A DNA stretch of 64,000 nt. It comes from Gimesia alba. GTDB taxonomy: Bacteria > Planctomycetota > Planctomycetia > Planctomycetales > Planctomycetaceae. Within the stretch, counting starts at the first letter, position 1. Each line of letters opens with the position of its first letter. The notes under the pieces are model-generated. The model did no database searches and had not been told where the DNA came from. It saw nothing but the letters and a program-made list of their open reading frames with translations. Positions 1 to 64,000 of this stretch are shown piece after piece. A program made the position numbers and the translations under genes. Location: contig NZ_CP036269.1 in NCBI RefSeq assembly GCF_007744675.1, positions 7,137,917 through 7,201,916 on the forward strand, in the 5' to 3' direction.

Positions 1-336
1 CATGGAACGGGAACCGATAAACGGAGAGCATCTCAGATAACGGGGCATCAGCTCTCCCCTGACATTGACCCATTCCAAAGTTTTTAATTCATCCACGTAC
101 GCACGGTACCTGTCCGGCGAATGTTTGAATTCGCGACTCAGAAACAGAATGGACCGAATGAGATATGTTGCCTTGGACTCGAGCGGTCTCCACAACACGC
201 AACCGGGGACGAAGTAACCCAGAAACGTGTAAGAGACAGCCGTGTAGATGAGCAGGACGAACAGCAAAAAAGTGATTACAGCTTTATGCTTAAGCAGCTT
301 CCAGGAAAAACGCTGAAACAGTTTCATTTCAGACAT
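1..336 (-). CDS. Unknown membrane-anchored protein, 3' end cut off by the window edge
   Basis: An open frame runs from an ATG at 336 to the window edge for 112 codons without a stop. The N-terminus MSEMKLFQRFSWKLLKHK is basic. It is followed by one hydrophobic segment at about residues 19-43 (VITFLLFVLLIYTAVSYTFLG), which looks like an uncleaved signal anchor. The visible soluble part is rich in Arg, Glu and Leu. I do not recognise a family. A second ATG at 327 is a possible start. Nothing around it suggests a role, and the gene continues outside the window. Confidence 0.6.
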   Translation of the reverse strand, partial: MSEMKLFQRFSWKLLKHKAVITFLLFVLLIYTAVSYTFLGYFVPGCVLWRPLESKATYLIRSILFLSREFKHSPDRYRAYVDELKTLEWVNVRGELMPRYLRCSPFIGSRSM

Positions 337-1211
337 CTGTAAAGTTCCGTGTACTTGATCTTCGTTCGTAAGTGGCTTTCGACCTGATTCCATTCTAATC
401 GATGCCGGAGGAAGAAACATCATCGATTTCCGTTGCCGGACAGATGAAGGTGTCCGGAACCAAATTGGAGCTGTTTCTGATATCCTGCCTGATCGCTTCG
501 GAAATGCGTCTCTGTTTTTTCTATTGCTGATGGTGCTGACTCATGCACCTCGGTTCGCGATGTGTAGCTCCCCTGCTTCGTGACACTCGGGTATGATTCT
601 TTGCCGGTTCCTTAGAGGAAGGTTTTCCTCGTTTCCGGGAGAGGTTGCTTTTTTAAGCCGGGCCTGTTCTGGATCTCTTTGGGGATGGCGTTGTTTTTTG
701 CAGGATGAGTTTTTGTCATGGATGCAGTTTCTGTTTTTGTCTGGTGGGTTTGCTGGCTGACTGTGGTGGCGTTGTATCTTGGGGAAGGCCGCGACGGGGG
801 AAAGTTGGAATTGGAAAAGGGGCCACTTATGAAGTCCTCTGATCACAGTGTGATCTCTCATGAGATGTCGCTCATGTCTTCTGAAGACGATCGATGCGAT
901 GGGGTGCATTGGGAAGTAGTCGGACTGAATTTGGAGAAATGTGGCTCTACACAGGGACTTTTATGGTGCGAATTTCTTCAGGGTGCGGTTTCTTCAGTAG
1001 TGAAAAATCTGTTTGCTCGCGCACGCGACGCTATCTCCGCATGTTCGGGATCGGCGCGGCACTGTCAAGCAGCGTTCAAACACTACAAAACAGGGGCTTT
1101 TTGGGGAACCCTTAAAAATCGAGCCGGCTGTTTACAGGACCGAGATGCGACAAACAATGACGCTTCTATGCGATTCGTTCAGCCGGGAATTCGCATGAGC
1201 CACCCCGGTAC
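337..1211. other. About 0.87 kb without a convincing gene
   Basis: Open frames on both strands exist here, but none has a recognisable domain, a good ribosome binding site or planctomycete-like composition. The long plus-strand frame from 718 runs straight through pyrE in antisense. A 42-codon frame at 402-530 cannot be excluded. I saw no tRNA, tmRNA, SRP RNA or RNase P signature. The stretch probably carries the promoter of the gene at 336 and the 3' flank of pyrE, or decayed sequence. Confidence 0.45.
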
Positions 1212-1739
1212 CTATGCAACGCCTGTGATGTCTTGCATCGTCAGCACTGACCGCAGTTCCAGATTTTCATTCTGGAGCGCTTCGGCTCCCCCCGTCTGGC
1301 GGTCTATCACACAGACGGCACACACCGGCTCGATGTCGGAGGAGCGGAGTTTGGTCAACGCGTCCAGAATCGCACCGCCTGAGGAAACGACGTCTTCTAT
1401 CAGCACGACCTTTCTGCCGGCCAGGTCGATGCCTTCTGCATATTTGCAGGTGCCGTATGTTTTGGCTTCTTTGCGAATGAAGGCGGCGGGCAAACCGGTT
1501 ACCTGGCTCAAGACGCTGACGACGGGAATCCCGCCCATCTCCAGTCCGGCGAGTACTTCCGTTTCGGGAGGAAGCAGGTCAGCCATTTGTTCGGCAATCT
1601 GCTTCAACAAAACCGGGTCGGATTCAAACAGATATTTATCGAAGTATGTGTCTGAGGTGGCGCCGGAACGGAGTGTGAATGTTCCCGAGAGTTGCGCAGA
1701 GTCTTTGATTTGTTTTGCGAGCTGTGATCGAGTTGCCAT
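1212..1739 (-). CDS. pyrE: Orotate phosphoribosyltransferase
   Basis: This cytoplasmic enzyme joins orotate to PRPP to give OMP, the fifth step of pyrimidine synthesis. The 175-residue product carries the PRPP-binding signature VVLIEDVVSSGGA near residues 109-121. Upstream lies the type-I phosphoribosyltransferase core with GLEMGGIPVV and the basic loop FIRKEAKTYGTC. The start MATRSQLAKQ at 1739 is chosen because GGAAGAGG lies just upstream. It also leaves a 41-base gap to the preceding gene, whereas the open frame extending to 1880 would overlap that gene by 100 bases. At 175 residues it belongs to the shorter PyrE class (E. coli PyrE is 213). It is probably cotranscribed with the metalloprotein gene upstream. 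Confidence 0.88.
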   Translation of the reverse strand: MATRSQLAKQIKDSAQLSGTFTLRSGATSDTYFDKYLFESDPVLLKQIAEQMADLLPPETEVLAGLEMGGIPVVSVLSQVTGLPAAFIRKEAKTYGTCKYAEGIDLAGRKVVLIEDVVSSGGAILDALTKLRSSDIEPVCAVCVIDRQTGGAEALQNENLELRSVLTMQDITGVA

Positions 1740-1780
1740 GCGCGGCCTCTTCCTGAAATCAACGGTGACATTGAGAAACG

Positions 1781-2374
1781 CTACGCGGACCGCGATTCGT
1801 CGACGGGGATCAGTTTGGGAATCGGGATCTGTAGACCAACAACGCCGCCATGTTTTTTCTGGAGCGTGGAGAACCGGCATTTCAGAAACGAGTACAACGC
1901 CGGCGGCGGATTCAGTTTTAAATATTGCTTCACCAGGACGGCCATGTGGGCGTCGTATTCTTTCTGACTGTGTGAATGCACGTGGTAGTGGCCTTCCAGG
2001 CGGCGGATGTCGCCGTCGAACGCGGGGCTGATGTGATACAGTTCATGGACGACGGTGATCAGTTTTTCTTCCAACGAATGATTTAGAAAGCGGGGCAAGT
2101 AAAATGTCAGGATATACAACATTTCCTGTTGATCCTGATAGATGCGTTGCACGGTCCACTTGCGTCCGTAACGGGTTGTCTGAAGATCGCCGTTTTCGAA
2201 TCGGAGCGGCGTGAGTTTGGCCTGCATGCCGTAAGGCACATTGCGGCGGGCCTGCGCGAAGGCGACCGCGATACGATCCATATCGACGTGATGAAATTCC
2301 GGGAGCCGACGTGAAATATCGACACACAGATCGTACATCGCATGACTGAAATTAAAAGGTTGCTTTGAAGACAT
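1781..2374 (-). CDS. Putative zincin-type metallopeptidase
   Basis: A 197-residue protein with the HExxH-type motif HELYH at about residues 110-114. It is followed by a Glu/His-rich stretch (RRLEGHYHVHSHSQKEYDAH) that could supply the third zinc ligand. This arrangement matches the small putative phage-type metallopeptidase families. No signal peptide or membrane segment is visible, so it is probably cytoplasmic. It lies directly upstream of pyrE with a 41-base gap and may share its transcript. Zinc binding is a reasonable inference from the motif, but the substrate is unknown. The ribosome binding site is weak (GGA about 13 bases upstream). Confidence 0.6.
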   Translation of the reverse strand: MSSKQPFNFSHAMYDLCVDISRRLPEFHHVDMDRIAVAFAQARRNVPYGMQAKLTPLRFENGDLQTTRYGRKWTVQRIYQDQQEMLYILTFYLPRFLNHSLEEKLITVVHELYHISPAFDGDIRRLEGHYHVHSHSQKEYDAHMAVLVKQYLKLNPPPALYSFLKCRFSTLQKKHGGVVGLQIPIPKLIPVDESRSA

Positions 2375-2485
2375 GCTGCGCCAGAATCCTTTCCGCTACA
2401 ACGTTACAACGACTCGCGTTCGAGCCGTAGTCTGCCTGCCGTCCGGATTGAGCCGGGCATTGCTGATCATCATTTCTCCGGACGT

Positions 2486-2530
2486 AAAAAAAGCTAAGAG
2501 CATGATCAGATTTGACAATACTCTTAGCTT
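2486..2530 (-). terminator. Intrinsic terminator after rplQ
   Basis: A perfect 10-base inverted repeat (AAGCTAAGAG at 2491-2500, CTCTTAGCTT at 2521-2530) encloses a 20-base loop. Read on the minus strand it is followed by a run of T. It lies 55 bases past the rplQ stop and closes the ribosomal-protein cluster. Confidence 0.85.
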
Positions 2531-2585
2531 AAGAATTTTAGCGGGAAAGCCGGATTCAGCAAAGCCGAATCTTTGCTGCGACGAA

Positions 2586-3290
2586 TTACTCGTCTTTTTT
2601 CTCTTCTTCGGCTTCTGCAGTTTCACCTTCAGGGGCTTCGGCAGCGGTTTCGGCTGATTCTTCTGCTGCTTCCTCGGCAGGAGCTTCTTCCGTAGCGGCT
2701 TCAGGTTCTTCTGTGGCTGCTTCAGAGCTGGTGTCGAGTGAGGCGGATCGTCTAGTTGGTTTAACGCGATCACGTTCGCCGACGAATTCGATAATGGCCT
2801 GCACTCCGGCATCGCCGAGACGCACGGTTGCCAGACGAACGATGCGAGTGTATCCGCCGGTCCGTTCTGCGAATCGTTCTGCGAGTTCATCGAACAGAAT
2901 ATCAACGGCTTCGTTATCACGCAGATCGGCGAATGCACGGCGGCGATAGTTCAGCGCGGGAGCCATGGCCTGGTTCCACTGATTCCACTGATCCGATTCA
3001 CGCCAGGTTTTCCACTCGCTGGAATTCTTATCAGCCGAGGTCGCGAACTGAGCTGCATTTTCAATATGCGGCTGTGCTTTCTTAGCCAGTGTGATCAGCT
3101 TTTCGATGAACGGACGCAGTTCCTTTGCCTTTTGAACGGTGGTTGTAATCCGTCCTGAGACTTTAGGAGCGTTTTCTGCTTCCTCATCAATTCGCACGGT
3201 CTTAATGAGGCTTACCGCCATATTGCGGAACATAGCCTTACGGTGTGATGCATTGCGGCCGAGTTTTCGGCCTCTCATTCGGTGTCGCAT
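2586..3290 (-). CDS. rplQ: Ribosomal protein bL17 with insertions and an acidic tail
   Basis: The N-terminus [20 protein letters not shown] and the later block [20 protein letters not shown] identify L17 of the large subunit. At 234 residues it is nearly twice the usual 120-130. Three additions explain this: a short insert after the first strand ([13 protein letters not shown]), a roughly 35-residue Trp/Gln-rich insert in the middle containing [10 protein letters not shown], and a C-terminal tail of about 60 residues made almost only of Glu, Ala and Thr. It follows rpoA in the usual alpha-operon order and is the last gene before the terminator. Confidence 0.93.
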
Positions 3291-3369
3291 GTCTTAACTC
3301 TGAATTCTTCTGATTGCTAAGAGTAAATGACTCGTTGTTTATATTCTGATAACGCGAAATCAATCAGGA

Positions 3370-4386
3370 TTAACGCGATTGTGATGATGAGTTCGGGATT
3401 TTCATTCCCAGACGCAGACCAATTTGACTCAGTCTTTCGCGAACTTCAACCAGTGTTGTTTCCCCGAAGTTACGTACGTGTAACAGGTGATCTTCCGACT
3501 TGCCAACCAGATCGCGAACGGTATTGATGCCTTCTGATTCGAGGCAGTTGGTTGCACGCACGGAAAGGTTCAGCTCGGCCAAGCTCTGGTTCAGTTTTTC
3601 TTCCAGTTCCAGATCGATGGGAGCGTAACCGGTTGTATCGAGCATTCCCTTGAGACCACCTTCGGGCGGCATTTCCGGACCTGGCTCGCGGTAGGTAATA
3701 AACGGATTGAGGTGCTTCCGGAGAATCTTGGAAGCTTCCACCAGAGCCATGTCTGGTTTGACAGTTCCGTTGGTCCAGATTTCCAGAATCAGTTTATCGT
3801 AGTTGGTACGCTGACCGACGCGGGTATCTTCAATGCGGTATCGTACACGAACGACGGGAGAGAAGGTCGCATCCAGAGGGATGACGCCGACTTCGACTTC
3901 GTGCTGTGAATGTTCTGAAGCAGGAGAGTAGCCGCGGCCGTTCTCAACAGTCAGTTCCATGTTGAGTGGAACGTCATCGGTCATGGTGGCAATCACCAGA
4001 TCTTTGTTGATGACTTCAACCTGATCGTCGGTAATGACATCAGCGCCGGTGACCACGCCCCGCTCGTGCTTTTCAATCCGCAGTGTTTTGGAGGTAGAGC
4101 TGGAGTTCTTGACGATCAATGATTTCAGGTTCAGACAGATCTCGGTGATGTCTTCGACGACGCCGGGAATCGTGGTGAATTCGTGCTGGACGCCTTGAAT
4201 TTTCACACGCGTCACAGAACTGCCTTCCAGACTGGAAAGCAGAATACGTCGTAAACTGTTGGCAATTGTTGCACCGAATCCACGCTCGAATGGTTCGGCT
4301 ACAAACATACCATAAGTAGATGTCATTGAGTCCCGGTCAGGGATGACACGGCTTGGTAATTCCAGTCCTCGCCAACGGATTCGCAT
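3370..4386 (-). CDS. rpoA: RNA polymerase subunit alpha
   Basis: Alpha dimerises to nucleate RNA polymerase and contacts promoter DNA and activators. The 338-residue product has the N-terminal dimerisation domain with the typical block [19 protein letters not shown]. Its C-terminal HhH domain near residues 265-330 includes [12 protein letters not shown] and [19 protein letters not shown]. The start [11 protein letters not shown] at 4386 has GGAGA eight bases upstream and is preferred to the open extension reaching 4413. It sits between rpsK and rplQ. rpsD, which normally lies between rpsK and rpoA, is absent. Confidence 0.96.
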
Positions 4387-4512
4387 TGAAATAATCTCCA
4401 AAGAACACAGCAATTAGAACCTGATTTTGCAATCATCATTCTAGTGAGTTATTGTAATCCAACCTGTTTTGCTTACGCAAAAATTGTTTTATATCGTCTG
4501 CAACGTAACGAT

Positions 4513-4893
4513 TCAGACTCTTCGTTTTTTCGGTGGGCGGCAGCCATTGTGAGGCAGCGGCGTGATATCTTCGATTGCCCGGATGGCAATGCCCGCTGTC
4601 TGCAGACCGGTGATCGCACTTTCGCGACCGGAGCCAGGTCCTTTGACGCGAATTTCCATCTCTTTCACACCAAACTTGGATGCTTTTTCTGCACAGATTT
4701 CTGCTGCTCTCTGAGCGGCAAACGGTGTGCTTTTGCGGCTGCCTTTGAAACCAGAAGTTCCCGCAGTGGCCCAGCAAAGCACATCGCCGTTGAGATCGGT
4801 AATTGTGACAGTGGTGTTGTTAAACGTTGCTTTGATGTAAGCAATCGCTTTTGTGATGTGACGTTTCACTTTTTTTCGTTTGACTTTAGCCAC
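4513..4893 (-). CDS. rpsK: Ribosomal protein uS11
   Basis: S11 lines the mRNA exit platform of the small subunit. The 126-residue sequence has the family blocks [17 protein letters not shown] and [12 protein letters not shown], and the conserved end [18 protein letters not shown]. Its length is normal. It lies between rpsM and rpoA. The 126-base gap before rpoA is too short for rpsD. Confidence 0.96.
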
Positions 4894-5049
4894 TCTGCAA
4901 CTCCTGATGTTTCTGTCAGCATGGATTCAGAAACTGAAACTCATTATTTTGGGATGTTAAATCACGTCGCGGAAACTTACAGCGACATTCTATTTATTTT
5001 TCTGATCGGTTCGTAGTAACCAGGTCCGGCGTATTCAAAACGCAGAGGC

Positions 5050-5436
5050 CTAGTGTCGGGCGTCTTTAACACCCTTTTTACCGGCAACGGTTTTCTTCCC
5101 ACCCTTGCGTGTGCGGGCATTGGTTTGCGTGTTCTGTCCTCGAACAGGCAGACCACGACGATGACGAATGCCGCGATAGGACTGAATATCTCGCAAACGG
5201 GCGATATCCTGTTGTGTGGCTCGACGCAATTGCCCTTCCACTGAATATTCGGTATCCAGCAGATTCACAATCCGACTCAACTCATCATCGGTCAAGTCTT
5301 TTGCTTTGAGCTGAGGATTGATTTCTAATTTGTGGCAGATATTGAGTGCAGTCACGTTTCCGATTCCATACAAGTAGGTCAGGGAAACATAAACAGGCTT
5401 ATCATTCGGAATATCAACACCGAGAATACGAGGCAT
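5050..5436 (-). CDS. rpsM: Ribosomal protein uS13
   Basis: S13 sits in the small-subunit head and contacts the P-site tRNA and subunit bridges. The 128-residue protein starts [20 protein letters not shown], has the helix-hairpin region [14 protein letters not shown], and carries the basic block [15 protein letters not shown] followed by NTRTRKG-like residues. It follows rpmJ by 62 bases, as in the alpha operon of many bacteria. Confidence 0.96.
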
Positions 5437-5498
5437 TTTATTTCACTCCGCTGGATGTAAAAACTGAGATCAAATCAAAAAGACGTAATTCGAGACGA

Positions 5499-5615
5499 TT
5501 ACCCTTGTCGCTGCTTATGACGTGGGTTGGAAGAGCAGATCACGTAAACGCGACCTTTCCGTCTGATGACTTTACAGCTTTCACAAATCCGCTTAACACT
5601 AGCTCGGACTTTCAT
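5499..5615 (-). CDS. rpmJ: Ribosomal protein bL36
   Basis: A 38-residue protein that starts [17 protein letters not shown] and ends with a [12 protein letters not shown]-type tail. It has the C-x2-C, C and His zinc-ribbon ligands of the L36 form with cysteines. It is the first gene after the TATAAT promoter at 5789-5818, so it leads the rpmJ-rpsM-rpsK-rpoA-rplQ unit. infA, adk and map, which often stand between secY and rpmJ, are not here. Confidence 0.93.
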
Positions 5616-5788
5616 CGTACTACGATTTCTCTATTACTTTGGTTCATGATTTTCGAGAACACAAAGAGCAATTCTGAACTGCTCTCCCAGTGTAACTCGT
5701 GTAAATTTAAATAATTACGCTCATTAAATGAGCAAACTCCGGCTTCGTATCAAACCTGTACAATTTCCGAAGCGGAGCGAATCAGGAA

Positions 5789-5818
5789 ATTATAAACGTC
5801 GCATGCCTGAATCGACAA
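5789..5818 (-). promoter_or_regulatory. Sigma70-like promoter of the alpha operon
   Basis: On the minus strand TTGTCG (5813-5818) and a perfect TATAAT (5789-5794) are 18 bases apart. They lie in the gap between secY and rpmJ. Initiation near 5781 would give a leader of about 166 bases before rpmJ. Confidence 0.7.
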
Positions 5819-5869
5819 GCGAAACACCCCTTTTTTGGTGAATTTCGCGATGACTGGCCCGTTTATTCT

Positions 5870-7234
5870 TTACAGATCGCTCTCAAGTAGTCCTGAATAG
5901 TTTCGCATTACCAGATGGCTGTCAATTTTATTGACCAGATCGAGCACCACAGAAACCACAATCAGTAATCCGGTTCCACCGTAAAAACTCGCCACCAGGA
6001 AGTCGACACCCAACCAGGTCGAAACCAGAGTCGGAATAATCGCGACCAGTGACAGAAACGCTGCCCCTACATAAGTAATTCGTACCATTACCTGTTCGAG
6101 ATAAGCGGCAGTTCTAGCCCCTGGTCGATAACCGGGGATGAAAGAACCGTAATCTTTCAGATTTTCTGCCATATCTTTCGGGTTAAATGTAATCGCCGTC
6201 CAGAAATAACAGAAGAAGTAAATCAATACCACATAAGACATTGTGTAAACAAAGCCACGGCTCATTGGCTGGAAGGCTTCATCGAGCATCGCCCAAAACG
6301 TGATTGTCGGAAAATACTCACTGATGGCATGGAACAGAAAATAAGGGAACATCAGTAGACTGGATGCGAAGATAATCGGCATCACGCCCGCCTGATTGAC
6401 TCTTAGTGGAAGCGACTGACGTTGACCGCCAGAAACGCGTCGTCCACGAACATGCTTGGCGCTTTGAATTGGAATCCGTCGTTGACCTTGAGTGATCGCA
6501 ATCACCCAGACCACCACGAACACAAACACCAGTGCCAGGATCAACAGCCGGTCAATTCCGGTATCAGTACCGAGTGCGATTCCCTTCTCGAAGGCAGGTT
6601 CAATCAGGCTCCAGCCCGCTTGAGGCATCCGCGCCAGAATCCCGGCCATAATCAATAAGCTGATCCCATTCCCAATTCCGTAGGCGTCGATCTGTTCGCC
6701 GATCCACATCAAAAAGACGGTACCGGTGGTCATGGTGATTGTCGCCACGATCTGGTAATAGAAGCCCTGATAGCCATCCAGAATCAGACTGGTCCCGGAG
6801 CCAAAGCCGCCCGCCAGTGTTCGAATCCAGAAGTAACTTTGCACCAGACAGATAATGACTGTTGCATACCGTGTATATTCATTAATTTTCTTCCGGCCTG
6901 CTTCGCCTTCTTTCTGAAGGCGTTCCAGAGGCGGATAAACCGTCCCCATGAGCTGGAAGATAATGGAAGCTGAGATATATGGCATAATGCCCAGGCCGAA
7001 GATTGTGCTCTGGCCAATATTAGAAGCAGAGAACAAAGAGATGACTTGCATCACCTGCCCGAGTCCGCCTTGTTGGCTTTGTAAATCTTTGAGCGTTTCG
7101 GCAAGCTGTGCCTGATCCACAAAAGGGAGGGCAATCCAGAACCCCATGCGATAGACGGCCAGCAATCCCAGTGTCAGCAGGATTTTATTACGCAGCTCGG
7201 GAATTTTGAACAGAACTAATAATTTACCGAGCAT
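5870..7234 (-). CDS. secY: Preprotein translocase channel subunit SecY
   Basis: SecY forms the inner-membrane channel that exports unfolded proteins together with SecE. The 454-residue sequence shows about ten hydrophobic segments. It has the family blocks GLGIMPYISASIIFQLM (TM2) and GIGNGISLLIMAGI, and the cytosolic loop RRIPIQSAKHVRGRR. The length is normal. It follows rplO with a 120-base gap and is the last gene of the spc unit. The downstream gap carries a new promoter. Confidence 0.96.
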   Translation of the reverse strand: MLGKLLVLFKIPELRNKILLTLGLLAVYRMGFWIALPFVDQAQLAETLKDLQSQQGGLGQVMQVISLFSASNIGQSTIFGLGIMPYISASIIFQLMGTVYPPLERLQKEGEAGRKKINEYTRYATVIICLVQSYFWIRTLAGGFGSGTSLILDGYQGFYYQIVATITMTTGTVFLMWIGEQIDAYGIGNGISLLIMAGILARMPQAGWSLIEPAFEKGIALGTDTGIDRLLILALVFVFVVVWVIAITQGQRRIPIQSAKHVRGRRVSGGQRQSLPLRVNQAGVMPIIFASSLLMFPYFLFHAISEYFPTITFWAMLDEAFQPMSRGFVYTMSYVVLIYFFCYFWTAITFNPKDMAENLKDYGSFIPGYRPGARTAAYLEQVMVRITYVGAAFLSLVAIIPTLVSTWLGVDFLVASFYGGTGLLIVVSVVLDLVNKIDSHLVMRNYSGLLESDL

Positions 7235-7354
7235 GGGTAGCGATCCTTTGTGTCATAATTCAGCAGAAGATTTGGTTTGATCTGTTTTAGATCCGTTTCA
7301 AACGAAAATAACGTGTATTTTTACTGCTGAAATCAAGTCCTTGAATGAATCCAC

Positions 7355-7807
7355 TTATGACAAAATTCGACTGACAGTGCCCCCGGCAGCTTGAATTTTT
7401 TCTTCAGCTGACTGGGAAAACAAGTGAGCGGCCACAGAAAACTTTTTGCTGAGATCGCCGTTACCTAAAATTTTCACTTGATCGAAACGTCCTTTTGCCA
7501 GACCTTTGGCAGCCAGAATTTCCGGGGTGATTTCAGCACCACTTTCAAATGCCTGCTCCAAGGCAGAGACATTCACAACAGCCACTTTCTTGGCGAACTG
7601 TTTGTTATTGAATCCTCGCTTGGCGACACGCAGCGCTAATGGGGTCTGTCCCCCTTCAAAGCTGGTACGGCGTGAAGAACCAGAACGACTCCCATAACCA
7701 TTATGACCACGGGTCGAAGTTTTACCATGCCCTGAACCAGGACCACGGCCAACTCGTTTCCGTTTTTTATTCTTTTTAATTCCGCGGTGTACGTCATCAA
7801 TAATCAT
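7355..7807 (-). CDS. rplO: Ribosomal protein uL15
   Basis: A 150-residue large-subunit assembly protein. The N-terminal Gly/Arg-rich stretch GRGPGSGHGKTSTRGHNG and the block GGQTPLALRVAKRGF are diagnostic. The ATG overlaps the rpsE stop as TAATG, so the two genes are probably translationally coupled. This leaves no room for rpmD (L30), which usually stands between S5 and L15. Confidence 0.95.
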   Translation of the reverse strand: MIIDDVHRGIKKNKKRKRVGRGPGSGHGKTSTRGHNGYGSRSGSSRRTSFEGGQTPLALRVAKRGFNNKQFAKKVAVVNVSALEQAFESGAEITPEILAAKGLAKGRFDQVKILGNGDLSKKFSVAAHLFSQSAEEKIQAAGGTVSRILS

Positions 7808-8286
7808 TAGACTTCTACTCCTCTCAAGCGTGCAACATCATCTCGGGTTCGCAGTTTTGAGAGTCCATCAATGGTCGCTTTGACCACATTGATTGGATTA
7901 TTGGAACCACGACTCTTTGTATAAATATCGGTAATGCCGGCAGCTTCTACAACGGCACGCACACCGGCTCCGGCAATAATACCGGTACCAGGACGAGCTG
8001 GTAAGAGCAATACGCGAGCAGATCCATATCGTCCGACGACTTCGTGGGGAACGGTGTGTTCCACGATTGGCACTTGAATCATACTGCGATTGGCCTGTTT
8101 GACGGCTTTATCCACTGCCAAAGGTACTTCGATGGCTTTTCCGTATCCCCAGCCAACACGACCTTCTTTGTCGCCAACCACAACCAATGCCGTAAAGCTG
8201 AACCGACGGCCCCCTTTGACCACACAGGCACAGCGACGGATTTGAATGACTGTTTCTGGCGTTTGCTTTGTACCTTCTTTTGACAC
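7807..8286 (-). CDS. rpsE: Ribosomal protein uS5
   Basis: S5 is at the mRNA entry channel and affects decoding accuracy. The 159-residue protein has the double-stranded RNA-binding domain ([20 protein letters not shown], then [17 protein letters not shown]). Its C-terminal domain contains [19 protein letters not shown]. Its length is normal, and it overlaps rplO by one base. Confidence 0.95.
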
Positions 8287-8322
8287 GGTATCTTCTCCAA
8301 CCCGTATTGAGTGTTGTCTCTA

Positions 8323-8688
8323 TTAAAAATCCAATCCCGCTTGTCGGGCAGAATCAGCCAGGGCAGCAACTCGCCCATGATATCGATAAGGTCCACGGTC
8401 AAAAGCGACCTCTTTAATTCCCTTTTCGACGGCCCGTTCGCCAATCAATTTTCCCACTTTTTCGGCGGCAGCAATGTTTCCACCATTTTTGATTTCACCA
8501 GCAATACTCTTGTCTTTTGTGCTGGCGGAAACCAATGTGGCACCTGCCGTATCATCGATCAACTGAGCATAAATATGATTGTTGCTTCGATAAACAGAGA
8601 GTCGATAACGACCAGTTCTGCGAACCGTGTTGCGAATACGGAACGAACGTCGTTTCTTCTGCTTTTTCAGGGTTTTTTCTAATTTCAT
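8323..8688 (-). CDS. rplR: Ribosomal protein uL18
   Basis: L18 binds 5S rRNA in the central protuberance. The 121-residue form starting [20 protein letters not shown] has the basic N-terminus, the block [16 protein letters not shown] and the end [17 protein letters not shown]. The frame stays open upstream to a GTG at 8721, but that would add 11 residues absent from the family. Neither start has a strong ribosome binding site. Confidence 0.93.
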
Positions 8689-8767
8689 TTTACCGTCATT
8701 TTCTAAAAACAGTTCAGCCACAAGGCCAGACCGCTAACAGACTGCTTAAACAGGCAGTTGAAAGCCA

Positions 8768-9313
8768 TTAGCTAGCAAAGGCTTTACCAGCTTTACGCCG
8801 TACATATTCACCTTCATAACGAATTCCCTTACCTTTATAAGGTTCAGGAGGACGTACGCTACGAATATTCGCAGCAAACTGACCAACAGCATGTTTATCT
8901 GCCGAGGTCACAACAATGTTTGTACTGTTGGGAAGTTCGCAGGTGACCCCTTTGGGAACTTCCAGAACGATCGTATTGGCAAATCCCACCTGGAGACTCA
9001 GCTTCTGACCATTCAAAGTCGCTTGATAACCAACACCTTGAATCTCCAGTTTTTTCACAAAAGGAGTTTCAACGCCCTGAACCATATTCGCAATCAATGC
9101 GCGAGTTAAACCATGCAGAGCACGGCTTTGTCGTTCTTCATTAGGACGAATGACATTGACTACATTAGCTTCCGAATCTAATTCCACCTGCATGGAAGGA
9201 TGGTATGTAAACGACAACTCGCCATGTTTTCCTTTGATGGAAATGGAGCCGCCATCAATCTTCACTTCCACTCCGCTGGGAACAGGAATTGGTTTTTTAC
9301 CGATTCGAGACAT
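8768..9313 (-). CDS. rplF: Ribosomal protein uL6
   Basis: A 181-residue large-subunit protein near the factor-binding site. It starts MSRIGKKPIPVPSGV, has two repeated alpha/beta domains, and ends with the conserved PPEPYKGKGIRYEGEYVRRK. Its order between rpsH and rplR is that of the spc operon. Confidence 0.96.
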   Translation of the reverse strand: MSRIGKKPIPVPSGVEVKIDGGSISIKGKHGELSFTYHPSMQVELDSEANVVNVIRPNEERQSRALHGLTRALIANMVQGVETPFVKKLEIQGVGYQATLNGQKLSLQVGFANTIVLEVPKGVTCELPNSTNIVVTSADKHAVGQFAANIRSVRPPEPYKGKGIRYEGEYVRRKAGKAFAS

Positions 9314-9378
9314 AAGTTCAAATTCCAGTTAAATTAAATGCATGACTCGTAACAAGCCAGCCTGTATACACTTTTAAA

Positions 9379-9774
9379 TTACCAGATCGTACAGAGTAAC
9401 TCGCCGCCGACACCCTCTTTTTTTGCTTCACGATTGCTGAGCACGCCTTTGCTGGTTGAGAGAATACTGACTCCCAATCCCTGCAGAACTTCCGGCATGG
9501 ACCGCAAATCCTGATAAGCACGACGTCCAGGCTTACTTTCACGAACGATTCTTTGAATCACGCGTTCGCCATTGGGACCATACTTCAAGTTCACTCGCAA
9601 CACATTTTGCGGGCTGTCCTCAATGACTTCGTAATCCCAAACATATCCCTCACGTTGCAAAGCAGCAGCAATAGCCACTTTAATTTTTGAGGCAGGGATA
9701 TCTACATAAGGTCGTTCAATCTGCAGTGCATTACGAATTCGTGTCAGCATGTCTGCAATAGGGTCTGTCATCAT
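9379..9774 (-). CDS. rpsH: Ribosomal protein uS8
   Basis: S8 is a primary 16S rRNA binder and, in E. coli, the spc-operon translational repressor. The 131-residue sequence begins MMTDPIADMLTRIRNA and ends LSNREAKKEGVGGELLCTIW, both typical. Two consecutive ATGs (9774, 9771) are possible starts. GAGGG about ten bases before the first favours 9774. The 84-base gap from rplE has no rpsN (S14), which usually stands here. Confidence 0.95.
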   Translation of the reverse strand: MMTDPIADMLTRIRNALQIERPYVDIPASKIKVAIAAALQREGYVWDYEVIEDSPQNVLRVNLKYGPNGERVIQRIVRESKPGRRAYQDLRSMPEVLQGLGVSILSTSKGVLSNREAKKEGVGGELLCTIW

Positions 9775-9858
9775 TAGCTGGCTACCCTCACTGTTTTTCT
9801 CCGACTAATCTACTATATGGTTGGTATTTTATATAATTCAGCGACAATTCAAAACCGA

Positions 9859-10404
9859 CTACTTGCGAAACGGCATGCCGAATTCTTTCAACAACAGAAA
9901 ACCTTCTTCGTTGTTGGCAGCGGTGGTCACAATTGTGATATTCATTCCCTGGGTATAATGCACGGAATCCGGATCAATTTCCAGGAAGACCATTTGTTCA
10001 TTCAAACCCAGACTATAGTTTCCGGCACCATCAAAGGCTTTTGGATTTACGCCGCGAAAGTCACGCACACGAGGCAATGCCAGTGAAATCAGCCGTTCCA
10101 GAAACTCGTACATCCGTGTGCCTCGCAGAGTCACCCGACAACCAATTTCCTGGCCTTCTCGCAATTTGAAACCAGCAACTGATTTACGTGCACGTGTAAT
10201 CTGAGCTTTCTGTCCGGCCAACAGAGTCATATGCTCGGCGACTTCAACAAGCCGTTTCCGATCCTGACTTGCAGAGCCAATCCCCATGCTGATCACAACT
10301 TTTTCAATTTGTGGCAGTGAGTGCACATTGGCTCGTCCTAATTTGTCTTTCAGGACGGGAACAATTTCATCACGATATTGTTTTAATAATGTTGGTATTG
10401 CCAT
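9859..10404 (-). CDS. rplE: Ribosomal protein uL5
   Basis: L5 binds 5S rRNA and touches the P-site tRNA. The 181-residue sequence has PQIEKVVISMGIGSA, ITRARKSVAGFKLREG and CRVTLRGTRMYEFLERL. It ends with the family block GMNITIVTTAANNEEGFLLL. The length is normal. It follows rplX by 63 bases. Confidence 0.96.
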   Translation of the reverse strand: MAIPTLLKQYRDEIVPVLKDKLGRANVHSLPQIEKVVISMGIGSASQDRKRLVEVAEHMTLLAGQKAQITRARKSVAGFKLREGQEIGCRVTLRGTRMYEFLERLISLALPRVRDFRGVNPKAFDGAGNYSLGLNEQMVFLEIDPDSVHYTQGMNITIVTTAANNEEGFLLLKEFGMPFRK

Positions 10405-10467
10405 TGTTTTGTTTCAGATTGTCCGAACTTCGGAACAATCTTCCTTACTGAAAACTACAAAATCTGA

Positions 10468-10821
10468 TTACTGTTTCTGATATTTTGCTTTCGCAGGACT
10501 GATGGTTCCCACAGCGGCACTGCAGGACTTGCAAAACCGTTCCTTGCTTCCATCGTCTGCATAGCGGTAACCAATGCGGGTCGCTTTGCTGCATGCTTCA
10601 CAATAAAATTTCACATTGGAAATATCGATCGGCATTTCGAGCTCCAGACGTCCCCCTTGAGGACTTTTGGGATGCCCGCGTTTTACGTGCTTAAATACAC
10701 GATTGACATTTTCTACGGTTACTTTCTGACCACCGGCTACTACCTTCAACACGCGCCGAGGTGTATCGCCTGCATCTGCGCCCGTAATCACAATTACTGA
10801 ATCGCCACGTCGTATCTTCAT
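10468..10821 (-). CDS. rplX: Ribosomal protein uL24
   Basis: L24 starts assembly of the large subunit. The 117-residue protein has an N-terminal KOW motif (MKIRRGDSVIVITGADAGD) and the block VNRVFKHVKRGHP. It also has a C-terminal four-cysteine ribbon, C-x2-C then C-x2-C, around residues 80-103. That ribbon is common in bacterial L24 but lost in some groups, so zinc may be bound here. It is two bases downstream of rplN. Confidence 0.95.
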   Translation of the reverse strand: MKIRRGDSVIVITGADAGDTPRRVLKVVAGGQKVTVENVNRVFKHVKRGHPKSPQGGRLELEMPIDISNVKFYCEACSKATRIGYRYADDGSKERFCKSCSAAVGTISPAKAKYQKQ

Positions 10822-10823
10822 TC

Positions 10824-11192
10824 TCAGACTACCTCGTTTGCCAGGCTAATAATTTTCATATATTTGCGTTCGCGAAGCTCTCGGGCGACGGCGCCAAAAA
10901 TACGTGTTCCCCGAGGATTACCCTCACCATCCAGTAAAACCATCGCGTTACGGTCAAACTTTACATAGCTTCCATCGTCGCGACGACATGGATACTTGGT
11001 TCGAACAATCACGCCACGTAAAACCTGACCTTTTTTAATATTACTACCGGCCAATGTTTTCTGAATACTGACAACAATCACGTCGCCGACTTCTGCAGTC
11101 CGACGTCCTGTTCCACCCAGCACTTTAATGCAACGCGCGACTTTAGCACCCGAGTTATCACATACATCCAGATCGGTTTGCATCTGAATCAT
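10824..11192 (-). CDS. rplN: Ribosomal protein uL14
   Basis: A 122-residue protein that forms intersubunit bridges and is the docking site of RsfS-type factors. It starts [20 protein letters not shown] and has the end region [20 protein letters not shown]. Its length is exactly that of the family. It lies between rpsQ and rplX. Confidence 0.96.
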
Positions 11193-11287
11193 GGCTTTGC
11201 CTGTTCCTTATCAACCCAAAGATGAGGCTAACCTTATCTTTGTACTACATAAAAGTAACCGAATTTGAAGTTCACTTTTGAAAGACT

Positions 11288-11533
11288 CTAGTCTTTCTTC
11301 TTCTCTACAACTCGGATCAAATCCCAACGCTTTGTTTTCGAACGAGGACGACCTTCGATAATTTCGACAGTATCCCCTTCTTCTGCTTCATTTTTCTCAT
11401 CGTGCACGTGACAGACAGTACGTCCACGAACCGTCTTACCATACATCGGGTGACGATATCGTCTTTGAATTTCTACCCGTAATGTCTTGTCCATCTTGGC
11501 ACTAGCCACGGTACCGGTCAGTTTTTTTCGCAT
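11288..11533 (-). CDS. rpsQ: Ribosomal protein uS17
   Basis: An 81-residue OB-fold protein that binds 16S rRNA early in assembly. The markers are [20 protein letters not shown] and the YGKTV-x-GRT loop, followed by [20 protein letters not shown]. It follows rpmC by 22 bases. Confidence 0.95.
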
Positions 11534-11555
11534 TTTCTTACCTCAACGAGCCTGA

Positions 11556-11765
11556 TTAAGCATCTTTTTGCTGACTTAATTCACGTTCACGACGAATGGT
11601 CTGAACACGTGCAATCTCACGCCTTAACCGCTTAATGCTACTCGGTGCATCGAGACGTTCCGTTGCTGCTTGAAACCGCAACTGAAACAACTCTTTTTGT
11701 GTTTCCTGGAGAGCAAATGATAATTGCTCATCATTCATCTCACGTAATTCGCTGGCTTTGGTCAT
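11556..11765 (-). CDS. rpmC: Ribosomal protein uL29
   Basis: A 69-residue two-helix protein next to the peptide exit tunnel, part of the docking platform for SRP and trigger factor. It starts MTKASELREMNDEQL and ends with the conserved SIKRLRREIARVQTI. The frame is open upstream to 11849, eight bases after the rplP stop. The extra 28 residues do not resemble L29 or carry a ribosome binding site, so 11765 is preferred. Confidence 0.9.
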   Translation of the reverse strand: MTKASELREMNDEQLSFALQETQKELFQLRFQAATERLDAPSSIKRLRREIARVQTIRRERELSQQKDA

Positions 11766-11857
11766 CAGTAAAACCCAATGATGTTTTTCGGACCGGCTGA
11801 AACTACTCAAACCAGACCAAAGTGTTTTAAAATTATTACTACCCGTCATCGACCAGA

Positions 11858-12277
11858 CTAAATGGAAGGTCGACGTTCGACTAATCTCACATTAACCGGT
11901 AACTTATGTGCCACACGAGCGAAACAACGTTTTGCCGCTTCGTGTGAAACTCCCGACAGCTCAAACAAAACTGTTCCAGGCTTGATCACGGCAACCCAGT
12001 GATCCGGCTCCCCTTTCCCTTTACCCATACGGGTTTCCAGAGGACGGGACGTGACCGACTTCTGAGGAAAGATCCGGATATAAAGTTTACCTTCACCTCG
12101 AACATATTGTGTCGCTGCAATTCGGCATGCTTCAATGGTTTGTGCTGTTATGTGCCCAGGGTCCAGAGATTGTAAGCCCCATTCACCAAAGGCAACAGTG
12201 TTACCACGTGTCGCATTACCTTTTATGCGTCCTCTTTGGCTTTTGCGGTGCTTGACCCGCTTTGGCATTAGAGCCAT
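11858..12277 (-). CDS. rplP: Ribosomal protein uL16, start inside rpsC
   Basis: L16 helps place the A-site tRNA and completes the peptidyl transferase centre. The 139-residue product starts MALMPKRVKHRKSQRG, the canonical L16 N-terminus, with GAGGAG seven bases upstream. It contains GEWGLQSLDPGHITAQTIE and the MGKGKGEPDHWVAVIKPG loop. This start and its ribosome binding site lie inside the rpsC coding region, giving a 62-base overlap in a different frame. Confidence 0.94.
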   Translation of the reverse strand: MALMPKRVKHRKSQRGRIKGNATRGNTVAFGEWGLQSLDPGHITAQTIEACRIAATQYVRGEGKLYIRIFPQKSVTSRPLETRMGKGKGEPDHWVAVIKPGTVLFELSGVSHEAAKRCFARVAHKLPVNVRLVERRPSI

Positions 12278-12917
12278 CGCGATTCTCCTCATCTGAATAA
12301 TCACCAAGGTCAATCCAAACTTTCACTCCGATGACTCCGAAGGTGGTGTGTGCCTCACGAAATCCGTAGTCAACATGTCGTTGCAAAGTCGAGAGTGGAA
12401 TCGAACCACGGCTTGCTTTTTCACGCCGTGACATTTCTGCTCCACCCAATCGACCGGAAAGCTCGATTTTAATTCCATGAACGCCCGTTTCCATTACCTG
12501 GTCCAGGGCACGTTTAATTGTTCTTCGGAAGCTACCACGCTTTGACAACTGCTGCGCGATATCTTCTGCAACCAATGCTGCACTTTGCAGTGCATTATCA
12601 ACTTCGATAATTTTCAATTCCATCCGACGACCGGTCAGGTCTTCCAATTCAGCCTTGAGCCGATCCACTTCCTGCCCTTTACGACCAATGATGATCCCGG
12701 GGCGAGCTGTGAATAAGTGCACGACTACCTGATCGCGAGTTCTTTCGATCTCGACCTTTGGAATGCCGGCAAACTTATATTTGGTCTGGATGAATTTCCG
12801 TACTTTCTGATCCTCAACCAGCAATGCCCCAAAATCTTTCTTGGAGGCATACCAGCGACTTCTCCAGTCTTCTACCACGCCGACTCGAAATCCGGTTGGT
12901 CGAACTTTTTGCCCCAT
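12216..12917 (-). CDS. rpsC: Ribosomal protein uS3
   Basis: S3 forms part of the mRNA entry tunnel and its helicase activity. The 233-residue protein starts MGQKVRPTGFRVGVVEDWRS, has a KH domain (RPGIIIGRKGQEVDRLKAEL), and the C-terminal domain with GIKIELSGRLGGAEMSRRE and VWIDLGD. The last 20 or so residues (ending PQKPKRTHKR) are a basic tail encoded over the start of rplP. Confidence 0.95.
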   Translation of the reverse strand: MGQKVRPTGFRVGVVEDWRSRWYASKKDFGALLVEDQKVRKFIQTKYKFAGIPKVEIERTRDQVVVHLFTARPGIIIGRKGQEVDRLKAELEDLTGRRMELKIIEVDNALQSAALVAEDIAQQLSKRGSFRRTIKRALDQVMETGVHGIKIELSGRLGGAEMSRREKASRGSIPLSTLQRHVDYGFREAHTTFGVIGVKVWIDLGDYSDEENRDGSNAKAGQAPQKPKRTHKR

Positions 12918-12997
12918 GATACAGGTTATCCTTTAAGTATTTCTGGTTGAGTAATGACTAATTTTAACAACAGTGATGTAAAGTAGTTTAATCAGTT

Positions 12998-13342
12998 CTA
13001 CGGAAGCTCAGGAGCTTCGATAGCAACATGAATATGTGACATCCGACGACGAATCGTGTAGGCCATCCCTCGTGCACGGGGTTGAATGCGTTTGAACATC
13101 GGCCCGCCATCAACGCGTGCTTCTGTGATCTTCAAACCTTCTACGTTCCGAGCACCTTTGTCTTCAGCATTGGCCATCGCACTCTTGATTACCTTTTCGA
13201 GGAAACGTGCTCCACGGTTTGGAATGTACTTCAACGAATCCAAGCCTTCAGAAGCTGTCATACCACGAACCAGGTCTGCAAAAGGACGAACCTTAGTTGC
13301 TGAAATTCGTGCAAATCGATGCATTGCTCGAACTTGCCCCAT
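12998..13342 (-). CDS. rplV: Ribosomal protein uL22
   Basis: L22 lines the polypeptide exit tunnel. The 114-residue sequence has the family start (AMHRFARISATKVRPFADLV), the helix IKSAMANAEDK, and the tunnel hairpin region GPMFKRIQPRARGMAYTIRR. It lies in normal S10-operon order between rpsS and rpsC. Confidence 0.95.
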   Translation of the reverse strand: MGQVRAMHRFARISATKVRPFADLVRGMTASEGLDSLKYIPNRGARFLEKVIKSAMANAEDKGARNVEGLKITEARVDGGPMFKRIQPRARGMAYTIRRRMSHIHVAIEAPELP

Positions 13343-13422
13343 GACAATTACTCCACTTCACTATTGCATAATTCTTATCGGTTATCGGCCGTCTCGACCG
13401 AAATAACAACAAACACAAACGT

Positions 13423-13689
13423 TTATTTCTTCTTCATCGTATGGCCGCGGAAGGTACGTGTCAGTGAGAATTCACCCAGCTTATGACCAACCATTTCTTC
13501 CGTGACATACACGCTTAGGTGAGCGCGCCCGTTATGCACCAGAAATGTATGACCTACAAATTCCGGAGCAATTGTTGAAGCCCGAGCCCATGTCTTGATC
13601 GGTGCTTTTTTACCCGACTCGTTCAACTTCTCAATCTTCTTAAGAAGTTTCACATCAACATAAGGCCCTTTTTTCAGAGAGCGACCCAT
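13423..13689 (-). CDS. rpsS: Ribosomal protein uS19
   Basis: An 88-residue protein of the small-subunit head. It starts [20 protein letters not shown] and has [20 protein letters not shown] and [13 protein letters not shown], all typical. The ATG at 13689 has GAGG about ten bases upstream. An upstream in-frame TTG overlaps that ribosome binding site and is rejected. Confidence 0.95.
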
Positions 13690-13749
13690 AAAACTTGTCC
13701 TCAATTATCGAAAACAGATACGTATTCTTTTAAATTCAAACTACAATAA

Positions 13750-14607
13750 TCAGAGCTTCAGCTGACCATATCGACGTGATTTACGACGTCGAATGATTGC
13801 CTTTGATGAAGCTTTCTTTTTCTTTCGTGTCTTTCCGCCTTTGGCAAGCTTACCGGTTGGGCTACAGGGATGACGGCCGCCTGAGTTTCGACCTTCACCA
13901 CCACCCATCGGGTGAGCAACCGGGTTCATACAAGTTCCACGAACATGAGGACGACGCCCCATCCAACGTTTACGACCTGCTTTACCCAGCACCACTTTTG
14001 TATGTTCTGAGTTACCAATTTCACCAATCGTTGCCCGACAAGAGCTTGGAATACGTCTGACTTCCCCAGAAGGCAGAGTCACCTGAGCCCAATTTTCTTC
14101 ACGTGCATTCAGTACGGCTGAAGTGCCGGCACTCCGACACAGCTGACCGCCTCGGCCAGGCTGCATTTCAATGTTATGAATCGCCGATCCCAAGGGAATG
14201 CTTGCCAGAGGCATGCAGTTACCAACATTAGGTTCAACCTTGTCTCCACTGATCACGGTATCCCCAGCAGCCAAACCTTCCGGAGCCAGGATATATCGTT
14301 TTTCACCATCAACATAATGCAACAGCGCAATTCGAGCAGATCGGTTGGGATCGTACTCAATACCATTCACCTTGGCTGGCACACCATCTTTATTACGACG
14401 AAAATCAATCAAACGGTACATCCGCTTGTGTCCACCACCACGATGCCGGGCAGTAATCACACCCTGGTTATTCCGTCCGCCTTTTTTCTTATACCGTTTC
14501 AACAGGGATTTCTCAGGAGCTTTTTTACGATCTGTAATCGCTGCAAAATCGCTCACCGATGCACCACGCCGACCTGGTGTGACAGGCTTGTAGAATCGGA
14601 TTCCCAT
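13750..14607 (-). CDS. rplB: Ribosomal protein uL2
   Basis: L2 is essential for subunit joining and peptide bond formation. The 285-residue protein has [20 protein letters not shown] and [11 protein letters not shown]-like residues near the N-terminus. Its C-terminal region has [19 protein letters not shown], then HPMGGGEGR with the conserved histidine. The length is slightly above the usual 275. Confidence 0.96.
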
Positions 14608-14686
14608 AATTTAGTTCCTCAATACTTTGTTGGTTTCAAAACCGGAGATCAATCTGTTTCGCGTAAGTCTTCACACAAAACAAGGC

Positions 14687-14995
14687 TTAAAAGAATGAAA
14701 TTCGATCATCCTCATGCAGCTCGACAATCGCCTTTTTCCATGACTTTGTATAACCAACTTTATATTTATGACGTCGTGGCTTACCCAATCGGTTTTGAGT
14801 CCGAACAGAAACCACTCGTACATTCCATAAGTCAGACACAGCTTTTTTAATGTCTGTTTTTGTAGCCGACTTATCAACAACAAACGTATATGTATTATAA
14901 GACTCAGATAGATGAGTCCCTTTTTCTGTCACCAATGGCCGGATGACGACCTGATACGGCTCCAGCTGAACGCCTTTTTTTGAACCATCCGACAT
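14687..14995 (-). CDS. rplW: Ribosomal protein uL23
   Basis: L23 sits at the tunnel exit and docks trigger factor and SRP. The 102-residue form starting MSDGSKKGVQLEPYQVVIRP has the family core VTEKGTHL, TYTFVVDKSATKTDIKKAV and the end KKAIVELHEDD. Five more in-frame codons upstream are not needed. The order is rplD, rplW, rplB. Confidence 0.93.
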   Translation of the reverse strand: MSDGSKKGVQLEPYQVVIRPLVTEKGTHLSESYNTYTFVVDKSATKTDIKKAVSDLWNVRVVSVRTQNRLGKPRRHKYKVGYTKSWKKAIVELHEDDRISFF

Positions 14996-15048
14996 AACAA
15001 CTAACCTCAATACTCAGACTGGATGACTAAACTACAAACCTTACCGAA

Positions 15049-15678
15049 CTAACCTTCAGTCCGACCAAGTAACTGATCTAAAGCAGACTTGGTCAGCACC
15101 ATTTGCCGCTGATGCAAGACATCATAAGCATTCAAGTCACTGGCAGGTGAAACCTGCACTCCTGCAATATTTCGAGCTGATTTCCAAACGATGGGATCGT
15201 GTCCACCGGTCGTCAACAGACAAGTCGTATTTGACAAACCTAATGCAGACAATGCGCCTGTAATCTCTTTTGTCTTTGGAACCTGCAACGCTAATTCATC
15301 AATCAACGTCACTTGCTCATCTTCAAATTTGCTTAAAATTGCCATCCGGGTCGCCAGCTTGACGGCCTTCTTAGGCAAGCGATAACTCCAATCCTTAGGA
15401 GTTTTCGCAAATGTATGACCACCACCACGGCGAACGGGAGTCCGAGCAGCGCCAGCACGGGCACGACCTGTCCCCTTTTGCCGATACAACTTCTTGGTAC
15501 TTCCGACTACCATGCCACGACTTTTGGTTTTGGAAGAGCCAATCCGCTTATTTGCCTCGTACATCACCACAACGTCGTGCAACAACTGACGATTGACACC
15601 ACGGGCCAACTCAGTGGACTCAAACTCGTATTTGCCCACTTCTTTGCCAGATTTATCTTGAATTGCAACAGAAATCAT
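15049..15678 (-). CDS. rplD: Ribosomal protein uL4
   Basis: L4 reaches into the exit tunnel and in E. coli represses the S10 operon. The 209-residue protein has the tunnel-loop region YRQKGTGRARAGAARTPVRR followed by GGGHTFAKTPKDWSYRLPKK. A Rossmann-like C-terminal half follows. Its length is normal. No L4-binding leader can be recognised by eye upstream of rpsJ. Confidence 0.95.
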   Translation of the reverse strand: MISVAIQDKSGKEVGKYEFESTELARGVNRQLLHDVVVMYEANKRIGSSKTKSRGMVVGSTKKLYRQKGTGRARAGAARTPVRRGGGHTFAKTPKDWSYRLPKKAVKLATRMAILSKFEDEQVTLIDELALQVPKTKEITGALSALGLSNTTCLLTTGGHDPIVWKSARNIAGVQVSPASDLNAYDVLHQRQMVLTKSALDQLLGRTEG

Positions 15679-15730
15679 TTTGACACCATTTATTAAGGCA
15701 GAACTAGATAACTACTTCAAACACCAAAAA

Positions 15731-16420
15731 CTAATACTTATTAGTATGACGAATCACCAAGTCCCCACCATTGGGTCCTGGAACTGCTCCCCGCACCAAG
15801 AGAAGACCATTCTCCTCATCAACGCGAACAACTTTCAAATGCCTGACAGTAATCTGCTTGCCGCCATATCGACCACCCATTCGCGTCCCCTTCATAACCC
15901 GTGAAGGATCCGCACTCTGACCAATCGAACCACCATGGCGATGCACTCGCTTAACACCATGTGAAGCACGTTGACCAGAAAAGTTATGTCTTTTCATCAC
16001 ACCAGCAAAACCACGTCCTTTGCTGGTACCGATCACATCAATGTGAGATACGTCAGAAAAAACTGATACCGTCAGCTCATTTCCGACTTCACAGCCATGA
16101 TCTTCGCCGTCGGTACGAAATTCTTTAATAAATCGCTTCGGTTCACAACCAGCTTTATCAACGGTCGCCACACCCGATTCGGTACGCTTCTTCTGCCGCT
16201 TACTATCCAGAGCAGCAACATGACCACGTTCACTTCGGGCTGACAACCGGCGAGGCTTGTCACCAAAACCTACCTGAACCGCTTCGTACCCGTCTGTGTC
16301 TACCGTACGAACCTGCAGAACATGGCAAGGACCAGCCTGAATCACGGTGACGGGAACCATCACCCCATCATCATAAACTTGTGTCATCCCGACCTTTTTA
16401 CCCAGTAGACCGACAGGCAT
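15731..16420 (-). CDS. rplC: Ribosomal protein uL3
   Basis: L3 binds near the peptidyl transferase centre and starts assembly. The 229-residue protein starting MPVGLLGKKVGMTQVYDDG has DVIGTSKGRGFAGVMKRHNF and the GQ/H motif region (SIGQSADPSRVMKGTRMGG). The start at 16420 has AAGGGTG with good spacing. An ATG two codons earlier overlaps that site, and the open frame up to 16522 adds unrelated sequence. Confidence 0.95.
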   Translation of the reverse strand: MPVGLLGKKVGMTQVYDDGVMVPVTVIQAGPCHVLQVRTVDTDGYEAVQVGFGDKPRRLSARSERGHVAALDSKRQKKRTESGVATVDKAGCEPKRFIKEFRTDGEDHGCEVGNELTVSVFSDVSHIDVIGTSKGRGFAGVMKRHNFSGQRASHGVKRVHRHGGSIGQSADPSRVMKGTRMGGRYGGKQITVRHLKVVRVDEENGLLLVRGAVPGPNGGDLVIRHTNKY

Positions 16421-16580
16421 ACTCATCACCCTTAATACAACGGGAACAAAGCTCCTACGAAACCTGCCCGCCAGGACAGATAGAAGCATAGCACCACCAG
16501 CTAACGCTGGATCCCTAACCAATCAAGCAGAACCGGAAATACACCAGAACTGCGAGCATCATAACGAAAACCTACAAAGA

Positions 16581-16913
16581 CTAGTTTCCGCCAGCGGACG
16601 CCTTAATTTTAATATCAACCCCAGCAGGCAAAGACAATTTATTCAAAGCATCAATCGTCTTACCGGTTGGAGACAAAATATCAACCAAACGCTTATGAGT
16701 CCGAATTTCAAATTGCTCACGAGACTTTTTATCAATATGAGGTCCCTTCAGAACCGTATATCGCTCAACTCTCGTCGGCAATGGAATGGGGCCATGCACA
16801 ATCGCACCGGTTCGTTTCGCCGTATCAACAATATCTGCTGCCGACTGGTCCAACACGGAGTGATCATAAGCTTCCATGCGAATTCGAATTCGCTCTTGAC
16901 TCGCAACGGCCAC
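16581..16913 (-). CDS. rpsJ: Ribosomal protein uS10 with a non-ATG start
   Basis: S10 is in the small-subunit head and also joins the NusB antitermination complex. The product of about 110 residues has [20 protein letters not shown], the block [20 protein letters not shown] and the end of the family. No ATG is available before the conserved region. GTG at 16913 or TTG at 16916 must serve, with GAAGGA eight or five bases upstream. It is the first gene after a strong promoter at 16985-17013. Confidence 0.93.
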
Positions 16914-16984
16914 CAATAAATTCCTTCGCTAAAATTAGACTCTTACCCTATTTAGACACTTTCCCCCAAACAGGGAAGCGAGCA

Positions 16985-17013
16985 ATAGTAATGACACCTT
17001 CTCCGCTTGTCAA
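16985..17013 (-). promoter_or_regulatory. Strong sigma70-like promoter of the S10 operon
   Basis: On the minus strand a perfect TTGACA (17008-17013) and TACTAT (16985-16990) are 17 bases apart. They lie in the fusA-rpsJ gap. Initiation near 16977 gives a leader of about 65 bases before rpsJ. Confidence 0.78.
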
Positions 17014-17187
17014 CAACCCGAACAAAGCTTAAAACGCTTTTTTCGAAATTCTGACAGTCTCACAAGAAAAGCACACCACTTACTGTTCATTTGAAAACCT
17101 GCATCCAGATTCCCAATTTCGCAGAGGAGACAAGTTACACTCTCCCCCACTGGATACCAAGCGTAGAACCCTATGATTTTTAAAAAA

Positions 17188-19287
17188 TTATCCAATCATC
17201 TCTTTTAACACGTTCGCAGGAGCCGCCGCATACTTTAAGGGCTCCATCGAGAACGAGGCGCGTCCCTGAGACAGACTCCGAATCTGGGTAGAATAGCCAA
17301 ACAATTGGGATAAAGGCGCCTCTACCTCCATCACACATAAATCACTGCGCCATTCCGTATTCAACACAGCAGCATTCCGGGAACTAAGATCCGCCTGAAT
17401 GTTCCCACGAAATTCATCGGGCGTCACCACTTCCATTTTCATGATCGGTTCCAGCAATTGAATCTTTGCGTCATTAATACATCCATGCAACGCCTCTGAG
17501 ACCGCGGCTTCCACAGCCACCTCATTCGTTTCCCCCTCATGAACCCGGGCATCCAGGACAACAAACTGCACATTCATCAGCGGAAAACCTACCTGGCCGC
17601 CGCCCTCAACCCCCATTTTCAATGTTTCCATCATCACTTTATGCAACTCAGGATCCAACTCGCCCGGCTTCAGGCTGCTGAGAATTGAAACGGGTACATC
17701 CCCCTCAAAAGGCTCCAACCGCAGCTTCACCTTGAAGTAAAGATCTCCCCCTGAAGAAGGGCGATTGAATTCGACTTCTTTTTCCGTCACCGCAGTTACC
17801 GTTTCACGATAACTGACTCGCGGCTTATGAACCCGCACACTCAAGTTGAATTCTTTTTGCATTCGATTACGAAGAACTTCAAGATGCAACTCCCCCATCC
17901 CGGAGACAATCGTCTGCCCGGTCTCTTCATTTGTAACTGCCTTAAAAGTGGGGTCCTGCCTGGACAATTTTTTTAATGTCTCCTCCAGCTTCTTTCGATC
18001 CGCACTGGACTCAGGCTCCACCGCCATCGAAATCACCGTTTCAGGAAACGTAATACTTTCAAGCAGGATCGGATGCTTAATATCACACAACGTATCCCCC
18101 GTAACGGCTTCTTTCGGTCCAATCACGCCGGCAATGTCACCCGCATCAATACAGTCGGTCTCCACCTTCTCCCGTGCATCTGCATGCACACGCCACAACT
18201 GACTGATCAACTCCTTTTTGCCGGTGCGTGCATTCAGCAAACGACTTCCACTTTTCAGCTGCCCTGAATAAACGCGAATAAAACACAAATCGCCATGCTT
18301 GTCGGCCTGAATCTTGAAGACCAGCCCACACATCGGCTCATCCACAGATGGCGCCCGCGACGTTGGCTCACCCGCTTCTGCATTGCGTTTTTTGGGCTGA
18401 GGATTAATCCCCTCCACAGGCGGACGATCCAAAGGACTGGGCAAAAACTCTCCAACGGCATCCAGCACGGGCTGCACACCAATATAATTTAAAGAAGAGC
18501 CACAGAACGTCGGTTGCAGAGTCCCATTGAGCGTCGCCTCTCTCAAAAGGCGCAACAGGTCTTCCTCGGGAATATCCTCGGTTTCATAATATTGCTCGAG
18601 CACTTTTTCATCCAGCTCTGCCACCGCTTCCAACATTTTGCTGCGCCATTCCTGAGCCTGCTCAAGATATTCGTCTGCAATCTCCCCGACCTCAAATTTC
18701 GCCCCCATTGACTCCGAGTCATAATACAGGGATTTCATTTTGATCAGATCAATCACCCCTTCAAACGATACACCAGTTGAAGTTGAGCCTTCACCGATGG
18801 GGATCTGCAATGCTACGGGATTGGCTCGCAGCCGCTTCTTAATCTCCTGAAATGTACGATCAAAGCTGGCACCAATACGATCCATCTTATTAATAAAGCA
18901 GATGCGCGGCACATTATATTTATCCGCCTGCCGCCACACTGTTTCGCTTTGGGCTTCCACACCCTCCATTGCGCTGAATACAACAACGGCACCATCCAGA
19001 ACCCGCAGACTGCGCTCCACCTCAGCTGTAAAATCCACGTGCCCGGGCGTATCGATAATATTGATCGAATACCCTTTCCAATGACAGGTAATCGCAGCTG
19101 AATAAATCGTGATTCCACGCTTCGCTTCTTCCGCATCAAAGTCGGTCGCAGTCGTACCTTCATCGACTCCACCGGGCCGATGCACCACACCTGCGTAATA
19201 CAAGATTCTCTCGGTCGTTGTCGTCTTACCGGCATCAATGTGAGCAATGATGCCGATGTTTCTGATTTTCTCTATTGAAGCTGACAT
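17188..19287 (-). CDS. fusA: Elongation factor G, divergent (spdEFG-like)
   Basis: EF-G is the GTPase that moves tRNA and mRNA after peptide bond formation, or splits ribosomes with RRF. The 699-residue product has the P-loop [13 protein letters not shown] (about residues 15-27), switch I with [18 protein letters not shown], and domains II-V. Its position between rpsG and rpsJ is that of the housekeeping factor. It departs from canonical EF-G in the insert between G domain and domain II (a Pro/Lys/Glu-rich stretch). At the tip of domain IV, the usual SGGRGQYG loop is replaced by SSGGDLYF. Planctomycetes are known to carry the spdEFG1/2 subfamilies, which I infer here. A terminator separates it from rpsG. 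Confidence 0.9.
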
Positions 19288-19432
19288 CTTTCCCTACAAT
19301 CCCATCTGCAAAATCATCAACGTAACGGCACTCAGACAAACAGACATTTCTGACTAAAACCAAGCACAAACAGTGCCACACCTTATCGCCGTAGACTATA
19401 TCGTTTACAAATCAGTCTGAATCTACAATATC

Positions 19433-19482
19433 AAAAAAAAAGACGCACGAAGTAATAGCCCAAAAGCCATACCAGTGCGTCT
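19433..19482 (-). terminator. Intrinsic terminator between rpsG and fusA
   Basis: AGACGCAC (19441-19448) and GTGCGTCT (19475-19482) form a perfect 8-base stem. On the minus strand a run of nine T follows. It is 21 bases past the rpsG stop, so rpsL-rpsG should end here and fusA should need its own promoter. I saw none that is strong in 19288-19432. Confidence 0.75.
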
Positions 19483-19502
19483 AGATGGTCGTAATAACTG
19501 CC

Positions 19503-19982
19503 TTAGCGAGAGAAGGCGAAATGTGCAAACGCCTTGTTCGCTTCAGCCATTCGATGAATGTTCTCGCGAGTTGTCATTGCGGTACCTTCCCGCTTATGAG
19601 CAGACAAAATCTCATCAGCCAGGCGAACCTCCATGGGACGCCCTTTTTTCCCGCGAATGGCAGCCAGAATCCAGCGAATTGCCAGAGTTTGCTGACGCTT
19701 AGGGCTCACGGGAGTCGGAACCTGATAGGTTGCTCCACCCACTCGCTTTGACCGCACTTCAACACTGGGCTTTACATTTTCGACAGCCTGCGTAAAGACT
19801 TCGATCGGTTCCACATCGGGAACACGCTCTTTGATACGTTCCAAGGCATCATAAAAAACGTTTTGTGCAACGCTTTTTTTGCCATCATGCATCAAGCAGT
19901 TAACAAACTTCGAAGCCAACAGTGAATTAAACCGAGGATCCGGCTTTAGCTGTGTCGCACTGGCAGTAAACTTCTTGCCCAT
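19503..19982 (-). CDS. rpsG: Ribosomal protein uS7
   Basis: S7 nucleates the small-subunit head and touches the E-site tRNA. The 159-residue protein starts [20 protein letters not shown], with AGAGGAA eight bases upstream. It has [32 protein letters not shown] and a normal C-terminus. The frame is open 15 codons further upstream without a binding site. Confidence 0.95.
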
Positions 19983-20076
19983 TCCAACATTTCCTCTGAC
20001 TTTAATCTCAATGCTCTCAAAGAACACTGACAGATGTAATCAAATATTTGACTAATGAATAAAATTAAATGAACGA

Positions 20077-20448
20077 TTATTTGGGGCGTTTCGTACCATA
20101 ACGGCTGCGTGCCTGACGACGATCATTCACACCAAGCGTATCGAGCACACCACGGATCACTTTATAGCGAACACCAGGCAAGTCGCGAACACGACCACCA
20201 CGCACGAGCACAATCGAGTGCTCCTGCAGGTTATGGCCTTCACCGGGGATATAAGCAGTCAACTCTTTTCCGTTCGAAAGACGAACACGAGCCACTTTAC
20301 GCAGAGCGGAGTTTGGCTTCTTCGGAGTCACTGTCTTAACCTGTAAACAGACCCCACGCTTCTGAGGACAACCTTCCAACAGAGGAGTTTTACTCTTGGA
20401 AATCTGCTTTTTTCTTGGCTTACGAATCAATTGATTAATCGTTGGCAT
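20077..20448 (-). CDS. rpsL: Ribosomal protein uS12
   Basis: S12 sits at the decoding centre. The 123-residue protein has [14 protein letters not shown], the accuracy loop [20 protein letters not shown] and the second loop [20 protein letters not shown]. Its length is normal. A promoter lies upstream at 20577-20605, so rpsL-rpsG form a two-gene unit. Confidence 0.96.
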
Positions 20449-20576
20449 CGAGACAACCCATCTTCGTTCAAATCATGAACTTACAATAAACACTTTTATT
20501 CAAACGCAGCCAAAAATACATATGGCCACCTGTTTCGCACTCTTTTCACGCCCCTCAGCAGTGAGAGGAACGAGAC

Positions 20577-20605
20577 AATGTATCCAGCCTGATCTGATCC
20601 GTCAA
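20577..20605 (-). promoter_or_regulatory. Sigma70-like promoter of rpsL-rpsG
   Basis: TTGACG (20600-20605) and TACATT (20577-20582) on the minus strand are 17 bases apart, in the rpoC-rpsL gap. Initiation near 20569 gives a leader of about 120 bases. Confidence 0.62.
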
Positions 20606-20676
20606 GTCTCACAACAAGTCCATTTCAGGAACCAGGTCAAGAGATTTCAACCAGAAACCAGGCCGGATCATTCTAT

Positions 20677-23600
20677 TTACTCATCAAAGGGATTAGGGCT
20701 TGGCGGAGCGTTTTCCATTGAGGGATCCGCGCCCCCCTGTCCATATTCCTCGGTTTCCTGACCGCCGCCCAATGGAACGGGTTTATCAGGCTGAACTTCA
20801 TTCAACAGGCTCATCCGTGCTGCCAGAATACGTTCTTTTTCAGCCTTCAGCTCTTCCAAAGCCTCTGGACGAATACGAACTTCTGCAGTCTGGTGCTGAT
20901 AGAACCCGGTTCCCGCTGGAACCAGGTGACCGAGGATCACATTTTCTTTCAGCCCCACCAGATAATCGACACGACCGGCAAGTGCCGCTTCGGTCAACAC
21001 CTTTGTAGTTTCCTGGAAACTGGCTGCTGAGATGAAACTTTCACTCTGCACTGAGGCTTTGGTAATCCCCAACAGCTGAGAGCTGGCAGATGCCGGCTTA
21101 GGCTTGGTAAAGCTGGCAGGAGCCTGACCTGCCAGTTCCACCTGGGCATTTACTTCTTCAATTGTTGCTAGTGGCACCAGGTCGTCTGGCTGGAAGTCCG
21201 TATCACCGGAATCAACCACTTTTACGCAGGCAATCGTCTCTTCATTGATCCTTTGGAAAGTCAACTTATCGAGGACAATTCCTGGTAGCAGGTTTGTATC
21301 ACCCACATCTTCGACCATTACTTTACTCAACATGCGAGAAATTATGATTTCAAGATGCTTATCGTCGATTGTCACACGCTGAGCACGATACACGCTCTGA
21401 ATTTCGTGCAGCAGATATTGTTGAACTGCTTCTGTACCACTGACACGTAAAATATCGTGCGGTACCAGAGGACCACGCACCAGAGCGTCACCGGCTTTGA
21501 CCAGATCACCAGCGTGAACCAGAAGGTGCTTACCATGCGGAATCACATGTTCGACTTCGGTTCCATCTTCCCCGCGAACGATAACGATTCGTTTTCCACG
21601 TTTCTTTTCAGGAACGAATTCGACTTCGCCATCGATCTCGGCTAGAACGGAAGGATCTTTCGGTCGTCTTGCTTCGAACAACTCAGTCACACGAGGCAAA
21701 CCACCGGTAATATCCTGGGTACCCGCAGATTCCCGAGGGTTCTTGGCGACAACTGTCCCTGCAGTGATCTGCTGGCCTTCTTCTACTTCGATACTTGCCT
21801 TTTCAGGAAGATAATAGAAGTCCAGAATCTTGCCTGTACCATCTTCGATGATAATTTGTGGATGCAACTCCCCCTTATGCTCAATAATCGAACGGCGGAT
21901 GTGGCCACTGGGGTCTTTGTCGGTGCGAATGGTCTTCCCTTCCACACACTCTTCAAATCGTACACGACCACCCACTTCTGCAAGGATGGAGATCGAGTGA
22001 GGGTCCCACTGACAGATCACTTGACCTTCTGCCAACTCATCTCCCTCATTCACCATCAGAGTTGCACCGTTGGGAATCGTATAACGTTCCAGTTCACGAC
22101 CTTTAGGATCGTTGATCACAACTTCACCGTTTCGCGTCAATACAACGCTCAAACCTTCATTGTTCACAACAGACCTGATCCGTGCAAATGTTGCTTTACC
22201 AGCACGGCGGGTCTTAATTTCATGCTCTTCCACTTCGTGGGAAGCAGTCCCCCCAATGTGGAACGTACGCATCGTCAACTGAGTACCAGGCTCACCCACA
22301 CTTTGTGCGGCGATAATCCCAACTGCCAACCCTTCTTCGACAAGCGAACCGGTTGAGAGGTCCATCCCGTAACACAGGCGGCAGATCCCGAGTGAAGATT
22401 CACAAGTCATGGGGCTGCGGACCTGAATCTTTTCCAGCCCCATCGCTTCAATGCGACGTGCAATTTCTACGGTGATCAGTTCGTTTTCGCGAACGATGAC
22501 TTCGTCGGTAATCGGATCGACAATGTTGGTTCGGCTGACACGACCACGAATCGCATCAGTCAAACTCATTTCCACTTTTTCACCACGATAAACAACGCCG
22601 CGTGTCATACCCTGAGCAGTACCACAGTCATGCTCTGTTACAACGACGTTCTGACAGATATCTGCCAGTTTACGTGTCAGGTAACCACTGTCTGCGGTTT
22701 TCAGAGCTGTATCGGCCAATCCTTTACGGGCACCGTGTGTCGAACTGAAATACTCCAGTACGGTCAATCCTTCACGGAAATTTGCCTTAATCGGAGTTTC
22801 AATAATTTCTCCACTCGGCTTGGCCATCAGCCCACGCATACCACCAAGCTGACGCATCTGTTCGATACCACCACGAGCACCGGAGTTCGACATCAGATAA
22901 ATCGGATTCACATACTTACCTTCGTCACGGTAGTCGTTTTCCAACTCATGCATCATGGAGGTCGTAATCAACTCGCGAGCTTTCGTCCACGTGTCAAGCA
23001 CTTCGTTATAACGTTCTTCAGATGTAATCAAACCACGTTCATAAAGCTTGGACTTCTGCAGAACTGTTTTCTCCGAATCACCAATCACCTTGGCTTTATT
23101 GGGAGCCGTTTTCAAATCGCTGGTTGCGAAAGAAAGACCACTGGCCGTAGATTCACGAAATCCGGTTTCCTTCATCTTGTCGAGGAGGTTAATCGTTTCA
23201 CGACGACCGAGCTCCAGATAACAGTCAGAAATCACGTTTGAAAGATCGCGACCTTTCATCGTCAGGTTATAGAAGGCCATCTTCTTAGGCAGAATATCAT
23301 TGAAAATGACACGTCCTACCGTCGTTTCAACTAAGCCTCCCATCTTGAAATCATCAGCGCCGTCACCTTTTATCCGTTTATCGGAAGGCATTCGCACTTT
23401 GATGATGGCATGACGGTCCAGCTTGCGTTGCTGGAATGCGGCATGAACTTCGTTCACACCGGAGAAAATCATGCCTTCACCCATCCGCTCCGTCTTCTTC
23501 AAGGTCAAATAATAGCAACCCATCACGATATCCTGAGAAGGACGAATAATCGGTGCACCATCGGACGGACTGAAAATGTTATTCGTAGCCAGCATCAAAG

Positions 23601-25038
23601 TTGTTGCTTCCACCTGCGCTTCGATTGATAGCGGCAAATGAACCGCCATCTGGTCACCATCGAAGTCGGCGTTAAATCCACCACACACCAGTGGATGGAC
23701 GCGGATCGCGTTTCCTTCCACAAGAATCGGCTCAAATGCCTGAATCCCCATACGGTGCAACGTCGGAGCGCGGTTCAGAAGCACGGGATGATTCTGAATC
23801 ACTTCGTCGAGAATATCCCATACGTCCTCATCTTTACGCTCCAACATGCGCTTCGCTGATTTGATCGTATCAGCGTGCCCGCTGTCCTTCAGACGACGAA
23901 TAATAAAAGGCTGAAACAGCTCGAGTGCAATTTTCTTGGGCAGACCACACTGATGCAGATTCAGTTCCGGACCAACCACGATCACACTTCGTGCAGAATA
24001 ATCGACACGTTTCCCGAGCAGGTTTTCACGGAAACGTCCTTGCTTCCCTTTAATCATATCAGTCAATGATTTCAGAGGCCGGTTAGAAGAACCCAGCACA
24101 GGACGCTTACAACGATTGTTATCGAACAAAGCGTCTACCGACTGCTGTAACATGCGCTTTTCGTTACGCACAATCACTTCGGGAGCGTTCAAATCAACCA
24201 GTTTTTTCAAACGGTTATTACGATTGATAATTCTACGATAAAGATCGTTCAAATCGCTGGTTGCGAAGTTACCGGAATCCAGCAGAACCAGCGGACGCAA
24301 GTCGGGTGGAATTACCGGAATCACTTCCAACACCATCCACTCAGGACGGTTATCACTGTCACGCAATGACTCTACGATTTTCAAACGTTTGATGTAGTCT
24401 TTGCGTTTCTGCTGGCTGGCGGTTTCAAATAACTCTTTGCGAAGTCGTTCCGAAATCTCAACAAGATTCAGGCTCATCAGAAGCTTTTTAATGGCTTCGG
24501 CCCCCATCTCAATCTCGAACGAACCGGGGCCATACTTGGCCTGATTCTGACGTGCTTCCTCTTCAGTCATCGTCTGGCACATTTCCAGCGGCGTATCGCC
24601 GGGATCGGTCACGACGTAGTCCTGGAAATAAACCACCTTTTCCAGAGCAGTGGTCTTCATATTCAACAACGCCCCCAGACGGCTGGGCATCGATTTGAAG
24701 AACCAGATATGCACAATTGGTGCTGCCAACTCAATGTGCCCCATACGCTTTCTACGAACACGACTATGTGTCACTTTGACGCCACAACGGTCGCAGATCA
24801 TGCCTTTATACTTCATACCCCGGTATTTACCACAGGCACATTCCCAGTCCTTTTCAGGACCGAAAATTCGTTCGCAGAATAATCCATCACGTTCGGGACG
24901 ATAGGTTCGATAATTAATCGTTTCCGGTTTCTTCACTTCGCCGAATGACCAACTCCGAATATCGTGTGGACTGGCCAATCCAATTTTTACGGAACCGTAA
25001 TCGTTAATTCGCTCGTAAGCTGTTTGTGCAACACTCAC
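20677..25038 (-). CDS. rpoC: RNA polymerase subunit beta'
   Basis: Beta' carries the catalytic magnesium site of RNA polymerase. The 1453-residue protein has the N-terminal zinc ribbon (ECACGKYRG, then ICDRCGV). It has the active-site motif [15 protein letters not shown], the bridge helix and trigger-loop region ([13 protein letters not shown]), and the second zinc site with four cysteines around [11 protein letters not shown]. It is slightly longer than E. coli beta' (1407) and has a Pro/Gly/Glu-rich C-terminus ending SPNPFDE. It follows rpoB by 95 bases. Confidence 0.97.
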
Positions 25039-25133
25039 TGTGCACGCTCCTTATTTTCTGAACTATTTATGATCAGACATTGATCCTGAAAAAAAACCAC
25101 CCTCGACACAACTCTCTAATCCCTGAGAACGCA

Positions 25134-28100
25134 TCAAGCGGGATTTTTTTCCAGCTGTAGATTCAAACCAAGTCCACGAATTTCGTTGTTTAGCACGTCA
25201 AAGCTGGCTGGCGTACCGGCCTCTAATGTATTTTCACCGTTCACCATCGATTCATAAATCTTAGTACGGCCTTCGACATCATCACTCTTCACTGTCAGCA
25301 GTTCCTGCAGAATATAAGCAGCACCATACGCTTCCAGAGCCCACACTTCCATTTCCCCAAATCGCTGACCACCAAACCGGGCTTTACCACCCAATGGTTG
25401 TTGAGTAATCAGAGAGTAAGGACCTGTCGAACGGGCATGTACTTTGTCATCCACAAGGTGATGCAGCTTCAACATGTAAATCTGCCCCACTGTGGTTTTC
25501 TGCTCGTAGGGTTCACCAGTACGACCATCAAACAACTGTGCTTTTCCATCCTTAGGCAGACCAGCTGAATCCAGATACTCGTGAATCAATGATTCCATTG
25601 CACCGTCAAATACCGGACAAACAGCACGAAAACCATGCTTTTCGGCTGCCCAGCCAAGGTGGGTCTCCAGAATCTGCCCCACATTCATACGACTCGGAAC
25701 CCCCAGTGGATTCAACATGATGTCGATCGGAGTTCCATCTTCCGTAAAAGGCATATCCTCAATCGGCAGAACTTTGGAAATCACACCTTTATTCCCGTGA
25801 CGACCAGCCATCTTGTCACCCACGGAAATCTGACGTTTCGATGCGACATAGACTTTAACCATCTGCAGCACACCGTTCGGCAATTCTTCGCCACGTTTCA
25901 TACTGTTAACACGCTGGTCGCAGGTATCAATTACGTCTTCCACATTGGACCAGAGATCATCGATCACAGCCCGGCAGTCTGCCTTTTTCTGCGGGCTTCG
26001 AATATCCAGATCATCTAAATGCGATAGAAAATCATGAGCATACTGAGAAACAAATTTATCCTCAAGAATGTCACGAATCTTACGGCCATCATCATCAACC
26101 AGAGGTTGACCTAATGCACTTTCAAATGTCTTCAGGAACTCACGGAACTCTGCAGCGATTTCCTGGTCACCTTTTTCTTCGACCTGTTTGAGTTCTTCAT
26201 CATACTGCTTACGCTCGTAATCAGTCAGACTCATGCGGCGTGCAAATTTTTCGGTGTGAATTACGATCCCTTCCACACCACTGGAGGCCTCTAACGATTC
26301 GTTTTTGACATCCTCGCCGGCACGCCCAAAGATCGCGTGCAACAGTTTTTCTTCCGGTGTCAACTCAGCTTTGGCTTTCGGCGAAACTTTTCCGACCAGA
26401 ATATCGCCCTGGCGAACACGAGTTCCCACTTTGATAATTCCGTCTTCACCAATATGTCGCAACGCCTTTTCGCTGACATTGGGAATATCACGTGTGAACT
26501 CTTCACGACCCAGCTTCGTTTCACGAATCTCAACATCAAATTCATCAATATGAATCGAAGTGTAAACGTCTTCTTTTACCAGACGCTCAGAAAGAATGAT
26601 GGCGTCTTCAAAGTTGTAACCGTCCCATGACATGAAGCCTACCAGCACATTACGGCCCAGCGCCAGTAATCCGTCTGATGCAGCAGCACTGTTACACAGG
26701 ATCTGACCTTTCTTGACCGAATCACCGACCTTGACGGCAGGCGTCTGATTCAAGCAGGTACGCTCGTTAAGACCTTCGTATTTTCGCAGACGATATTTTT
26801 TACCGTTGACTTCAACCACATTTCCGTCAACGTAAGTCACCTTACCGGCTTTTTCAGCTCTGACCACCATACCTGAGTTCTGAGCCACAGCGACTTCCAT
26901 TCCGGTACCCACCAGAGGCGGTTCTGCGATCAACAGAGGCACGGCCTGCCGTTGCATGTTAGAACCCATCAAAGCCCGGTTCGCATCATCGTGTTCCAAG
27001 AAGGGAATCAGACCAGCGGAAATCCCCACCATCTGTGCGGGGTCGACATCGATGTAATCGACATCGCCGGCAGCAATCCAGACCACGTCATCGCGGAAGC
27101 GCGCCATCACGCGGTCTTCACTGAATTTACCGTTCTCAACGGGTGTGTCGGCGGGTGCCACATGGACTTCGGCCTCTTCATCGGCCCGCATCCAGTGCAC
27201 TTCGTCGGTCAGCTTTCCATTCTTTACAAAACGATAGGGCGTCACCAGGAACCCATAATCGTCTACCTTCGAGAAAATACTCAAACTGGAAATCAAACCA
27301 ATGTTGGTACCTTCAGGTGTTTCAATCGGGCAAATTCGTCCGTAGTGAGAAATATGCACATCGCGTACCTCAAAGCCGGCACGTTTCCGGTTCAAACCAC
27401 CGGGCCCCAACGCACTCAGACGACGTTCGTGTGTTAACATCGAAAGTGGATTCGTCTGGTCAACCACCTGCGACAATTCGCTACGACCAAAGAAGAAGTC
27501 AATCGCCGCCGAGACACTCTTGGGGTTAATCAGCGTACGGGGAGACATCTCTTCGACATCTTTTTGTGTCATACGCTCCTGTACGGTTCGACGCAGCTTG
27601 AGGAATCCTTTACGAATTTCATCGGAAGCCAATTCATCAATCGTACGCAAACGACGGTTACCGAGGTTATCGATATCGTCTACATAAGCGGAGCCATCAC
27701 CAATCCGCAAACGGACCAGATAACGAATGGAGTTAATAAAGTCTTCCGGACGCAACGTCATCTCTGTATCGGGCACATCCTGTTTGAACTTGCGATTGAT
27801 ACGGAAACGCCCCACGCGCCCCAATCGATAACGATTGACGTCAAAGAATTTTTCCTTGAACAGATCAATGGCCCGTTCCAGTTGCGGTGGATTTCCCGGA
27901 CGTAAACGTGAATAGATTCGCAGCAATGCTTCTTCGTGAGTCGCTGTCGGATCTTCGGCAATACTTTGCAGAACCAGCAAGTCGTTGACTTCCGCAACCA
28001 CTTCAATTTTCTTCAGACCGGTGTCAATGATTTCGTCAACCAGCTCTTCAGTAATTGTTCCACAACAATCCAGAATCACCTCGCCACAACGATCGTGGCC

Positions 28101-28850
28101 GGCGGGATACACGATATCTTCAGCGACTATTTTTCCAACCAGTTTTTCAGCAGAAGCACCCGAGGCCACTTTTTCTGATTTGGTCTCGTAAAACAGCTTT
28201 ACCAGATCCGTGTCTGAGGAGTAATCTTTCGACATCGCACGCAACAGCGTCATGGCCGAGAATTTACCACTCTGGTCAATCCGCACGCCCAGTGTGTCTT
28301 TCTTACCGACGACCAGTTCGATCCAACTTCCCCGTTCGGGAATCACGCGGCAGGAATACTCTTTCTTCTCACCAGGCTCAGAACTGAGCACAAAGTCAAC
28401 GCCGGGAGAACGGTGCAACTGACTGACGATACAACGCTCGGCTCCGTTGATGATGAATTCGCCGCCACCAATCATGACAGGCAAGTCGCCAAGATAGACT
28501 TCCTCTTCAATTGGTTGCTCTTTCACGAGACGCAACCAAACGCGGAAGGGGCGACCGTATGTCAATCGTAACTGACGGCACTCTGTCGGCGTGTAGCGAG
28601 GTTTTCCTAACTCATACTTTACGTACTCTAGCTGATATTGCCCCTGATAACTTTCAATGGGAAATACTTCGCGCAAAATCTCTTCAAGCCCCTGATTCTT
28701 TCGCTCACGAGGAGATTTATCAGCTTGAAGAAAAGTGGCATAAGAGTCTGTCTGAATCTGTGTTAAATCAGACAGCTCAAAACTGTGTTCAATCTTACCA
28801 AAATTTTTGACGGATTGAGTGGGGATCGTTCGCTGTGCTGGAATCGGCAT
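25134..28850 (-). CDS. rpoB: RNA polymerase subunit beta
   Basis: Beta forms half of the RNA polymerase active-site cleft and is the rifampicin target. The 1238-residue protein has the rifampicin region with [20 protein letters not shown] and [20 protein letters not shown]. It also has [17 protein letters not shown], and C-terminal [17 protein letters not shown] and [20 protein letters not shown]. It is shorter than E. coli beta (1342), as expected without the large lineage inserts. A long leader and its own promoter lie upstream. Confidence 0.97.
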
Positions 28851-29244
28851 TAAGATGATCTTTTCTACTTACCTGGTGCCAGATGTGGAAATGCCCTGCG
28901 TAACTGACAATGTCGAACTGACAGAGCACAAGCCAAGAATAGCGAGGAACAACAGCGCGTACCTCGAGAGATTACAGCCCCGAATGCTGTATTAAGAGCG
29001 GATCGCTCGACTAAATTAAAGCCTGATAAATCGCTCAATACTACTTTGCTATTCAAAAGAGAGTGCAATGAGTCGATTGCTTAGACCAAATGGGACTGAA
29101 ACGATGACTGATCGAAGCAGATAAACTTACAAAAAACATAAAGCAGTAGTACAACATGCAATAGTGAAATCACGTCTGCAGAAACAGTCACAAACAATGA
29201 TCGCTGCGTCCGATACAAAATCACCAGACAGCAGCCGGTCACTT

Positions 29245-29273
29245 ATTCTAAACGGTGATACAGAACACTTCAA
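29245..29273 (-). promoter_or_regulatory. Sigma70-like promoter of rpoBC
   Basis: TTGAAG (29268-29273) and TAGAAT (29245-29250) on the minus strand are 17 bases apart. Initiation near 29237 gives a leader of about 387 bases before rpoB. Confidence 0.55.
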
Positions 29274-29322
29274 TTGCACGCGAAAAAAAACCAAAAATAT
29301 CCACCCGTACAGGCAGAAGCTA

Positions 29323-29353
29323 ACCTGTGCCAAAACGATGCCTCAGCACAGGT
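29323..29353 (-). terminator. Attenuator-like hairpin after rplL
   Basis: ACCTGTGC and GCACAGGT form a perfect 8-base stem with a 15-base loop, 28 bases past the rplL stop. The T-run is about 33 bases beyond the stem instead of directly after it, so partial termination or RNA processing is as likely as a full terminator. Confidence 0.4.
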
Positions 29354-29381
29354 GAACTTAAGATGGCTTTTTTACGACGAC

Positions 29382-29798
29382 TTACTTTACTTCAGCAGAA
29401 CCACCTGCTTCTTCAACTTCTTTAGCCAGTGCTTCAGCATCTTCTTTCGAGATACCTTCTTTCAGTGGTTTAGGAGCACCTTCAACCAGATCTTTTGCTT
29501 CCTTCAGACCGAGTCCTGTTGCGCCACGAACGACTTTAATCACAGGAATCTTGCTGTCGCCGAATCCAGTCAGGATGACGTCAAATTCGGTCTTTTCTGC
29601 AGCAGCTTCACCGCCGGCATCGCCGCCACCGCCACCGCCAGCCACCATGACAGCACCACCGGCAGCAGCCTTGATACCGTGGACTTCGTCAAGGTATTCA
29701 GCCAATTCTTTAGCCTGGAGCAATGTCAATCCAGCAATTTTGTCGCCCAGTTCTTTGGTCTCTTCACCAAATTCAGTTGTTGCTTCGGCTGTCGCCAT
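29382..29798 (-). CDS. rplL: Ribosomal protein bL12 (L7/L12)
   Basis: The flexible stalk protein that recruits translation GTPases. The 138-residue form starting [20 protein letters not shown] has AAAGGA-like binding site upstream. It has an N-terminal dimerisation domain, an Ala/Gly hinge ([14 protein letters not shown]) and the C-terminal domain [20 protein letters not shown] with [20 protein letters not shown]. The hinge is glycine-rich rather than the more common alanine-rich form. Confidence 0.96.
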
Positions 29799-29933
29799 CT
29801 TCTCTTTCCTTTCGCACGAATGCGTAAAATAGAATCTCTCAATAGTGTAAATCAAATCAACGCTGCATTGCCTCAGCAGCAGTTGCTACAAATTTCAAGA
29901 CACAAACCACAAGCCTTGAAACGGGTCAACGAC

Positions 29934-30452
29934 TTATGACTCATCCCCTTCAGAGATTGTCTTAATCTGCCCGGCAAGGGTCCCGCCGGGACCTTTGATT
30001 GCCCCTGCTAATTGTGCACCAGGTCCGAGGATCCGGGAAACAATTTCGCCAATCAATTCCATTCGACCAGGGCTCTTACTTAGTTTTGTCACATCATCTG
30101 ACGTGAGTGCGGTTCCTTCTGTGGACCCGCCTTTGATCGCCAGATTTTCGATATCTGAAGCCCATTTCGACATCTCTTTTGAGAGAGCGACAATATCTTC
30201 GCCCCCCCACACGAGAGTCGAAGGCCCCTTTAAGACATCTTCCAACCCTTCAACGCCAGCGTTGGCAAAGGCACGACGGGCCAGAGAATTCTTCACCGTC
30301 AGAGTCGAAATCCCTTTCTCCTGCAACTTAAGACGAAAACCGTTATCGGTAATCGCATCCAACTTTGCAGAATCCACAACAACGAAATCTCGAACTTCGC
30401 CAATCTGGGATTCGATCTCCGAGATGATCAGCTCTTTTACAAATTTACTCAT
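29934..30452 (-). CDS. rplJ: Ribosomal protein uL10
   Basis: L10 anchors the L12 dimers to the ribosomal stalk. The 172-residue sequence has VVDSAKLDAITDNGFRLKLQ, TVKNSLARRAFA and GPSTLVWGGEDIVALSKEM. It lies between rplA and rplL with an 84-base leader, where L10 autoregulation acts in other bacteria. No specific structure was identified. Confidence 0.94.
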   Translation of the reverse strand: MSKFVKELIISEIESQIGEVRDFVVVDSAKLDAITDNGFRLKLQEKGISTLTVKNSLARRAFANAGVEGLEDVLKGPSTLVWGGEDIVALSKEMSKWASDIENLAIKGGSTEGTALTSDDVTKLSKSPGRMELIGEIVSRILGPGAQLAGAIKGPGGTLAGQIKTISEGDES

Positions 30453-30536
30453 TAGATCTCTTCCAGCTCATTAAACGCCGAAAACAGTTATTCGTTAATA
30501 TTTTTGGCTACAAATACAATCTGAGTGTTTACGATT

Positions 30537-31241
30537 TTAAAGTGCAATTCCGATTCCAGGGCTCATCGTTGACGAAATAGCAATATTCCGCACATAAGCG
30601 CCTTTCACAGAAGAAGGCCGCAATGATTCCAGATACTTTAACATCGCCTGAATATTCTCCACTAACTGGCTGGCTTCGAACGATAGCTTACCAACGCGAC
30701 AATGCACATTACCGCCAGCGTCCACACGAAACTCAACCTTACCAGCCTTATAATCTTTCACGGCATTCTCGACATCTTGAGTCACAGTCCCAGCGCGGGG
30801 CGAAGGCATCAAACCTCGTGGCCCCAGAACACGACCCAGCGGACCAACAACACCCATCATATCCGGTGTTGCAATCGCCACATCAAAATCAAGCCAGCCC
30901 CCCTTGATCTTCTCTGCCAGATCTTTGCCACCAGCTGCATCAGCACCGGCTGCCTCGGCTGCTTCCAGATTCGCACCCTGGGCAAACACAACAACACGCT
31001 GTGTTTTACCAATACCATGCGGCAGAATGATCGAGCCACGCACCAGTTGGTCTGCCTGACGAGGATCGACACCCAATCGCACAGCCAACTCAACCGTCTG
31101 GTCCATTTTCACTGGCTTGATTGCTGCAGGCAGATCGCTCTCCAGAGACTTTAAAGCCTCCACAGCCTCTTCCAGACCAGCAGAACTAAGCCCGGCCAGC
31201 TTTTCATTATAAAATTTAGTTCGCTTGGATTGTTTTCCCAT
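30537..31241 (-). CDS. rplA: Ribosomal protein uL1
   Basis: L1 forms the mobile stalk at the E site and often represses its own operon. The 234-residue protein has [20 protein letters not shown], the block [20 protein letters not shown] and [13 protein letters not shown]. Its length is normal. It stands between rplK and rplJ. Confidence 0.96.
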
Positions 31242-31324
31242 GACTCTCTATCCGAAAAACGTTTTATGTTTATTTAATATCGCCTGAACCCGGCACCAAT
31301 AATCTTTGCCCTTAAGACAAATGA

Positions 31325-31750
31325 TTATTTCTCGACTTCGAGCCCCATGCTACGGGCAGTCCCAGCAATAATCTTGGCTGCCTGATCAATATTGGGAGCA
31401 TTCAGATCCTCAAACTTGGTCTTGGCAATTTCTTTCAACTGGTCGACGGTCACTTTACCCACTTTGTTCTTCTTAGGATTTCCAGACCCTTTGGCGATCT
31501 GAGCAGCCTGCTTTAGGAGTACCGCAGCAGGGGGACTCTTCAGAACAAAGTCAAAAGAGCGATCGTTGAAAATGCTGATCACAACCGGAACAGTCGTGCC
31601 GGCCATATCTTTGGTTCGGTCATTAAACTGCTGGACAAACTGACCAATATTAACACCGTGTGGACCGAGTGCCGTACCCACAGGAGGAGCAGGAGTTGCC
31701 TGACCACCGAGAATTTGAACTTTTACTTCTGCAACAAGCTGCTTAGCCAT
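31325..31750 (-). CDS. rplK: Ribosomal protein uL11
   Basis: L11 forms the GTPase-associated centre with 23S rRNA and senses stalled ribosomes for RelA. The 141-residue form starting [20 protein letters not shown] has [20 protein letters not shown] and the C-terminal block [10 protein letters not shown]. It follows nusG by 69 bases. Confidence 0.96.
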
Positions 31751-31819
31751 TTGACCGACTTTCAAAACACTTTATAAACACGTGAATCAAACTATTTTAC
31801 ACGGAGCCCGAAAGCCCGA

Positions 31820-32404
31820 TTAGACCTTTTCAATCTGCCAGTACTCTAACTCTGTAGGAGTAGGACGGCTGAAAATTTCAATCAGAACAGTCACCTTGCC
31901 ACTGGCCTCATCAATATTGTCGATCGTACCCTCAAACCCTTCAAAGGTACCATCTTTAATTTTGACAACATCACCGGTCTGAAAATCTAATTTAATCTTA
32001 ACAGGAGTCTCTTCCTTGGTCTCTTCACGGCCCAGCATGCGAGCAATTTCGTGCTCCTGCATGGGAATCGGCTTACCTGCCGCGCCAGTGAAGTCCCCCA
32101 CTCCATTTGTGGATCGAACCAGGTACCAGCTGTCATCATTCAGCTCCACCTGAATCATGAGATAGCCAGGATAAAGCTTTCGCTCAAAAACCCGCTTTTT
32201 ACCACCCTTTGTTTCAACAACCTTCTCGGTCGGAATAATTATTTCTCCGAAATATTCTTCCAGACCGTCTCGCTTAATCCCTCTTAGCAAAGCCTCCCGA
32301 ATTGATTTCTCGCGGTTGCTTTGCACTTTTAACACATACCATAGGCGTTTTTCAGAGCCCTCTGGATTTTCAGAGGCAAGATCAGAACCCGAATCATTAC
32401 TCAT
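31820..32404 (-). CDS. nusG: Transcription antitermination factor NusG
   Basis: NusG binds the RNA polymerase clamp, and couples transcription to the ribosome or Rho. The 194-residue protein has the NGN domain ([40 protein letters not shown]) and a C-terminal KOW domain ([20 protein letters not shown]). An acidic/Ser-rich N-terminal extension of about 18 residues precedes the NGN domain. It lies between secE and rplK as usual. Confidence 0.95.
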
Positions 32405-32578
32405 GAGACACCTTCAACAGGATCCGTTACATACGAACACCTGACAATTACCCTGAAGCTACAATAATAGCGACTGCCAAAAGCAGGAATCGCCCATAAT
32501 GAGCAGGAATCACAATTTATTCAAGAAGCAGAGATCAAAAAATCTCTGTTATCTACCGAAAGCCGAATCGCTACTTCC

Positions 32579-33016
32579 TCAAATCTGCAGAAAACCGATC
32601 CATTTCCACTTGAAGAGGAACTGCCAGAACATGTCATATGCCAAGAGCAGAAACGACAGAAAAAACATCAAGACAATCACAACTGCCGTCGAACGCCACA
32701 ACTGATCCCAGGTCGCCCAGGTCACCTTACTAATCTCAGCTTCCACCGAAATCAGAAAGTCAGCAAACCGGGGGAAATTAACCACCCGATAGGCCAGCCA
32801 AGCCGAAACAACCACAATTGCTACCGCAATCCCTTTTTGCACCCCGGCGGACATCCCCAGCGGCAAAACATTATACAGAGAATAGGCACCAAAAATGGCC
32901 ACCGCAACCAGCCCAATTGCTGTCAGCTGACGCACCAGACGCCCCTGATTCCGTTTATACAAACCACCACTCACCAAAGTGGCAGAAAACGCTTGTCCTG
33001 TCTTGGATTTAGCCAT
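32579..33016 (-). CDS. secE: Preprotein translocase subunit SecE
   Basis: SecE clamps SecY in the inner-membrane translocon. The 145-residue protein shows three hydrophobic segments (about residues 32-52, 60-80 and 111-131). The conserved amphipathic block before the last one contains EISKVTWATWDQLWRSTAVV. That three-segment form resembles E. coli SecE and is much longer than the single-segment form of most bacteria. The N-terminus is basic. The gene is followed by nusG and preceded by tRNA-Trp. Confidence 0.9.
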   Translation of the reverse strand: MAKSKTGQAFSATLVSGGLYKRNQGRLVRQLTAIGLVAVAIFGAYSLYNVLPLGMSAGVQKGIAVAIVVVSAWLAYRVVNFPRFADFLISVEAEISKVTWATWDQLWRSTAVVIVLMFFLSFLLLAYDMFWQFLFKWKWIGFLQI

Positions 33017-33146
33017 TGGACCAATTTACTAAATAATATAAGGAACAGAAGCGAACTAAAAATCGCAAACCTGCCGTTAAAAACTAAGATAAAAGAGCAA
33101 GAGGCAACCACCTCTTCATTGCCCCGCAGCAGATGCAACACAAAAA

Positions 33147-33219
33147 CACGGGCGGAGGGACTTGAACCCCCAACCGCTGGATTTGGAATCCAGTGCTCTG
33201 CCAATTGAGCTACACCCGT
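33147..33219 (-). tRNA. trnW: tRNA-Trp (CCA)
   Basis: A complete 73-base cloverleaf. The acceptor ACGGGTG pairs with CGCCCGT with one G-T wobble, the discriminator is G, the anticodon loop reads TTCCAAA, and the T-loop is GTTCAAGTC. The 3' CCA is not encoded. A tRNA-Trp just before secE is common in bacteria. Confidence 0.96.
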
Positions 33220-33305
33220 TCAAACTCATGAACCGACCAAACATTTTGACCACCGGAAGCAACTCAAAGACCTGACACCAGTCACAAAATCCAGGCCAGC
33301 AGAAC

Positions 33306-33461
33306 CTACTTCTTGCGAGACTCTTTATGCAATGTATGCTTCCGCAACTTGGGACAGTACTTCATCAGCGAAAGCCGTTCCGTGCCACGAGTCTCCTTAC
33401 TGACCCGATAATTTCGCATTCCGGTCTCAGTACATTCTAACCAAACATATTCACGTGCCAT
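33306..33461 (-). CDS. rpmG: Ribosomal protein bL33
   Basis: A 51-residue protein starting MAREYVWLECTETGMRNYRV and ending KYCPKLRKHTLHKESRKK. Compared with zinc-binding L33, the first cysteine pair is reduced to one Cys and the second (KYCPKL) also keeps one, so the protein is the zinc-free type. It lies between tuf and tRNA-Trp, the usual position next to secE. Confidence 0.93.
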   Translation of the reverse strand: MAREYVWLECTETGMRNYRVSKETRGTERLSLMKYCPKLRKHTLHKESRKK

Positions 33462-33514
33462 AACAGCCCTCGGTCCCAACGGACAACAGTACAACAAACC
33501 TACTATAACTTTAA

Positions 33515-33548
33515 GGTGTCCACTCCGTCATCAGACAGAGTGGACACC
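33515..33548 (-). terminator. Long hairpin between tuf and rpmG
   Basis: GGTGTCCACTC and GAGTGGACACC form a perfect 11-base stem with a 12-base loop, 31 bases past the tuf stop. On the minus strand only TTAAAGTT follows, so the T-run is poor. It may be a partial terminator or a 3'-end-protecting or processing structure that sets tuf mRNA apart from rpmG-secE. Confidence 0.5.
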
Positions 33549-33579
33549 GTGTAAATCACAAAAAGCAGCAACTCTTTAA

Positions 33580-34776
33580 CTACTCAACGATCTTGGTAAC
33601 AACACCAGAACCAACAGTACGACCACCTTCACGAATCGCGAAGCGGCTACCTTCTGACATAGCGATTGGCTTACCAAGCTCGACTTCAACTTCCACATTA
33701 TCACCAGGCATACACATCTCTGCACCACCCAGCAATGTTGTAGAACCAGTCACGTCAGTTGTACGGAAGTAGAACTGAGGACGGTAACCGTTGAAGAACG
33801 GAGTATGACGACCACCTTCTTCTTTACTCAGGACGTAAACCTGACCTTCGAATTTGGTGTGCGGAGGAATTGAACCAGGAGCAGCCAATACCTGACCACG
33901 CTCCACGTCTTCCTTCTTAGTACCACGCAACAGAATACCCACGTTGTCGCCAGCCAGACCCTCATTCAAAGTCTTCTGGAACATTTCGACGCCGGTACAA
34001 GTCGTTTCCTGCGTATCACGCAGACCAACGATTTCCACTTTGTCACCAACAGTAATCTTACCCTGCTCGATACGACCAGTTACAACAGTACCACGGCCAG
34101 CAATGGAGAACACGTCTTCAATCGCCATTAAGAACGCCTTGTCTGCTTCACGTTCTGGAGCAGGAATGTCAGCATCCAGAGCATCCATCAAATTGCCGAT
34201 ACAGGCGTTGTATTCTGGATCAGCTGGATGATCGAGTGCACCTTTCGCATTTCCACGAACGATCGTAATGTCATCGCCGGGGAAACCGTACTTGGTCAGC
34301 AACTCACGGATTTCCATTTCAACCAGTTCGAGCAACTCTTCATCGTCGACCAGGTCACACTTATTTAGAAAGACGACCAGAGAAGGCACATCTACCTGAC
34401 GAGCCAACAGAATGTGCTCACGCGTCTGAGGCATTGGGCCGTCAGCAGCAGAGACCACCAGAATGGCACCATCCATCTGGGCAGCACCGGTGATCATGTT
34501 CTTGATATAGTCAGCGTGACCAGGACAGTCGATATGAGCGTAGTGACGAGTGTCGCTTTCGTACTCCACGTGACTCACAGCAATTGTCACAGTCTTAGTA
34601 TCGTCACGAACGGTTCCCCCCTTCGCAACATCAGCATAACTCTTCATCTGGGCAAGGCCCTTTTCGCTCTGCACTGCCAGCAAAGCGGTTGTCAGGGTTG
34701 TCTTACCATGGTCGATGTGTCCAATCGTACCTACGTTTACGTGCGGCTTTGTTCGCTCAAAGACTTCCTTAGCCAT
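33580..34776 (-). CDS. tuf: Elongation factor Tu
   Basis: EF-Tu delivers aminoacyl-tRNA to the ribosome. The 398-residue protein has the P-loop GHIDHGKT (residues 19-26), DCPGHAD with the catalytic His near 87, NKCD, and domains II and III. Switch I is unusual: the canonical RGITI is KTVTI (61-65), preceded by [10 protein letters not shown]. The Thr that binds magnesium is kept. The gene follows four tRNA genes, an order also found in E. coli before tufB. No second tuf was seen in the str operon here. Confidence 0.96.
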
Positions 34777-34922
34777 CTCTCTTTAAAACCCCTTTTTCAG
34801 GCCTGGCATACAACCAAACCCAAACAATAAAACCAACAAAACAAATAGCGAGGTAAAAACAGGAGTAACCCCTCGCACGCAAGAGGCACACACCTCCTGA
34901 AAACCACATTTTAATTCACTCA

Positions 34923-34999
<77 letters not shown>

Positions 35000-35037
35000 A
35001 TTTTCTGTCTTAAAAACCAAACGCGTTTATATCAAAA

Positions 35038-35108
35038 AGCGGGTGAAGGGAATCGAACCCTCACAACCAGCTTGGAAGGCTGGGGCTCTACCATTGAGCT
35101 ACACCCGC
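35038..35108 (-). tRNA. trnG: tRNA-Gly (TCC)
   Basis: A 71-base cloverleaf with acceptor GCGGGTG/CACCCGC, discriminator T and anticodon loop CTTCCAA. The 3' CCA is not encoded. Confidence 0.96.
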
Positions 35109-35142
35109 AAAACCGTGACTCAGTCAATTTCCAACTCATAAG

Positions 35143-35224
<82 letters not shown>

Positions 35225-35309
35225 TCCCAACCAGCCGAAGCTGGATATCATAAGCCGTTCACTGAACCCACTTTAAGTAAAAAGAAAGGCCCAGAATTTC
35301 AGGTTAAAG

Positions 35310-35382
35310 AGCTAGCGGTGGGAATCGAACCCACAACCTTCGGTTTACAAAACCGATGCTCTGCCGATTGAGCTACGCTAGC
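35310..35382 (-). tRNA. trnT: tRNA-Thr (TGT)
   Basis: A 73-base cloverleaf with acceptor GCTAGCG/CGCTAGC, discriminator T and anticodon loop TTTGTAA. It is the first gene after the promoter at 35486-35513. Confidence 0.96.
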
Positions 35383-35485
35383 CTGTCAATCTAAAACTAA
35401 GCTAGCAGGCTTCAAGCCTCATGCAACCTGAACGACTCGCCTGGCTAAAGAGGTACTTTCCCCGCCGAAACTCAGTAAGCAGCTC

Positions 35486-35513
35486 AATATAGCAATCAGG
35501 CACTTGCTTGCAA
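35486..35513 (-). promoter_or_regulatory. Sigma70-like promoter of the tRNA-tuf unit
   Basis: TTGCAA (35508-35513) and TATATT (35486-35491) on the minus strand are 16 bases apart. Initiation near 35478 gives a leader of about 95 bases before tRNA-Thr. The remaining sequence between 35514 and 35751 shows no supported gene. Confidence 0.62.
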
Positions 35514-35751
35514 GTGTGAACGACTGGCTGATTCCAAAAAATGTTATCTTTTCTTAATGCTGTATGCCTATACGGCCTATGATTTTCCATCTCAACGCAA
35601 TCTGCTTTTCATCATAGAGAAGGTTGATTTCGACTACGTGAGTGATAAGACACAATTTCTGCCTCTAAGTTCAAGAAAACCAAGAACAAAAGCAGCATTC
35701 ACCCAAGCCACCGATTTCACAACAGTAAAGATCGGTATTCAGGGAAGTCAC

Positions 35752-35788
35752 AAAAAAACAGGCATGGCTCTGTGAACCATGCCTGTTT
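35752..35788 (-). terminator. Intrinsic terminator of the sigma-factor gene
   Basis: AAACAGGCATGG (35757-35768) and CCATGCCTGTTT (35777-35788) form a perfect 12-base stem with an 8-base loop. On the minus strand a T-run follows. It lies about 50 bases past the stop of the gene at 35841 and insulates the tRNA-tuf promoter. Confidence 0.88.
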
Positions 35789-35840
35789 GAGGGGAGAACT
35801 CACTAATAAGACCAGAAAAACCGGTCTTGATCAGCCTGCT

Positions 35841-37511
35841 TTAAATTCCCGGAATTTCAACTCGTTCTACCTGTGTAATTCTCCGTAATTTTTTCAGAGC
35901 ACGAGACTCCAACTGCCTGATCCGCTCCTTGGTCACACCAAAACGATCACCAACCTGTTCAAGTGTCTGGGGTTCATTTCGGGCATTCAGTCCATAGCGA
36001 TAAATCAGAATATCTTTCTCGCGGCCATCCAACTGATCCAGAATACTCATGATCACAGCATGCTGTTTCTGGTTGATCAGTTCCTCACGGTACTGGCTTT
36101 CCCGCTCATCAGTCGATTGAAAGAATAATTCTTCATTACCCGTTCGGAACCGATCGAGCACCTTGTACTCGGCGGGAATCGAACGTGCGTAATTCTTCAT
36201 AATCGCCCAGCTGGCATACGTAGAAAACTTGTTCCCTTTTGTGTAATCAAATTTCTCGATTGCACGAATCAGCGACATATTGCCGTCACTAACCATTTCA
36301 AAGAAGTTGTTTCCTGGCCTGATATGACGCTTGGCAATTGAAACCACCAGTCGCAGGTTACTCCGGATCAAAAAGTTTTTCACATCGGTACTCTCATCAA
36401 GCAACTTTTCGATCTGATCCATGTCTCGCGCTTTGGGTCGATTAGGATCCAGATTTTCCTGAATCTGAAATGCCCTGTATTTCAGGTAATTCAGTTTTCG
36501 GAAATAGTAGGCTTCCTCTTCTCGCGTCAGCAATGGAATTGAATACAAGCTTGCCAGATACGGGGGCAATCCGGGCGGAGTGCGAACTTTTTCATTCGAT
36601 TTATCGACTTCCGGAGGTGGCCCCAGAATCACTTTGTCTGCATTTGGTTGTTCAAATTCATCACTATGCATGTAGTCGATCGTCTGGGCATGCAGACGTG
36701 CAGCCCGGGCTTCGGAAATGATGCGATAAATACTGGCCTTAGTGCGACAGTAACGACGCGCCAGCTTTTCGACGGGAATTCCACGTCGAAACGTGTTGTA
36801 AATATCACGCTTCTGTTGCTCTGTAATTTTTTCTGGAGCATTCGGAAATATAGCCAACTCCGGGTTCTCCCGATCAAAATTTTTCAAAGTGTAGCGAATG
36901 GTTTCCGGCGAACGATTCATGTGCCGCGCAATCCGCCGGCTGATCTCAGCAGGACACCCTCCATACCGAGCCAGACGCCGCGCCCGACGCAGAATCTCTT
37001 CACGATCTTCATCACTCAGCTGACTGAAATTCATGCTGCGTGTGATATGACCGCGATTCTTCTGTAGAAAACGATCCACTGACGACTTCAGGAAACCAAC
37101 CCGTTTCCGGCCGTTAAACCGAAAACGACGACTGACCAAACCTTTATCTCTCCAACGATCAACGGTCTTCGTGGAAATATTGAACTTTTTACTGAGATCC
37201 TGGACCGTCAGAACCTCCTCATCGACATCGTCTACGTTAATCTCTGCGCTGTCAGACAGGTCCTCAATAAAGCAACGTAAATCATGCAGAACATCCGCGC
37301 CGGAAATCACCAGATCCGGGTAAATTTCCGATCGGTATGTTGTGATTTCCTTACAGAGGTCCGGATAGGGATAATCCTGCTCCTGCTCGATATTAGAGAG
37401 AAATTGCTCCGCGCGGCTGATTTGCTCAAGCTTCACCTCGCGCGGTGCGTACTTCACCTGCTGCTCCGCTAACTGTTTCATCGCCGGATTGTTATATTTT
37501 GAACTGATCAT
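35841..37511 (-). CDS. Sigma70-family factor with N-terminal helix-turn-helix segments
   Basis: A 556-residue sigma factor. The C-terminal half has a region 1.2-like segment (about 316-345), region 2 (about 380-445: SNLRLVVSIAKRHI, FDYTKGNKFSTYASWAIMKN) and region 4 (about 490-545: GREKDILIYRYGL, GVTKERIRQLESRALKKLRR). Only about 45 residues separate regions 2 and 4, so region 3 is reduced or missing. The N-terminal half has a MerR/excisionase-like helix-turn-helix (about 100-150: LSKKFNISTKTVDRWRDKGL). It also has two further putative helix-turn-helix segments at about 185-210 and 233-270. The start at 37511 has GGGTGGGAATTC directly before it. It may be a principal-type or group 2 sigma; which promoters it serves is unknown. 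Confidence 0.88.
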   Translation of the reverse strand: MISSKYNNPAMKQLAEQQVKYAPREVKLEQISRAEQFLSNIEQEQDYPYPDLCKEITTYRSEIYPDLVISGADVLHDLRCFIEDLSDSAEINVDDVDEEVLTVQDLSKKFNISTKTVDRWRDKGLVSRRFRFNGRKRVGFLKSSVDRFLQKNRGHITRSMNFSQLSDEDREEILRRARRLARYGGCPAEISRRIARHMNRSPETIRYTLKNFDRENPELAIFPNAPEKITEQQKRDIYNTFRRGIPVEKLARRYCRTKASIYRIISEARAARLHAQTIDYMHSDEFEQPNADKVILGPPPEVDKSNEKVRTPPGLPPYLASLYSIPLLTREEEAYYFRKLNYLKYRAFQIQENLDPNRPKARDMDQIEKLLDESTDVKNFLIRSNLRLVVSIAKRHIRPGNNFFEMVSDGNMSLIRAIEKFDYTKGNKFSTYASWAIMKNYARSIPAEYKVLDRFRTGNEELFFQSTDERESQYREELINQKQHAVIMSILDQLDGREKDILIYRYGLNARNEPQTLEQVGDRFGVTKERIRQLESRALKKLRRITQVERVEIPGI

Positions 37512-38204
37512 GAATTCCCACCCTCTTTTTTTGACTCTTCCCAGTAACCACAGTGTCCATCACATGCGTCGTCTCCAGGTTCTGTCATTAGTACGTATTA
37601 TTAGACGAATATGAGAAGAAAAAGTTCACACGTAAATAATTTTAGTCAAACATCTCATATTTCCAGCAAAACGTTGAAAATGGCGCGGCATAACCACTGA
37701 TATCAATGAACATAAACCAATAATATAATTAAACTTACAACTCTACTTATTAATATAAGAACTCGAAGCTCTCTCCCGATTAAACCCGCAAAACTAACTA
37801 TGATTCGGCCCCAGACCTCTATTCTTAGAAATAAAATTGTGTGAAATAGCTCACATTTCCCAATCCCAGCACCTGCCCGCAACCAGTATACAAATATAAA
37901 CACACCCTGTCAAACCGTACGTACACTATTCAGAATTGGCATCCAAACTGATCCCAATTACGTGAACATTCATGTCTAAATGAATATAAATTCCAGCCTG
38001 TCCTGATTCGAATCCACCGAAGTCTATTTACCTTTGTCCCAGTAGAGATACCATTTAAGGAAAGAAAGCTAAGACTCTCTGTTTGGACTTGAAGTCACCG
38101 TCTCAACAGCTCATTTCTTAAATACAATACGACAAATACAATTGCTTCATTTGACGCATTTCAATTCGGACCTCCGAATCTCTCTTTCAGCAGCAGGTAG
38201 CATT
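37512..38204. other. AT-rich divergent intergenic region, about 0.7 kb
   Basis: No gene is supported. The region separates the minus-strand sigma gene from the plus-strand DUF1549 gene and must hold both promoters. It is visibly richer in A and T than the flanks. A weak TTTACG / CATATT pair 17 bases apart about 100 bases before the sigma gene is the only candidate I noticed. Confidence 0.45.
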
Positions 38205-39827
38205 ATGTTGAAGCGTGGTCAAAGTTCTTTATTCAGGCCCTATCAATGGATCGTTTTCATCACATTGATTTGTCTGTTTCTTCCGACAACTTTAGCGGCT
38301 GCGCCCAGAAAAAATGCGAAGAAGAAAGCCCCTCCGCTCAATCTCCCTCCTCTCAAAACACAAGAACAGAAGATGCAGCTACTGGGATATATCCGGTCAA
38401 CGATGCCGACACGTCGAATTGCCCGTAGCGTCAGCTTCAGCTCCGCCGACCTGGATCAGGCTCTGGAACAGGAACTAGGTCCAACGTCGCAGGCAGCCCT
38501 CGCAAAAACAATTGATGACGAAACTTTTATTCGACGCGTCTATCTCGATCTGACAGGGACACTACCCACACCACAAAAAATCGATTCATTTCTTGCCAGT
38601 CAACAGAGAGGCAAACGAGCCGCGTTGATTGACGAATTGCTGGAAACCAAAGAGTACGCGCGCAAATGGGCTCGGTACTGGTCCTCGGTCATTTTTTACG
38701 ATAGTGTCGCCAACAAAAACCGAGTCAGTCCACAGGCACTGGAGGACTGGCTGGCAGAGCAATTCAGCAAAGGAGCTCCTTGGGATTACATTACCGTAAT
38801 GCTGATTTCGGCGACTCCCCAGCGCAACAAAGCGGTCCGAAACGACTTTGGCCAGAAATACGGGCCGAACAATTTTGTGCTGGCATGCGAAAATAAATCG
38901 ACTGAACTCGCGTCTCAGACGGCTCGTATCTTTATGGGTATCAGCATCAAATGCGCCGAATGCCACGACCATCCGTTTGATAACTGGAAACGCGAGCAAT
39001 TTCATGAACTCGCCGCCTTTTTCCATCCCTACACCTACAAAATGCCTGACGCAGATGACCCAACAGTCAAAACGGTAGTCAAACCCCGCTTTCTGCTGGG
39101 AGAAAAACCACACGAGAAAATGAAATCCGACGCCCGGCGAGTTTCCATAGCCGCCTACCTGGCATACAACCCGCAAAATTACTGGTTTGCTCGCGCCTAT
39201 GTGAACCGCATCTGGAGCGAACTGATTGGCGACGGATTCTATGATGTCGACAGCCTGGGGCCTGACAGCGATGTGATTCACAAGCCGGTCGTCAACCGGA
39301 TCGCCGCCAATTTCCGCTATAAAAACTTTGATCCCAAGTGGGTCTTTCGATTGATTATGAACTCAAAAATCTATCAGCGAGAAATGCGGACCATGTCTTC
39401 GACATCAGAACTGTTTACCGCAGTCCGACCTTCCCGATTGCGCCCGGATGTTGTCGCATCTGCGGTTGAAAAATTAGCAGGATATGACAAAAAACTACAC
39501 CAGGAAATTATGCAGGTCTTCGATATGAACCCCTCTCTGCCTCAAGGGGCGTTAGAAGGATCAATCCAACAGGCGCTGCTGCTGATGAACAGCGCCACCC
39601 TGCAGTCCAGACTCTCTCAAAGTGAACTCAAACAACAACTCGTTAAGATCAACTCAAACGAAGATTTGGTACAGAAACTGTATCTGAACGTGCTGGCCAG
39701 ACATGCAACTGAGCAGGAAATACAACGGAATAGCGAATATTTGAACGAGTCAGAAAACCGCGAAGAGGCCATCGAAGACCTAGTCTGGGTCCTTATCAAT
39801 TCCACAGAGTTTCGAACAAAACGCTAG
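38205..39827 (+). CDS. Secreted DUF1549/DUF1553 protein
   Basis: A 540-residue exported protein. A signal peptide (WIVFITLICLFLPTTLAAA) precedes a Lys-rich linker. The first half has the DUF1549 signature (FIRRVYLDLTGTLPTPQKID) and a C-x2-C-H motif (KCAECHDHPFDNW) that resembles a haem or metal site. The second half has DUF1553 features (YVNRIWSELIGDGF and RPSRLRPDVVASAVEKL). Such proteins are abundant in planctomycetes and are nearly always followed by a DUF1501 gene, as here. The function is unknown. The ATG at 38205 is preferred over an upstream one because it begins the signal peptide. The C-terminus ends in NSTEFRTKR, also typical. Confidence 0.85.
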   Translation: MLKRGQSSLFRPYQWIVFITLICLFLPTTLAAAPRKNAKKKAPPLNLPPLKTQEQKMQLLGYIRSTMPTRRIARSVSFSSADLDQALEQELGPTSQAALAKTIDDETFIRRVYLDLTGTLPTPQKIDSFLASQQRGKRAALIDELLETKEYARKWARYWSSVIFYDSVANKNRVSPQALEDWLAEQFSKGAPWDYITVMLISATPQRNKAVRNDFGQKYGPNNFVLACENKSTELASQTARIFMGISIKCAECHDHPFDNWKREQFHELAAFFHPYTYKMPDADDPTVKTVVKPRFLLGEKPHEKMKSDARRVSIAAYLAYNPQNYWFARAYVNRIWSELIGDGFYDVDSLGPDSDVIHKPVVNRIAANFRYKNFDPKWVFRLIMNSKIYQREMRTMSSTSELFTAVRPSRLRPDVVASAVEKLAGYDKKLHQEIMQVFDMNPSLPQGALEGSIQQALLLMNSATLQSRLSQSELKQQLVKINSNEDLVQKLYLNVLARHATEQEIQRNSEYLNESENREEAIEDLVWVLINSTEFRTKR

Positions 39828-39853
39828 TTATTTTGAATCAGAGGAATCATCAC

Positions 39854-41137
39854 ATGCAGGCAGATGCGCTCTTACATCTGAATTTGAACCGTCGCGGCGG
39901 GATCTCCCGAAGAAAATTTTTACAGTCTGCTTCGCTGGGAATCTCCGGCTCTGCACTGTTAAGCCAGTTCCGCTTAAACGCAGCCGAACTGAAAAAGGAA
40001 GGCCGCTCCTGTATCCTGGTCTGGCTGGCTGGTGCACCGAGCCAGATGGAAACCTGGGACCCCAAACCGGGGACGCCCAATGGGGGCGAAACAAAAAAAA
40101 TTGCAACCCAGACACCGGGAATTGAAATTGCTCATTATTGGCCCAAGATCGCTTCTGTCATGAACGACATTGCCGTCATTCGTTCCATGACCGGCAAAGA
40201 AGCCGCCCACGAACGCGGCACCTACCACCTGCATACCGGTCACCGCATGCTGGGGATTGAAAAGTTCCCCCATTTCGGTTCGGTCGTCGCCAAAGAGATC
40301 GGTGACCCCCAATCGGATATCCCCAACTTTGTCAGCATCGGCCAGACACTGAGCTCGGGCTTTCTGGGAGTTCAGGTAGCACCGTTTATTATCGATCGCC
40401 CCGGTCAGCTACCGGATAATGTTTTTAATGACACACCCACCTCACGGCAGCAACGCAGACTCGCGTTATTAAGCCAACAGGAAAGTGACTTTGCTGACGC
40501 CGGTGCTGCAGCTCTCGTCAAAGAGCAAAGCAAGCTGTATCAGAAAGCGAACCTGATGATGCTGTCACCCCGCCTGAAAGCATTTCAATTCGATGACGAA
40601 CCGACGGCCATGAAAGAGGCCTACGGGAAATCGCAACTCGGACAGGGACTGCTGGTAGCACGCAGGCTCGTGGAAGTAGGCGTCCCCTTTGTTGAAGTGC
40701 GCAGCGGAGGCTGGGACATGCACAACAACGTCTTTAAAGGAATGGAACGACGTGCTCCTGAAGTCGATCAAGGCTTATCTCAGTTGTTGATCGATCTGAA
40801 ACAGCGTGGCTTGCTGGATAAAACGCTGGTGCTCTGTATGGGTGAATTCGGACGCACTCCTAAAATCAATGCTCGTCCCCCTGTTCCCGGACGTGACCAT
40901 TGGGTCAAAAACTTCAACCTTCTGATGGCAGGAGCAGGCATCAAAGGGGGACAAGTCATCGGCAAAACGGATGAAAACGGTCAGGAAATCGTCGATTCCC
41001 CGGTCGAAGTGGATGATCTCTTCCGATCCATGTGCCATGCCATGAAAATCAACGCTGACATGGAATTACACACCCCCATCGGACGTCCCGTTAAGCTGGT
41101 CGAAAGCGGCACCGTAATTAACGGCCTCTTCCGCTGA
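39854..41137 (+). CDS. Tat-exported DUF1501 protein
   Basis: A 427-residue protein with a Tat-like leader (RRGGISRRKFLQSASLGISG). A sulfatase-like alkaline-phosphatase fold family core follows: ILVWLAGAPSQMETWDPKPG near the N-terminus and LCMGEFGRTPKIN and GRDHW further on. This is the DUF1501 family, partner of the DUF1549 gene 26 bases upstream. AGAGGA stands about eight bases before the ATG. The role is unknown, but paired occurrence and export suggest a shared periplasmic or surface task. Confidence 0.87.
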   Translation: MQADALLHLNLNRRGGISRRKFLQSASLGISGSALLSQFRLNAAELKKEGRSCILVWLAGAPSQMETWDPKPGTPNGGETKKIATQTPGIEIAHYWPKIASVMNDIAVIRSMTGKEAAHERGTYHLHTGHRMLGIEKFPHFGSVVAKEIGDPQSDIPNFVSIGQTLSSGFLGVQVAPFIIDRPGQLPDNVFNDTPTSRQQRRLALLSQQESDFADAGAAALVKEQSKLYQKANLMMLSPRLKAFQFDDEPTAMKEAYGKSQLGQGLLVARRLVEVGVPFVEVRSGGWDMHNNVFKGMERRAPEVDQGLSQLLIDLKQRGLLDKTLVLCMGEFGRTPKINARPPVPGRDHWVKNFNLLMAGAGIKGGQVIGKTDENGQEIVDSPVEVDDLFRSMCHAMKINADMELHTPIGRPVKLVESGTVINGLFR

Positions 41138-41416
41138 TTACCCCAAACCGTTGCCAGTCCTCAGGCTGATAACAAATCATCTCTGAACTTTAGCTATTGT
41201 TTTTCGCTCTCCTTGCGCGCTTGAGTGACTTTCATAGGAACTGACACCACATGGGAAACCGTCCTTAATCCAAAACAAGACTCAAAAAGACTTGGCAGCA
41301 CTCCTCAACAAAACGTATGATAAAGGAAAAGGCGGCTTTTGCGCGCAGTGATCTGTTGTCGCTTTACTCCTTACCACGATTCACCTTACGAAAACAACAC
41401 ACTAACAGGCGGATTC

Positions 41417-43453
41417 ATGACAAGCATTGCTGTCCCTTGTCCACAATGTAAAAAAAAGCTCAAACTCCGGGATAAAAGTCTGCTCGGCAAGAAAGCGCGC
41501 TGCCCCAACTGCAAACATGCATTCGTCCTAAAACTTCCGGTCAGTTCCCCTACGGTCCCGGAAACTGCACCTGAACAAATTCAAATCGAGCCTGCGTCTC
41601 CTGCAGAGTCTCAGCAAAACGAAGAAGTCAAAATCGAGTTAGCACAACCTGCCACACCAGTCGTCGGGACCTCTGCCAAGTGGGTTCCCGATGAACCAGT
41701 GGATTTGCCTCAACCCACAGCTTTCACGCCTCCCGTTGAGAAACCAGGTGCGTTCCCACAAATTGATACTTCAGCGGGCAGTTCAAAATCAGTAGAAACA
41801 TCGGCTCCCGTTATTAACACAGATGCCCCCGGCCCTGTCGTACCTAAAATTGACTTAGAATCAACAGAGCATGCGGGTGTGGCCCGTCTCCGTGAACTGC
41901 GGCGAAAAAATGCCAAACGGCGTAATGTGTCGATACTCATCGGTCTGACATTGATCCTTGTGATCGGCGTCGGTGCTTATTTTGCCTGGCCTCGGGTCGA
42001 ACAAACTCTTACAACCAAACCACCGACTCCCGCGGCTACGAAAGGTGCGCCTGCAAAACCAGTACTGCCTCCCACTCTGGTCAGCCAGACTCAGGAAAAA
42101 ATTCCCAGCCCTACATCGGGAGAACCAGTGCGGCTGTTATACGTCCCCGCTGGTACGCGGGTTTTGTTTCACTTACGTCCCGCCGAACTCTGGGCTCCTG
42201 GTTCTCAAGGCGAGGAATTTCGCGCCTGCCTGGGTCCGATTGGAATCTGGGCCGAGCAGAAGATCAAAGAAATCTGTCTCCGCGACCCTTCGCAAATCAA
42301 AGAGCTCACCCTCTGCCTGATGCTGGGAAGTCCCGGTGCACCGCCGGAATATGCAGTCGTCGTTCGTCCAACCGAACCAGTGAAACGCTCAGAACTAATC
42401 ACTCAATTCGATGGACAACGGCTGGATGGTTATAATTTCCCCGTTTATTCCGGTGACAAACATTCCTACATGATCGTGGATGAAAATCTCTACGTCATTG
42501 GCCCACCGGGAGAAGATCGCGCGACAGAAATGGCGGAAGCACGCGAGTACGAAAGCAGTACATCGCCCGGCATCGAATCGATTCTGAAGCAGACCGACCG
42601 CGACCGGCACCTGACCATCGTCTTCGATCCTGATGAAGTGCGCCGTCAGCAGGATGTGCTGATTCCAGAAAAAGCACATCCCTTTTTAAACCAGCTGCTG
42701 GACTGGATTGGTGATGACGTCGAAACAGTTGCCTGGAGTATGCATCTGGGGCAAGATGATTTTTATTCCGAAATGACATTCCGCAATACCACAATGATTC
42801 GCCCTCCCAAACTAGCTTCCAATTTAAAGGAACGACTGGATCAACTTCCACACGAAATGCTGACTGGGGTTGAGAAAATGAATCCGGGAACCGTAGGCAG
42901 TCGAAAAGTCATTGGCCGATTCCCTGCGATGCTCAAAGCGTTCAGCATGGCCAACCAGCAGCAGTCAGGAGAACGCTACGCCCAATTAACCAGTACATTG
43001 CCGGAGCGTGCGGCACCCAACCTGGCGCTAGCCAGCTTACTCACTTGGGATGAATCAACGCGAACCGATTTTTCCGCCAAAGCAAAACCCAAGCCTTCTG
43101 CTGGTCCCAAGTTGCCTGATAAGGTGGTCGATCGTCTGAAGAAAAAGATTGACGTTGATTTTCGTCGTATGCCGCTCCAGGAAGTATTTGCTTATATCGC
43201 TGATGAAACCAAAACCAATATCATCCTCGAAGGGGAAGCCCTCAAACTGGTAGGATATACCAAAAACATGCCGCAGACGATGAACATGGGCATGGTTTCC
43301 GGACTGGATACGATTCAAGCCATTTTCAACGTCAAAGATCAGGGGCAAATGTGTCTGGTCATTGATGAAGCTAAGAAAACAGCAACAATCACCAGCAAAC
43401 CTTATGCAAAGCAAAATAATTTGAAACAATTTGAGTTTCCGCCCAAAAAATAA
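41417..43453 (+). CDS. Zinc ribbon / membrane segment / STN-like protein (large)
   Basis: A 678-residue protein of unknown function. Residues 8-32 form a zinc ribbon with C8, C11, C29, C32. A long Pro/Glu-rich linker follows, then one membrane segment (about 171-191, ILIGLTLILVIGVGAYFAW). A large extracytoplasmic region comes next. The C-terminal stretch (about 578-665) has VDFRRMPLQEVFAYIADETK and a later QAIFNVKDQGQMCLVID, the pattern of secretin/TonB short N-terminal (STN-like) domains. The next gene repeats this layout. No secretin pore is fused to it. The start at MTSIAVPCPQC was chosen for the ribbon. Confidence 0.75.
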   Translation: MTSIAVPCPQCKKKLKLRDKSLLGKKARCPNCKHAFVLKLPVSSPTVPETAPEQIQIEPASPAESQQNEEVKIELAQPATPVVGTSAKWVPDEPVDLPQPTAFTPPVEKPGAFPQIDTSAGSSKSVETSAPVINTDAPGPVVPKIDLESTEHAGVARLRELRRKNAKRRNVSILIGLTLILVIGVGAYFAWPRVEQTLTTKPPTPAATKGAPAKPVLPPTLVSQTQEKIPSPTSGEPVRLLYVPAGTRVLFHLRPAELWAPGSQGEEFRACLGPIGIWAEQKIKEICLRDPSQIKELTLCLMLGSPGAPPEYAVVVRPTEPVKRSELITQFDGQRLDGYNFPVYSGDKHSYMIVDENLYVIGPPGEDRATEMAEAREYESSTSPGIESILKQTDRDRHLTIVFDPDEVRRQQDVLIPEKAHPFLNQLLDWIGDDVETVAWSMHLGQDDFYSEMTFRNTTMIRPPKLASNLKERLDQLPHEMLTGVEKMNPGTVGSRKVIGRFPAMLKAFSMANQQQSGERYAQLTSTLPERAAPNLALASLLTWDESTRTDFSAKAKPKPSAGPKLPDKVVDRLKKKIDVDFRRMPLQEVFAYIADETKTNIILEGEALKLVGYTKNMPQTMNMGMVSGLDTIQAIFNVKDQGQMCLVIDEAKKTATITSKPYAKQNNLKQFEFPPKK

Positions 43454-43489
43454 CGTTCCACGTCGGATTCAATCTAAAGGTGATCGCTG

Positions 43490-44398
43490 ATGAATATCAC
43501 CACCTTTCAATGTCCTCACTGTCAGGCTCTGCTCAGAATGCGCAGCAGACAGGTGGGTGATTCCGCATTTGACTGCCCCGACTGCGAACATCCGCTTCAA
43601 TTGACGCAGACACCCGACGGGCAATGGACGATTCACCTGATTTCCACGCCCCCGATCCATCAAAATTCACTACGATTTTCCCACAAAGCACGGGCTGGCT
43701 GGAATTCGTTACAGCGCTGCGGTGCGTTTTTAATTGCCAGCCCCGTCTTGATGTCCTGGTTTGTCGCAGGCACCGGCGCGTTCCTGATCCTACTTATGAT
43801 GCTGCTTGATCGATCCCCTTCTGCAACAGTCCAAACGGAGGAACCGGTCGCCACCGTCTCAGAAATCGCCTCGTCCGATCCAACAGAAACATCTACCAAC
43901 ACAGAAGTTGATACACTACAGCCCCCTGCTGAGAACGTAGATCCCATACCAAATCCGCAGCCTGTTGCAGAACTTCCGCTCCCCGTGGCTGAAGCGCAAC
44001 CCTTAAAAGCGGTTCCCGACGAGAACGACCAAGAGCTAATCGCTGCCAAACCGGAACAGATTCCTCCCCTGATGGCGCAGAAGCCGCTCCCGCCTGCCCC
44101 TCTTTCGGCACCAGCAACAGACATCACTGTCGCATTGAAAATTCCGATCGTGGAGTTCCGACAGCCTGATGCAATCCCCCTGAAGACACTCATCACACAG
44201 TTTGAAGAAATGCTGGACACGGAATTTCTATTCGCAGATAACATCAAAAATGACCCGAAGTTAATGCAAACGGCTGTCTCTGTCTCGCGCAAAAACACGA
44301 CTCTGGAAAAATTATTAACACTAATATTAAGCAAAGGTGCCCTGACATATTCAGTAAAATCAAATAAGATCCACATTCAGAGAACGACGGCTCCTTGA
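43490..44398 (+). CDS. Zinc ribbon / membrane segment / STN-like protein (small)
   Basis: A 302-residue protein with the same layout as its upstream neighbour. It has a zinc ribbon with C8, C11, C29, C32 in exactly the same spacing. A membrane segment follows at about residues 80-104 (VLMSWFVAGTGAFLILLMM), then a Pro/Glu/Ala-rich linker. An STN-like C-terminal domain spans about 216-298 (VEFRQPDAIPLKTLITQFEE, LTYSVKSNKIHIQR). The two genes are 36 bases apart and probably cotranscribed. The large middle region of the first gene is missing here. The function is unknown; a cytoplasmic ribbon with a periplasmic STN-like domain could link inner-membrane signalling to envelope structures. Confidence 0.72.
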   Translation: MNITTFQCPHCQALLRMRSRQVGDSAFDCPDCEHPLQLTQTPDGQWTIHLISTPPIHQNSLRFSHKARAGWNSLQRCGAFLIASPVLMSWFVAGTGAFLILLMMLLDRSPSATVQTEEPVATVSEIASSDPTETSTNTEVDTLQPPAENVDPIPNPQPVAELPLPVAEAQPLKAVPDENDQELIAAKPEQIPPLMAQKPLPPAPLSAPATDITVALKIPIVEFRQPDAIPLKTLITQFEEMLDTEFLFADNIKNDPKLMQTAVSVSRKNTTLEKLLTLILSKGALTYSVKSNKIHIQRTTAP

Positions 44399-44456
44399 AC
44401 TCAGCGAGAACCGATCTTCATTACTTAACTGATTCCAGACGAAATTTGAATTCACC

Positions 44457-44753
44457 GTGAAACTCGACGATAAAGTGTGTTACTGTTTTCATATCAGTAA
44501 GCGGAAAATCATCAATCATCTTCGCATTCATCGCCCAAGGCGCGCCAGCCAGCTGAGTGAATGTGGTGGGGCCGGCACTGGTTGCGGGTGGTGTGTGCCT
44601 TACTTAAAGCGATACTTCTCTGAGTTCGAGAAAATCGGCGTTTCCGATTCGGGCGAGTCAGCAAAAACAGAAGACGAGACCATCTCCGCCGAAGAATATG
44701 CCCGGCAGCGAGACAAGTACATTCAAAGTGGCAAAGGGACTCCGCCTGCTTGA
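44457..44753 (+). CDS. BFD-like [2Fe-2S]-binding protein
   Basis: A 98-residue protein with the four-cysteine pattern of bacterioferritin-associated ferredoxin: VCYCF near the N-terminus and GGAGTGCGWCVPYLKRYF some 30 residues later. The BFD fold binds one [2Fe-2S] cluster. The last 30 residues are charged and not part of the domain. It starts with GTG. It lies 39 bases before an ABC transporter ATPase, so a shared operon is possible. A link to iron release or to another redox partner cannot be told from the sequence. Confidence 0.75.
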   Translation: MKLDDKVCYCFHISKRKIINHLRIHRPRRASQLSECGGAGTGCGWCVPYLKRYFSEFEKIGVSDSGESAKTEDETISAEEYARQRDKYIQSGKGTPPA

Positions 44754-44792
44754 TCCCAGCAACCAACGACAATCTGCTCAGAGACGACGACC

Positions 44793-45545
44793 ATGCCTGC
44801 TCCCGATGCTGACGCACTTCAACCTCATCCCCCCGGCGAGAGCCCTATCCTGCTGTCTCTGAAATCCATTTCGAAAACATACATCACCGGAGATGTTTCC
44901 GTCCCTGTGCTGCATCACGTTGATCTGGATATTTATGATGGTGAGTTCCTGGTCATCGTAGGCCCGTCCGGGTCGGGAAAAAGCACCCTGCTGAATATCG
45001 TGGGCGGAATTGATCTGCCGACGGAAGGCAGCGTCTTTTTTCAAAATCAGAATATATCGCAATTCAACGAACAGCAACTCACCCGCTACCGTCGCGAGAA
45101 TATCGGCTTTGTGTTTCAGTTTTATAATCTGGTCCCCACGCTCACTGCCCGCGAAAACGTGATCGTCGCTGCGGATATCAGTGATTCCCCGATGTCACCT
45201 GAAGATGCGTTAGAGCTCGTCGGCCTGTCATCGCGAGTCGACCATTTTCCTTCCCAGCTTTCGGGCGGTGAACAACAGCGGGTTGCCATCGCCCGCGCAC
45301 TGGTGAAAAACCCGGAACTGCTCCTCTGTGATGAACCGACTGGCGCCCTCGACTTAACGACCGGTCGTATGATTCTGGAAGTGCTGGGAAATCTGAATCG
45401 GGAACTGGGAAAAACAGTGGTCATCATTACGCATAATTCCGCCATTGGACAAATGGCACAGAGAATTGTGCGGATTGGTTCCGGCACGATTGCTGAAACG
45501 CAAGCCAACCCGCACCCCATCGCCGCACAACAGGTGACCTGGTAA
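44793..45545 (+). CDS. ABC transporter ATPase, LolD/MacB type
   Basis: A 250-residue ATPase with Walker [11 protein letters not shown]-loop, signature [15 protein letters not shown], Walker [13 protein letters not shown] and the H-loop THN. It belongs to the branch that powers FtsX/MacB-type permeases, whose substrates are pushed from the periplasmic side. It overlaps the permease gene as TAATG. With the permease and the HlyD-type adaptor it forms a three-gene exporter. Confidence 0.9.
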
Positions 45546-47929
45546 TGAAAGTTCTGCACCGAAAATTAGTGCGTGAGCTGTTCGCCGCCAAAGGGGTTCT
45601 GGCAGCCATCATCAGCATCATTGCCGTTGGCATCGGTTGTTTCATTGCCATGTCATCAACTTACGACAACCTGGAATACTCGCGGCAAAACTACTATCGG
45701 CTGTGCCATATGGCTGATTTTTCGGTTGAACTCAAAAAAGTCCCCATTGGTGATCTCGCCACACTCACTGAAGTTCCCGGCGTGATTAATATTTTCCCCA
45801 GGATCACATTCGAAGTGACCGCGTCGCTGGAGGGTGTTGAAAAACCGCTTTCCGGAAAAGTGGTTTCTCTGCCCGCGCATGAAAATGCTCCGATCAACAG
45901 CATCGTTATTAAACAGGGAAGCTACTTTACCGATCAGAGGCAGGAGGAGGTAATCGTGAACGATGCCTTCGCGCGCGCTCACAACCTCCGTCCCGGCGAT
46001 CATATTCAGTTAATCCTGAACAATCGCCTGCAGGATCTCCTGATCGTCGGCACCGCCATCAGTTCGGAGTTCGTCTATCTGATCGGCCCGGGAGGCCTCG
46101 TACCGGAACCGGAAAGCTACGGGGTGTTTTATCTGAAACACAAGTACGCGGAAGACGTCTTTGGCTTCGAAGGAGCCGCCAATCAAATCCTGGGACAGCT
46201 GGCACCCGAATTTCAAAGCGCAAATCGGGTGCGACAGGTACTCGATCAACTCGAACTCAACCTCGACGATTTTGGCGTATTTTCCACCACACCACTGGAA
46301 CAACAATCTTCGCACTGGTTCTTAAAAAGTGAAATCGACGGACTGAAAGTCAGTGCCACGATTCTACCCACCATCTTTCTGATCGTCGCTGCGCTCGCTC
46401 TCAACCTGCTCATGTCGCGGATGGCTGAACAACAACGAACGGTCGTCGGAACCTTCAAGGCACTCGGTTATTCAAACCAGGAAATGTTCTTACATTTCAT
46501 TCAATTCGGCCTTTTGATCGGCATCGCAGGGGGGCTCTTTGGAACGCTCATCGGTTATTCGCTGGCCGGAGCAATGACAGCACAATACCGTAATTTCTTC
46601 GAATTTCCCTCTCTCACAAACCAGATGTACCCGCGCGTCATCATTCTGGGAATGTTGATCAGTGTATTTTTTGCTGTATTAGGAACGTTTCGCGGCGTAC
46701 GCTCGGTCGTGCGTCTATCACCGGCTGAAGCCATGCGTCCCAAACCGCCACTGCGTGCCAGGCGGATTCTGCTGGAAAAAATCCAGGCATTCTGGAATGC
46801 ACTCGATTTCCGCTGGCAACTGGTTCTACGGGACATTTTTCGTAATCGGACGCGCACATTGGGAGGACTTCTCTCCGCCACCGTCGGCGCGATGCTGCTT
46901 TTGGTGACCTTCTCCATGTATGACAGCGCCTTTGCGCTGCTCAATTTTCAATATGATAAGTTGCTTTTAAGCGATATCGATATCGGCTTCAAAGACGACC
47001 ATGATTATTCTGCCTTTTACGAATCGCAGCAGATCCCGGGCGTAGATTATGCGGAGCCGCTGTTTCAGGTCGGTTGCACCTTGAAAAATGGAATTCACGA
47101 AAAGAAGGTCGGCATTACGGGCATTCTCAGCGATGCGCGGCTGACGATTCCCCGCGATACCGCCGGAAACCGCGTGGAAGTGCCTCAGACCGGTATTCTC
47201 GTAACGCGCAAACTGGCCGACATTCTGCAGATTCAGGCGGGCGACTCGATCAAAATGATTCCGGTTTCTGGAGACCGTATCCCCAGACAGGTCCCGGTGA
47301 TGAAAATCATTGATAGTTACCTGGGATTAACCGTGTATGCCGACTTTCAATATCTGAATCGGTTGATGGGCGAGTCAAGTTCGCTCACCAGCGTTCAGCT
47401 CAAAACGAATCCCCGCCCGGTCATCACGCGGCAAATTTACCGAGAGCTCAAACAGGTTCCTGCAATTCAATCCGTCAATTCAATTCGAGATCAGAAAGAC
47501 AAGTTGCAGGAAGTCCTCGTTGAACAGATGGTTGTGATGATCGTTGTCGTCATCATCTTTTCCTGCCTGATATTTTTCGGCAGCATTTTGAATGCTTCGC
47601 TAATTTCACTCTCTGAGCGGCAACAGGAAATCTCCACACTTCGCGTATTGGGTTATACTCCGTCTGAAGTCGGTTCGATCTTTCTGAGAGAAAGTTTCTG
47701 CGTCAATCTGCCGGGGATCCTGCTCGGATTACCAGCCGGTTACTGGGCATCAAAGGGCATCAATATCGCCTATGATACCGAGTTATTTCGCATGCCTTTC
47801 ACCATTGGAACGATGAGCTGGGTCTACACCGTTCTATTGGGAATATTATTTACACTGATTTCACATTGGCCGGTGCAAAAAGCCATCCAGAAGATGGACT
47901 GGCTAACGGCATTAAATGTAAAGGAATAA
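45545..47929 (+). CDS. ABC transporter permease with two FtsX domains
   Basis: A 794-residue inner-membrane protein. One N-terminal membrane helix is followed by a large periplasmic domain and a first FtsX domain (about residues 275-400, three hydrophobic segments, [17 protein letters not shown]). A second membrane helix, another periplasmic domain and a second FtsX domain follow at about 660-794 ([20 protein letters not shown]). This is the large-permease class. The substrate is unknown. Its stop TAA is followed within two bases by the ATG of the adaptor gene. Confidence 0.88.
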
Positions 47930-47931
47930 CC

Positions 47932-49293
47932 ATGTCCCGAAAATCCATTATCATCATGGTGATCTTGTTTTGCGGATTGGGAGTCGCCTACTTCCTCTCG
48001 GGCACGTCGCTCCCCGTCGACGTGACGGTTGCAGAGACCGGCGAGGTCAAAGCCTTTGTGGAAGAACGTGCGAAAACGACACTACCTCGCATCTATCGCA
48101 TTGCAATGCCTTTGAATGGCCGTATCTTGCCGATCACTGTTAATGAAGATCAGAAAGTTACCAAAGGACAAGTCGTGGCTCAGATGGATACGTCCGATCT
48201 GGATGCAGAGGTCGCCAAAGCCAAGTACCGGGTCGAACAGTTTGCAAAAAAAATCATTGAGCAAGCAGACAACCGTCTGGAAGATAACTCCCTGGACCAG
48301 TTTGACGAGTTTCTAAAATCGATGGACCTGACAGTGGAAGCCGCCAGTAAGCAGCAGGAAGCCAGTAAAGCCAAATGGGAGTTTGCCCGCTCAGAGTTCG
48401 ATCGCAAGTATCAACTCTCCAAGCGGAATGCAATTTCGGAAAGCGAACTCAATGAAGCAGATCTGTTTAAGAAACAAAGCGAAATTGATTACCAGAAAGA
48501 CATTTTGACCTGGCGGTCTCTGCAGGCAGTTCAGAGTGCGATGCAGATCGGGAAAATTTCGATTCTGAAATACAAAGAGAAAAAAGTACTTTCCGAAGCG
48601 GTGTTAAAGGAAGAACAGAAAGAGGCGATGTCTCAATTTGACCAACTGCAGCGTGACCGCAAGCGGGCCATAATGCACAGCCCAATCGACGGGACGATCT
48701 TAACCAGAAACTTTGAAAATGAACGGACGCTGCCGGCCGGCGAAATATTACTGGAAATCGGCCAACTGGAAGACCTCGAAGTAGAAGTTGATGTGCTGTC
48801 TCAATATGTGGGCAATATTCGGATTGGTTCGCCTGTTGACATTGAAGGACCCGCGATTGGAAACCAGATTGTGCACGGAAAAGTCAAACGCATCTATCCC
48901 AAGGGGTTCACCAAAATCTCGTCTCTCGGCGTCGAACAGCAACGAGTTAAAGTGATTATCGGCTTCGAAAACAATATCTGGAAAGAGTTGCAAAAGCAGA
49001 AACGGAACCTGGGAACGGATTTTCGTGTGCGGGTCAAAATCTATACCGAGATTAAAGAAAACGTCGTCAAGGTTCCCCGGTCAACACTGTTTCGCAACGG
49101 CTCCGGTCAATGGCAGGCCTTTCTCGTAAGAAATAAGAAAACCGTTCTGGTGGACGTGGAACCGGGGGTAATGAACGATTTTGAAGCCGAAATCCAAACG
49201 GGAATCAAAGCGGGAGATCAACTGATTGTTGCGCCCAGCATGAACCTTACGCCGGGACAATCCGTTGAAGCTCACGTCATCAAAAATCTTTGA
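47932..49293 (+). CDS. HlyD-type periplasmic adaptor of the ABC exporter
   Basis: A 453-residue membrane fusion protein. The N-terminal anchor (SIIIMVILFCGLGVAYFLSG) precedes a lipoyl-like half (LPITVNEDQKVTKGQVVAQM). A long helical hairpin rich in Lys, Glu and Gln (about residues 90-230) follows, then the second lipoyl half (MHSPIDGTILTRNF) and a beta-barrel domain. AAGGAATAACC precedes the ATG. An ATG 22 codons upstream lies within the permease gene and is rejected. It completes the exporter with the two genes before it; no TolC-like gene is nearby. Confidence 0.88.
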   Translation: MSRKSIIIMVILFCGLGVAYFLSGTSLPVDVTVAETGEVKAFVEERAKTTLPRIYRIAMPLNGRILPITVNEDQKVTKGQVVAQMDTSDLDAEVAKAKYRVEQFAKKIIEQADNRLEDNSLDQFDEFLKSMDLTVEAASKQQEASKAKWEFARSEFDRKYQLSKRNAISESELNEADLFKKQSEIDYQKDILTWRSLQAVQSAMQIGKISILKYKEKKVLSEAVLKEEQKEAMSQFDQLQRDRKRAIMHSPIDGTILTRNFENERTLPAGEILLEIGQLEDLEVEVDVLSQYVGNIRIGSPVDIEGPAIGNQIVHGKVKRIYPKGFTKISSLGVEQQRVKVIIGFENNIWKELQKQKRNLGTDFRVRVKIYTEIKENVVKVPRSTLFRNGSGQWQAFLVRNKKTVLVDVEPGVMNDFEAEIQTGIKAGDQLIVAPSMNLTPGQSVEAHVIKNL

Positions 49294-49319
49294 GACTGAC
49301 TGTGCTGAATTCCACTCAG

Positions 49320-49904
49320 CTAGGATGAAAAGCCGGCTCCGGATGCACTGTTAATCGGAATCTGGCGTGGCTTCTCTGTAGATGATTTTTCCAGCACAAC
49401 ACTCAGAATTCCGTTCTGCACCGATGCGGTGACCTTATCGGGATCGACGGCGACCGGCATGGGAACCGAACGGCGGAATTCGCCGGAAGGTCGCTCACTC
49501 ATCCGCACGGTCTGACCGGCAGTGGTTGTTATTCCGGTACTGCGCGTGCCGGTTACCGTCAGCATATTTCCGGCCAGGGTAATATTAATCTCCTCAGCAG
49601 TGACGCCGGGCAAATCAAGATAAACCTGAACCTGATCTTCCTGTTCCAGTAAATCGACTCGTGGTATCCAAACCGCTTCATTCCCAAACAGGCCCAGTTT
49701 GTCCAACGCACGCTCGCCCTGCTCAACGGCAATGCCTAATAGCTTATCGAATTCCGTTCGTAATCGATCGATCGATTTCTGTGCCCCCGAACCCGAAGTT
49801 TCGCTTTGACTACTTTGTTCAGCCTGGGGTTGTTCGCTGGCTTCTTCTTCCGTTGAAACATGAACGGGTTCAGGATCAGTTTGATTATTTTCCGCTGTTG
49901 ACAT
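49320..49904 (-). CDS. Small heat shock protein, Hsp20 family
   Basis: An ATP-independent holdase. The 194-residue protein has an N-terminal acidic, Gln/Ser-rich extension of about 60 residues, then the alpha-crystallin domain (about residues 95-185: VQVYLDLPGVTAEEINITLA, GEFRRSVPMPVAVDPDKVTA). The latter holds the family A-x-x-x-N-G-I-L motif. The start MSTAENNQ at 49904 has GAGGAGG seven bases upstream. It is convergent with the exporter operon, 26 bases apart. No CIRCE element is visible. Confidence 0.88.
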   Translation of the reverse strand: MSTAENNQTDPEPVHVSTEEEASEQPQAEQSSQSETSGSGAQKSIDRLRTEFDKLLGIAVEQGERALDKLGLFGNEAVWIPRVDLLEQEDQVQVYLDLPGVTAEEINITLAGNMLTVTGTRSTGITTTAGQTVRMSERPSGEFRRSVPMPVAVDPDKVTASVQNGILSVVLEKSSTEKPRQIPINSASGAGFSS

Positions 49905-50081
49905 GGCAACCTCCTCTCGAGATCGATTTGAGCATCTCGTCTCAATTAATTTCAGATGTAACATTCGGCATTTCTCTTATTGTCTCACATCTGATTCGTA
50001 CTACCAAGAAAAACATTGAAATTTTCTCTGTACGTTTTCTTTGAAACGACAGATCTCCCTAATTCAATGAACTCTGTGGAT

Positions 50082-50312
50082 TTACTCTTCATCTTCAGCA
50101 GCACAGGAATTGGCAGCGGCTACCTGATCGTTTTTTTGTTTCTGCTCGGAAACGGAACAGCCACCACATTGTGAGCAGCCATCAACGCCTTCCAAGTTCG
50201 AGAGGCCGCCACAGGAACCTTTGATACAGCGATTACTGAAGATCACTCCGACGGCCATTCCTGCAAAAGCGAGGACAAAAATACCGAGAGCGAACAAGAC
50301 GGTTGTCATCAT
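50082..50312 (-). CDS. nqrM: Na+-NQR maturation protein NqrM
   Basis: A 76-residue protein (start [20 protein letters not shown]) with one membrane helix and a C-terminal cysteine cluster starting CIKGSCGG, then CSQCGGC. NqrM delivers iron to the cysteine-bound site between NqrD and NqrE during assembly. The ATG at 50312 overlaps the apbE stop in ATGA, and GGGAGAGGA precedes it. The C-terminal tail is Asn/Gln/Glu-rich. It is the last gene of the nqr operon. Confidence 0.9.
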
Positions 50313-51388
50313 AGTTTGTTTTCCTCTCCCAATAATTGATGCCAGCGTGGGGAATAACGCTCTTGAAAACCATTCTCTGTTTTCACAATGAAATAAGCGG
50401 CGATCTTCCGCTCCTTCGCCCAATTATACCCCTCTTCAGGGCCTAATACCATCAGGCAAGTTGCCGTCGCGTCACAGTTCATGCAAGTTTCTCCCACCAC
50501 AGTGACAGACGCCAGCGTATGCTTCACAGGCTGGCCTGTACGGGGATCAATGGTATGCGAATAGCTGACACCATCCACTTCAAAAAAATTGCGGTAATTT
50601 CCGGATGTCGCCATCGACAGGTTGGAAAGCGGCACGACTCTTTGGACAACCCGCGTTTCACTGACTGGCTTTTCGATTCCGACATTCCAGGGCAGCCCTC
50701 GCTCATTGTGACCTCGTGCCCGCATCTCCCCTCCGATTTCCACCAGATAGTTTTCAATCGAGTGAGACTCAAGCAGCTCCGCCACCATATCGACGGCATA
50801 TCCTTTGGCAATGGCAGACAAATCCAGATACACATCGGGAATCAGCTTCTTCAGCGCAGGTGGCTCATGCTGCACTTCAATGTGATGATAACCCACCTTC
50901 TTCCGAGCCGCTACTATCTTATCAACAGCGGGTAATCTTTTTTTGCCTGGATCGGGACCAAAGTGCCATAGATTCACCAAGGGCCCTACCGTCATATCAA
51001 AGGCTCCGTCACTCTCCTTACTGAGAGCGAGACCGGCATCGACCACCGTCACCACCTCAGGAGATACTTCGATCCATTGATCTGGCTCGGCCTGATTGAA
51101 TCGTGAGAGCTCCGACGTTTTGATGTACGTCGACATCTGCTGATTGATCTCTTGCAGAAGGCGATCGACTTCCTGCTGGAGTTCTTGTTTTTTGATCGCA
51201 TCATCAGGCCTGGTGCAGATCGTAATATGATACGAAGTCCCCATCGTAGGGCCTTCTATCTGCTGTTTACGAAACTTGTCTGCAACAGAAGCACTCGGAT
51301 TTGATTCACACGCAGTCAGCGTTAAACCGAGCAGCAATAAGACTGCTGCTCGACACAACTGAGCCTGGTATTGCTTAACCGAAATCAT
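50309..51388 (-). CDS. apbE: FAD:protein FMN transferase (lipoprotein)
   Basis: ApbE links FMN to threonines of NqrB and NqrC in the periplasm. The 359-residue protein starts with a lipoprotein signal ([12 protein letters not shown]). It has [32 protein letters not shown], the block [20 protein letters not shown], and the catalytic-type DPRTGQPV region near residue 280. It overlaps nqrF by 14 bases and nqrM by 4. Confidence 0.93.
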
Positions 51389-52598
51389 CGTACCTGATGT
51401 TCTCAGGTTCTACACCCAGATCATCTAACATGTTTCGCACTGCAGAGAGCATCATTGGCGGACCACAAATATAATATTCGCAGTCTTCGGGCGCTGGATG
51501 CTTACTTAGATACTCATCCAGTAATACCTGGTGGATGAAACCTTGCAATCCGTCCCAGTTATCTTCCGGCATCGGGTCCGACAAGGCGATATGCATTTTG
51601 AAATTCGGAAACTGTTCTTCAATTGCCCGAAACTCATCTTCGTAGAACATTTCCCGCAAGCTGCGAGCACCATACCAGTAAGAAACTTTCCGGTCGGTTT
51701 TACGTTCTTTAAACAATTCGTAGATATGTGATCGTAGCGGAGCCATACCGGCACCACCACCAATGTAGATCATTTCTGCATCGGTATCGGCGATAAAGAA
51801 TTCTCCATAAGGACCGGAGATCGTCACTTCGTCTCCCGGTTTTAGATTGAAAATGTAGGAAGACATCTTACCGGGAGGCGTCCCTTCAGGCGAACGGGGT
51901 GGCGGTGAAGCAACACGCACATTCAGCATGATGATTCCTTTTTCACCCGGATAGTTGGCCATCGAGTAGGCGCGAATCGTTTCTTCTTCAACTTTCGATT
52001 CAAAACGCCATAAGTTGAACTTATCCCAGTCTTCCTTGTACTCTTCGGGAATATCAAATTCGCTGTATTTCAGATGATGCGGGGGGGCTTCGATCTGGAT
52101 GAAACCACCGGCCTTAAAGGCAACATCTTCCCCTTCAGGAAGCTCCAGCACCAGTTCTTTAATGAACGTCGCCACGTTGTCATTCGACCGGACTTTACAG
52201 ACCCACTTTTTGGTTTCGAAGACTTCCGGCGGAACTTCGATATCCATATCTGCTTTAACGGGTACCTGACAAGACAGGCGGCAACCCTCTTTGACCTCAC
52301 GGTTATTAAAGTGTGAACGTTCGGTAGGCAGAATGTCTCCGCCCCCTTCCAGAACCTTTACTTCACATTGAGCACAGGTTCCACCACCACCACAGGCAGA
52401 GGAAACAAAGATCTGATTTTCGGCGAGTGCCCCCAGCAACTTGCCTCCCACCGGAACTTCGATCTTTTTCTGTTCGTTAACAGTGATCGTCACGTTACCA
52501 GAGGCAACCAGTTTCGACTTTGCAATCAGAATGATGGCGACCAGGGCTAATACAATGCCCGTGAACATCAACACGCCGAACAGAATTTCTATAATCAT
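51375..52598 (-). CDS. nqrF: Na+-NQR subunit F (NADH dehydrogenase)
   Basis: NqrF accepts electrons from NADH through FAD and a [2Fe-2S] cluster. The 407-residue protein has one N-terminal membrane helix and the cluster ligands in [12 protein letters not shown] and CRLSCQV. An FAD motif [13 protein letters not shown] and the NADH-binding C-terminal domain ([28 protein letters not shown]) follow. Its length is that of the family. Confidence 0.96.
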
Positions 52599-52643
52599 GA
52601 TTAAACGTTGACCGCTCTAAAAAACCAGTAATATGTAAACGTC

Positions 52644-53255
52644 TTATAGTTGAATTCCGGAGAACGCCATAAAGGCCATCGCCATTAAACCAACGGTGAT
52701 AAAGGTGATTCCCAGACCGCGTAATCCGGGCGGAACATCACTGTATTTCATTTTTTCACGAACACCTGCCAAGGCGACAATTGCCAGAGCCCAACCGACC
52801 CCGGATCCGAAACCGAAGACACAGCTTTCAGCAAAGTTATAATCGCGCTCGACCATAAACAGGGTTCCCCCAAGGATCGCACAGTTCACAGTAATTAGCG
52901 GGAGGAAAATCCCCAGAGTGTTATAGAGTGCGGGGAAATAACGATCGAGGGTCATTTCCAGAATCTGAACCATCGCCGCAATCACGCCGATGTAACAGAT
53001 CAGTCCCACGAAGGTCAAATCGACATTCGGATAACCGGCCCAGGCCAGCGCTCCTTTTTTCAACAGGTGCTGATAGATGATATTATTCACGGGAACGGTA
53101 ATCGTTTGAATCACGACAACCGCAATCCCCAAACCAAAGGCTGTTTTCACATTTTTGGAAACCGCCAGAAAGGTACACATTCCCAGGAAGAAAGCCAGCG
53201 CCAGGTTTTCAACAAAGAGACATTTAATAAACAGGCTCAGATAATGTTCAAACAT
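52644..53255 (-). CDS. nqrE: Na+-NQR subunit E
   Basis: A 203-residue membrane protein with about six helices. With NqrD it binds the iron centre between the two subunits (a Cys lies in [20 protein letters not shown] and another in [14 protein letters not shown]). It starts [20 protein letters not shown] and is one base after the nqrD stop. Confidence 0.95.
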
Positions 53256-53256
53256 G

Positions 53257-53880
53257 TTATGCCTCCTCCAGTTGATCGGTCTTCCACGATCTCAATGCCC
53301 AGATGGCAAAGCCAATGATAAAAAATGCGCTGGGCGGCAATAGCATCAAACCGTTTGCTTCATACCAGCCACCGTCACGACTTAGTTTCAAGAGTTGTAC
53401 GCCGAACAGGCTTCCTGATCCGAACAGTTCACGGAAGAAAGCGACCAGCATCAAAATCGCACTATATCCCAGTCCGTTACCAATCCCATCAAGGAAACTG
53501 ATTCCAGGTTCGTTTTTCATGGCGAAGCCTTCCGCCCGGCCCATCACGATACAGTTCGTGATGATCAGTCCCACGAATACGGAGAGCTGTTTACTGATTC
53601 CGAAGGCAAATGCTTTCAGGAACTGATCGACCAGAATTACCAGTGAGGCAATAATCGTCATTTGCACAATGATACGGATACTGCTGGGAATCTGCAGTCG
53701 AATCGAAGCGACCGCAGCATTCGAGCAGGCGGTCACTAGCGTCACCGCGATACTCATCACGAGTGCGGTTTCCATCTTGGTAGTCACCGCCAGTGCTGAG
53801 CAAATTCCAAGAATCTGCAGAGCAATCGGATTGTTATTCAAAATCGGCCCGGTCAGGACCTCTTTTTGTCTTGAATTCAT
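53257..53880 (-). CDS. nqrD: Na+-NQR subunit D
   Basis: A 207-residue membrane protein paralogous to NqrE, with about six helices. Cysteines in [20 protein letters not shown] and [19 protein letters not shown] are the usual iron ligands. It overlaps nqrC as TAATG. Confidence 0.95.
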
Positions 53881-54683
53881 TATTTCTTTTCCCCCTTTTC
53901 TCGAATGTTTTCGAGATAAGGTCTAAATCCTAAATCACCCAGCCAGAAATCCAGCAGATGAGTGACGCCGCGTGATGTAATCGTTGCCCCTGAGAGTCCA
54001 TCCACTTCATGGATCGCTTTAGGAGATTCTGGATTCACCGATCCTTTGATGACTTCAATATCAGGCTCGAATTCTTTGTTATAGACTTCTTTGCCTTTCC
54101 ACTGTGCTTTCCATTTGGGATTATCGACCTCGCCCCCCAAACCGGGAGTTTCACCCTGTTCATAGAACGTCAAACCGGCAACTGTCGTTAAATCTGTTTC
54201 CAGTGCAATGAACCCCCACATCGTGGACCAGAGCCCTTTTCCTCTGACGGGCAGAACATATTGGGTAAGCTTGCCGTTCTCATCGTTGATCAGATAGACC
54301 CACGAATAATTTTCGCGGCGTCCGATCCCGGCGATGTCATCTTCAGGCTTGATCTCCATGCTCATTTTGGGATTGTCGATCGCTGCCTTCTGATCATATT
54401 GATCGGGTTCTGGGAACAGCTCTTTATCGTCAGTGACGACCTTTCCCGTATTCAGATCGACAATGATGCCTTTCACCCGCTCTTCGTAAATCTGTCTGAC
54501 ATCAGCAGACTCACCAGGTTTGATCAAACCGGCAACCGAGAGGATGTTTTTTTTACGCTCGTTCTCTTTATTCAGTTCCTGGCGACCACGTAAACCGACC
54601 GCAGCCCCGGAAACGAGAATTGAGCAGGCCACACACAAGGCGGCCGATACCATAAATGTGAATCCAATTGAATCACGCGACAT
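53880..54683 (-). CDS. nqrC: Na+-NQR subunit C
   Basis: NqrC carries a covalent FMN on the periplasmic side. The 267-residue form starting [20 protein letters not shown] has one N-terminal helix and the flavinylation motif [15 protein letters not shown], whose last Thr pair includes the FMN-bound residue. The start at 54683 has GAAGG upstream and overlaps nqrB by 11 bases. An earlier TTG at 54731 would overlap by 59 and lacks a binding site. Confidence 0.93.
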
Positions 54684-55917
54684 TTCGCGCCAACCTTCTT
54701 TTAATGTTTGCTTGAACAACGTAGTAGTCAATCAGAGGCGCGAAGACATTCCCGAACAGAATGGCCAACATAATTCCCTCTGGATACGCCGGATTGATGA
54801 CCCGAATCAGGATCGTCATTCCACCAATCAATATTCCGTAAATCCATCGTCCTGTATCAGTCATTGCCGCAGAAACCGGATCGGTCGCCATGAAGACCAG
54901 ACCAAAAGCCAGTCCCCCCACAACCAGATGCCATTGCGGCGGCATAGCGAACATCGCATTTGTATTGCTGCCAGCCAACCAGAGAAACAGCGAAAAGCCC
55001 ATGGAGCCAGCGAGTACGCCGGCCATCACCCGCCAGGAACCGATGCCGGCGAAAATCAGGAAGACAGCGCCCAACAGACAGGCGAAGGTAGATGTTTCCC
55101 CCATGGAGCCTTGAATCTGTCCCATGAAAGCCTGCATCCAGGAAATCCCTAAACCACCATCGGCGATCGGGTTGGTAATCGCTTTCATGCCGACTTCCGG
55201 GTTGGCGACTGCCAACTGACCGAGTGAAGTCGCACCACTGAAGCCGTCAACGGCAGTCCAGACAGTATCACCCACGATTTGAGCGGGGTAAGCAAAATAC
55301 AGAAAAGCACGTGCAGTCAAAGCGGGGTTCAGGAAGTTCTTTCCGGTTCCCCCGAAGATTTCTTTTCCGACGACCACACCAAAACTGATTCCCAAAGCGA
55401 CCTGCCAGAGCGGAATCGTGGGAGGCAGAGTTAAAGGAAACAGCATCCCGGTGACCAGAAAGCCTTCGTTAATTTCATGTCGACGAATGATACAGAACAG
55501 AGCTTCCCAGATCCCCCCGACAGCCATACACACAAGGTAGACCGGGAAGAAATAGAGACCGCCATGCACCAGGTTGGAAAGCATGCTGTTGGCATCAGGA
55601 GCGACACCCAAAGATGCCATCACGGAACCGCGCCAACCGGGCACTGATTCAACTCCCAACGAACCCATGGCGGCATTAGCCTGATAACCCGTATTGTAGA
55701 GTGCCATGAAAACACACGGGATCAGAGCGACAATCACCATACTCATCATGCGTTTTAAATCGATGGAATCACGCACATGAGACGCTTCGTGTGTCACTTC
55801 ACCCGGAGTATAGAGAAACGTATCTTGTGCTTCATAGAGCGGGTAAAGCTTCTCGAACTTTCCCCCTTTATCAAACATGGGGTGTAACTTATCAAGAAGA
55901 TTTCGTAACGGCTTCAT
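54673..55917 (-). CDS. nqrB: Na+-NQR subunit B
   Basis: NqrB is the main membrane subunit; it carries covalent FMN, riboflavin and the sodium path. The 414-residue protein has about ten helices and the flavinylation motif [14 protein letters not shown]. It also has the family blocks [20 protein letters not shown] and [20 protein letters not shown]. Its N-terminal cytoplasmic part is normal for the family. Confidence 0.96.
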
Positions 55918-56136
55918 TTCGTGGTTTATCTTTCTTGTTTGATGACCCCCGAAACATAGTCAATCAGGCCACCACCGACTTTGACTACTTCTATCGTTTG
56001 TCAGCAAAAACCAATCGGCTTCCACTGACAACAAGGGTTAACGACTTTCAACAATATATTTTTTTAAGGCTAACAATCACACACTCGCAGACAGCACTCT
56101 TATACAAGCATTAACCCTTCCCGGGCACGACTCGCA

Positions 56137-57483
56137 TTAACCTTCAATTTCAATTTTTGTCAAACTATGACGCAGTAACGAGCCATAGTTATATTTTCCT
56201 GGGCAGACAAAGGTGCATAACGACAAATCTTCTTCATCTAATTCCAGGCACCCCAGTTCTTTTGCCTGCTCGGTGTCTTCGGTAATCAAAGCCCGTAACA
56301 AAAACGTTGGCAGAATATCCAGAGGCATGACTTTTTCGTAAGTCCCAATCGGAATCATCGCCCGCTTACTACCTTCGGTAGATGTGGTGAAAGGAAACTT
56401 TTTCCCTGCGCCCAACCAGGAAGAGGCAAACACCGGAACGATTGAGAATTTTTCGAACCCTGGTCCCATCCAACCTAGAAAGTCGCGATGATGTCCTTCT
56501 TTCAGAACTGTCACCTGTAATGCGTAGCGGCCGAGATAAGCAAAGGGGCCTTCTGCAGCACGACCGGACAGTGCAGAACCAGAAATGATGCGATCATCGC
56601 CTTCTTCCAGATTCCCATCTGTCAAATCCAGCAGGCTGGCTCCCATAATCGTTCTGACCACTTTCGGATTTTTCACGACAGGGCCAGCAATGGAAACGAC
56701 GCGTTCAGAACACAGTTTGCCTGTCGCAAATAATTTCCCGATGGCAATCACATCCTGGTAATTGATGGTCCAGACTGTTTTCTTTTCACTGACCGGATCC
56801 AGAAAATGAATATGAGTCCCAGGCAAACCAGCAGGATGCGGCCCACCAAATTCTTCGACAGACACAAAATCCAGATCGCAACCGGGCAAGTTCGTTCCCG
56901 GTGCTTTACAGAGAAAGAGTTTACCTGAAGTCAGAGTATGCAATACCTGCAACCCTTGAGTAAACGCACGGGGTTCTTCACTGAGAACTACTTCCGGAGG
57001 CGGTGCTAAGGGATTCGTATCGATCGCCGTCACAAAAATGGAATGCGGTTCTGAACCGGGAGCAGGCACACGACTATAAGGGCGTGTTCGCAAACTGGTC
57101 CACAAGCCGGATTGGAGCAGATTCTCTTGAACCTGCTCGCGTGTCAGATTGGAGAGATCCCCTTCGCCATAGGAAGTGAATGTTTCCTCGTCATCTCCCT
57201 GCAGCTCAATCACCATCGACTGAAAGGCTCGCTTTGCTCCACGATTGATTTCGGTGACTTTCCCGGCTGCAGGAGCCGTATAGATGACACCTTCGGTCTT
57301 TTTATCACTGAAAAGCAGTTGGCCTTTTTTGACGGTATCGCCAACTTCAACAGCCAGAGTCGGCTTCATGCCGACATAATCAGGGCCAATCAGAGCAACC
57401 GATCGAACTTCCGGCCCGTTTTCGATCAAAGCAGAAGGCTCGCCTGCAATCGGCAGATCCAGCCCTTTTTTAATTGTAATCAT
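56137..57483 (-). CDS. nqrA: Na+-NQR subunit A
   Basis: NqrA is a peripheral cytoplasmic subunit that binds ubiquinone-type quinone at the membrane. The 448-residue protein starts [16 protein letters not shown] and has [20 protein letters not shown], then [20 protein letters not shown]. It is the first gene of the operon; the 219-base gap to nqrB is the longest in it. A promoter lies upstream. Confidence 0.95.
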
Positions 57484-57599
57484 TGAATTATGAACCTGAA
57501 AACAACGAGTTTTACTTACTGACTCGCCTGATGTGGTTTAAAAAACCATCTGAATGCTGTACAAAACCGACAGACACATTCCCGCTGTGCTTTGACTTC

Positions 57600-57628
57600 T
57601 TTATAGGCGCAAGAGCACTTATGCCCAA
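57600..57628 (-). promoter_or_regulatory. Sigma70-like promoter of the nqr operon
   Basis: TTGGGC (57623-57628) and TATAAA (57600-57605) on the minus strand are 17 bases apart. Initiation near 57592 gives a leader of about 110 bases before nqrA. Confidence 0.5.
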
Positions 57629-57763
57629 TATTTCGCGGCTATTTTACACACATCCACCTCTTTTTGTAGTGAAAGCAAGGAACAAATTGAATCATTTTCC
57701 ATTCTGTTTCAGAAAAGCTGGTTTCGCTGCCGCATCCCACCATGATTTCAAAATTTCCTGACG

Positions 57764-57794
57764 CAAAAAAACCACTTGCCTGCTTCAAGCAAGT
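57764..57794 (-). terminator. Second terminator-like hairpin after the DUF1080 fusion gene
   Basis: ACTTGC (57774-57779) and GCAAGT (57789-57794) form a 6-base stem. On the minus strand GG and a T-run follow. It lies about 150 bases past the stop of the gene at 57947 and would back up the first terminator. Between the two is a further hairpin (ATTCGCGAG / CTCGCGAT at about 57825-57852). The remaining intergenic sequence up to nqrA holds no supported gene. Confidence 0.6.
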
Positions 57795-57867
57795 ATTCCC
57801 TCACAATTAAAAAGACGGGAACGTGATTCGCGAGCCAGCCTGACTCGCGATCCTTGTTTCCATCTAT

Positions 57868-57906
57868 AAAAAAAGCCACCTGAAAGCATTAAGACTCTCA
57901 GATGGC
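57868..57906 (-). terminator. Intrinsic terminator of the DUF1080 fusion gene
   Basis: On the minus strand GCCATCTGA (57898-57906) pairs with TCAGGTGGC (57875-57883) with one wobble, and seven T follow. It lies about 40 bases past the stop. Confidence 0.82.
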
Positions 57907-57946
57907 GGGTATCTTTAAGTAATTCGGAGTTATTTTAAGTTTCGGC

Positions 57947-59629
57947 TTAAAGCTCCAGCAACTTTACATTCTTATACCAGACTTTGTGTCCGTGGTCTTG
58001 AAAACCAATGTATCCCTTTCTTGGGAAATCCTTAACGGCGGCTTTGAACTTATGCTTAGAACCATCCAGCCGCTTACCAGGTTCGGTCCATTCATCCGCG
58101 TTGAGCTTGGCAACCACCTTGCCATTCACGGCGACACTAACATGCGGACCTTTGCAAGTAATCTCGATATTCGTCCACTCTCCCGGTGCACTGGCCTGGT
58201 TAGCTGCAGGAGCCACCAGATCGTAAATGGCACCAAAATCATGCATGCCGGTCCCTTTACCGCTGAGCACCTGTGCCTCAAAGCCAGTCTGAACCGGATC
58301 CTTCAGATCACCGACACGAAAGAAAATCCCAGAGTTACACTCTTCCGGCATTTTGACATCACATTTGAATTCGAAATCGCTAAACGGTTTGTCATAGACA
58401 ATCAAGTAACCGCCCGACTTATAAGGCACCAGAGCACCATCTTCGATGGGAGCGGCGATTGATTTGCCGTTACTGCACTTCCAGCCCTGATAATTCTTGC
58501 CGTTAAACAGCAGTTTCCAGCCAGCGGCTTTCTCGGCAGCGGTCAACTTATTCTCATCGGCAGCAGATCCGCTGTCGGCCAGATCGAGTTTCGCCAGTTT
58601 CTCGTGAGCTGCTTTCTTTGCTTTCTTGAGCACACTGGCCAGAGATACTTCAGCACCACCCTGTCGCTTACTCTCATCGGCGGCTTCCATGAAGCTGTAG
58701 ATTTCCAGTGTTTCCTCTTCGCTGACAGGCGCCTTTCCGGTACGGAAGAACTTCGCGATCTCTACCAAGAGTGGCTTATAACCATCATATCCTCCCACGG
58801 CTACTTCACCATTTTTACCAACTGCCGTTCCGCCATAACCTTTGGGAGTCCCTTTACGAACGCCAGAGAATTGTCCTTCTCGACCACCCGACCATTTACC
58901 AACCACTTCATCCCGGTCGGCATTACTGACAGTTCGCTTGGCAGTCTGACAGCCTGGCCCCATCACAGTGAACAACGTTTCGACGCCATGAATACCGTAC
59001 CAGAACAGATCAGGGTGTGTTGGTTCCAGCGAACAGGGGCTGTGCGTGCTGCATTTGGTAATCTTTCCTTCTTCACCATTTCTCAAACGCTGCGCGCCTT
59101 TTGAAAACCGCAACGAAGAGGAAGAAAACATCGGTGTATTGTATTTGCGTGACAACTCGAAGAGCGCGACGGCATCGGTCAGCGAACCCGCAATCGGCTT
59201 GTCAATAAAAACGGGCTTACCAGCCTGAAACACGGGAATGGCCTGCTCGAGGTGAGGCCGTCCGTCGTTGGTTTCCAGAAAAACCACATCGACTTTTTTC
59301 AGCAACTCGTCAATTGAATCGACAATCTCGACGCCCATCTCTTTGACTTGCTTTGTATAACCGGGCACGCGGGAAACGCTGGATTCAATATCCTTACTCC
59401 CCTGGGGATAAGCGGCGACAACTCGAATGCCAGCCAGATCGCCCTCGGGTTTTCCCGTATTAAGCATTTTGGTGAAGGCAATTGCGTGCGAAGTATCCAG
59501 CCCGATAATCCCTGCCCGCAATTCCTGCTTTGATTCCCAAGCCATCAAGGGGCCGGTGAGTGCCACCGTCAGTACAAATAGCAAAAGTGTCGCCTGACAA
59601 AATAGCCGTTTTAAAGGTCCCGAGTTCAT
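57947..59629 (-). CDS. Secreted GFO/IDH/MocA oxidoreductase fused to a DUF1080 domain
   Basis: A 560-residue exported protein with signal peptide (LLLFVLTVALTGPLMAW). The N-terminal half (about 40-330) resembles GFO/IDH/MocA oxidoreductases, with a Rossmann start AGIIGLDTSHAIAFTKML and the DKP motif (PVFIDKPIAGSLTDAVALFE). The nucleotide loop is GIIGLDTSH instead of the usual GxGxxG/A. The C-terminal part (about 365-560) is a DUF1080/3-keto-disaccharide hydrolase type domain (GWKLLFNGKNYQGWKCSNGK, NSGIFFRVGDLKDP, GYIGFQDHG). Both domains are common in planctomycete sugar breakdown; the fusion suggests one carbohydrate-directed function. The start at 59629 has GAGGA upstream. Confidence 0.82.
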   Translation of the reverse strand: MNSGPLKRLFCQATLLLFVLTVALTGPLMAWESKQELRAGIIGLDTSHAIAFTKMLNTGKPEGDLAGIRVVAAYPQGSKDIESSVSRVPGYTKQVKEMGVEIVDSIDELLKKVDVVFLETNDGRPHLEQAIPVFQAGKPVFIDKPIAGSLTDAVALFELSRKYNTPMFSSSSLRFSKGAQRLRNGEEGKITKCSTHSPCSLEPTHPDLFWYGIHGVETLFTVMGPGCQTAKRTVSNADRDEVVGKWSGGREGQFSGVRKGTPKGYGGTAVGKNGEVAVGGYDGYKPLLVEIAKFFRTGKAPVSEEETLEIYSFMEAADESKRQGGAEVSLASVLKKAKKAAHEKLAKLDLADSGSAADENKLTAAEKAAGWKLLFNGKNYQGWKCSNGKSIAAPIEDGALVPYKSGGYLIVYDKPFSDFEFKCDVKMPEECNSGIFFRVGDLKDPVQTGFEAQVLSGKGTGMHDFGAIYDLVAPAANQASAPGEWTNIEITCKGPHVSVAVNGKVVAKLNADEWTEPGKRLDGSKHKFKAAVKDFPRKGYIGFQDHGHKVWYKNVKLLEL

Positions 59630-59851
59630 AATGTTCCTCAAATCAAGTGTGACAGGTAAGCAATGGGGGAAACTGGCAGGTAAAGCTGCCTGTTATTTAT
59701 ATAGTCAGAAACAGCCTTCGATTTCCTAATGAATGTTTATAAATTCGATTATTGCAAACTCAACGCACGAAATGCAATCAAACAATCCGCTCGAGTCTGA
59801 ATTTTCGCGTTTTCAATTTCCAAGGGCTTTGTGACCAGCAAAAGTAATCGA

Positions 59852-61327
59852 TCAATCGGCGTAATCTTTCCCGTTCAGACTGTCGACCACAGATTCCTGC
59901 CAACCCTGCAATCCCGCTTTCATTTTCTTGAGTCGCTCGGGATCTTTTTTGGACAGGTCCTGCTGTTCCGCTTTATCTTGTGACAGGTGGTATAGAGCAA
60001 ATTTCGGTGCTCCTTTTTTGGGTACTGACTTCAGTAGCTTAAAATCACCGTCAATCCAGGCAGCTGCTCCCGGCAGGTCCTCTTTCGAATAATGCGTTGC
60101 CAAACTGGCGGCGTCCGCATCGGGAACTGGTCCTTTAGGGTTGGGCTGCCCGGGTGTCTGCCGACTTTTGAGATCGAGTAAGATGTCTGTACTGCGTTTT
60201 GGGTGCCCTTTTGTCGGATAGGTCCAGAATCCCATTGGCTTGGAACGTGCCATTTTCTGCCCTTCCATCAACGGTAAGAGACTGACGCCATCCAGGTGAG
60301 GCTGATGTGAAACTTTGGCGCCAGTAATCTGCAAGACGGTGGGATAAATATCAATCGTCCCGCAAGGCACATTGGTTGTTTCCGGTTTTTTAATGACAGC
60401 CGGCCACTCAACGATAGAGGGCACACGAATGCCCCCTTCCCAGAGATTGCCTTTCCAACCTGCCAGACCACCGGTTGCCTGAGAGCGTGCTGCTTCTGTT
60501 TTGAACCTGGGAGGACGAGGTCCATTATCGCTGGTAAACCAGAGCAATGTGTTTTCAGCGATGCCCAGATCTCTCAACTGTTGTCGCAAATGCCCCATGG
60601 CGCGATCGACACCAGTGATTTCGCCGAAATAGTTTTGAAAGCTGGCATCCTGTTTTGAATAGAGGGATTTCAGTTCCGGAACCGCCTCATGGGGTGTATG
60701 CGGATTTCCAAACCAGATCACAGCCAGGAACGGCTTTTCGTTCTTATCTGCCTTTTTGATGAAATCGAGAGCAGCATCCACGGTGACCCGCGAGCTCTCA
60801 CCTTTCAACTGCTCCACCACTCCATTGTGGCTCATCCAGGGATCATTCTCATAAAAGTTAGGGCTCGATACCCATTCGTCAAAGCCGCTGTTTCCGGGAG
60901 AAACCGGGCTGTTTTCCTGAACCGATCCCAAATGCCATTTCCCGAAATGGCCAGTCGTATATCCAACCGATTTGACAGCTTCTGCCACGGTCACTTCCTG
61001 TGGCCTTAATGTATGGCCCCAACTGAAACAGGCAAATCGATTTGGATGTCGCCCTGTCAGAAAACTGCCTCGCGTCGGTGAGCAGACAGGGGCCGCCGCA
61101 TAAAAGCGATCAAAACGCAGTCCGCTTGCGGCCATATCATCCAGGTGCGGCGTTTTCAGAATGGGGTGCCCATTAAAGCTGGTTTCCCCCCAACCCTGGT
61201 CGTCAGTCATGCAGAGAATAATGTTCGGACGAGGAGACTGCTTCTCTACGGCACTCAATAAAGAAGGTGTGAAGCTGACACAACAAAAGGCCAGTAAAAC
61301 AGCAACAAGTCGATAGTCAATAATCAT
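59852..61327 (-). CDS. Secreted sulfatase, formylglycine-dependent
   Basis: An exported arylsulfatase-type enzyme, probably acting on sulfated polysaccharide. The 491-residue protein has a signal peptide (LVAVLLAFCCVSFTPSLLSA). It has the metal-binding ILCMTDDQGWG and the active-site motif C82-S-P-T-R (VCSPTRGSFLTGRHPN), in which Cys becomes formylglycine. It also has HFGKWHLG and a later block TSDNGPRPP. No maturase or partner gene is adjacent. The substrate cannot be told. The gene is separated from the DUF1080 fusion by 222 bases. Confidence 0.92.
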   Translation of the reverse strand: MIIDYRLVAVLLAFCCVSFTPSLLSAVEKQSPRPNIILCMTDDQGWGETSFNGHPILKTPHLDDMAASGLRFDRFYAAAPVCSPTRGSFLTGRHPNRFACFSWGHTLRPQEVTVAEAVKSVGYTTGHFGKWHLGSVQENSPVSPGNSGFDEWVSSPNFYENDPWMSHNGVVEQLKGESSRVTVDAALDFIKKADKNEKPFLAVIWFGNPHTPHEAVPELKSLYSKQDASFQNYFGEITGVDRAMGHLRQQLRDLGIAENTLLWFTSDNGPRPPRFKTEAARSQATGGLAGWKGNLWEGGIRVPSIVEWPAVIKKPETTNVPCGTIDIYPTVLQITGAKVSHQPHLDGVSLLPLMEGQKMARSKPMGFWTYPTKGHPKRSTDILLDLKSRQTPGQPNPKGPVPDADAASLATHYSKEDLPGAAAWIDGDFKLLKSVPKKGAPKFALYHLSQDKAEQQDLSKKDPERLKKMKAGLQGWQESVVDSLNGKDYAD

Positions 61328-61721
61328 TTCATGCCTCGGGGTTGTACGATAGCGGCTGGGAGAAACGGAATGCCTGAATCGTTTTATCCTGCCTCAAATG
61401 AAGTAGGGCGCCAAGGATTTTCACCACATCAGTGCGGATTTTCCGGAAAGTTATTTGGGCCTGAATAGTGTGATACCAGTGCCACTCGCCCTGATTCACA
61501 GGTTGTTTTGCCTGGTTCTTGATTGCATCGCTCCCGCCTGCTCGGCTATACTTCGACCTGTGCCCCTGGCCTTCCTCTGAACTGACGTCGATCAACACAC
61601 ACCTAATTAGAGATCACGCTGCGTTTGCAGGTAAATTCGAGGAATTGCATCGAGTGATTTTGGTCAGATAATTTTCGATCTCCAACCCCCACTGAAAAGA
61701 ACACGAGGAACAACTCGCAAC
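61328..61721. other. 394-base divergent gap
   Basis: This separates the sulfatase start from the ROK gene start. A minus-strand open frame at 61329-61598 has no recognisable content. The region should hold the promoters of both genes. I see no clear -35/-10 pair or repeat. Confidence 0.4.
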
Positions 61722-62741
61722 ATGAAACCGACAAAAGATTCCGGGCCCTATTTTGTCGGCGTTGATATTGGTGGTACGAATGTCAAAGTTGGCATCGTCA
61801 ATGACGCGGGGCAGACACTGGCTTTCACCAAGACAAAGACAGAAGTCGCCAAAGGCGTTGACGCCGGCTTAAAGAATATTTATCAGGCAATTGACGATGC
61901 CTTATCTGACTGTCATTTTACGATGGACGACATAAAAGCCATCGGAATTGCCACACCGGGTACCATGGACATCCCCGGCGGAAAACTGGTAGACCCTCCC
62001 AATCTTCCTACCTGGAAGGGATTTCCCATCCGCCAGGTGGTCTGTGATCATTATTCGGGAAAAAAGACGATCTATCAGAATGACGCGAATGCAGCCGCTT
62101 ACGGAGAATATTGGGTTGGAGGCGCACGTGAAGCGCATAGTCTGGTACTCTGGACGCTGGGCACGGGCATTGGATGTGGTATTATTATAGATGAGATGAT
62201 TATTGAAGGCCGCCATTCTCACGGGGGTGAATGTGGTCACATCGTCATCCAAATGACAAATGGGCGATTGTGTGATTCAGGGCAGTATGGCACACTCGAA
62301 GCTTATTCGGGTGGTAAATCACTGGTCCGCCACTGCCAGGAGCTTTTGGACGCAGGTCGCCCATCGATATTAAAGGAAATGTTACAGGAAGGGAACAAGC
62401 TGAGTCCTCTCTTAATCGCCCAGGCAGCAGAACGAGGGGACGAGTTATCAAACGAATTGATCATGGAATCTGCCATGTGTCTGGGAGTCGGCACCACGAC
62501 TCTGATGCATACCATTGATCCGGACATAATTTTGTTTGGAGGGGCCGTGACGTTTGGAGGCAAAGACTCTGAACTGGGTCAGCGGTTTATGAATCGAATT
62601 CGTCAGGAAGCAAAAACGCGGGCATTTAAAGTCCCTTATGAGAATACCATTATCGACTTTGCCGAACTTGGCTCGGATGCCGGCTACATCGGCGTCGCCG
62701 GCTGTGCCCGACTGGCGTGCCTCAAAGCCGAGAAAAAATAA
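61722..62741 (+). CDS. ROK-family sugar kinase, probable glucokinase
   Basis: A cytoplasmic kinase that would phosphorylate glucose or a related sugar with ATP. The 339-residue protein starts MKPTKDSGPYFVGVDIGGTN, with the ROK phosphate-1 motif GVDIGGTNVKVGIV. It has the sugar-binding NDANAAAYGEYW and the adenosine region PDIILFGGAVTFGG. GAGGA precedes the ATG. The ROK zinc motif CxCGxxGC is CDSGQYGT here (near residues 184-191), after GGECGHIV. Two of the three cysteines are missing while the upstream His is kept. A regulator role is unlikely as no N-terminal DNA-binding domain is present. Confidence 0.85.
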   Translation: MKPTKDSGPYFVGVDIGGTNVKVGIVNDAGQTLAFTKTKTEVAKGVDAGLKNIYQAIDDALSDCHFTMDDIKAIGIATPGTMDIPGGKLVDPPNLPTWKGFPIRQVVCDHYSGKKTIYQNDANAAAYGEYWVGGAREAHSLVLWTLGTGIGCGIIIDEMIIEGRHSHGGECGHIVIQMTNGRLCDSGQYGTLEAYSGGKSLVRHCQELLDAGRPSILKEMLQEGNKLSPLLIAQAAERGDELSNELIMESAMCLGVGTTTLMHTIDPDIILFGGAVTFGGKDSELGQRFMNRIRQEAKTRAFKVPYENTIIDFAELGSDAGYIGVAGCARLACLKAEKK

Positions 62742-62801
62742 TTATCAGACCAGGCCAGCTTTTGCCCTGGTTTTCTTAAATAACAAAATGAGATCCATTC
62801 A

Positions 62802-64000
62802 ATGGCAACAGAGACCCGTTTGATTAGAAACTTTTCGATCGTCGCACACATCGACCATGGAAAGAGTACTCTCGCCGATCAATTACTGCTCAAAACCGGC
62901 GCCATCACGGAGCGGGAATTTAAAAACCAGATTCTGGACGACTTGCAAATTGAACAGGAACGCGGCATTACCGTCAAAGCACGGACGGTGGTCATCTATC
63001 ATCAGTACAAAGGCGAAACCTATGAGCTGAACCTGATTGATACCCCCGGACACGTTGACTTTCACTACGAAGTTTCTCGCAGTCTGGCAGCCTGTGAAGG
63101 AGCCCTGTTACTCGTCGACGCATTTCAGGGTGTGCAGGCACAGACCGTCGCAAATGCATACGCCAGCATCAATGCCGACCTGTCGATCATCCCGGTCGTC
63201 AATAAAATTGACCTGCCGGTAACCCGCATTGATGAAGTTCTGGAAGAGGTGGAAACGGTGATTGGCCTGGACCCGGAAGACGCTTTAATGGTGAGCGCCA
63301 AAAGCGGAATCGGCATCGAAGAAACTCTGGATGCGATTGTGGAACGGATTCCCCCCCCAGAAGGAAAAGCCGACGCTCCGTTGCAGGCACTGGTCTTTGA
63401 CAGCAAATACGACCACTACCGCGGCGTTGTCACATATGTGCGTGTGATTCAGGGAACCATAGAAAAGGGGCAATCGGTTGTCCTGATGCGCGGCGGCGCC
63501 AAACTGGATATCATCGAAATTGGCCAGTTCACCCCGCATATGAAACCGACCAAATCCCTCGGACCAGGCCAGGTGGGCTACCTGGTCAGCGGCGCGAAAG
63601 AGCTGGATCAGGTTCACGTAGGGGATACGATTGCCAATCCTAAAAACCTGCCCCCCGCGCCCCTGCCCGGTTATCAGACACCACAACAGATGGTGTTCTG
63701 CGGCATGTATCCGATTGAAGCAACCGACTTCGAAAAACTACGGGATGAGTTACAGAAGCTGAGTTTAAACGATGCCAGCTTCAGCTTTGTTCCCGAAACC
63801 AGCGATGCCCTCGGTTTTGGTTTCCGTTGCGGTTTTCTAGGCATGCTGCATATGGAAATTATTCAGCAGCGCCTGGAGCAGGAATTCAATATCGACCTGC
63901 TGCAGACCGCCCCTAACGTAACCTATGAAATCCTGGAACGAAACGGAAACATCCTGCATATTGACAATCCACAGGATGTTCCAGATGCCAGCCGCATTGA
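62802..64000 (+). CDS. lepA: Elongation factor 4 (LepA), 3' end cut off
   Basis: LepA is a translational GTPase that affects initiation and can back-translocate. The 399 visible codons (of about 600) start MATETRLIRNFSIVAHIDHG with the P-loop AHIDHGKST, then [20 protein letters not shown] and NKID. Domain II and the start of the EF-G-like C-terminal half (LGFGFRCGFLGMLHMEIIQQ) follow. The gene runs off the window. Confidence 0.95.
   Translation, partial: MATETRLIRNFSIVAHIDHGKSTLADQLLLKTGAITEREFKNQILDDLQIEQERGITVKARTVVIYHQYKGETYELNLIDTPGHVDFHYEVSRSLAACEGALLLVDAFQGVQAQTVANAYASINADLSIIPVVNKIDLPVTRIDEVLEEVETVIGLDPEDALMVSAKSGIGIEETLDAIVERIPPPEGKADAPLQALVFDSKYDHYRGVVTYVRVIQGTIEKGQSVVLMRGGAKLDIIEIGQFTPHMKPTKSLGPGQVGYLVSGAKELDQVHVGDTIANPKNLPPAPLPGYQTPQQMVFCGMYPIEATDFEKLRDELQKLSLNDASFSFVPETSDALGFGFRCGFLGMLHMEIIQQRLEQEFNIDLLQTAPNVTYEILERNGNILHIDNPQDVPDASRI

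Follow-up and report, generated by a model that had tools for sequence, protein, structure and literature searches.

A sigma-70 family protein of Planctomycetota with regions 2 and 4, no recognisable region 3, and three predicted N-terminal helix-turn-helix segments

In the window (the whole stretch of 64,000 nucleotides analysed here), it was found that a gene on the minus strand encodes a sigma-70 family protein that keeps regions 2 and 4, lacks a recognisable region 3, and begins with a module made of a domain of no named family and three predicted helix-turn-helix (HTH) segments. The factor is core to the class of the window. The family is confined to Planctomycetota in all the genomes searched (393 of this phylum, 20 of other phyla, and 91 more from one of the latter). 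On balance, I lean towards the reading that this is a planctomycete-specific alternative sigma factor with a built-in DNA-binding module, which would compensate for the lost region 3 and narrow promoter choice. In the four-group scheme, the sigma factors without region 3 are the ECFs with regions 2 and 4 only. A class-wide, single-copy factor that keeps region 1.2, drops region 3, carries a predicted DNA-binding module, and precedes the tuf-secE unit in many genomes departs from this scheme. The gene and its parts are as follows.

35841–37511, minus strand: sigma gene, 556 amino acid residues (ORF, translation, and full-length orthologues)
37242–37487, minus strand: N-terminal domain of no named family, residues about 9–90 (models)
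37056–37217, minus strand: HTH1, winged, MerR/excisionase-like, residues 99–152 (HTH_17 over the cut-off; structural neighbours)
36864–37019, minus strand: HTH2, residues 165–216 (model helices 167–182, 187–198, and 202–215; HTH_38 below the cut-off)
36684–36824, minus strand: HTH3, residues 230–276 (Mor just over the cut-off; structural neighbours)
36576–36683, minus strand: linker, residues 277–312 (first part retained in several short paralogues)
36456–36575, minus strand: region 1.2-like segment, residues 313–352 (superposition; no match to Pfam r1_2)
36171–36431, minus strand: sigma region 2, residues 361–447 (Pfam r2 and model)
36102–36170, minus strand: disordered linker replacing region 3, residues 448–470 (pLDDT below 50, no r3 match)
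35877–36101, minus strand: sigma region 4, residues 471–545 (Pfam r4 rather than r4_2)

The Pfam profiles Sigma70_r2 (residues 380–436, E-value 8.5e-13) and Sigma70_r4 (residues 490–542, 1.6e-18, 66.3 bits, against just 21.4 bits for r4_2) both matched the protein over their cut-offs, which makes it a member of the sigma-70 family. Regions 2 and 4 were matched at E ≤ 0.01 in all 24 family members, namely the window protein and 23 others that are 30–94% identical to it. The first-pass annotation had described the two regions as separated by a short gap without an obvious region 3, and both observations held. The gap is about 43 residues. Sigma70_r3 was absent from the window protein at E ≤ 10 among the 25 of 26 families listed, while it matched the three canonical sigma factors of the same genome (L001, L002, and L003) at E ≤ 2.8e-16. 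In the 24 family members, it was not among the 25 of 42 families listed, so that at most two members could match it. In the AlphaFold model, residues 446–471 have a pLDDT below 50 and form no domain, and region 4 begins within a helix at residue 469. Thus, structure prediction, which had been proposed as a check, placed no complete region 3 between regions 2 and 4. The full-length model was built from 24 sequences and has a mean pLDDT of 84.0 and a pTM of 0.51; since this pTM is low, the mutual placement of the domains is not readable from it.

Neither Sigma70_r1_1 (among the 25 of 26 families listed) nor Pfam r1_2 matched the window protein. In model superpositions, residues 313–447 fitted chain 6k4y_F of a sigma appropriation complex, which I take to be E. 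coli sigma70 (134 residues, 2.6 Å, Z 14.0), as well as M. smegmatis SigA (8qn8_F; 127 residues, 3.0 Å, Z 14.0). Therefore, a region 1.2-like segment is present despite the lack of a Pfam match. The same genome has two RpoD-type sigma factors, L001 and L002, both with regions 1.1, 1.2, 2, 3, and 4 by Pfam. Regions 1.1 and 3 are both absent from the window protein, in agreement with the earlier statement that its layout is not that of group 1 or 2. Across the genome, region 2 matches total 48.

The sigma half is well conserved in the intact lineage. The FSTY residues of region 2 are kept in 23 to 24 of the 24 intact family members, the window protein included, and E529, R530, R532, and Q533 of region 4 are each found in 23 of the 24. 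A436 is kept in 23 members, and K/R439 and A442 in all 24; the canonical sigma factors of the genome, aligned by eye, have W, Q, and T there. These positions presumably act at -11/-12 in E. coli sigma70, the changed positions of region 2.4 being, I assume, those that read -12. Since region 4 nearly keeps the residues of canonical sigma factors, a TTGACA-like -35 element is expected, while the -10 preference should differ because of the changes in region 2.4. Region 2 has the highest mean identity to the window protein in this lineage (0.65); the N-terminal domains reach 0.43–0.57, region 1.2 reaches 0.55, and region 4 reaches 0.51.

The N-terminal half was modelled both within the full-length protein with AlphaFold and separately as residues 1–304. 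The two models agree on the order of a domain (residues 9–89), a winged HTH (100–151), and two further HTHs (167–215 and 231–275). The first-pass annotation had proposed three HTH segments, with failure to fold as HTH as the check; all three fold as HTH in both models, with block means of pLDDT mostly at 84–93. For the domain at residues 9–90, the block means are 91–93 in the full model and 92–95 in the N-terminal model, and Pfam gave nothing near a curated cut-off. This domain, the region 1.2-like segment, and paralogues without the module (see below) are additional to what had been noted before. HTH1 had been likened to MerR and excisionase proteins, and this likeness is seen in both profile and fold. 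It is a winged HTH that scores 27.6 bits against HTH_17 (cut-off 27), while Pfam MerR stays under its cut-off (22.9 versus 28.2). HTH_17 also matches 22 of the 24 family members at E ≤ 0.01, the window protein included; therefore, the match is not due to chance. HTH2 reaches 22.9 bits against HTH_38, under the cut-off of 27, and HTH3 (residues 221–274) reaches 25.7 bits against Mor (cut-off 24.9). The structural neighbours of HTH1 are viral DNA-packaging proteins, Xis, and BldC (Z 6.0–7.1), and those of HTH3 are sigma region 4 and response-regulator HTHs (Z about 6), with Z values that fall in a range common for small helical folds. As judged from the profiles, HTH1 and HTH3 are better supported than HTH2. 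In the linker that follows, N-terminal profile positions within 260–302 are also matched in several short paralogues such as L010 and L011.

In a Foldseek search with the whole model, each of the 50 PDB rows listed was an entry for a sigma factor or a transcription complex, and almost every named viral row was a sigma factor. Because sigma entries filled these rows, residues 1–304 were modelled and searched alone; nothing was found at E ≤ 0.001. It was also considered whether HTH2 and HTH3 represent a displaced pair of regions 3 and 4. Alignments of residues 163–283 on sigma regions 3–4 exist, but with a Z of about 6 and an rmsd near 20 Å, and the idea was not supported. PADLOC reported MzaA over region 2 and mad1 over HTH1, and PHROGs reported sigma, excisionase, and regulator families. 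A mobile or phage origin was not supported by searches of the N-terminal half. In viral contigs, none of the 24 pattern matches was confirmed, with a single close-range query. In plasmids, none of the 160 matching records covers 80% of the query, and the best 10 of the 160 all start at residue 280 or later.

How widely is the module distributed? The N-terminal profile alone matches 209 of 393 Planctomycetota genomes at E ≤ 1e-8 and all of the 99 sampled genomes of the window's class. There is one match per class genome, except for G300, in which the first match (1–217) and the sigma match lie on different contigs. Nearly the whole profile is covered in 94 of the 99 genomes. G454 matches from position 88 onward, which is not a contig end, and three genomes of one genus (G387, G456, and G460) match only through HTH3. 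Among the 25 genomes reached via named loci, the five planctomycetal genomes all match and the 20 non-planctomycetal genomes do not. One of these 20, G501, is the genome of L116 (Parachlamydiaceae); the 92 genomes of its phylum, 91 of them further ones, gave no match, and since there is no positive genome among them, this zero alone shows nothing. A scan of genome contigs for sigma motifs gave at least 80 loci. Seven of these have the full or nearly the full length, one more is incomplete at the end of a contig, and all eight are planctomycetal. The whole-protein profile matches 391 of the 393 Planctomycetota genomes at E ≤ 1e-15, in many cases probably only through the generic sigma regions.

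The module also occurs where the sigma half is degenerate. I chose by hand 20 relatives with a partial or weak whole-protein match: nine from family f65, six from f5, three from f98, and two from f101. The N-terminal module is recognisable in all 20 (E-values from 3.6e-62 to 2.4e-85), whereas only two have a Pfam region 2 match at E ≤ 0.01, and Pfam r4 is listed for 14. Ten relatives were checked singly; eight have an r4 match, and in five the match sits on the N-terminal HTHs. A true C-terminal region 4 over the Pfam cut-off is present in L190, L191, and L195, from f5 and f98, and none of the nine f65 proteins examined has a recognisable region 4. The mean identity of the 20 relatives to the window protein is 0.30–0.33 for the four N-terminal domains, 0.20 for region 2, and 0.14 for region 4. 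These comparisons suggest decay of region 2 throughout the chosen relatives, while region 4 has disappeared from the nine f65 proteins and persists in some of the other relatives. Three residues of predicted HTH helices, T116, R119, and R206, are the same in the window protein and all 20 relatives. Because the module persists where the sigma part has decayed, it looks like a separable DNA-binding device.

The opposite loss was found in genus g196. In three genomes (L176, L177, and L209), the N-terminal domain, HTH1, and HTH2 are gone, while HTH3 and the sigma core are intact. This genus nests inside the long forms on the sigma-core tree (support 100/96), and thus the loss is derived. In a protein of family f51 (1480–2592 of L275), the N-terminal domain (profile 1–82) is fused to a sigma core that has regions 2 and 4, and the HTHs are missing. 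There are also short paralogues, L010 and L011 in the same genome and others elsewhere, which have regions 1.2-like, 2, and 4 and neither region 3 nor the module. The short forms of the class type make up one clade (99/98), except for L258, which groups with the long forms. Ten further short forms from f5, f65, f58, and f49 form a clade of their own, which sits on a long branch and has no supported position in the tree (81/58). Seven of the ten come from f5 or f65 genomes that also hold a gene with the N-terminal module. The other three genomes (G220, G057, and G077) have an intact long form together with a short form; therefore, a simple division of labour is not proven. At two loci of two families, 321–2397 of L011 in the same genome and 126–2224 of L262, a short sigma gene without region 3 is divergent from a gene for a protein with HTH_17/MerR and two B12-binding domains, which I take to be the make-up of CarH/LitR-type light sensors.

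Downstream of the sigma gene, the window has the following features.

35756–35788, minus strand: terminator-like stem-loop 3′ of the sigma gene (palindrome and T run kept in the genus alignment)
33147–35382, minus strand: conserved downstream unit of tRNA-Thr, tRNA-Tyr, tRNA-Gly, tRNA-Thr, tuf, and tRNA-Trp (tuf confirmed by Pfam)
25134–33016, minus strand: secE, nusG, rplK, rplA, rplJ, rplL, and rpoB, in this order (Pfam)

From the full-length matches, 64 loci were chosen by hand rather than at random. In 28 of them, the window included, tRNA-Thr(tgt), tRNA-Tyr, tRNA-Gly, tRNA-Thr(ggt), and tuf come after the sigma gene on its own strand. These 28 belong to seven families and are all among the 57 loci of the class, versus none of the seven loci outside it. 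The first tRNA starts 164 to 2277 bases past the sigma gene, and some loci may have another gene in between. The secE gene lies within the locus in 27 of the 28, the exception (L247) being at a contig end. Among the first 23 loci examined, secE, nusG, and the ribosomal protein genes are in the same order in six. Since the terminator-like stem-loop ends the sigma gene, it is probably not co-transcribed with the tRNAs. The adjacency to the tRNA-tuf unit had been taken to point to a housekeeping or growth-linked role. The adjacency itself is real in about half of the class loci, while housekeeping is too strong a word for a factor whose genome has two RpoD-type sigma factors. In the part consulted of a transposon-sequencing study of Planctopirus limnophila (PMC10632474), the one sigma factor called essential is 'the housekeeping sigma factor'.

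Upstream regions were aligned for ten genomes of the window's genus, the window included, and three elements were found.

37885–37913, minus strand: sigma70-type promoter-like site TTGACA-N17-TATACT (pattern in 8 of 10 genus genomes)
37840–37855, minus strand: CRP-type palindrome TGTGA-N6-TCACA (10 of 10 genus genomes, 0 of 54 other loci)
37603–37627, minus strand: ECF-type promoter-like element GAACTTTTT...CGTCT (10 of 10 genus genomes)

The palindrome, which is perfect in the window, lies about 30 bases downstream of the sigma70-like -10 element, a position that suits roadblock control. The CRP-type pattern was found in 20 of 97 ORF upstream regions of the genus, twice the number of sigma genes. 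The likely reason is that the intergenic stretch is shared with the divergent gene. The site may thus act on the divergent neighbour instead of the sigma gene. Divergent from the sigma gene, at 38142–41137, lie a PSCyt2/PSD1 (DUF1549/DUF1553) gene and then a DUF1501 gene. In a scan for promoter-like sites, the upstream region had no excess of sigma70 sites (4 versus 5.1 in shuffles). The GAACTTTTT...CGTCT element is 116–118 bases before the start codon in the genus alignment. The pattern GAACTTTT-N12/13-CGTC is present in all ten genus loci and in 12 of 27 other loci of the family (shuffle means 0.00), and in none of the 27 loci beyond the family (20 class loci of other families and seven outside the class). 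Among other ORF upstream regions, it occurred in 10 of 97 (genus) and 12 of 323 (family), the same counts as for the sigma gene; these are probably the sigma gene itself, which was not removed from the set. A genome-wide regulon could not be derived from this element. The exact 34-base pattern with up to three mismatches occurs once, upstream of the sigma gene, and the core pattern is no commoner in the genome than expected by chance (4 matches, control 6).

How would such a factor work? Regions 1.2, 2, and 4, as their domains and fold suggest, would bind core RNA polymerase and a two-part promoter; a short flexible linker stands where region 3 would be, which is also the case for ECF sigma factors. 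The unnamed domain and the three HTHs would give the holoenzyme extra sequence-specific DNA contacts, and these may make up for the lost region 3 and narrow promoter choice. In the window's genus, the conserved motifs suggest expression from a sigma70-type promoter beside a CRP-type site and from an ECF-type promoter; the two promoter types would place the gene in a sigma cascade. The first-pass annotation had the HTHs reading an element upstream of the promoter. The module precedes region 1.2, which argues against a simple upstream position, and in planctomycete ECFs with N-terminal extensions the extension is at the front of the moving holoenzyme, according to the part of the review consulted (PMC8103513). 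For these two reasons, a downstream or looped contact seems at least as likely as an upstream one. The linker of 36 residues could let the module reach either side.

A working sigma factor is the most likely reading because of the intact regions 1.2, 2, and 4, the class-wide conservation, and the conserved contacts of region 4. Likewise, DNA binding is the most likely role of the module because of the conserved residues in the three HTHs and the persistence of the module where the sigma half decays. Against this reading are the weak matches of HTH2 and HTH3 to known families and the g196 proteins, which have an intact sigma core but lack the N-terminal domain, HTH1, and HTH2. The retention of the module in decayed relatives could also mean that its main job is not promoter choice by its own sigma. 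It is less probable that the module is mainly a cis-acting regulatory extension, for example an autoinhibitory or partner-binding one, whose removal or displacement switches the sigma on. HTH folds also serve in protein contacts, and the conserved domain at residues 9–90 is fused in L275 to a sigma core that has no HTHs. N-terminal extensions of ECFs are treated as regulatory, with the mechanism not known, in the part of the review consulted (PMC8103513). Against it stand the three HTHs with conserved residues in their predicted recognition helices, and the survival of the whole module after decay of the sigma half, when little would be left in cis to inhibit.

A somewhat smaller chance is given to a DNA-binding activator at heart, whose sigma-like half is a tether to RNA polymerase and does not open promoters. 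The chosen relatives fit such an activator in that all 20 keep the module and two keep Pfam region 2, with region 4 gone from the f65 proteins. In the window's lineage, however, region 2 is the most conserved part of the protein, and L190, L191, and L195 still have region 4 despite the decay. The least likely of the alternatives is that the protein is an ordinary one for its phylum, a member of the N-terminally extended planctomycete groups ECF87, 88, or 89. Such groups are published (PMC8103513, in the part consulted), but membership is made less likely by the region 1.2-like segment and by region 4, for which Pfam r4 is a much closer fit than r4_2.

If the preferred reading of a module that reads DNA is right, the protein would be a sigma factor with a built-in activator, and it would offer a direct test of how far promoter specificity can be shifted beyond regions 2 to 4. 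Families in which the sigma half has decayed and the module is kept would show a sigma factor turning into an ordinary regulator. As a speculation that I hold only tentatively, this may be a fifth sigma-70 layout, a sigma with a three-HTH DNA reader, core to a bacterial class; in some sister families, the fusion would have come apart in function, and a reader with a decayed sigma half could work jointly, as a bipartite sigma, with a separate short sigma that lacks region 3 and is encoded in the same genome.

How does this layout compare with known sigma factors? In the part of PMC10575876 consulted, group 1 spans regions 1.1 to 4, region 1.1 is missing from group 2 and regions 1.1 and 1.2 from group 3, group 4 consists of regions 2 and 4 only, and SigI has neither region 3 nor a true region 4. 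By domain content, the window protein fits none of these four textbook groups, nor SigI. The layout was not described in the literature searched, which covers few subscription journals and leaves the primary paper on ECF87-89 outside. In the parts consulted, a proteome study of Tuwongella reports two SigA paralogues and ECFs with WD40 repeats (PMC8567305), a survey of cyanobacterial sigma factors reports other extra domains (PMC11119718), and a review of non-canonical ECFs reports N-terminal extensions with transmembrane helices in ECF36 (PMC8999054); none of these is the layout of the window protein.

The window protein resembles the RpoD-type factors of groups 1 and 2 in regions 1.2-like, 2, and 4, and its region 4.2, compared by eye, is near that of the genome's own RpoD-type sigma factors. 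Unlike L001 and L002, it has no region 1.1, and no region 3 either by Pfam among the families listed or as a domain in the model. Group 3 differs in having region 3 and in lacking the region 1.2 that is seen here as a fold (PMC10575876, in the part consulted). The window protein resembles group 4 (ECF) in the absence of region 3 and in the linker that joins regions 2 and 4; the linkers of ECFs take the place of region 3 and enter the active-site cleft (PMC6411747, in the part consulted). Unlike group 4, it is not limited to regions 2 and 4; it has the region 1.2-like segment, the multi-HTH module, and a region 4 that fits r4 (66 bits) over r4_2 (21 bits). SigI of Bacilli and Clostridia shares part of region 1.2, region 2, and the absence of region 3, but it has an unrelated C-terminal domain where the window protein has a true region 4 (1.6e-18), and the part of PMC10575876 consulted makes no mention of an N-terminal HTH module for SigI. 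The ECF87-89 groups, compared by their description alone in the part of PMC8103513 consulted, are similar in coming from Planctomycetes and in having an N-terminal extension on a sigma factor without region 3. Finally, HTH1 is alike in fold and sequence to the winged HTHs of MerR, excisionase, and BldC proteins, and it differs from them in being one of three HTHs inside a sigma factor.
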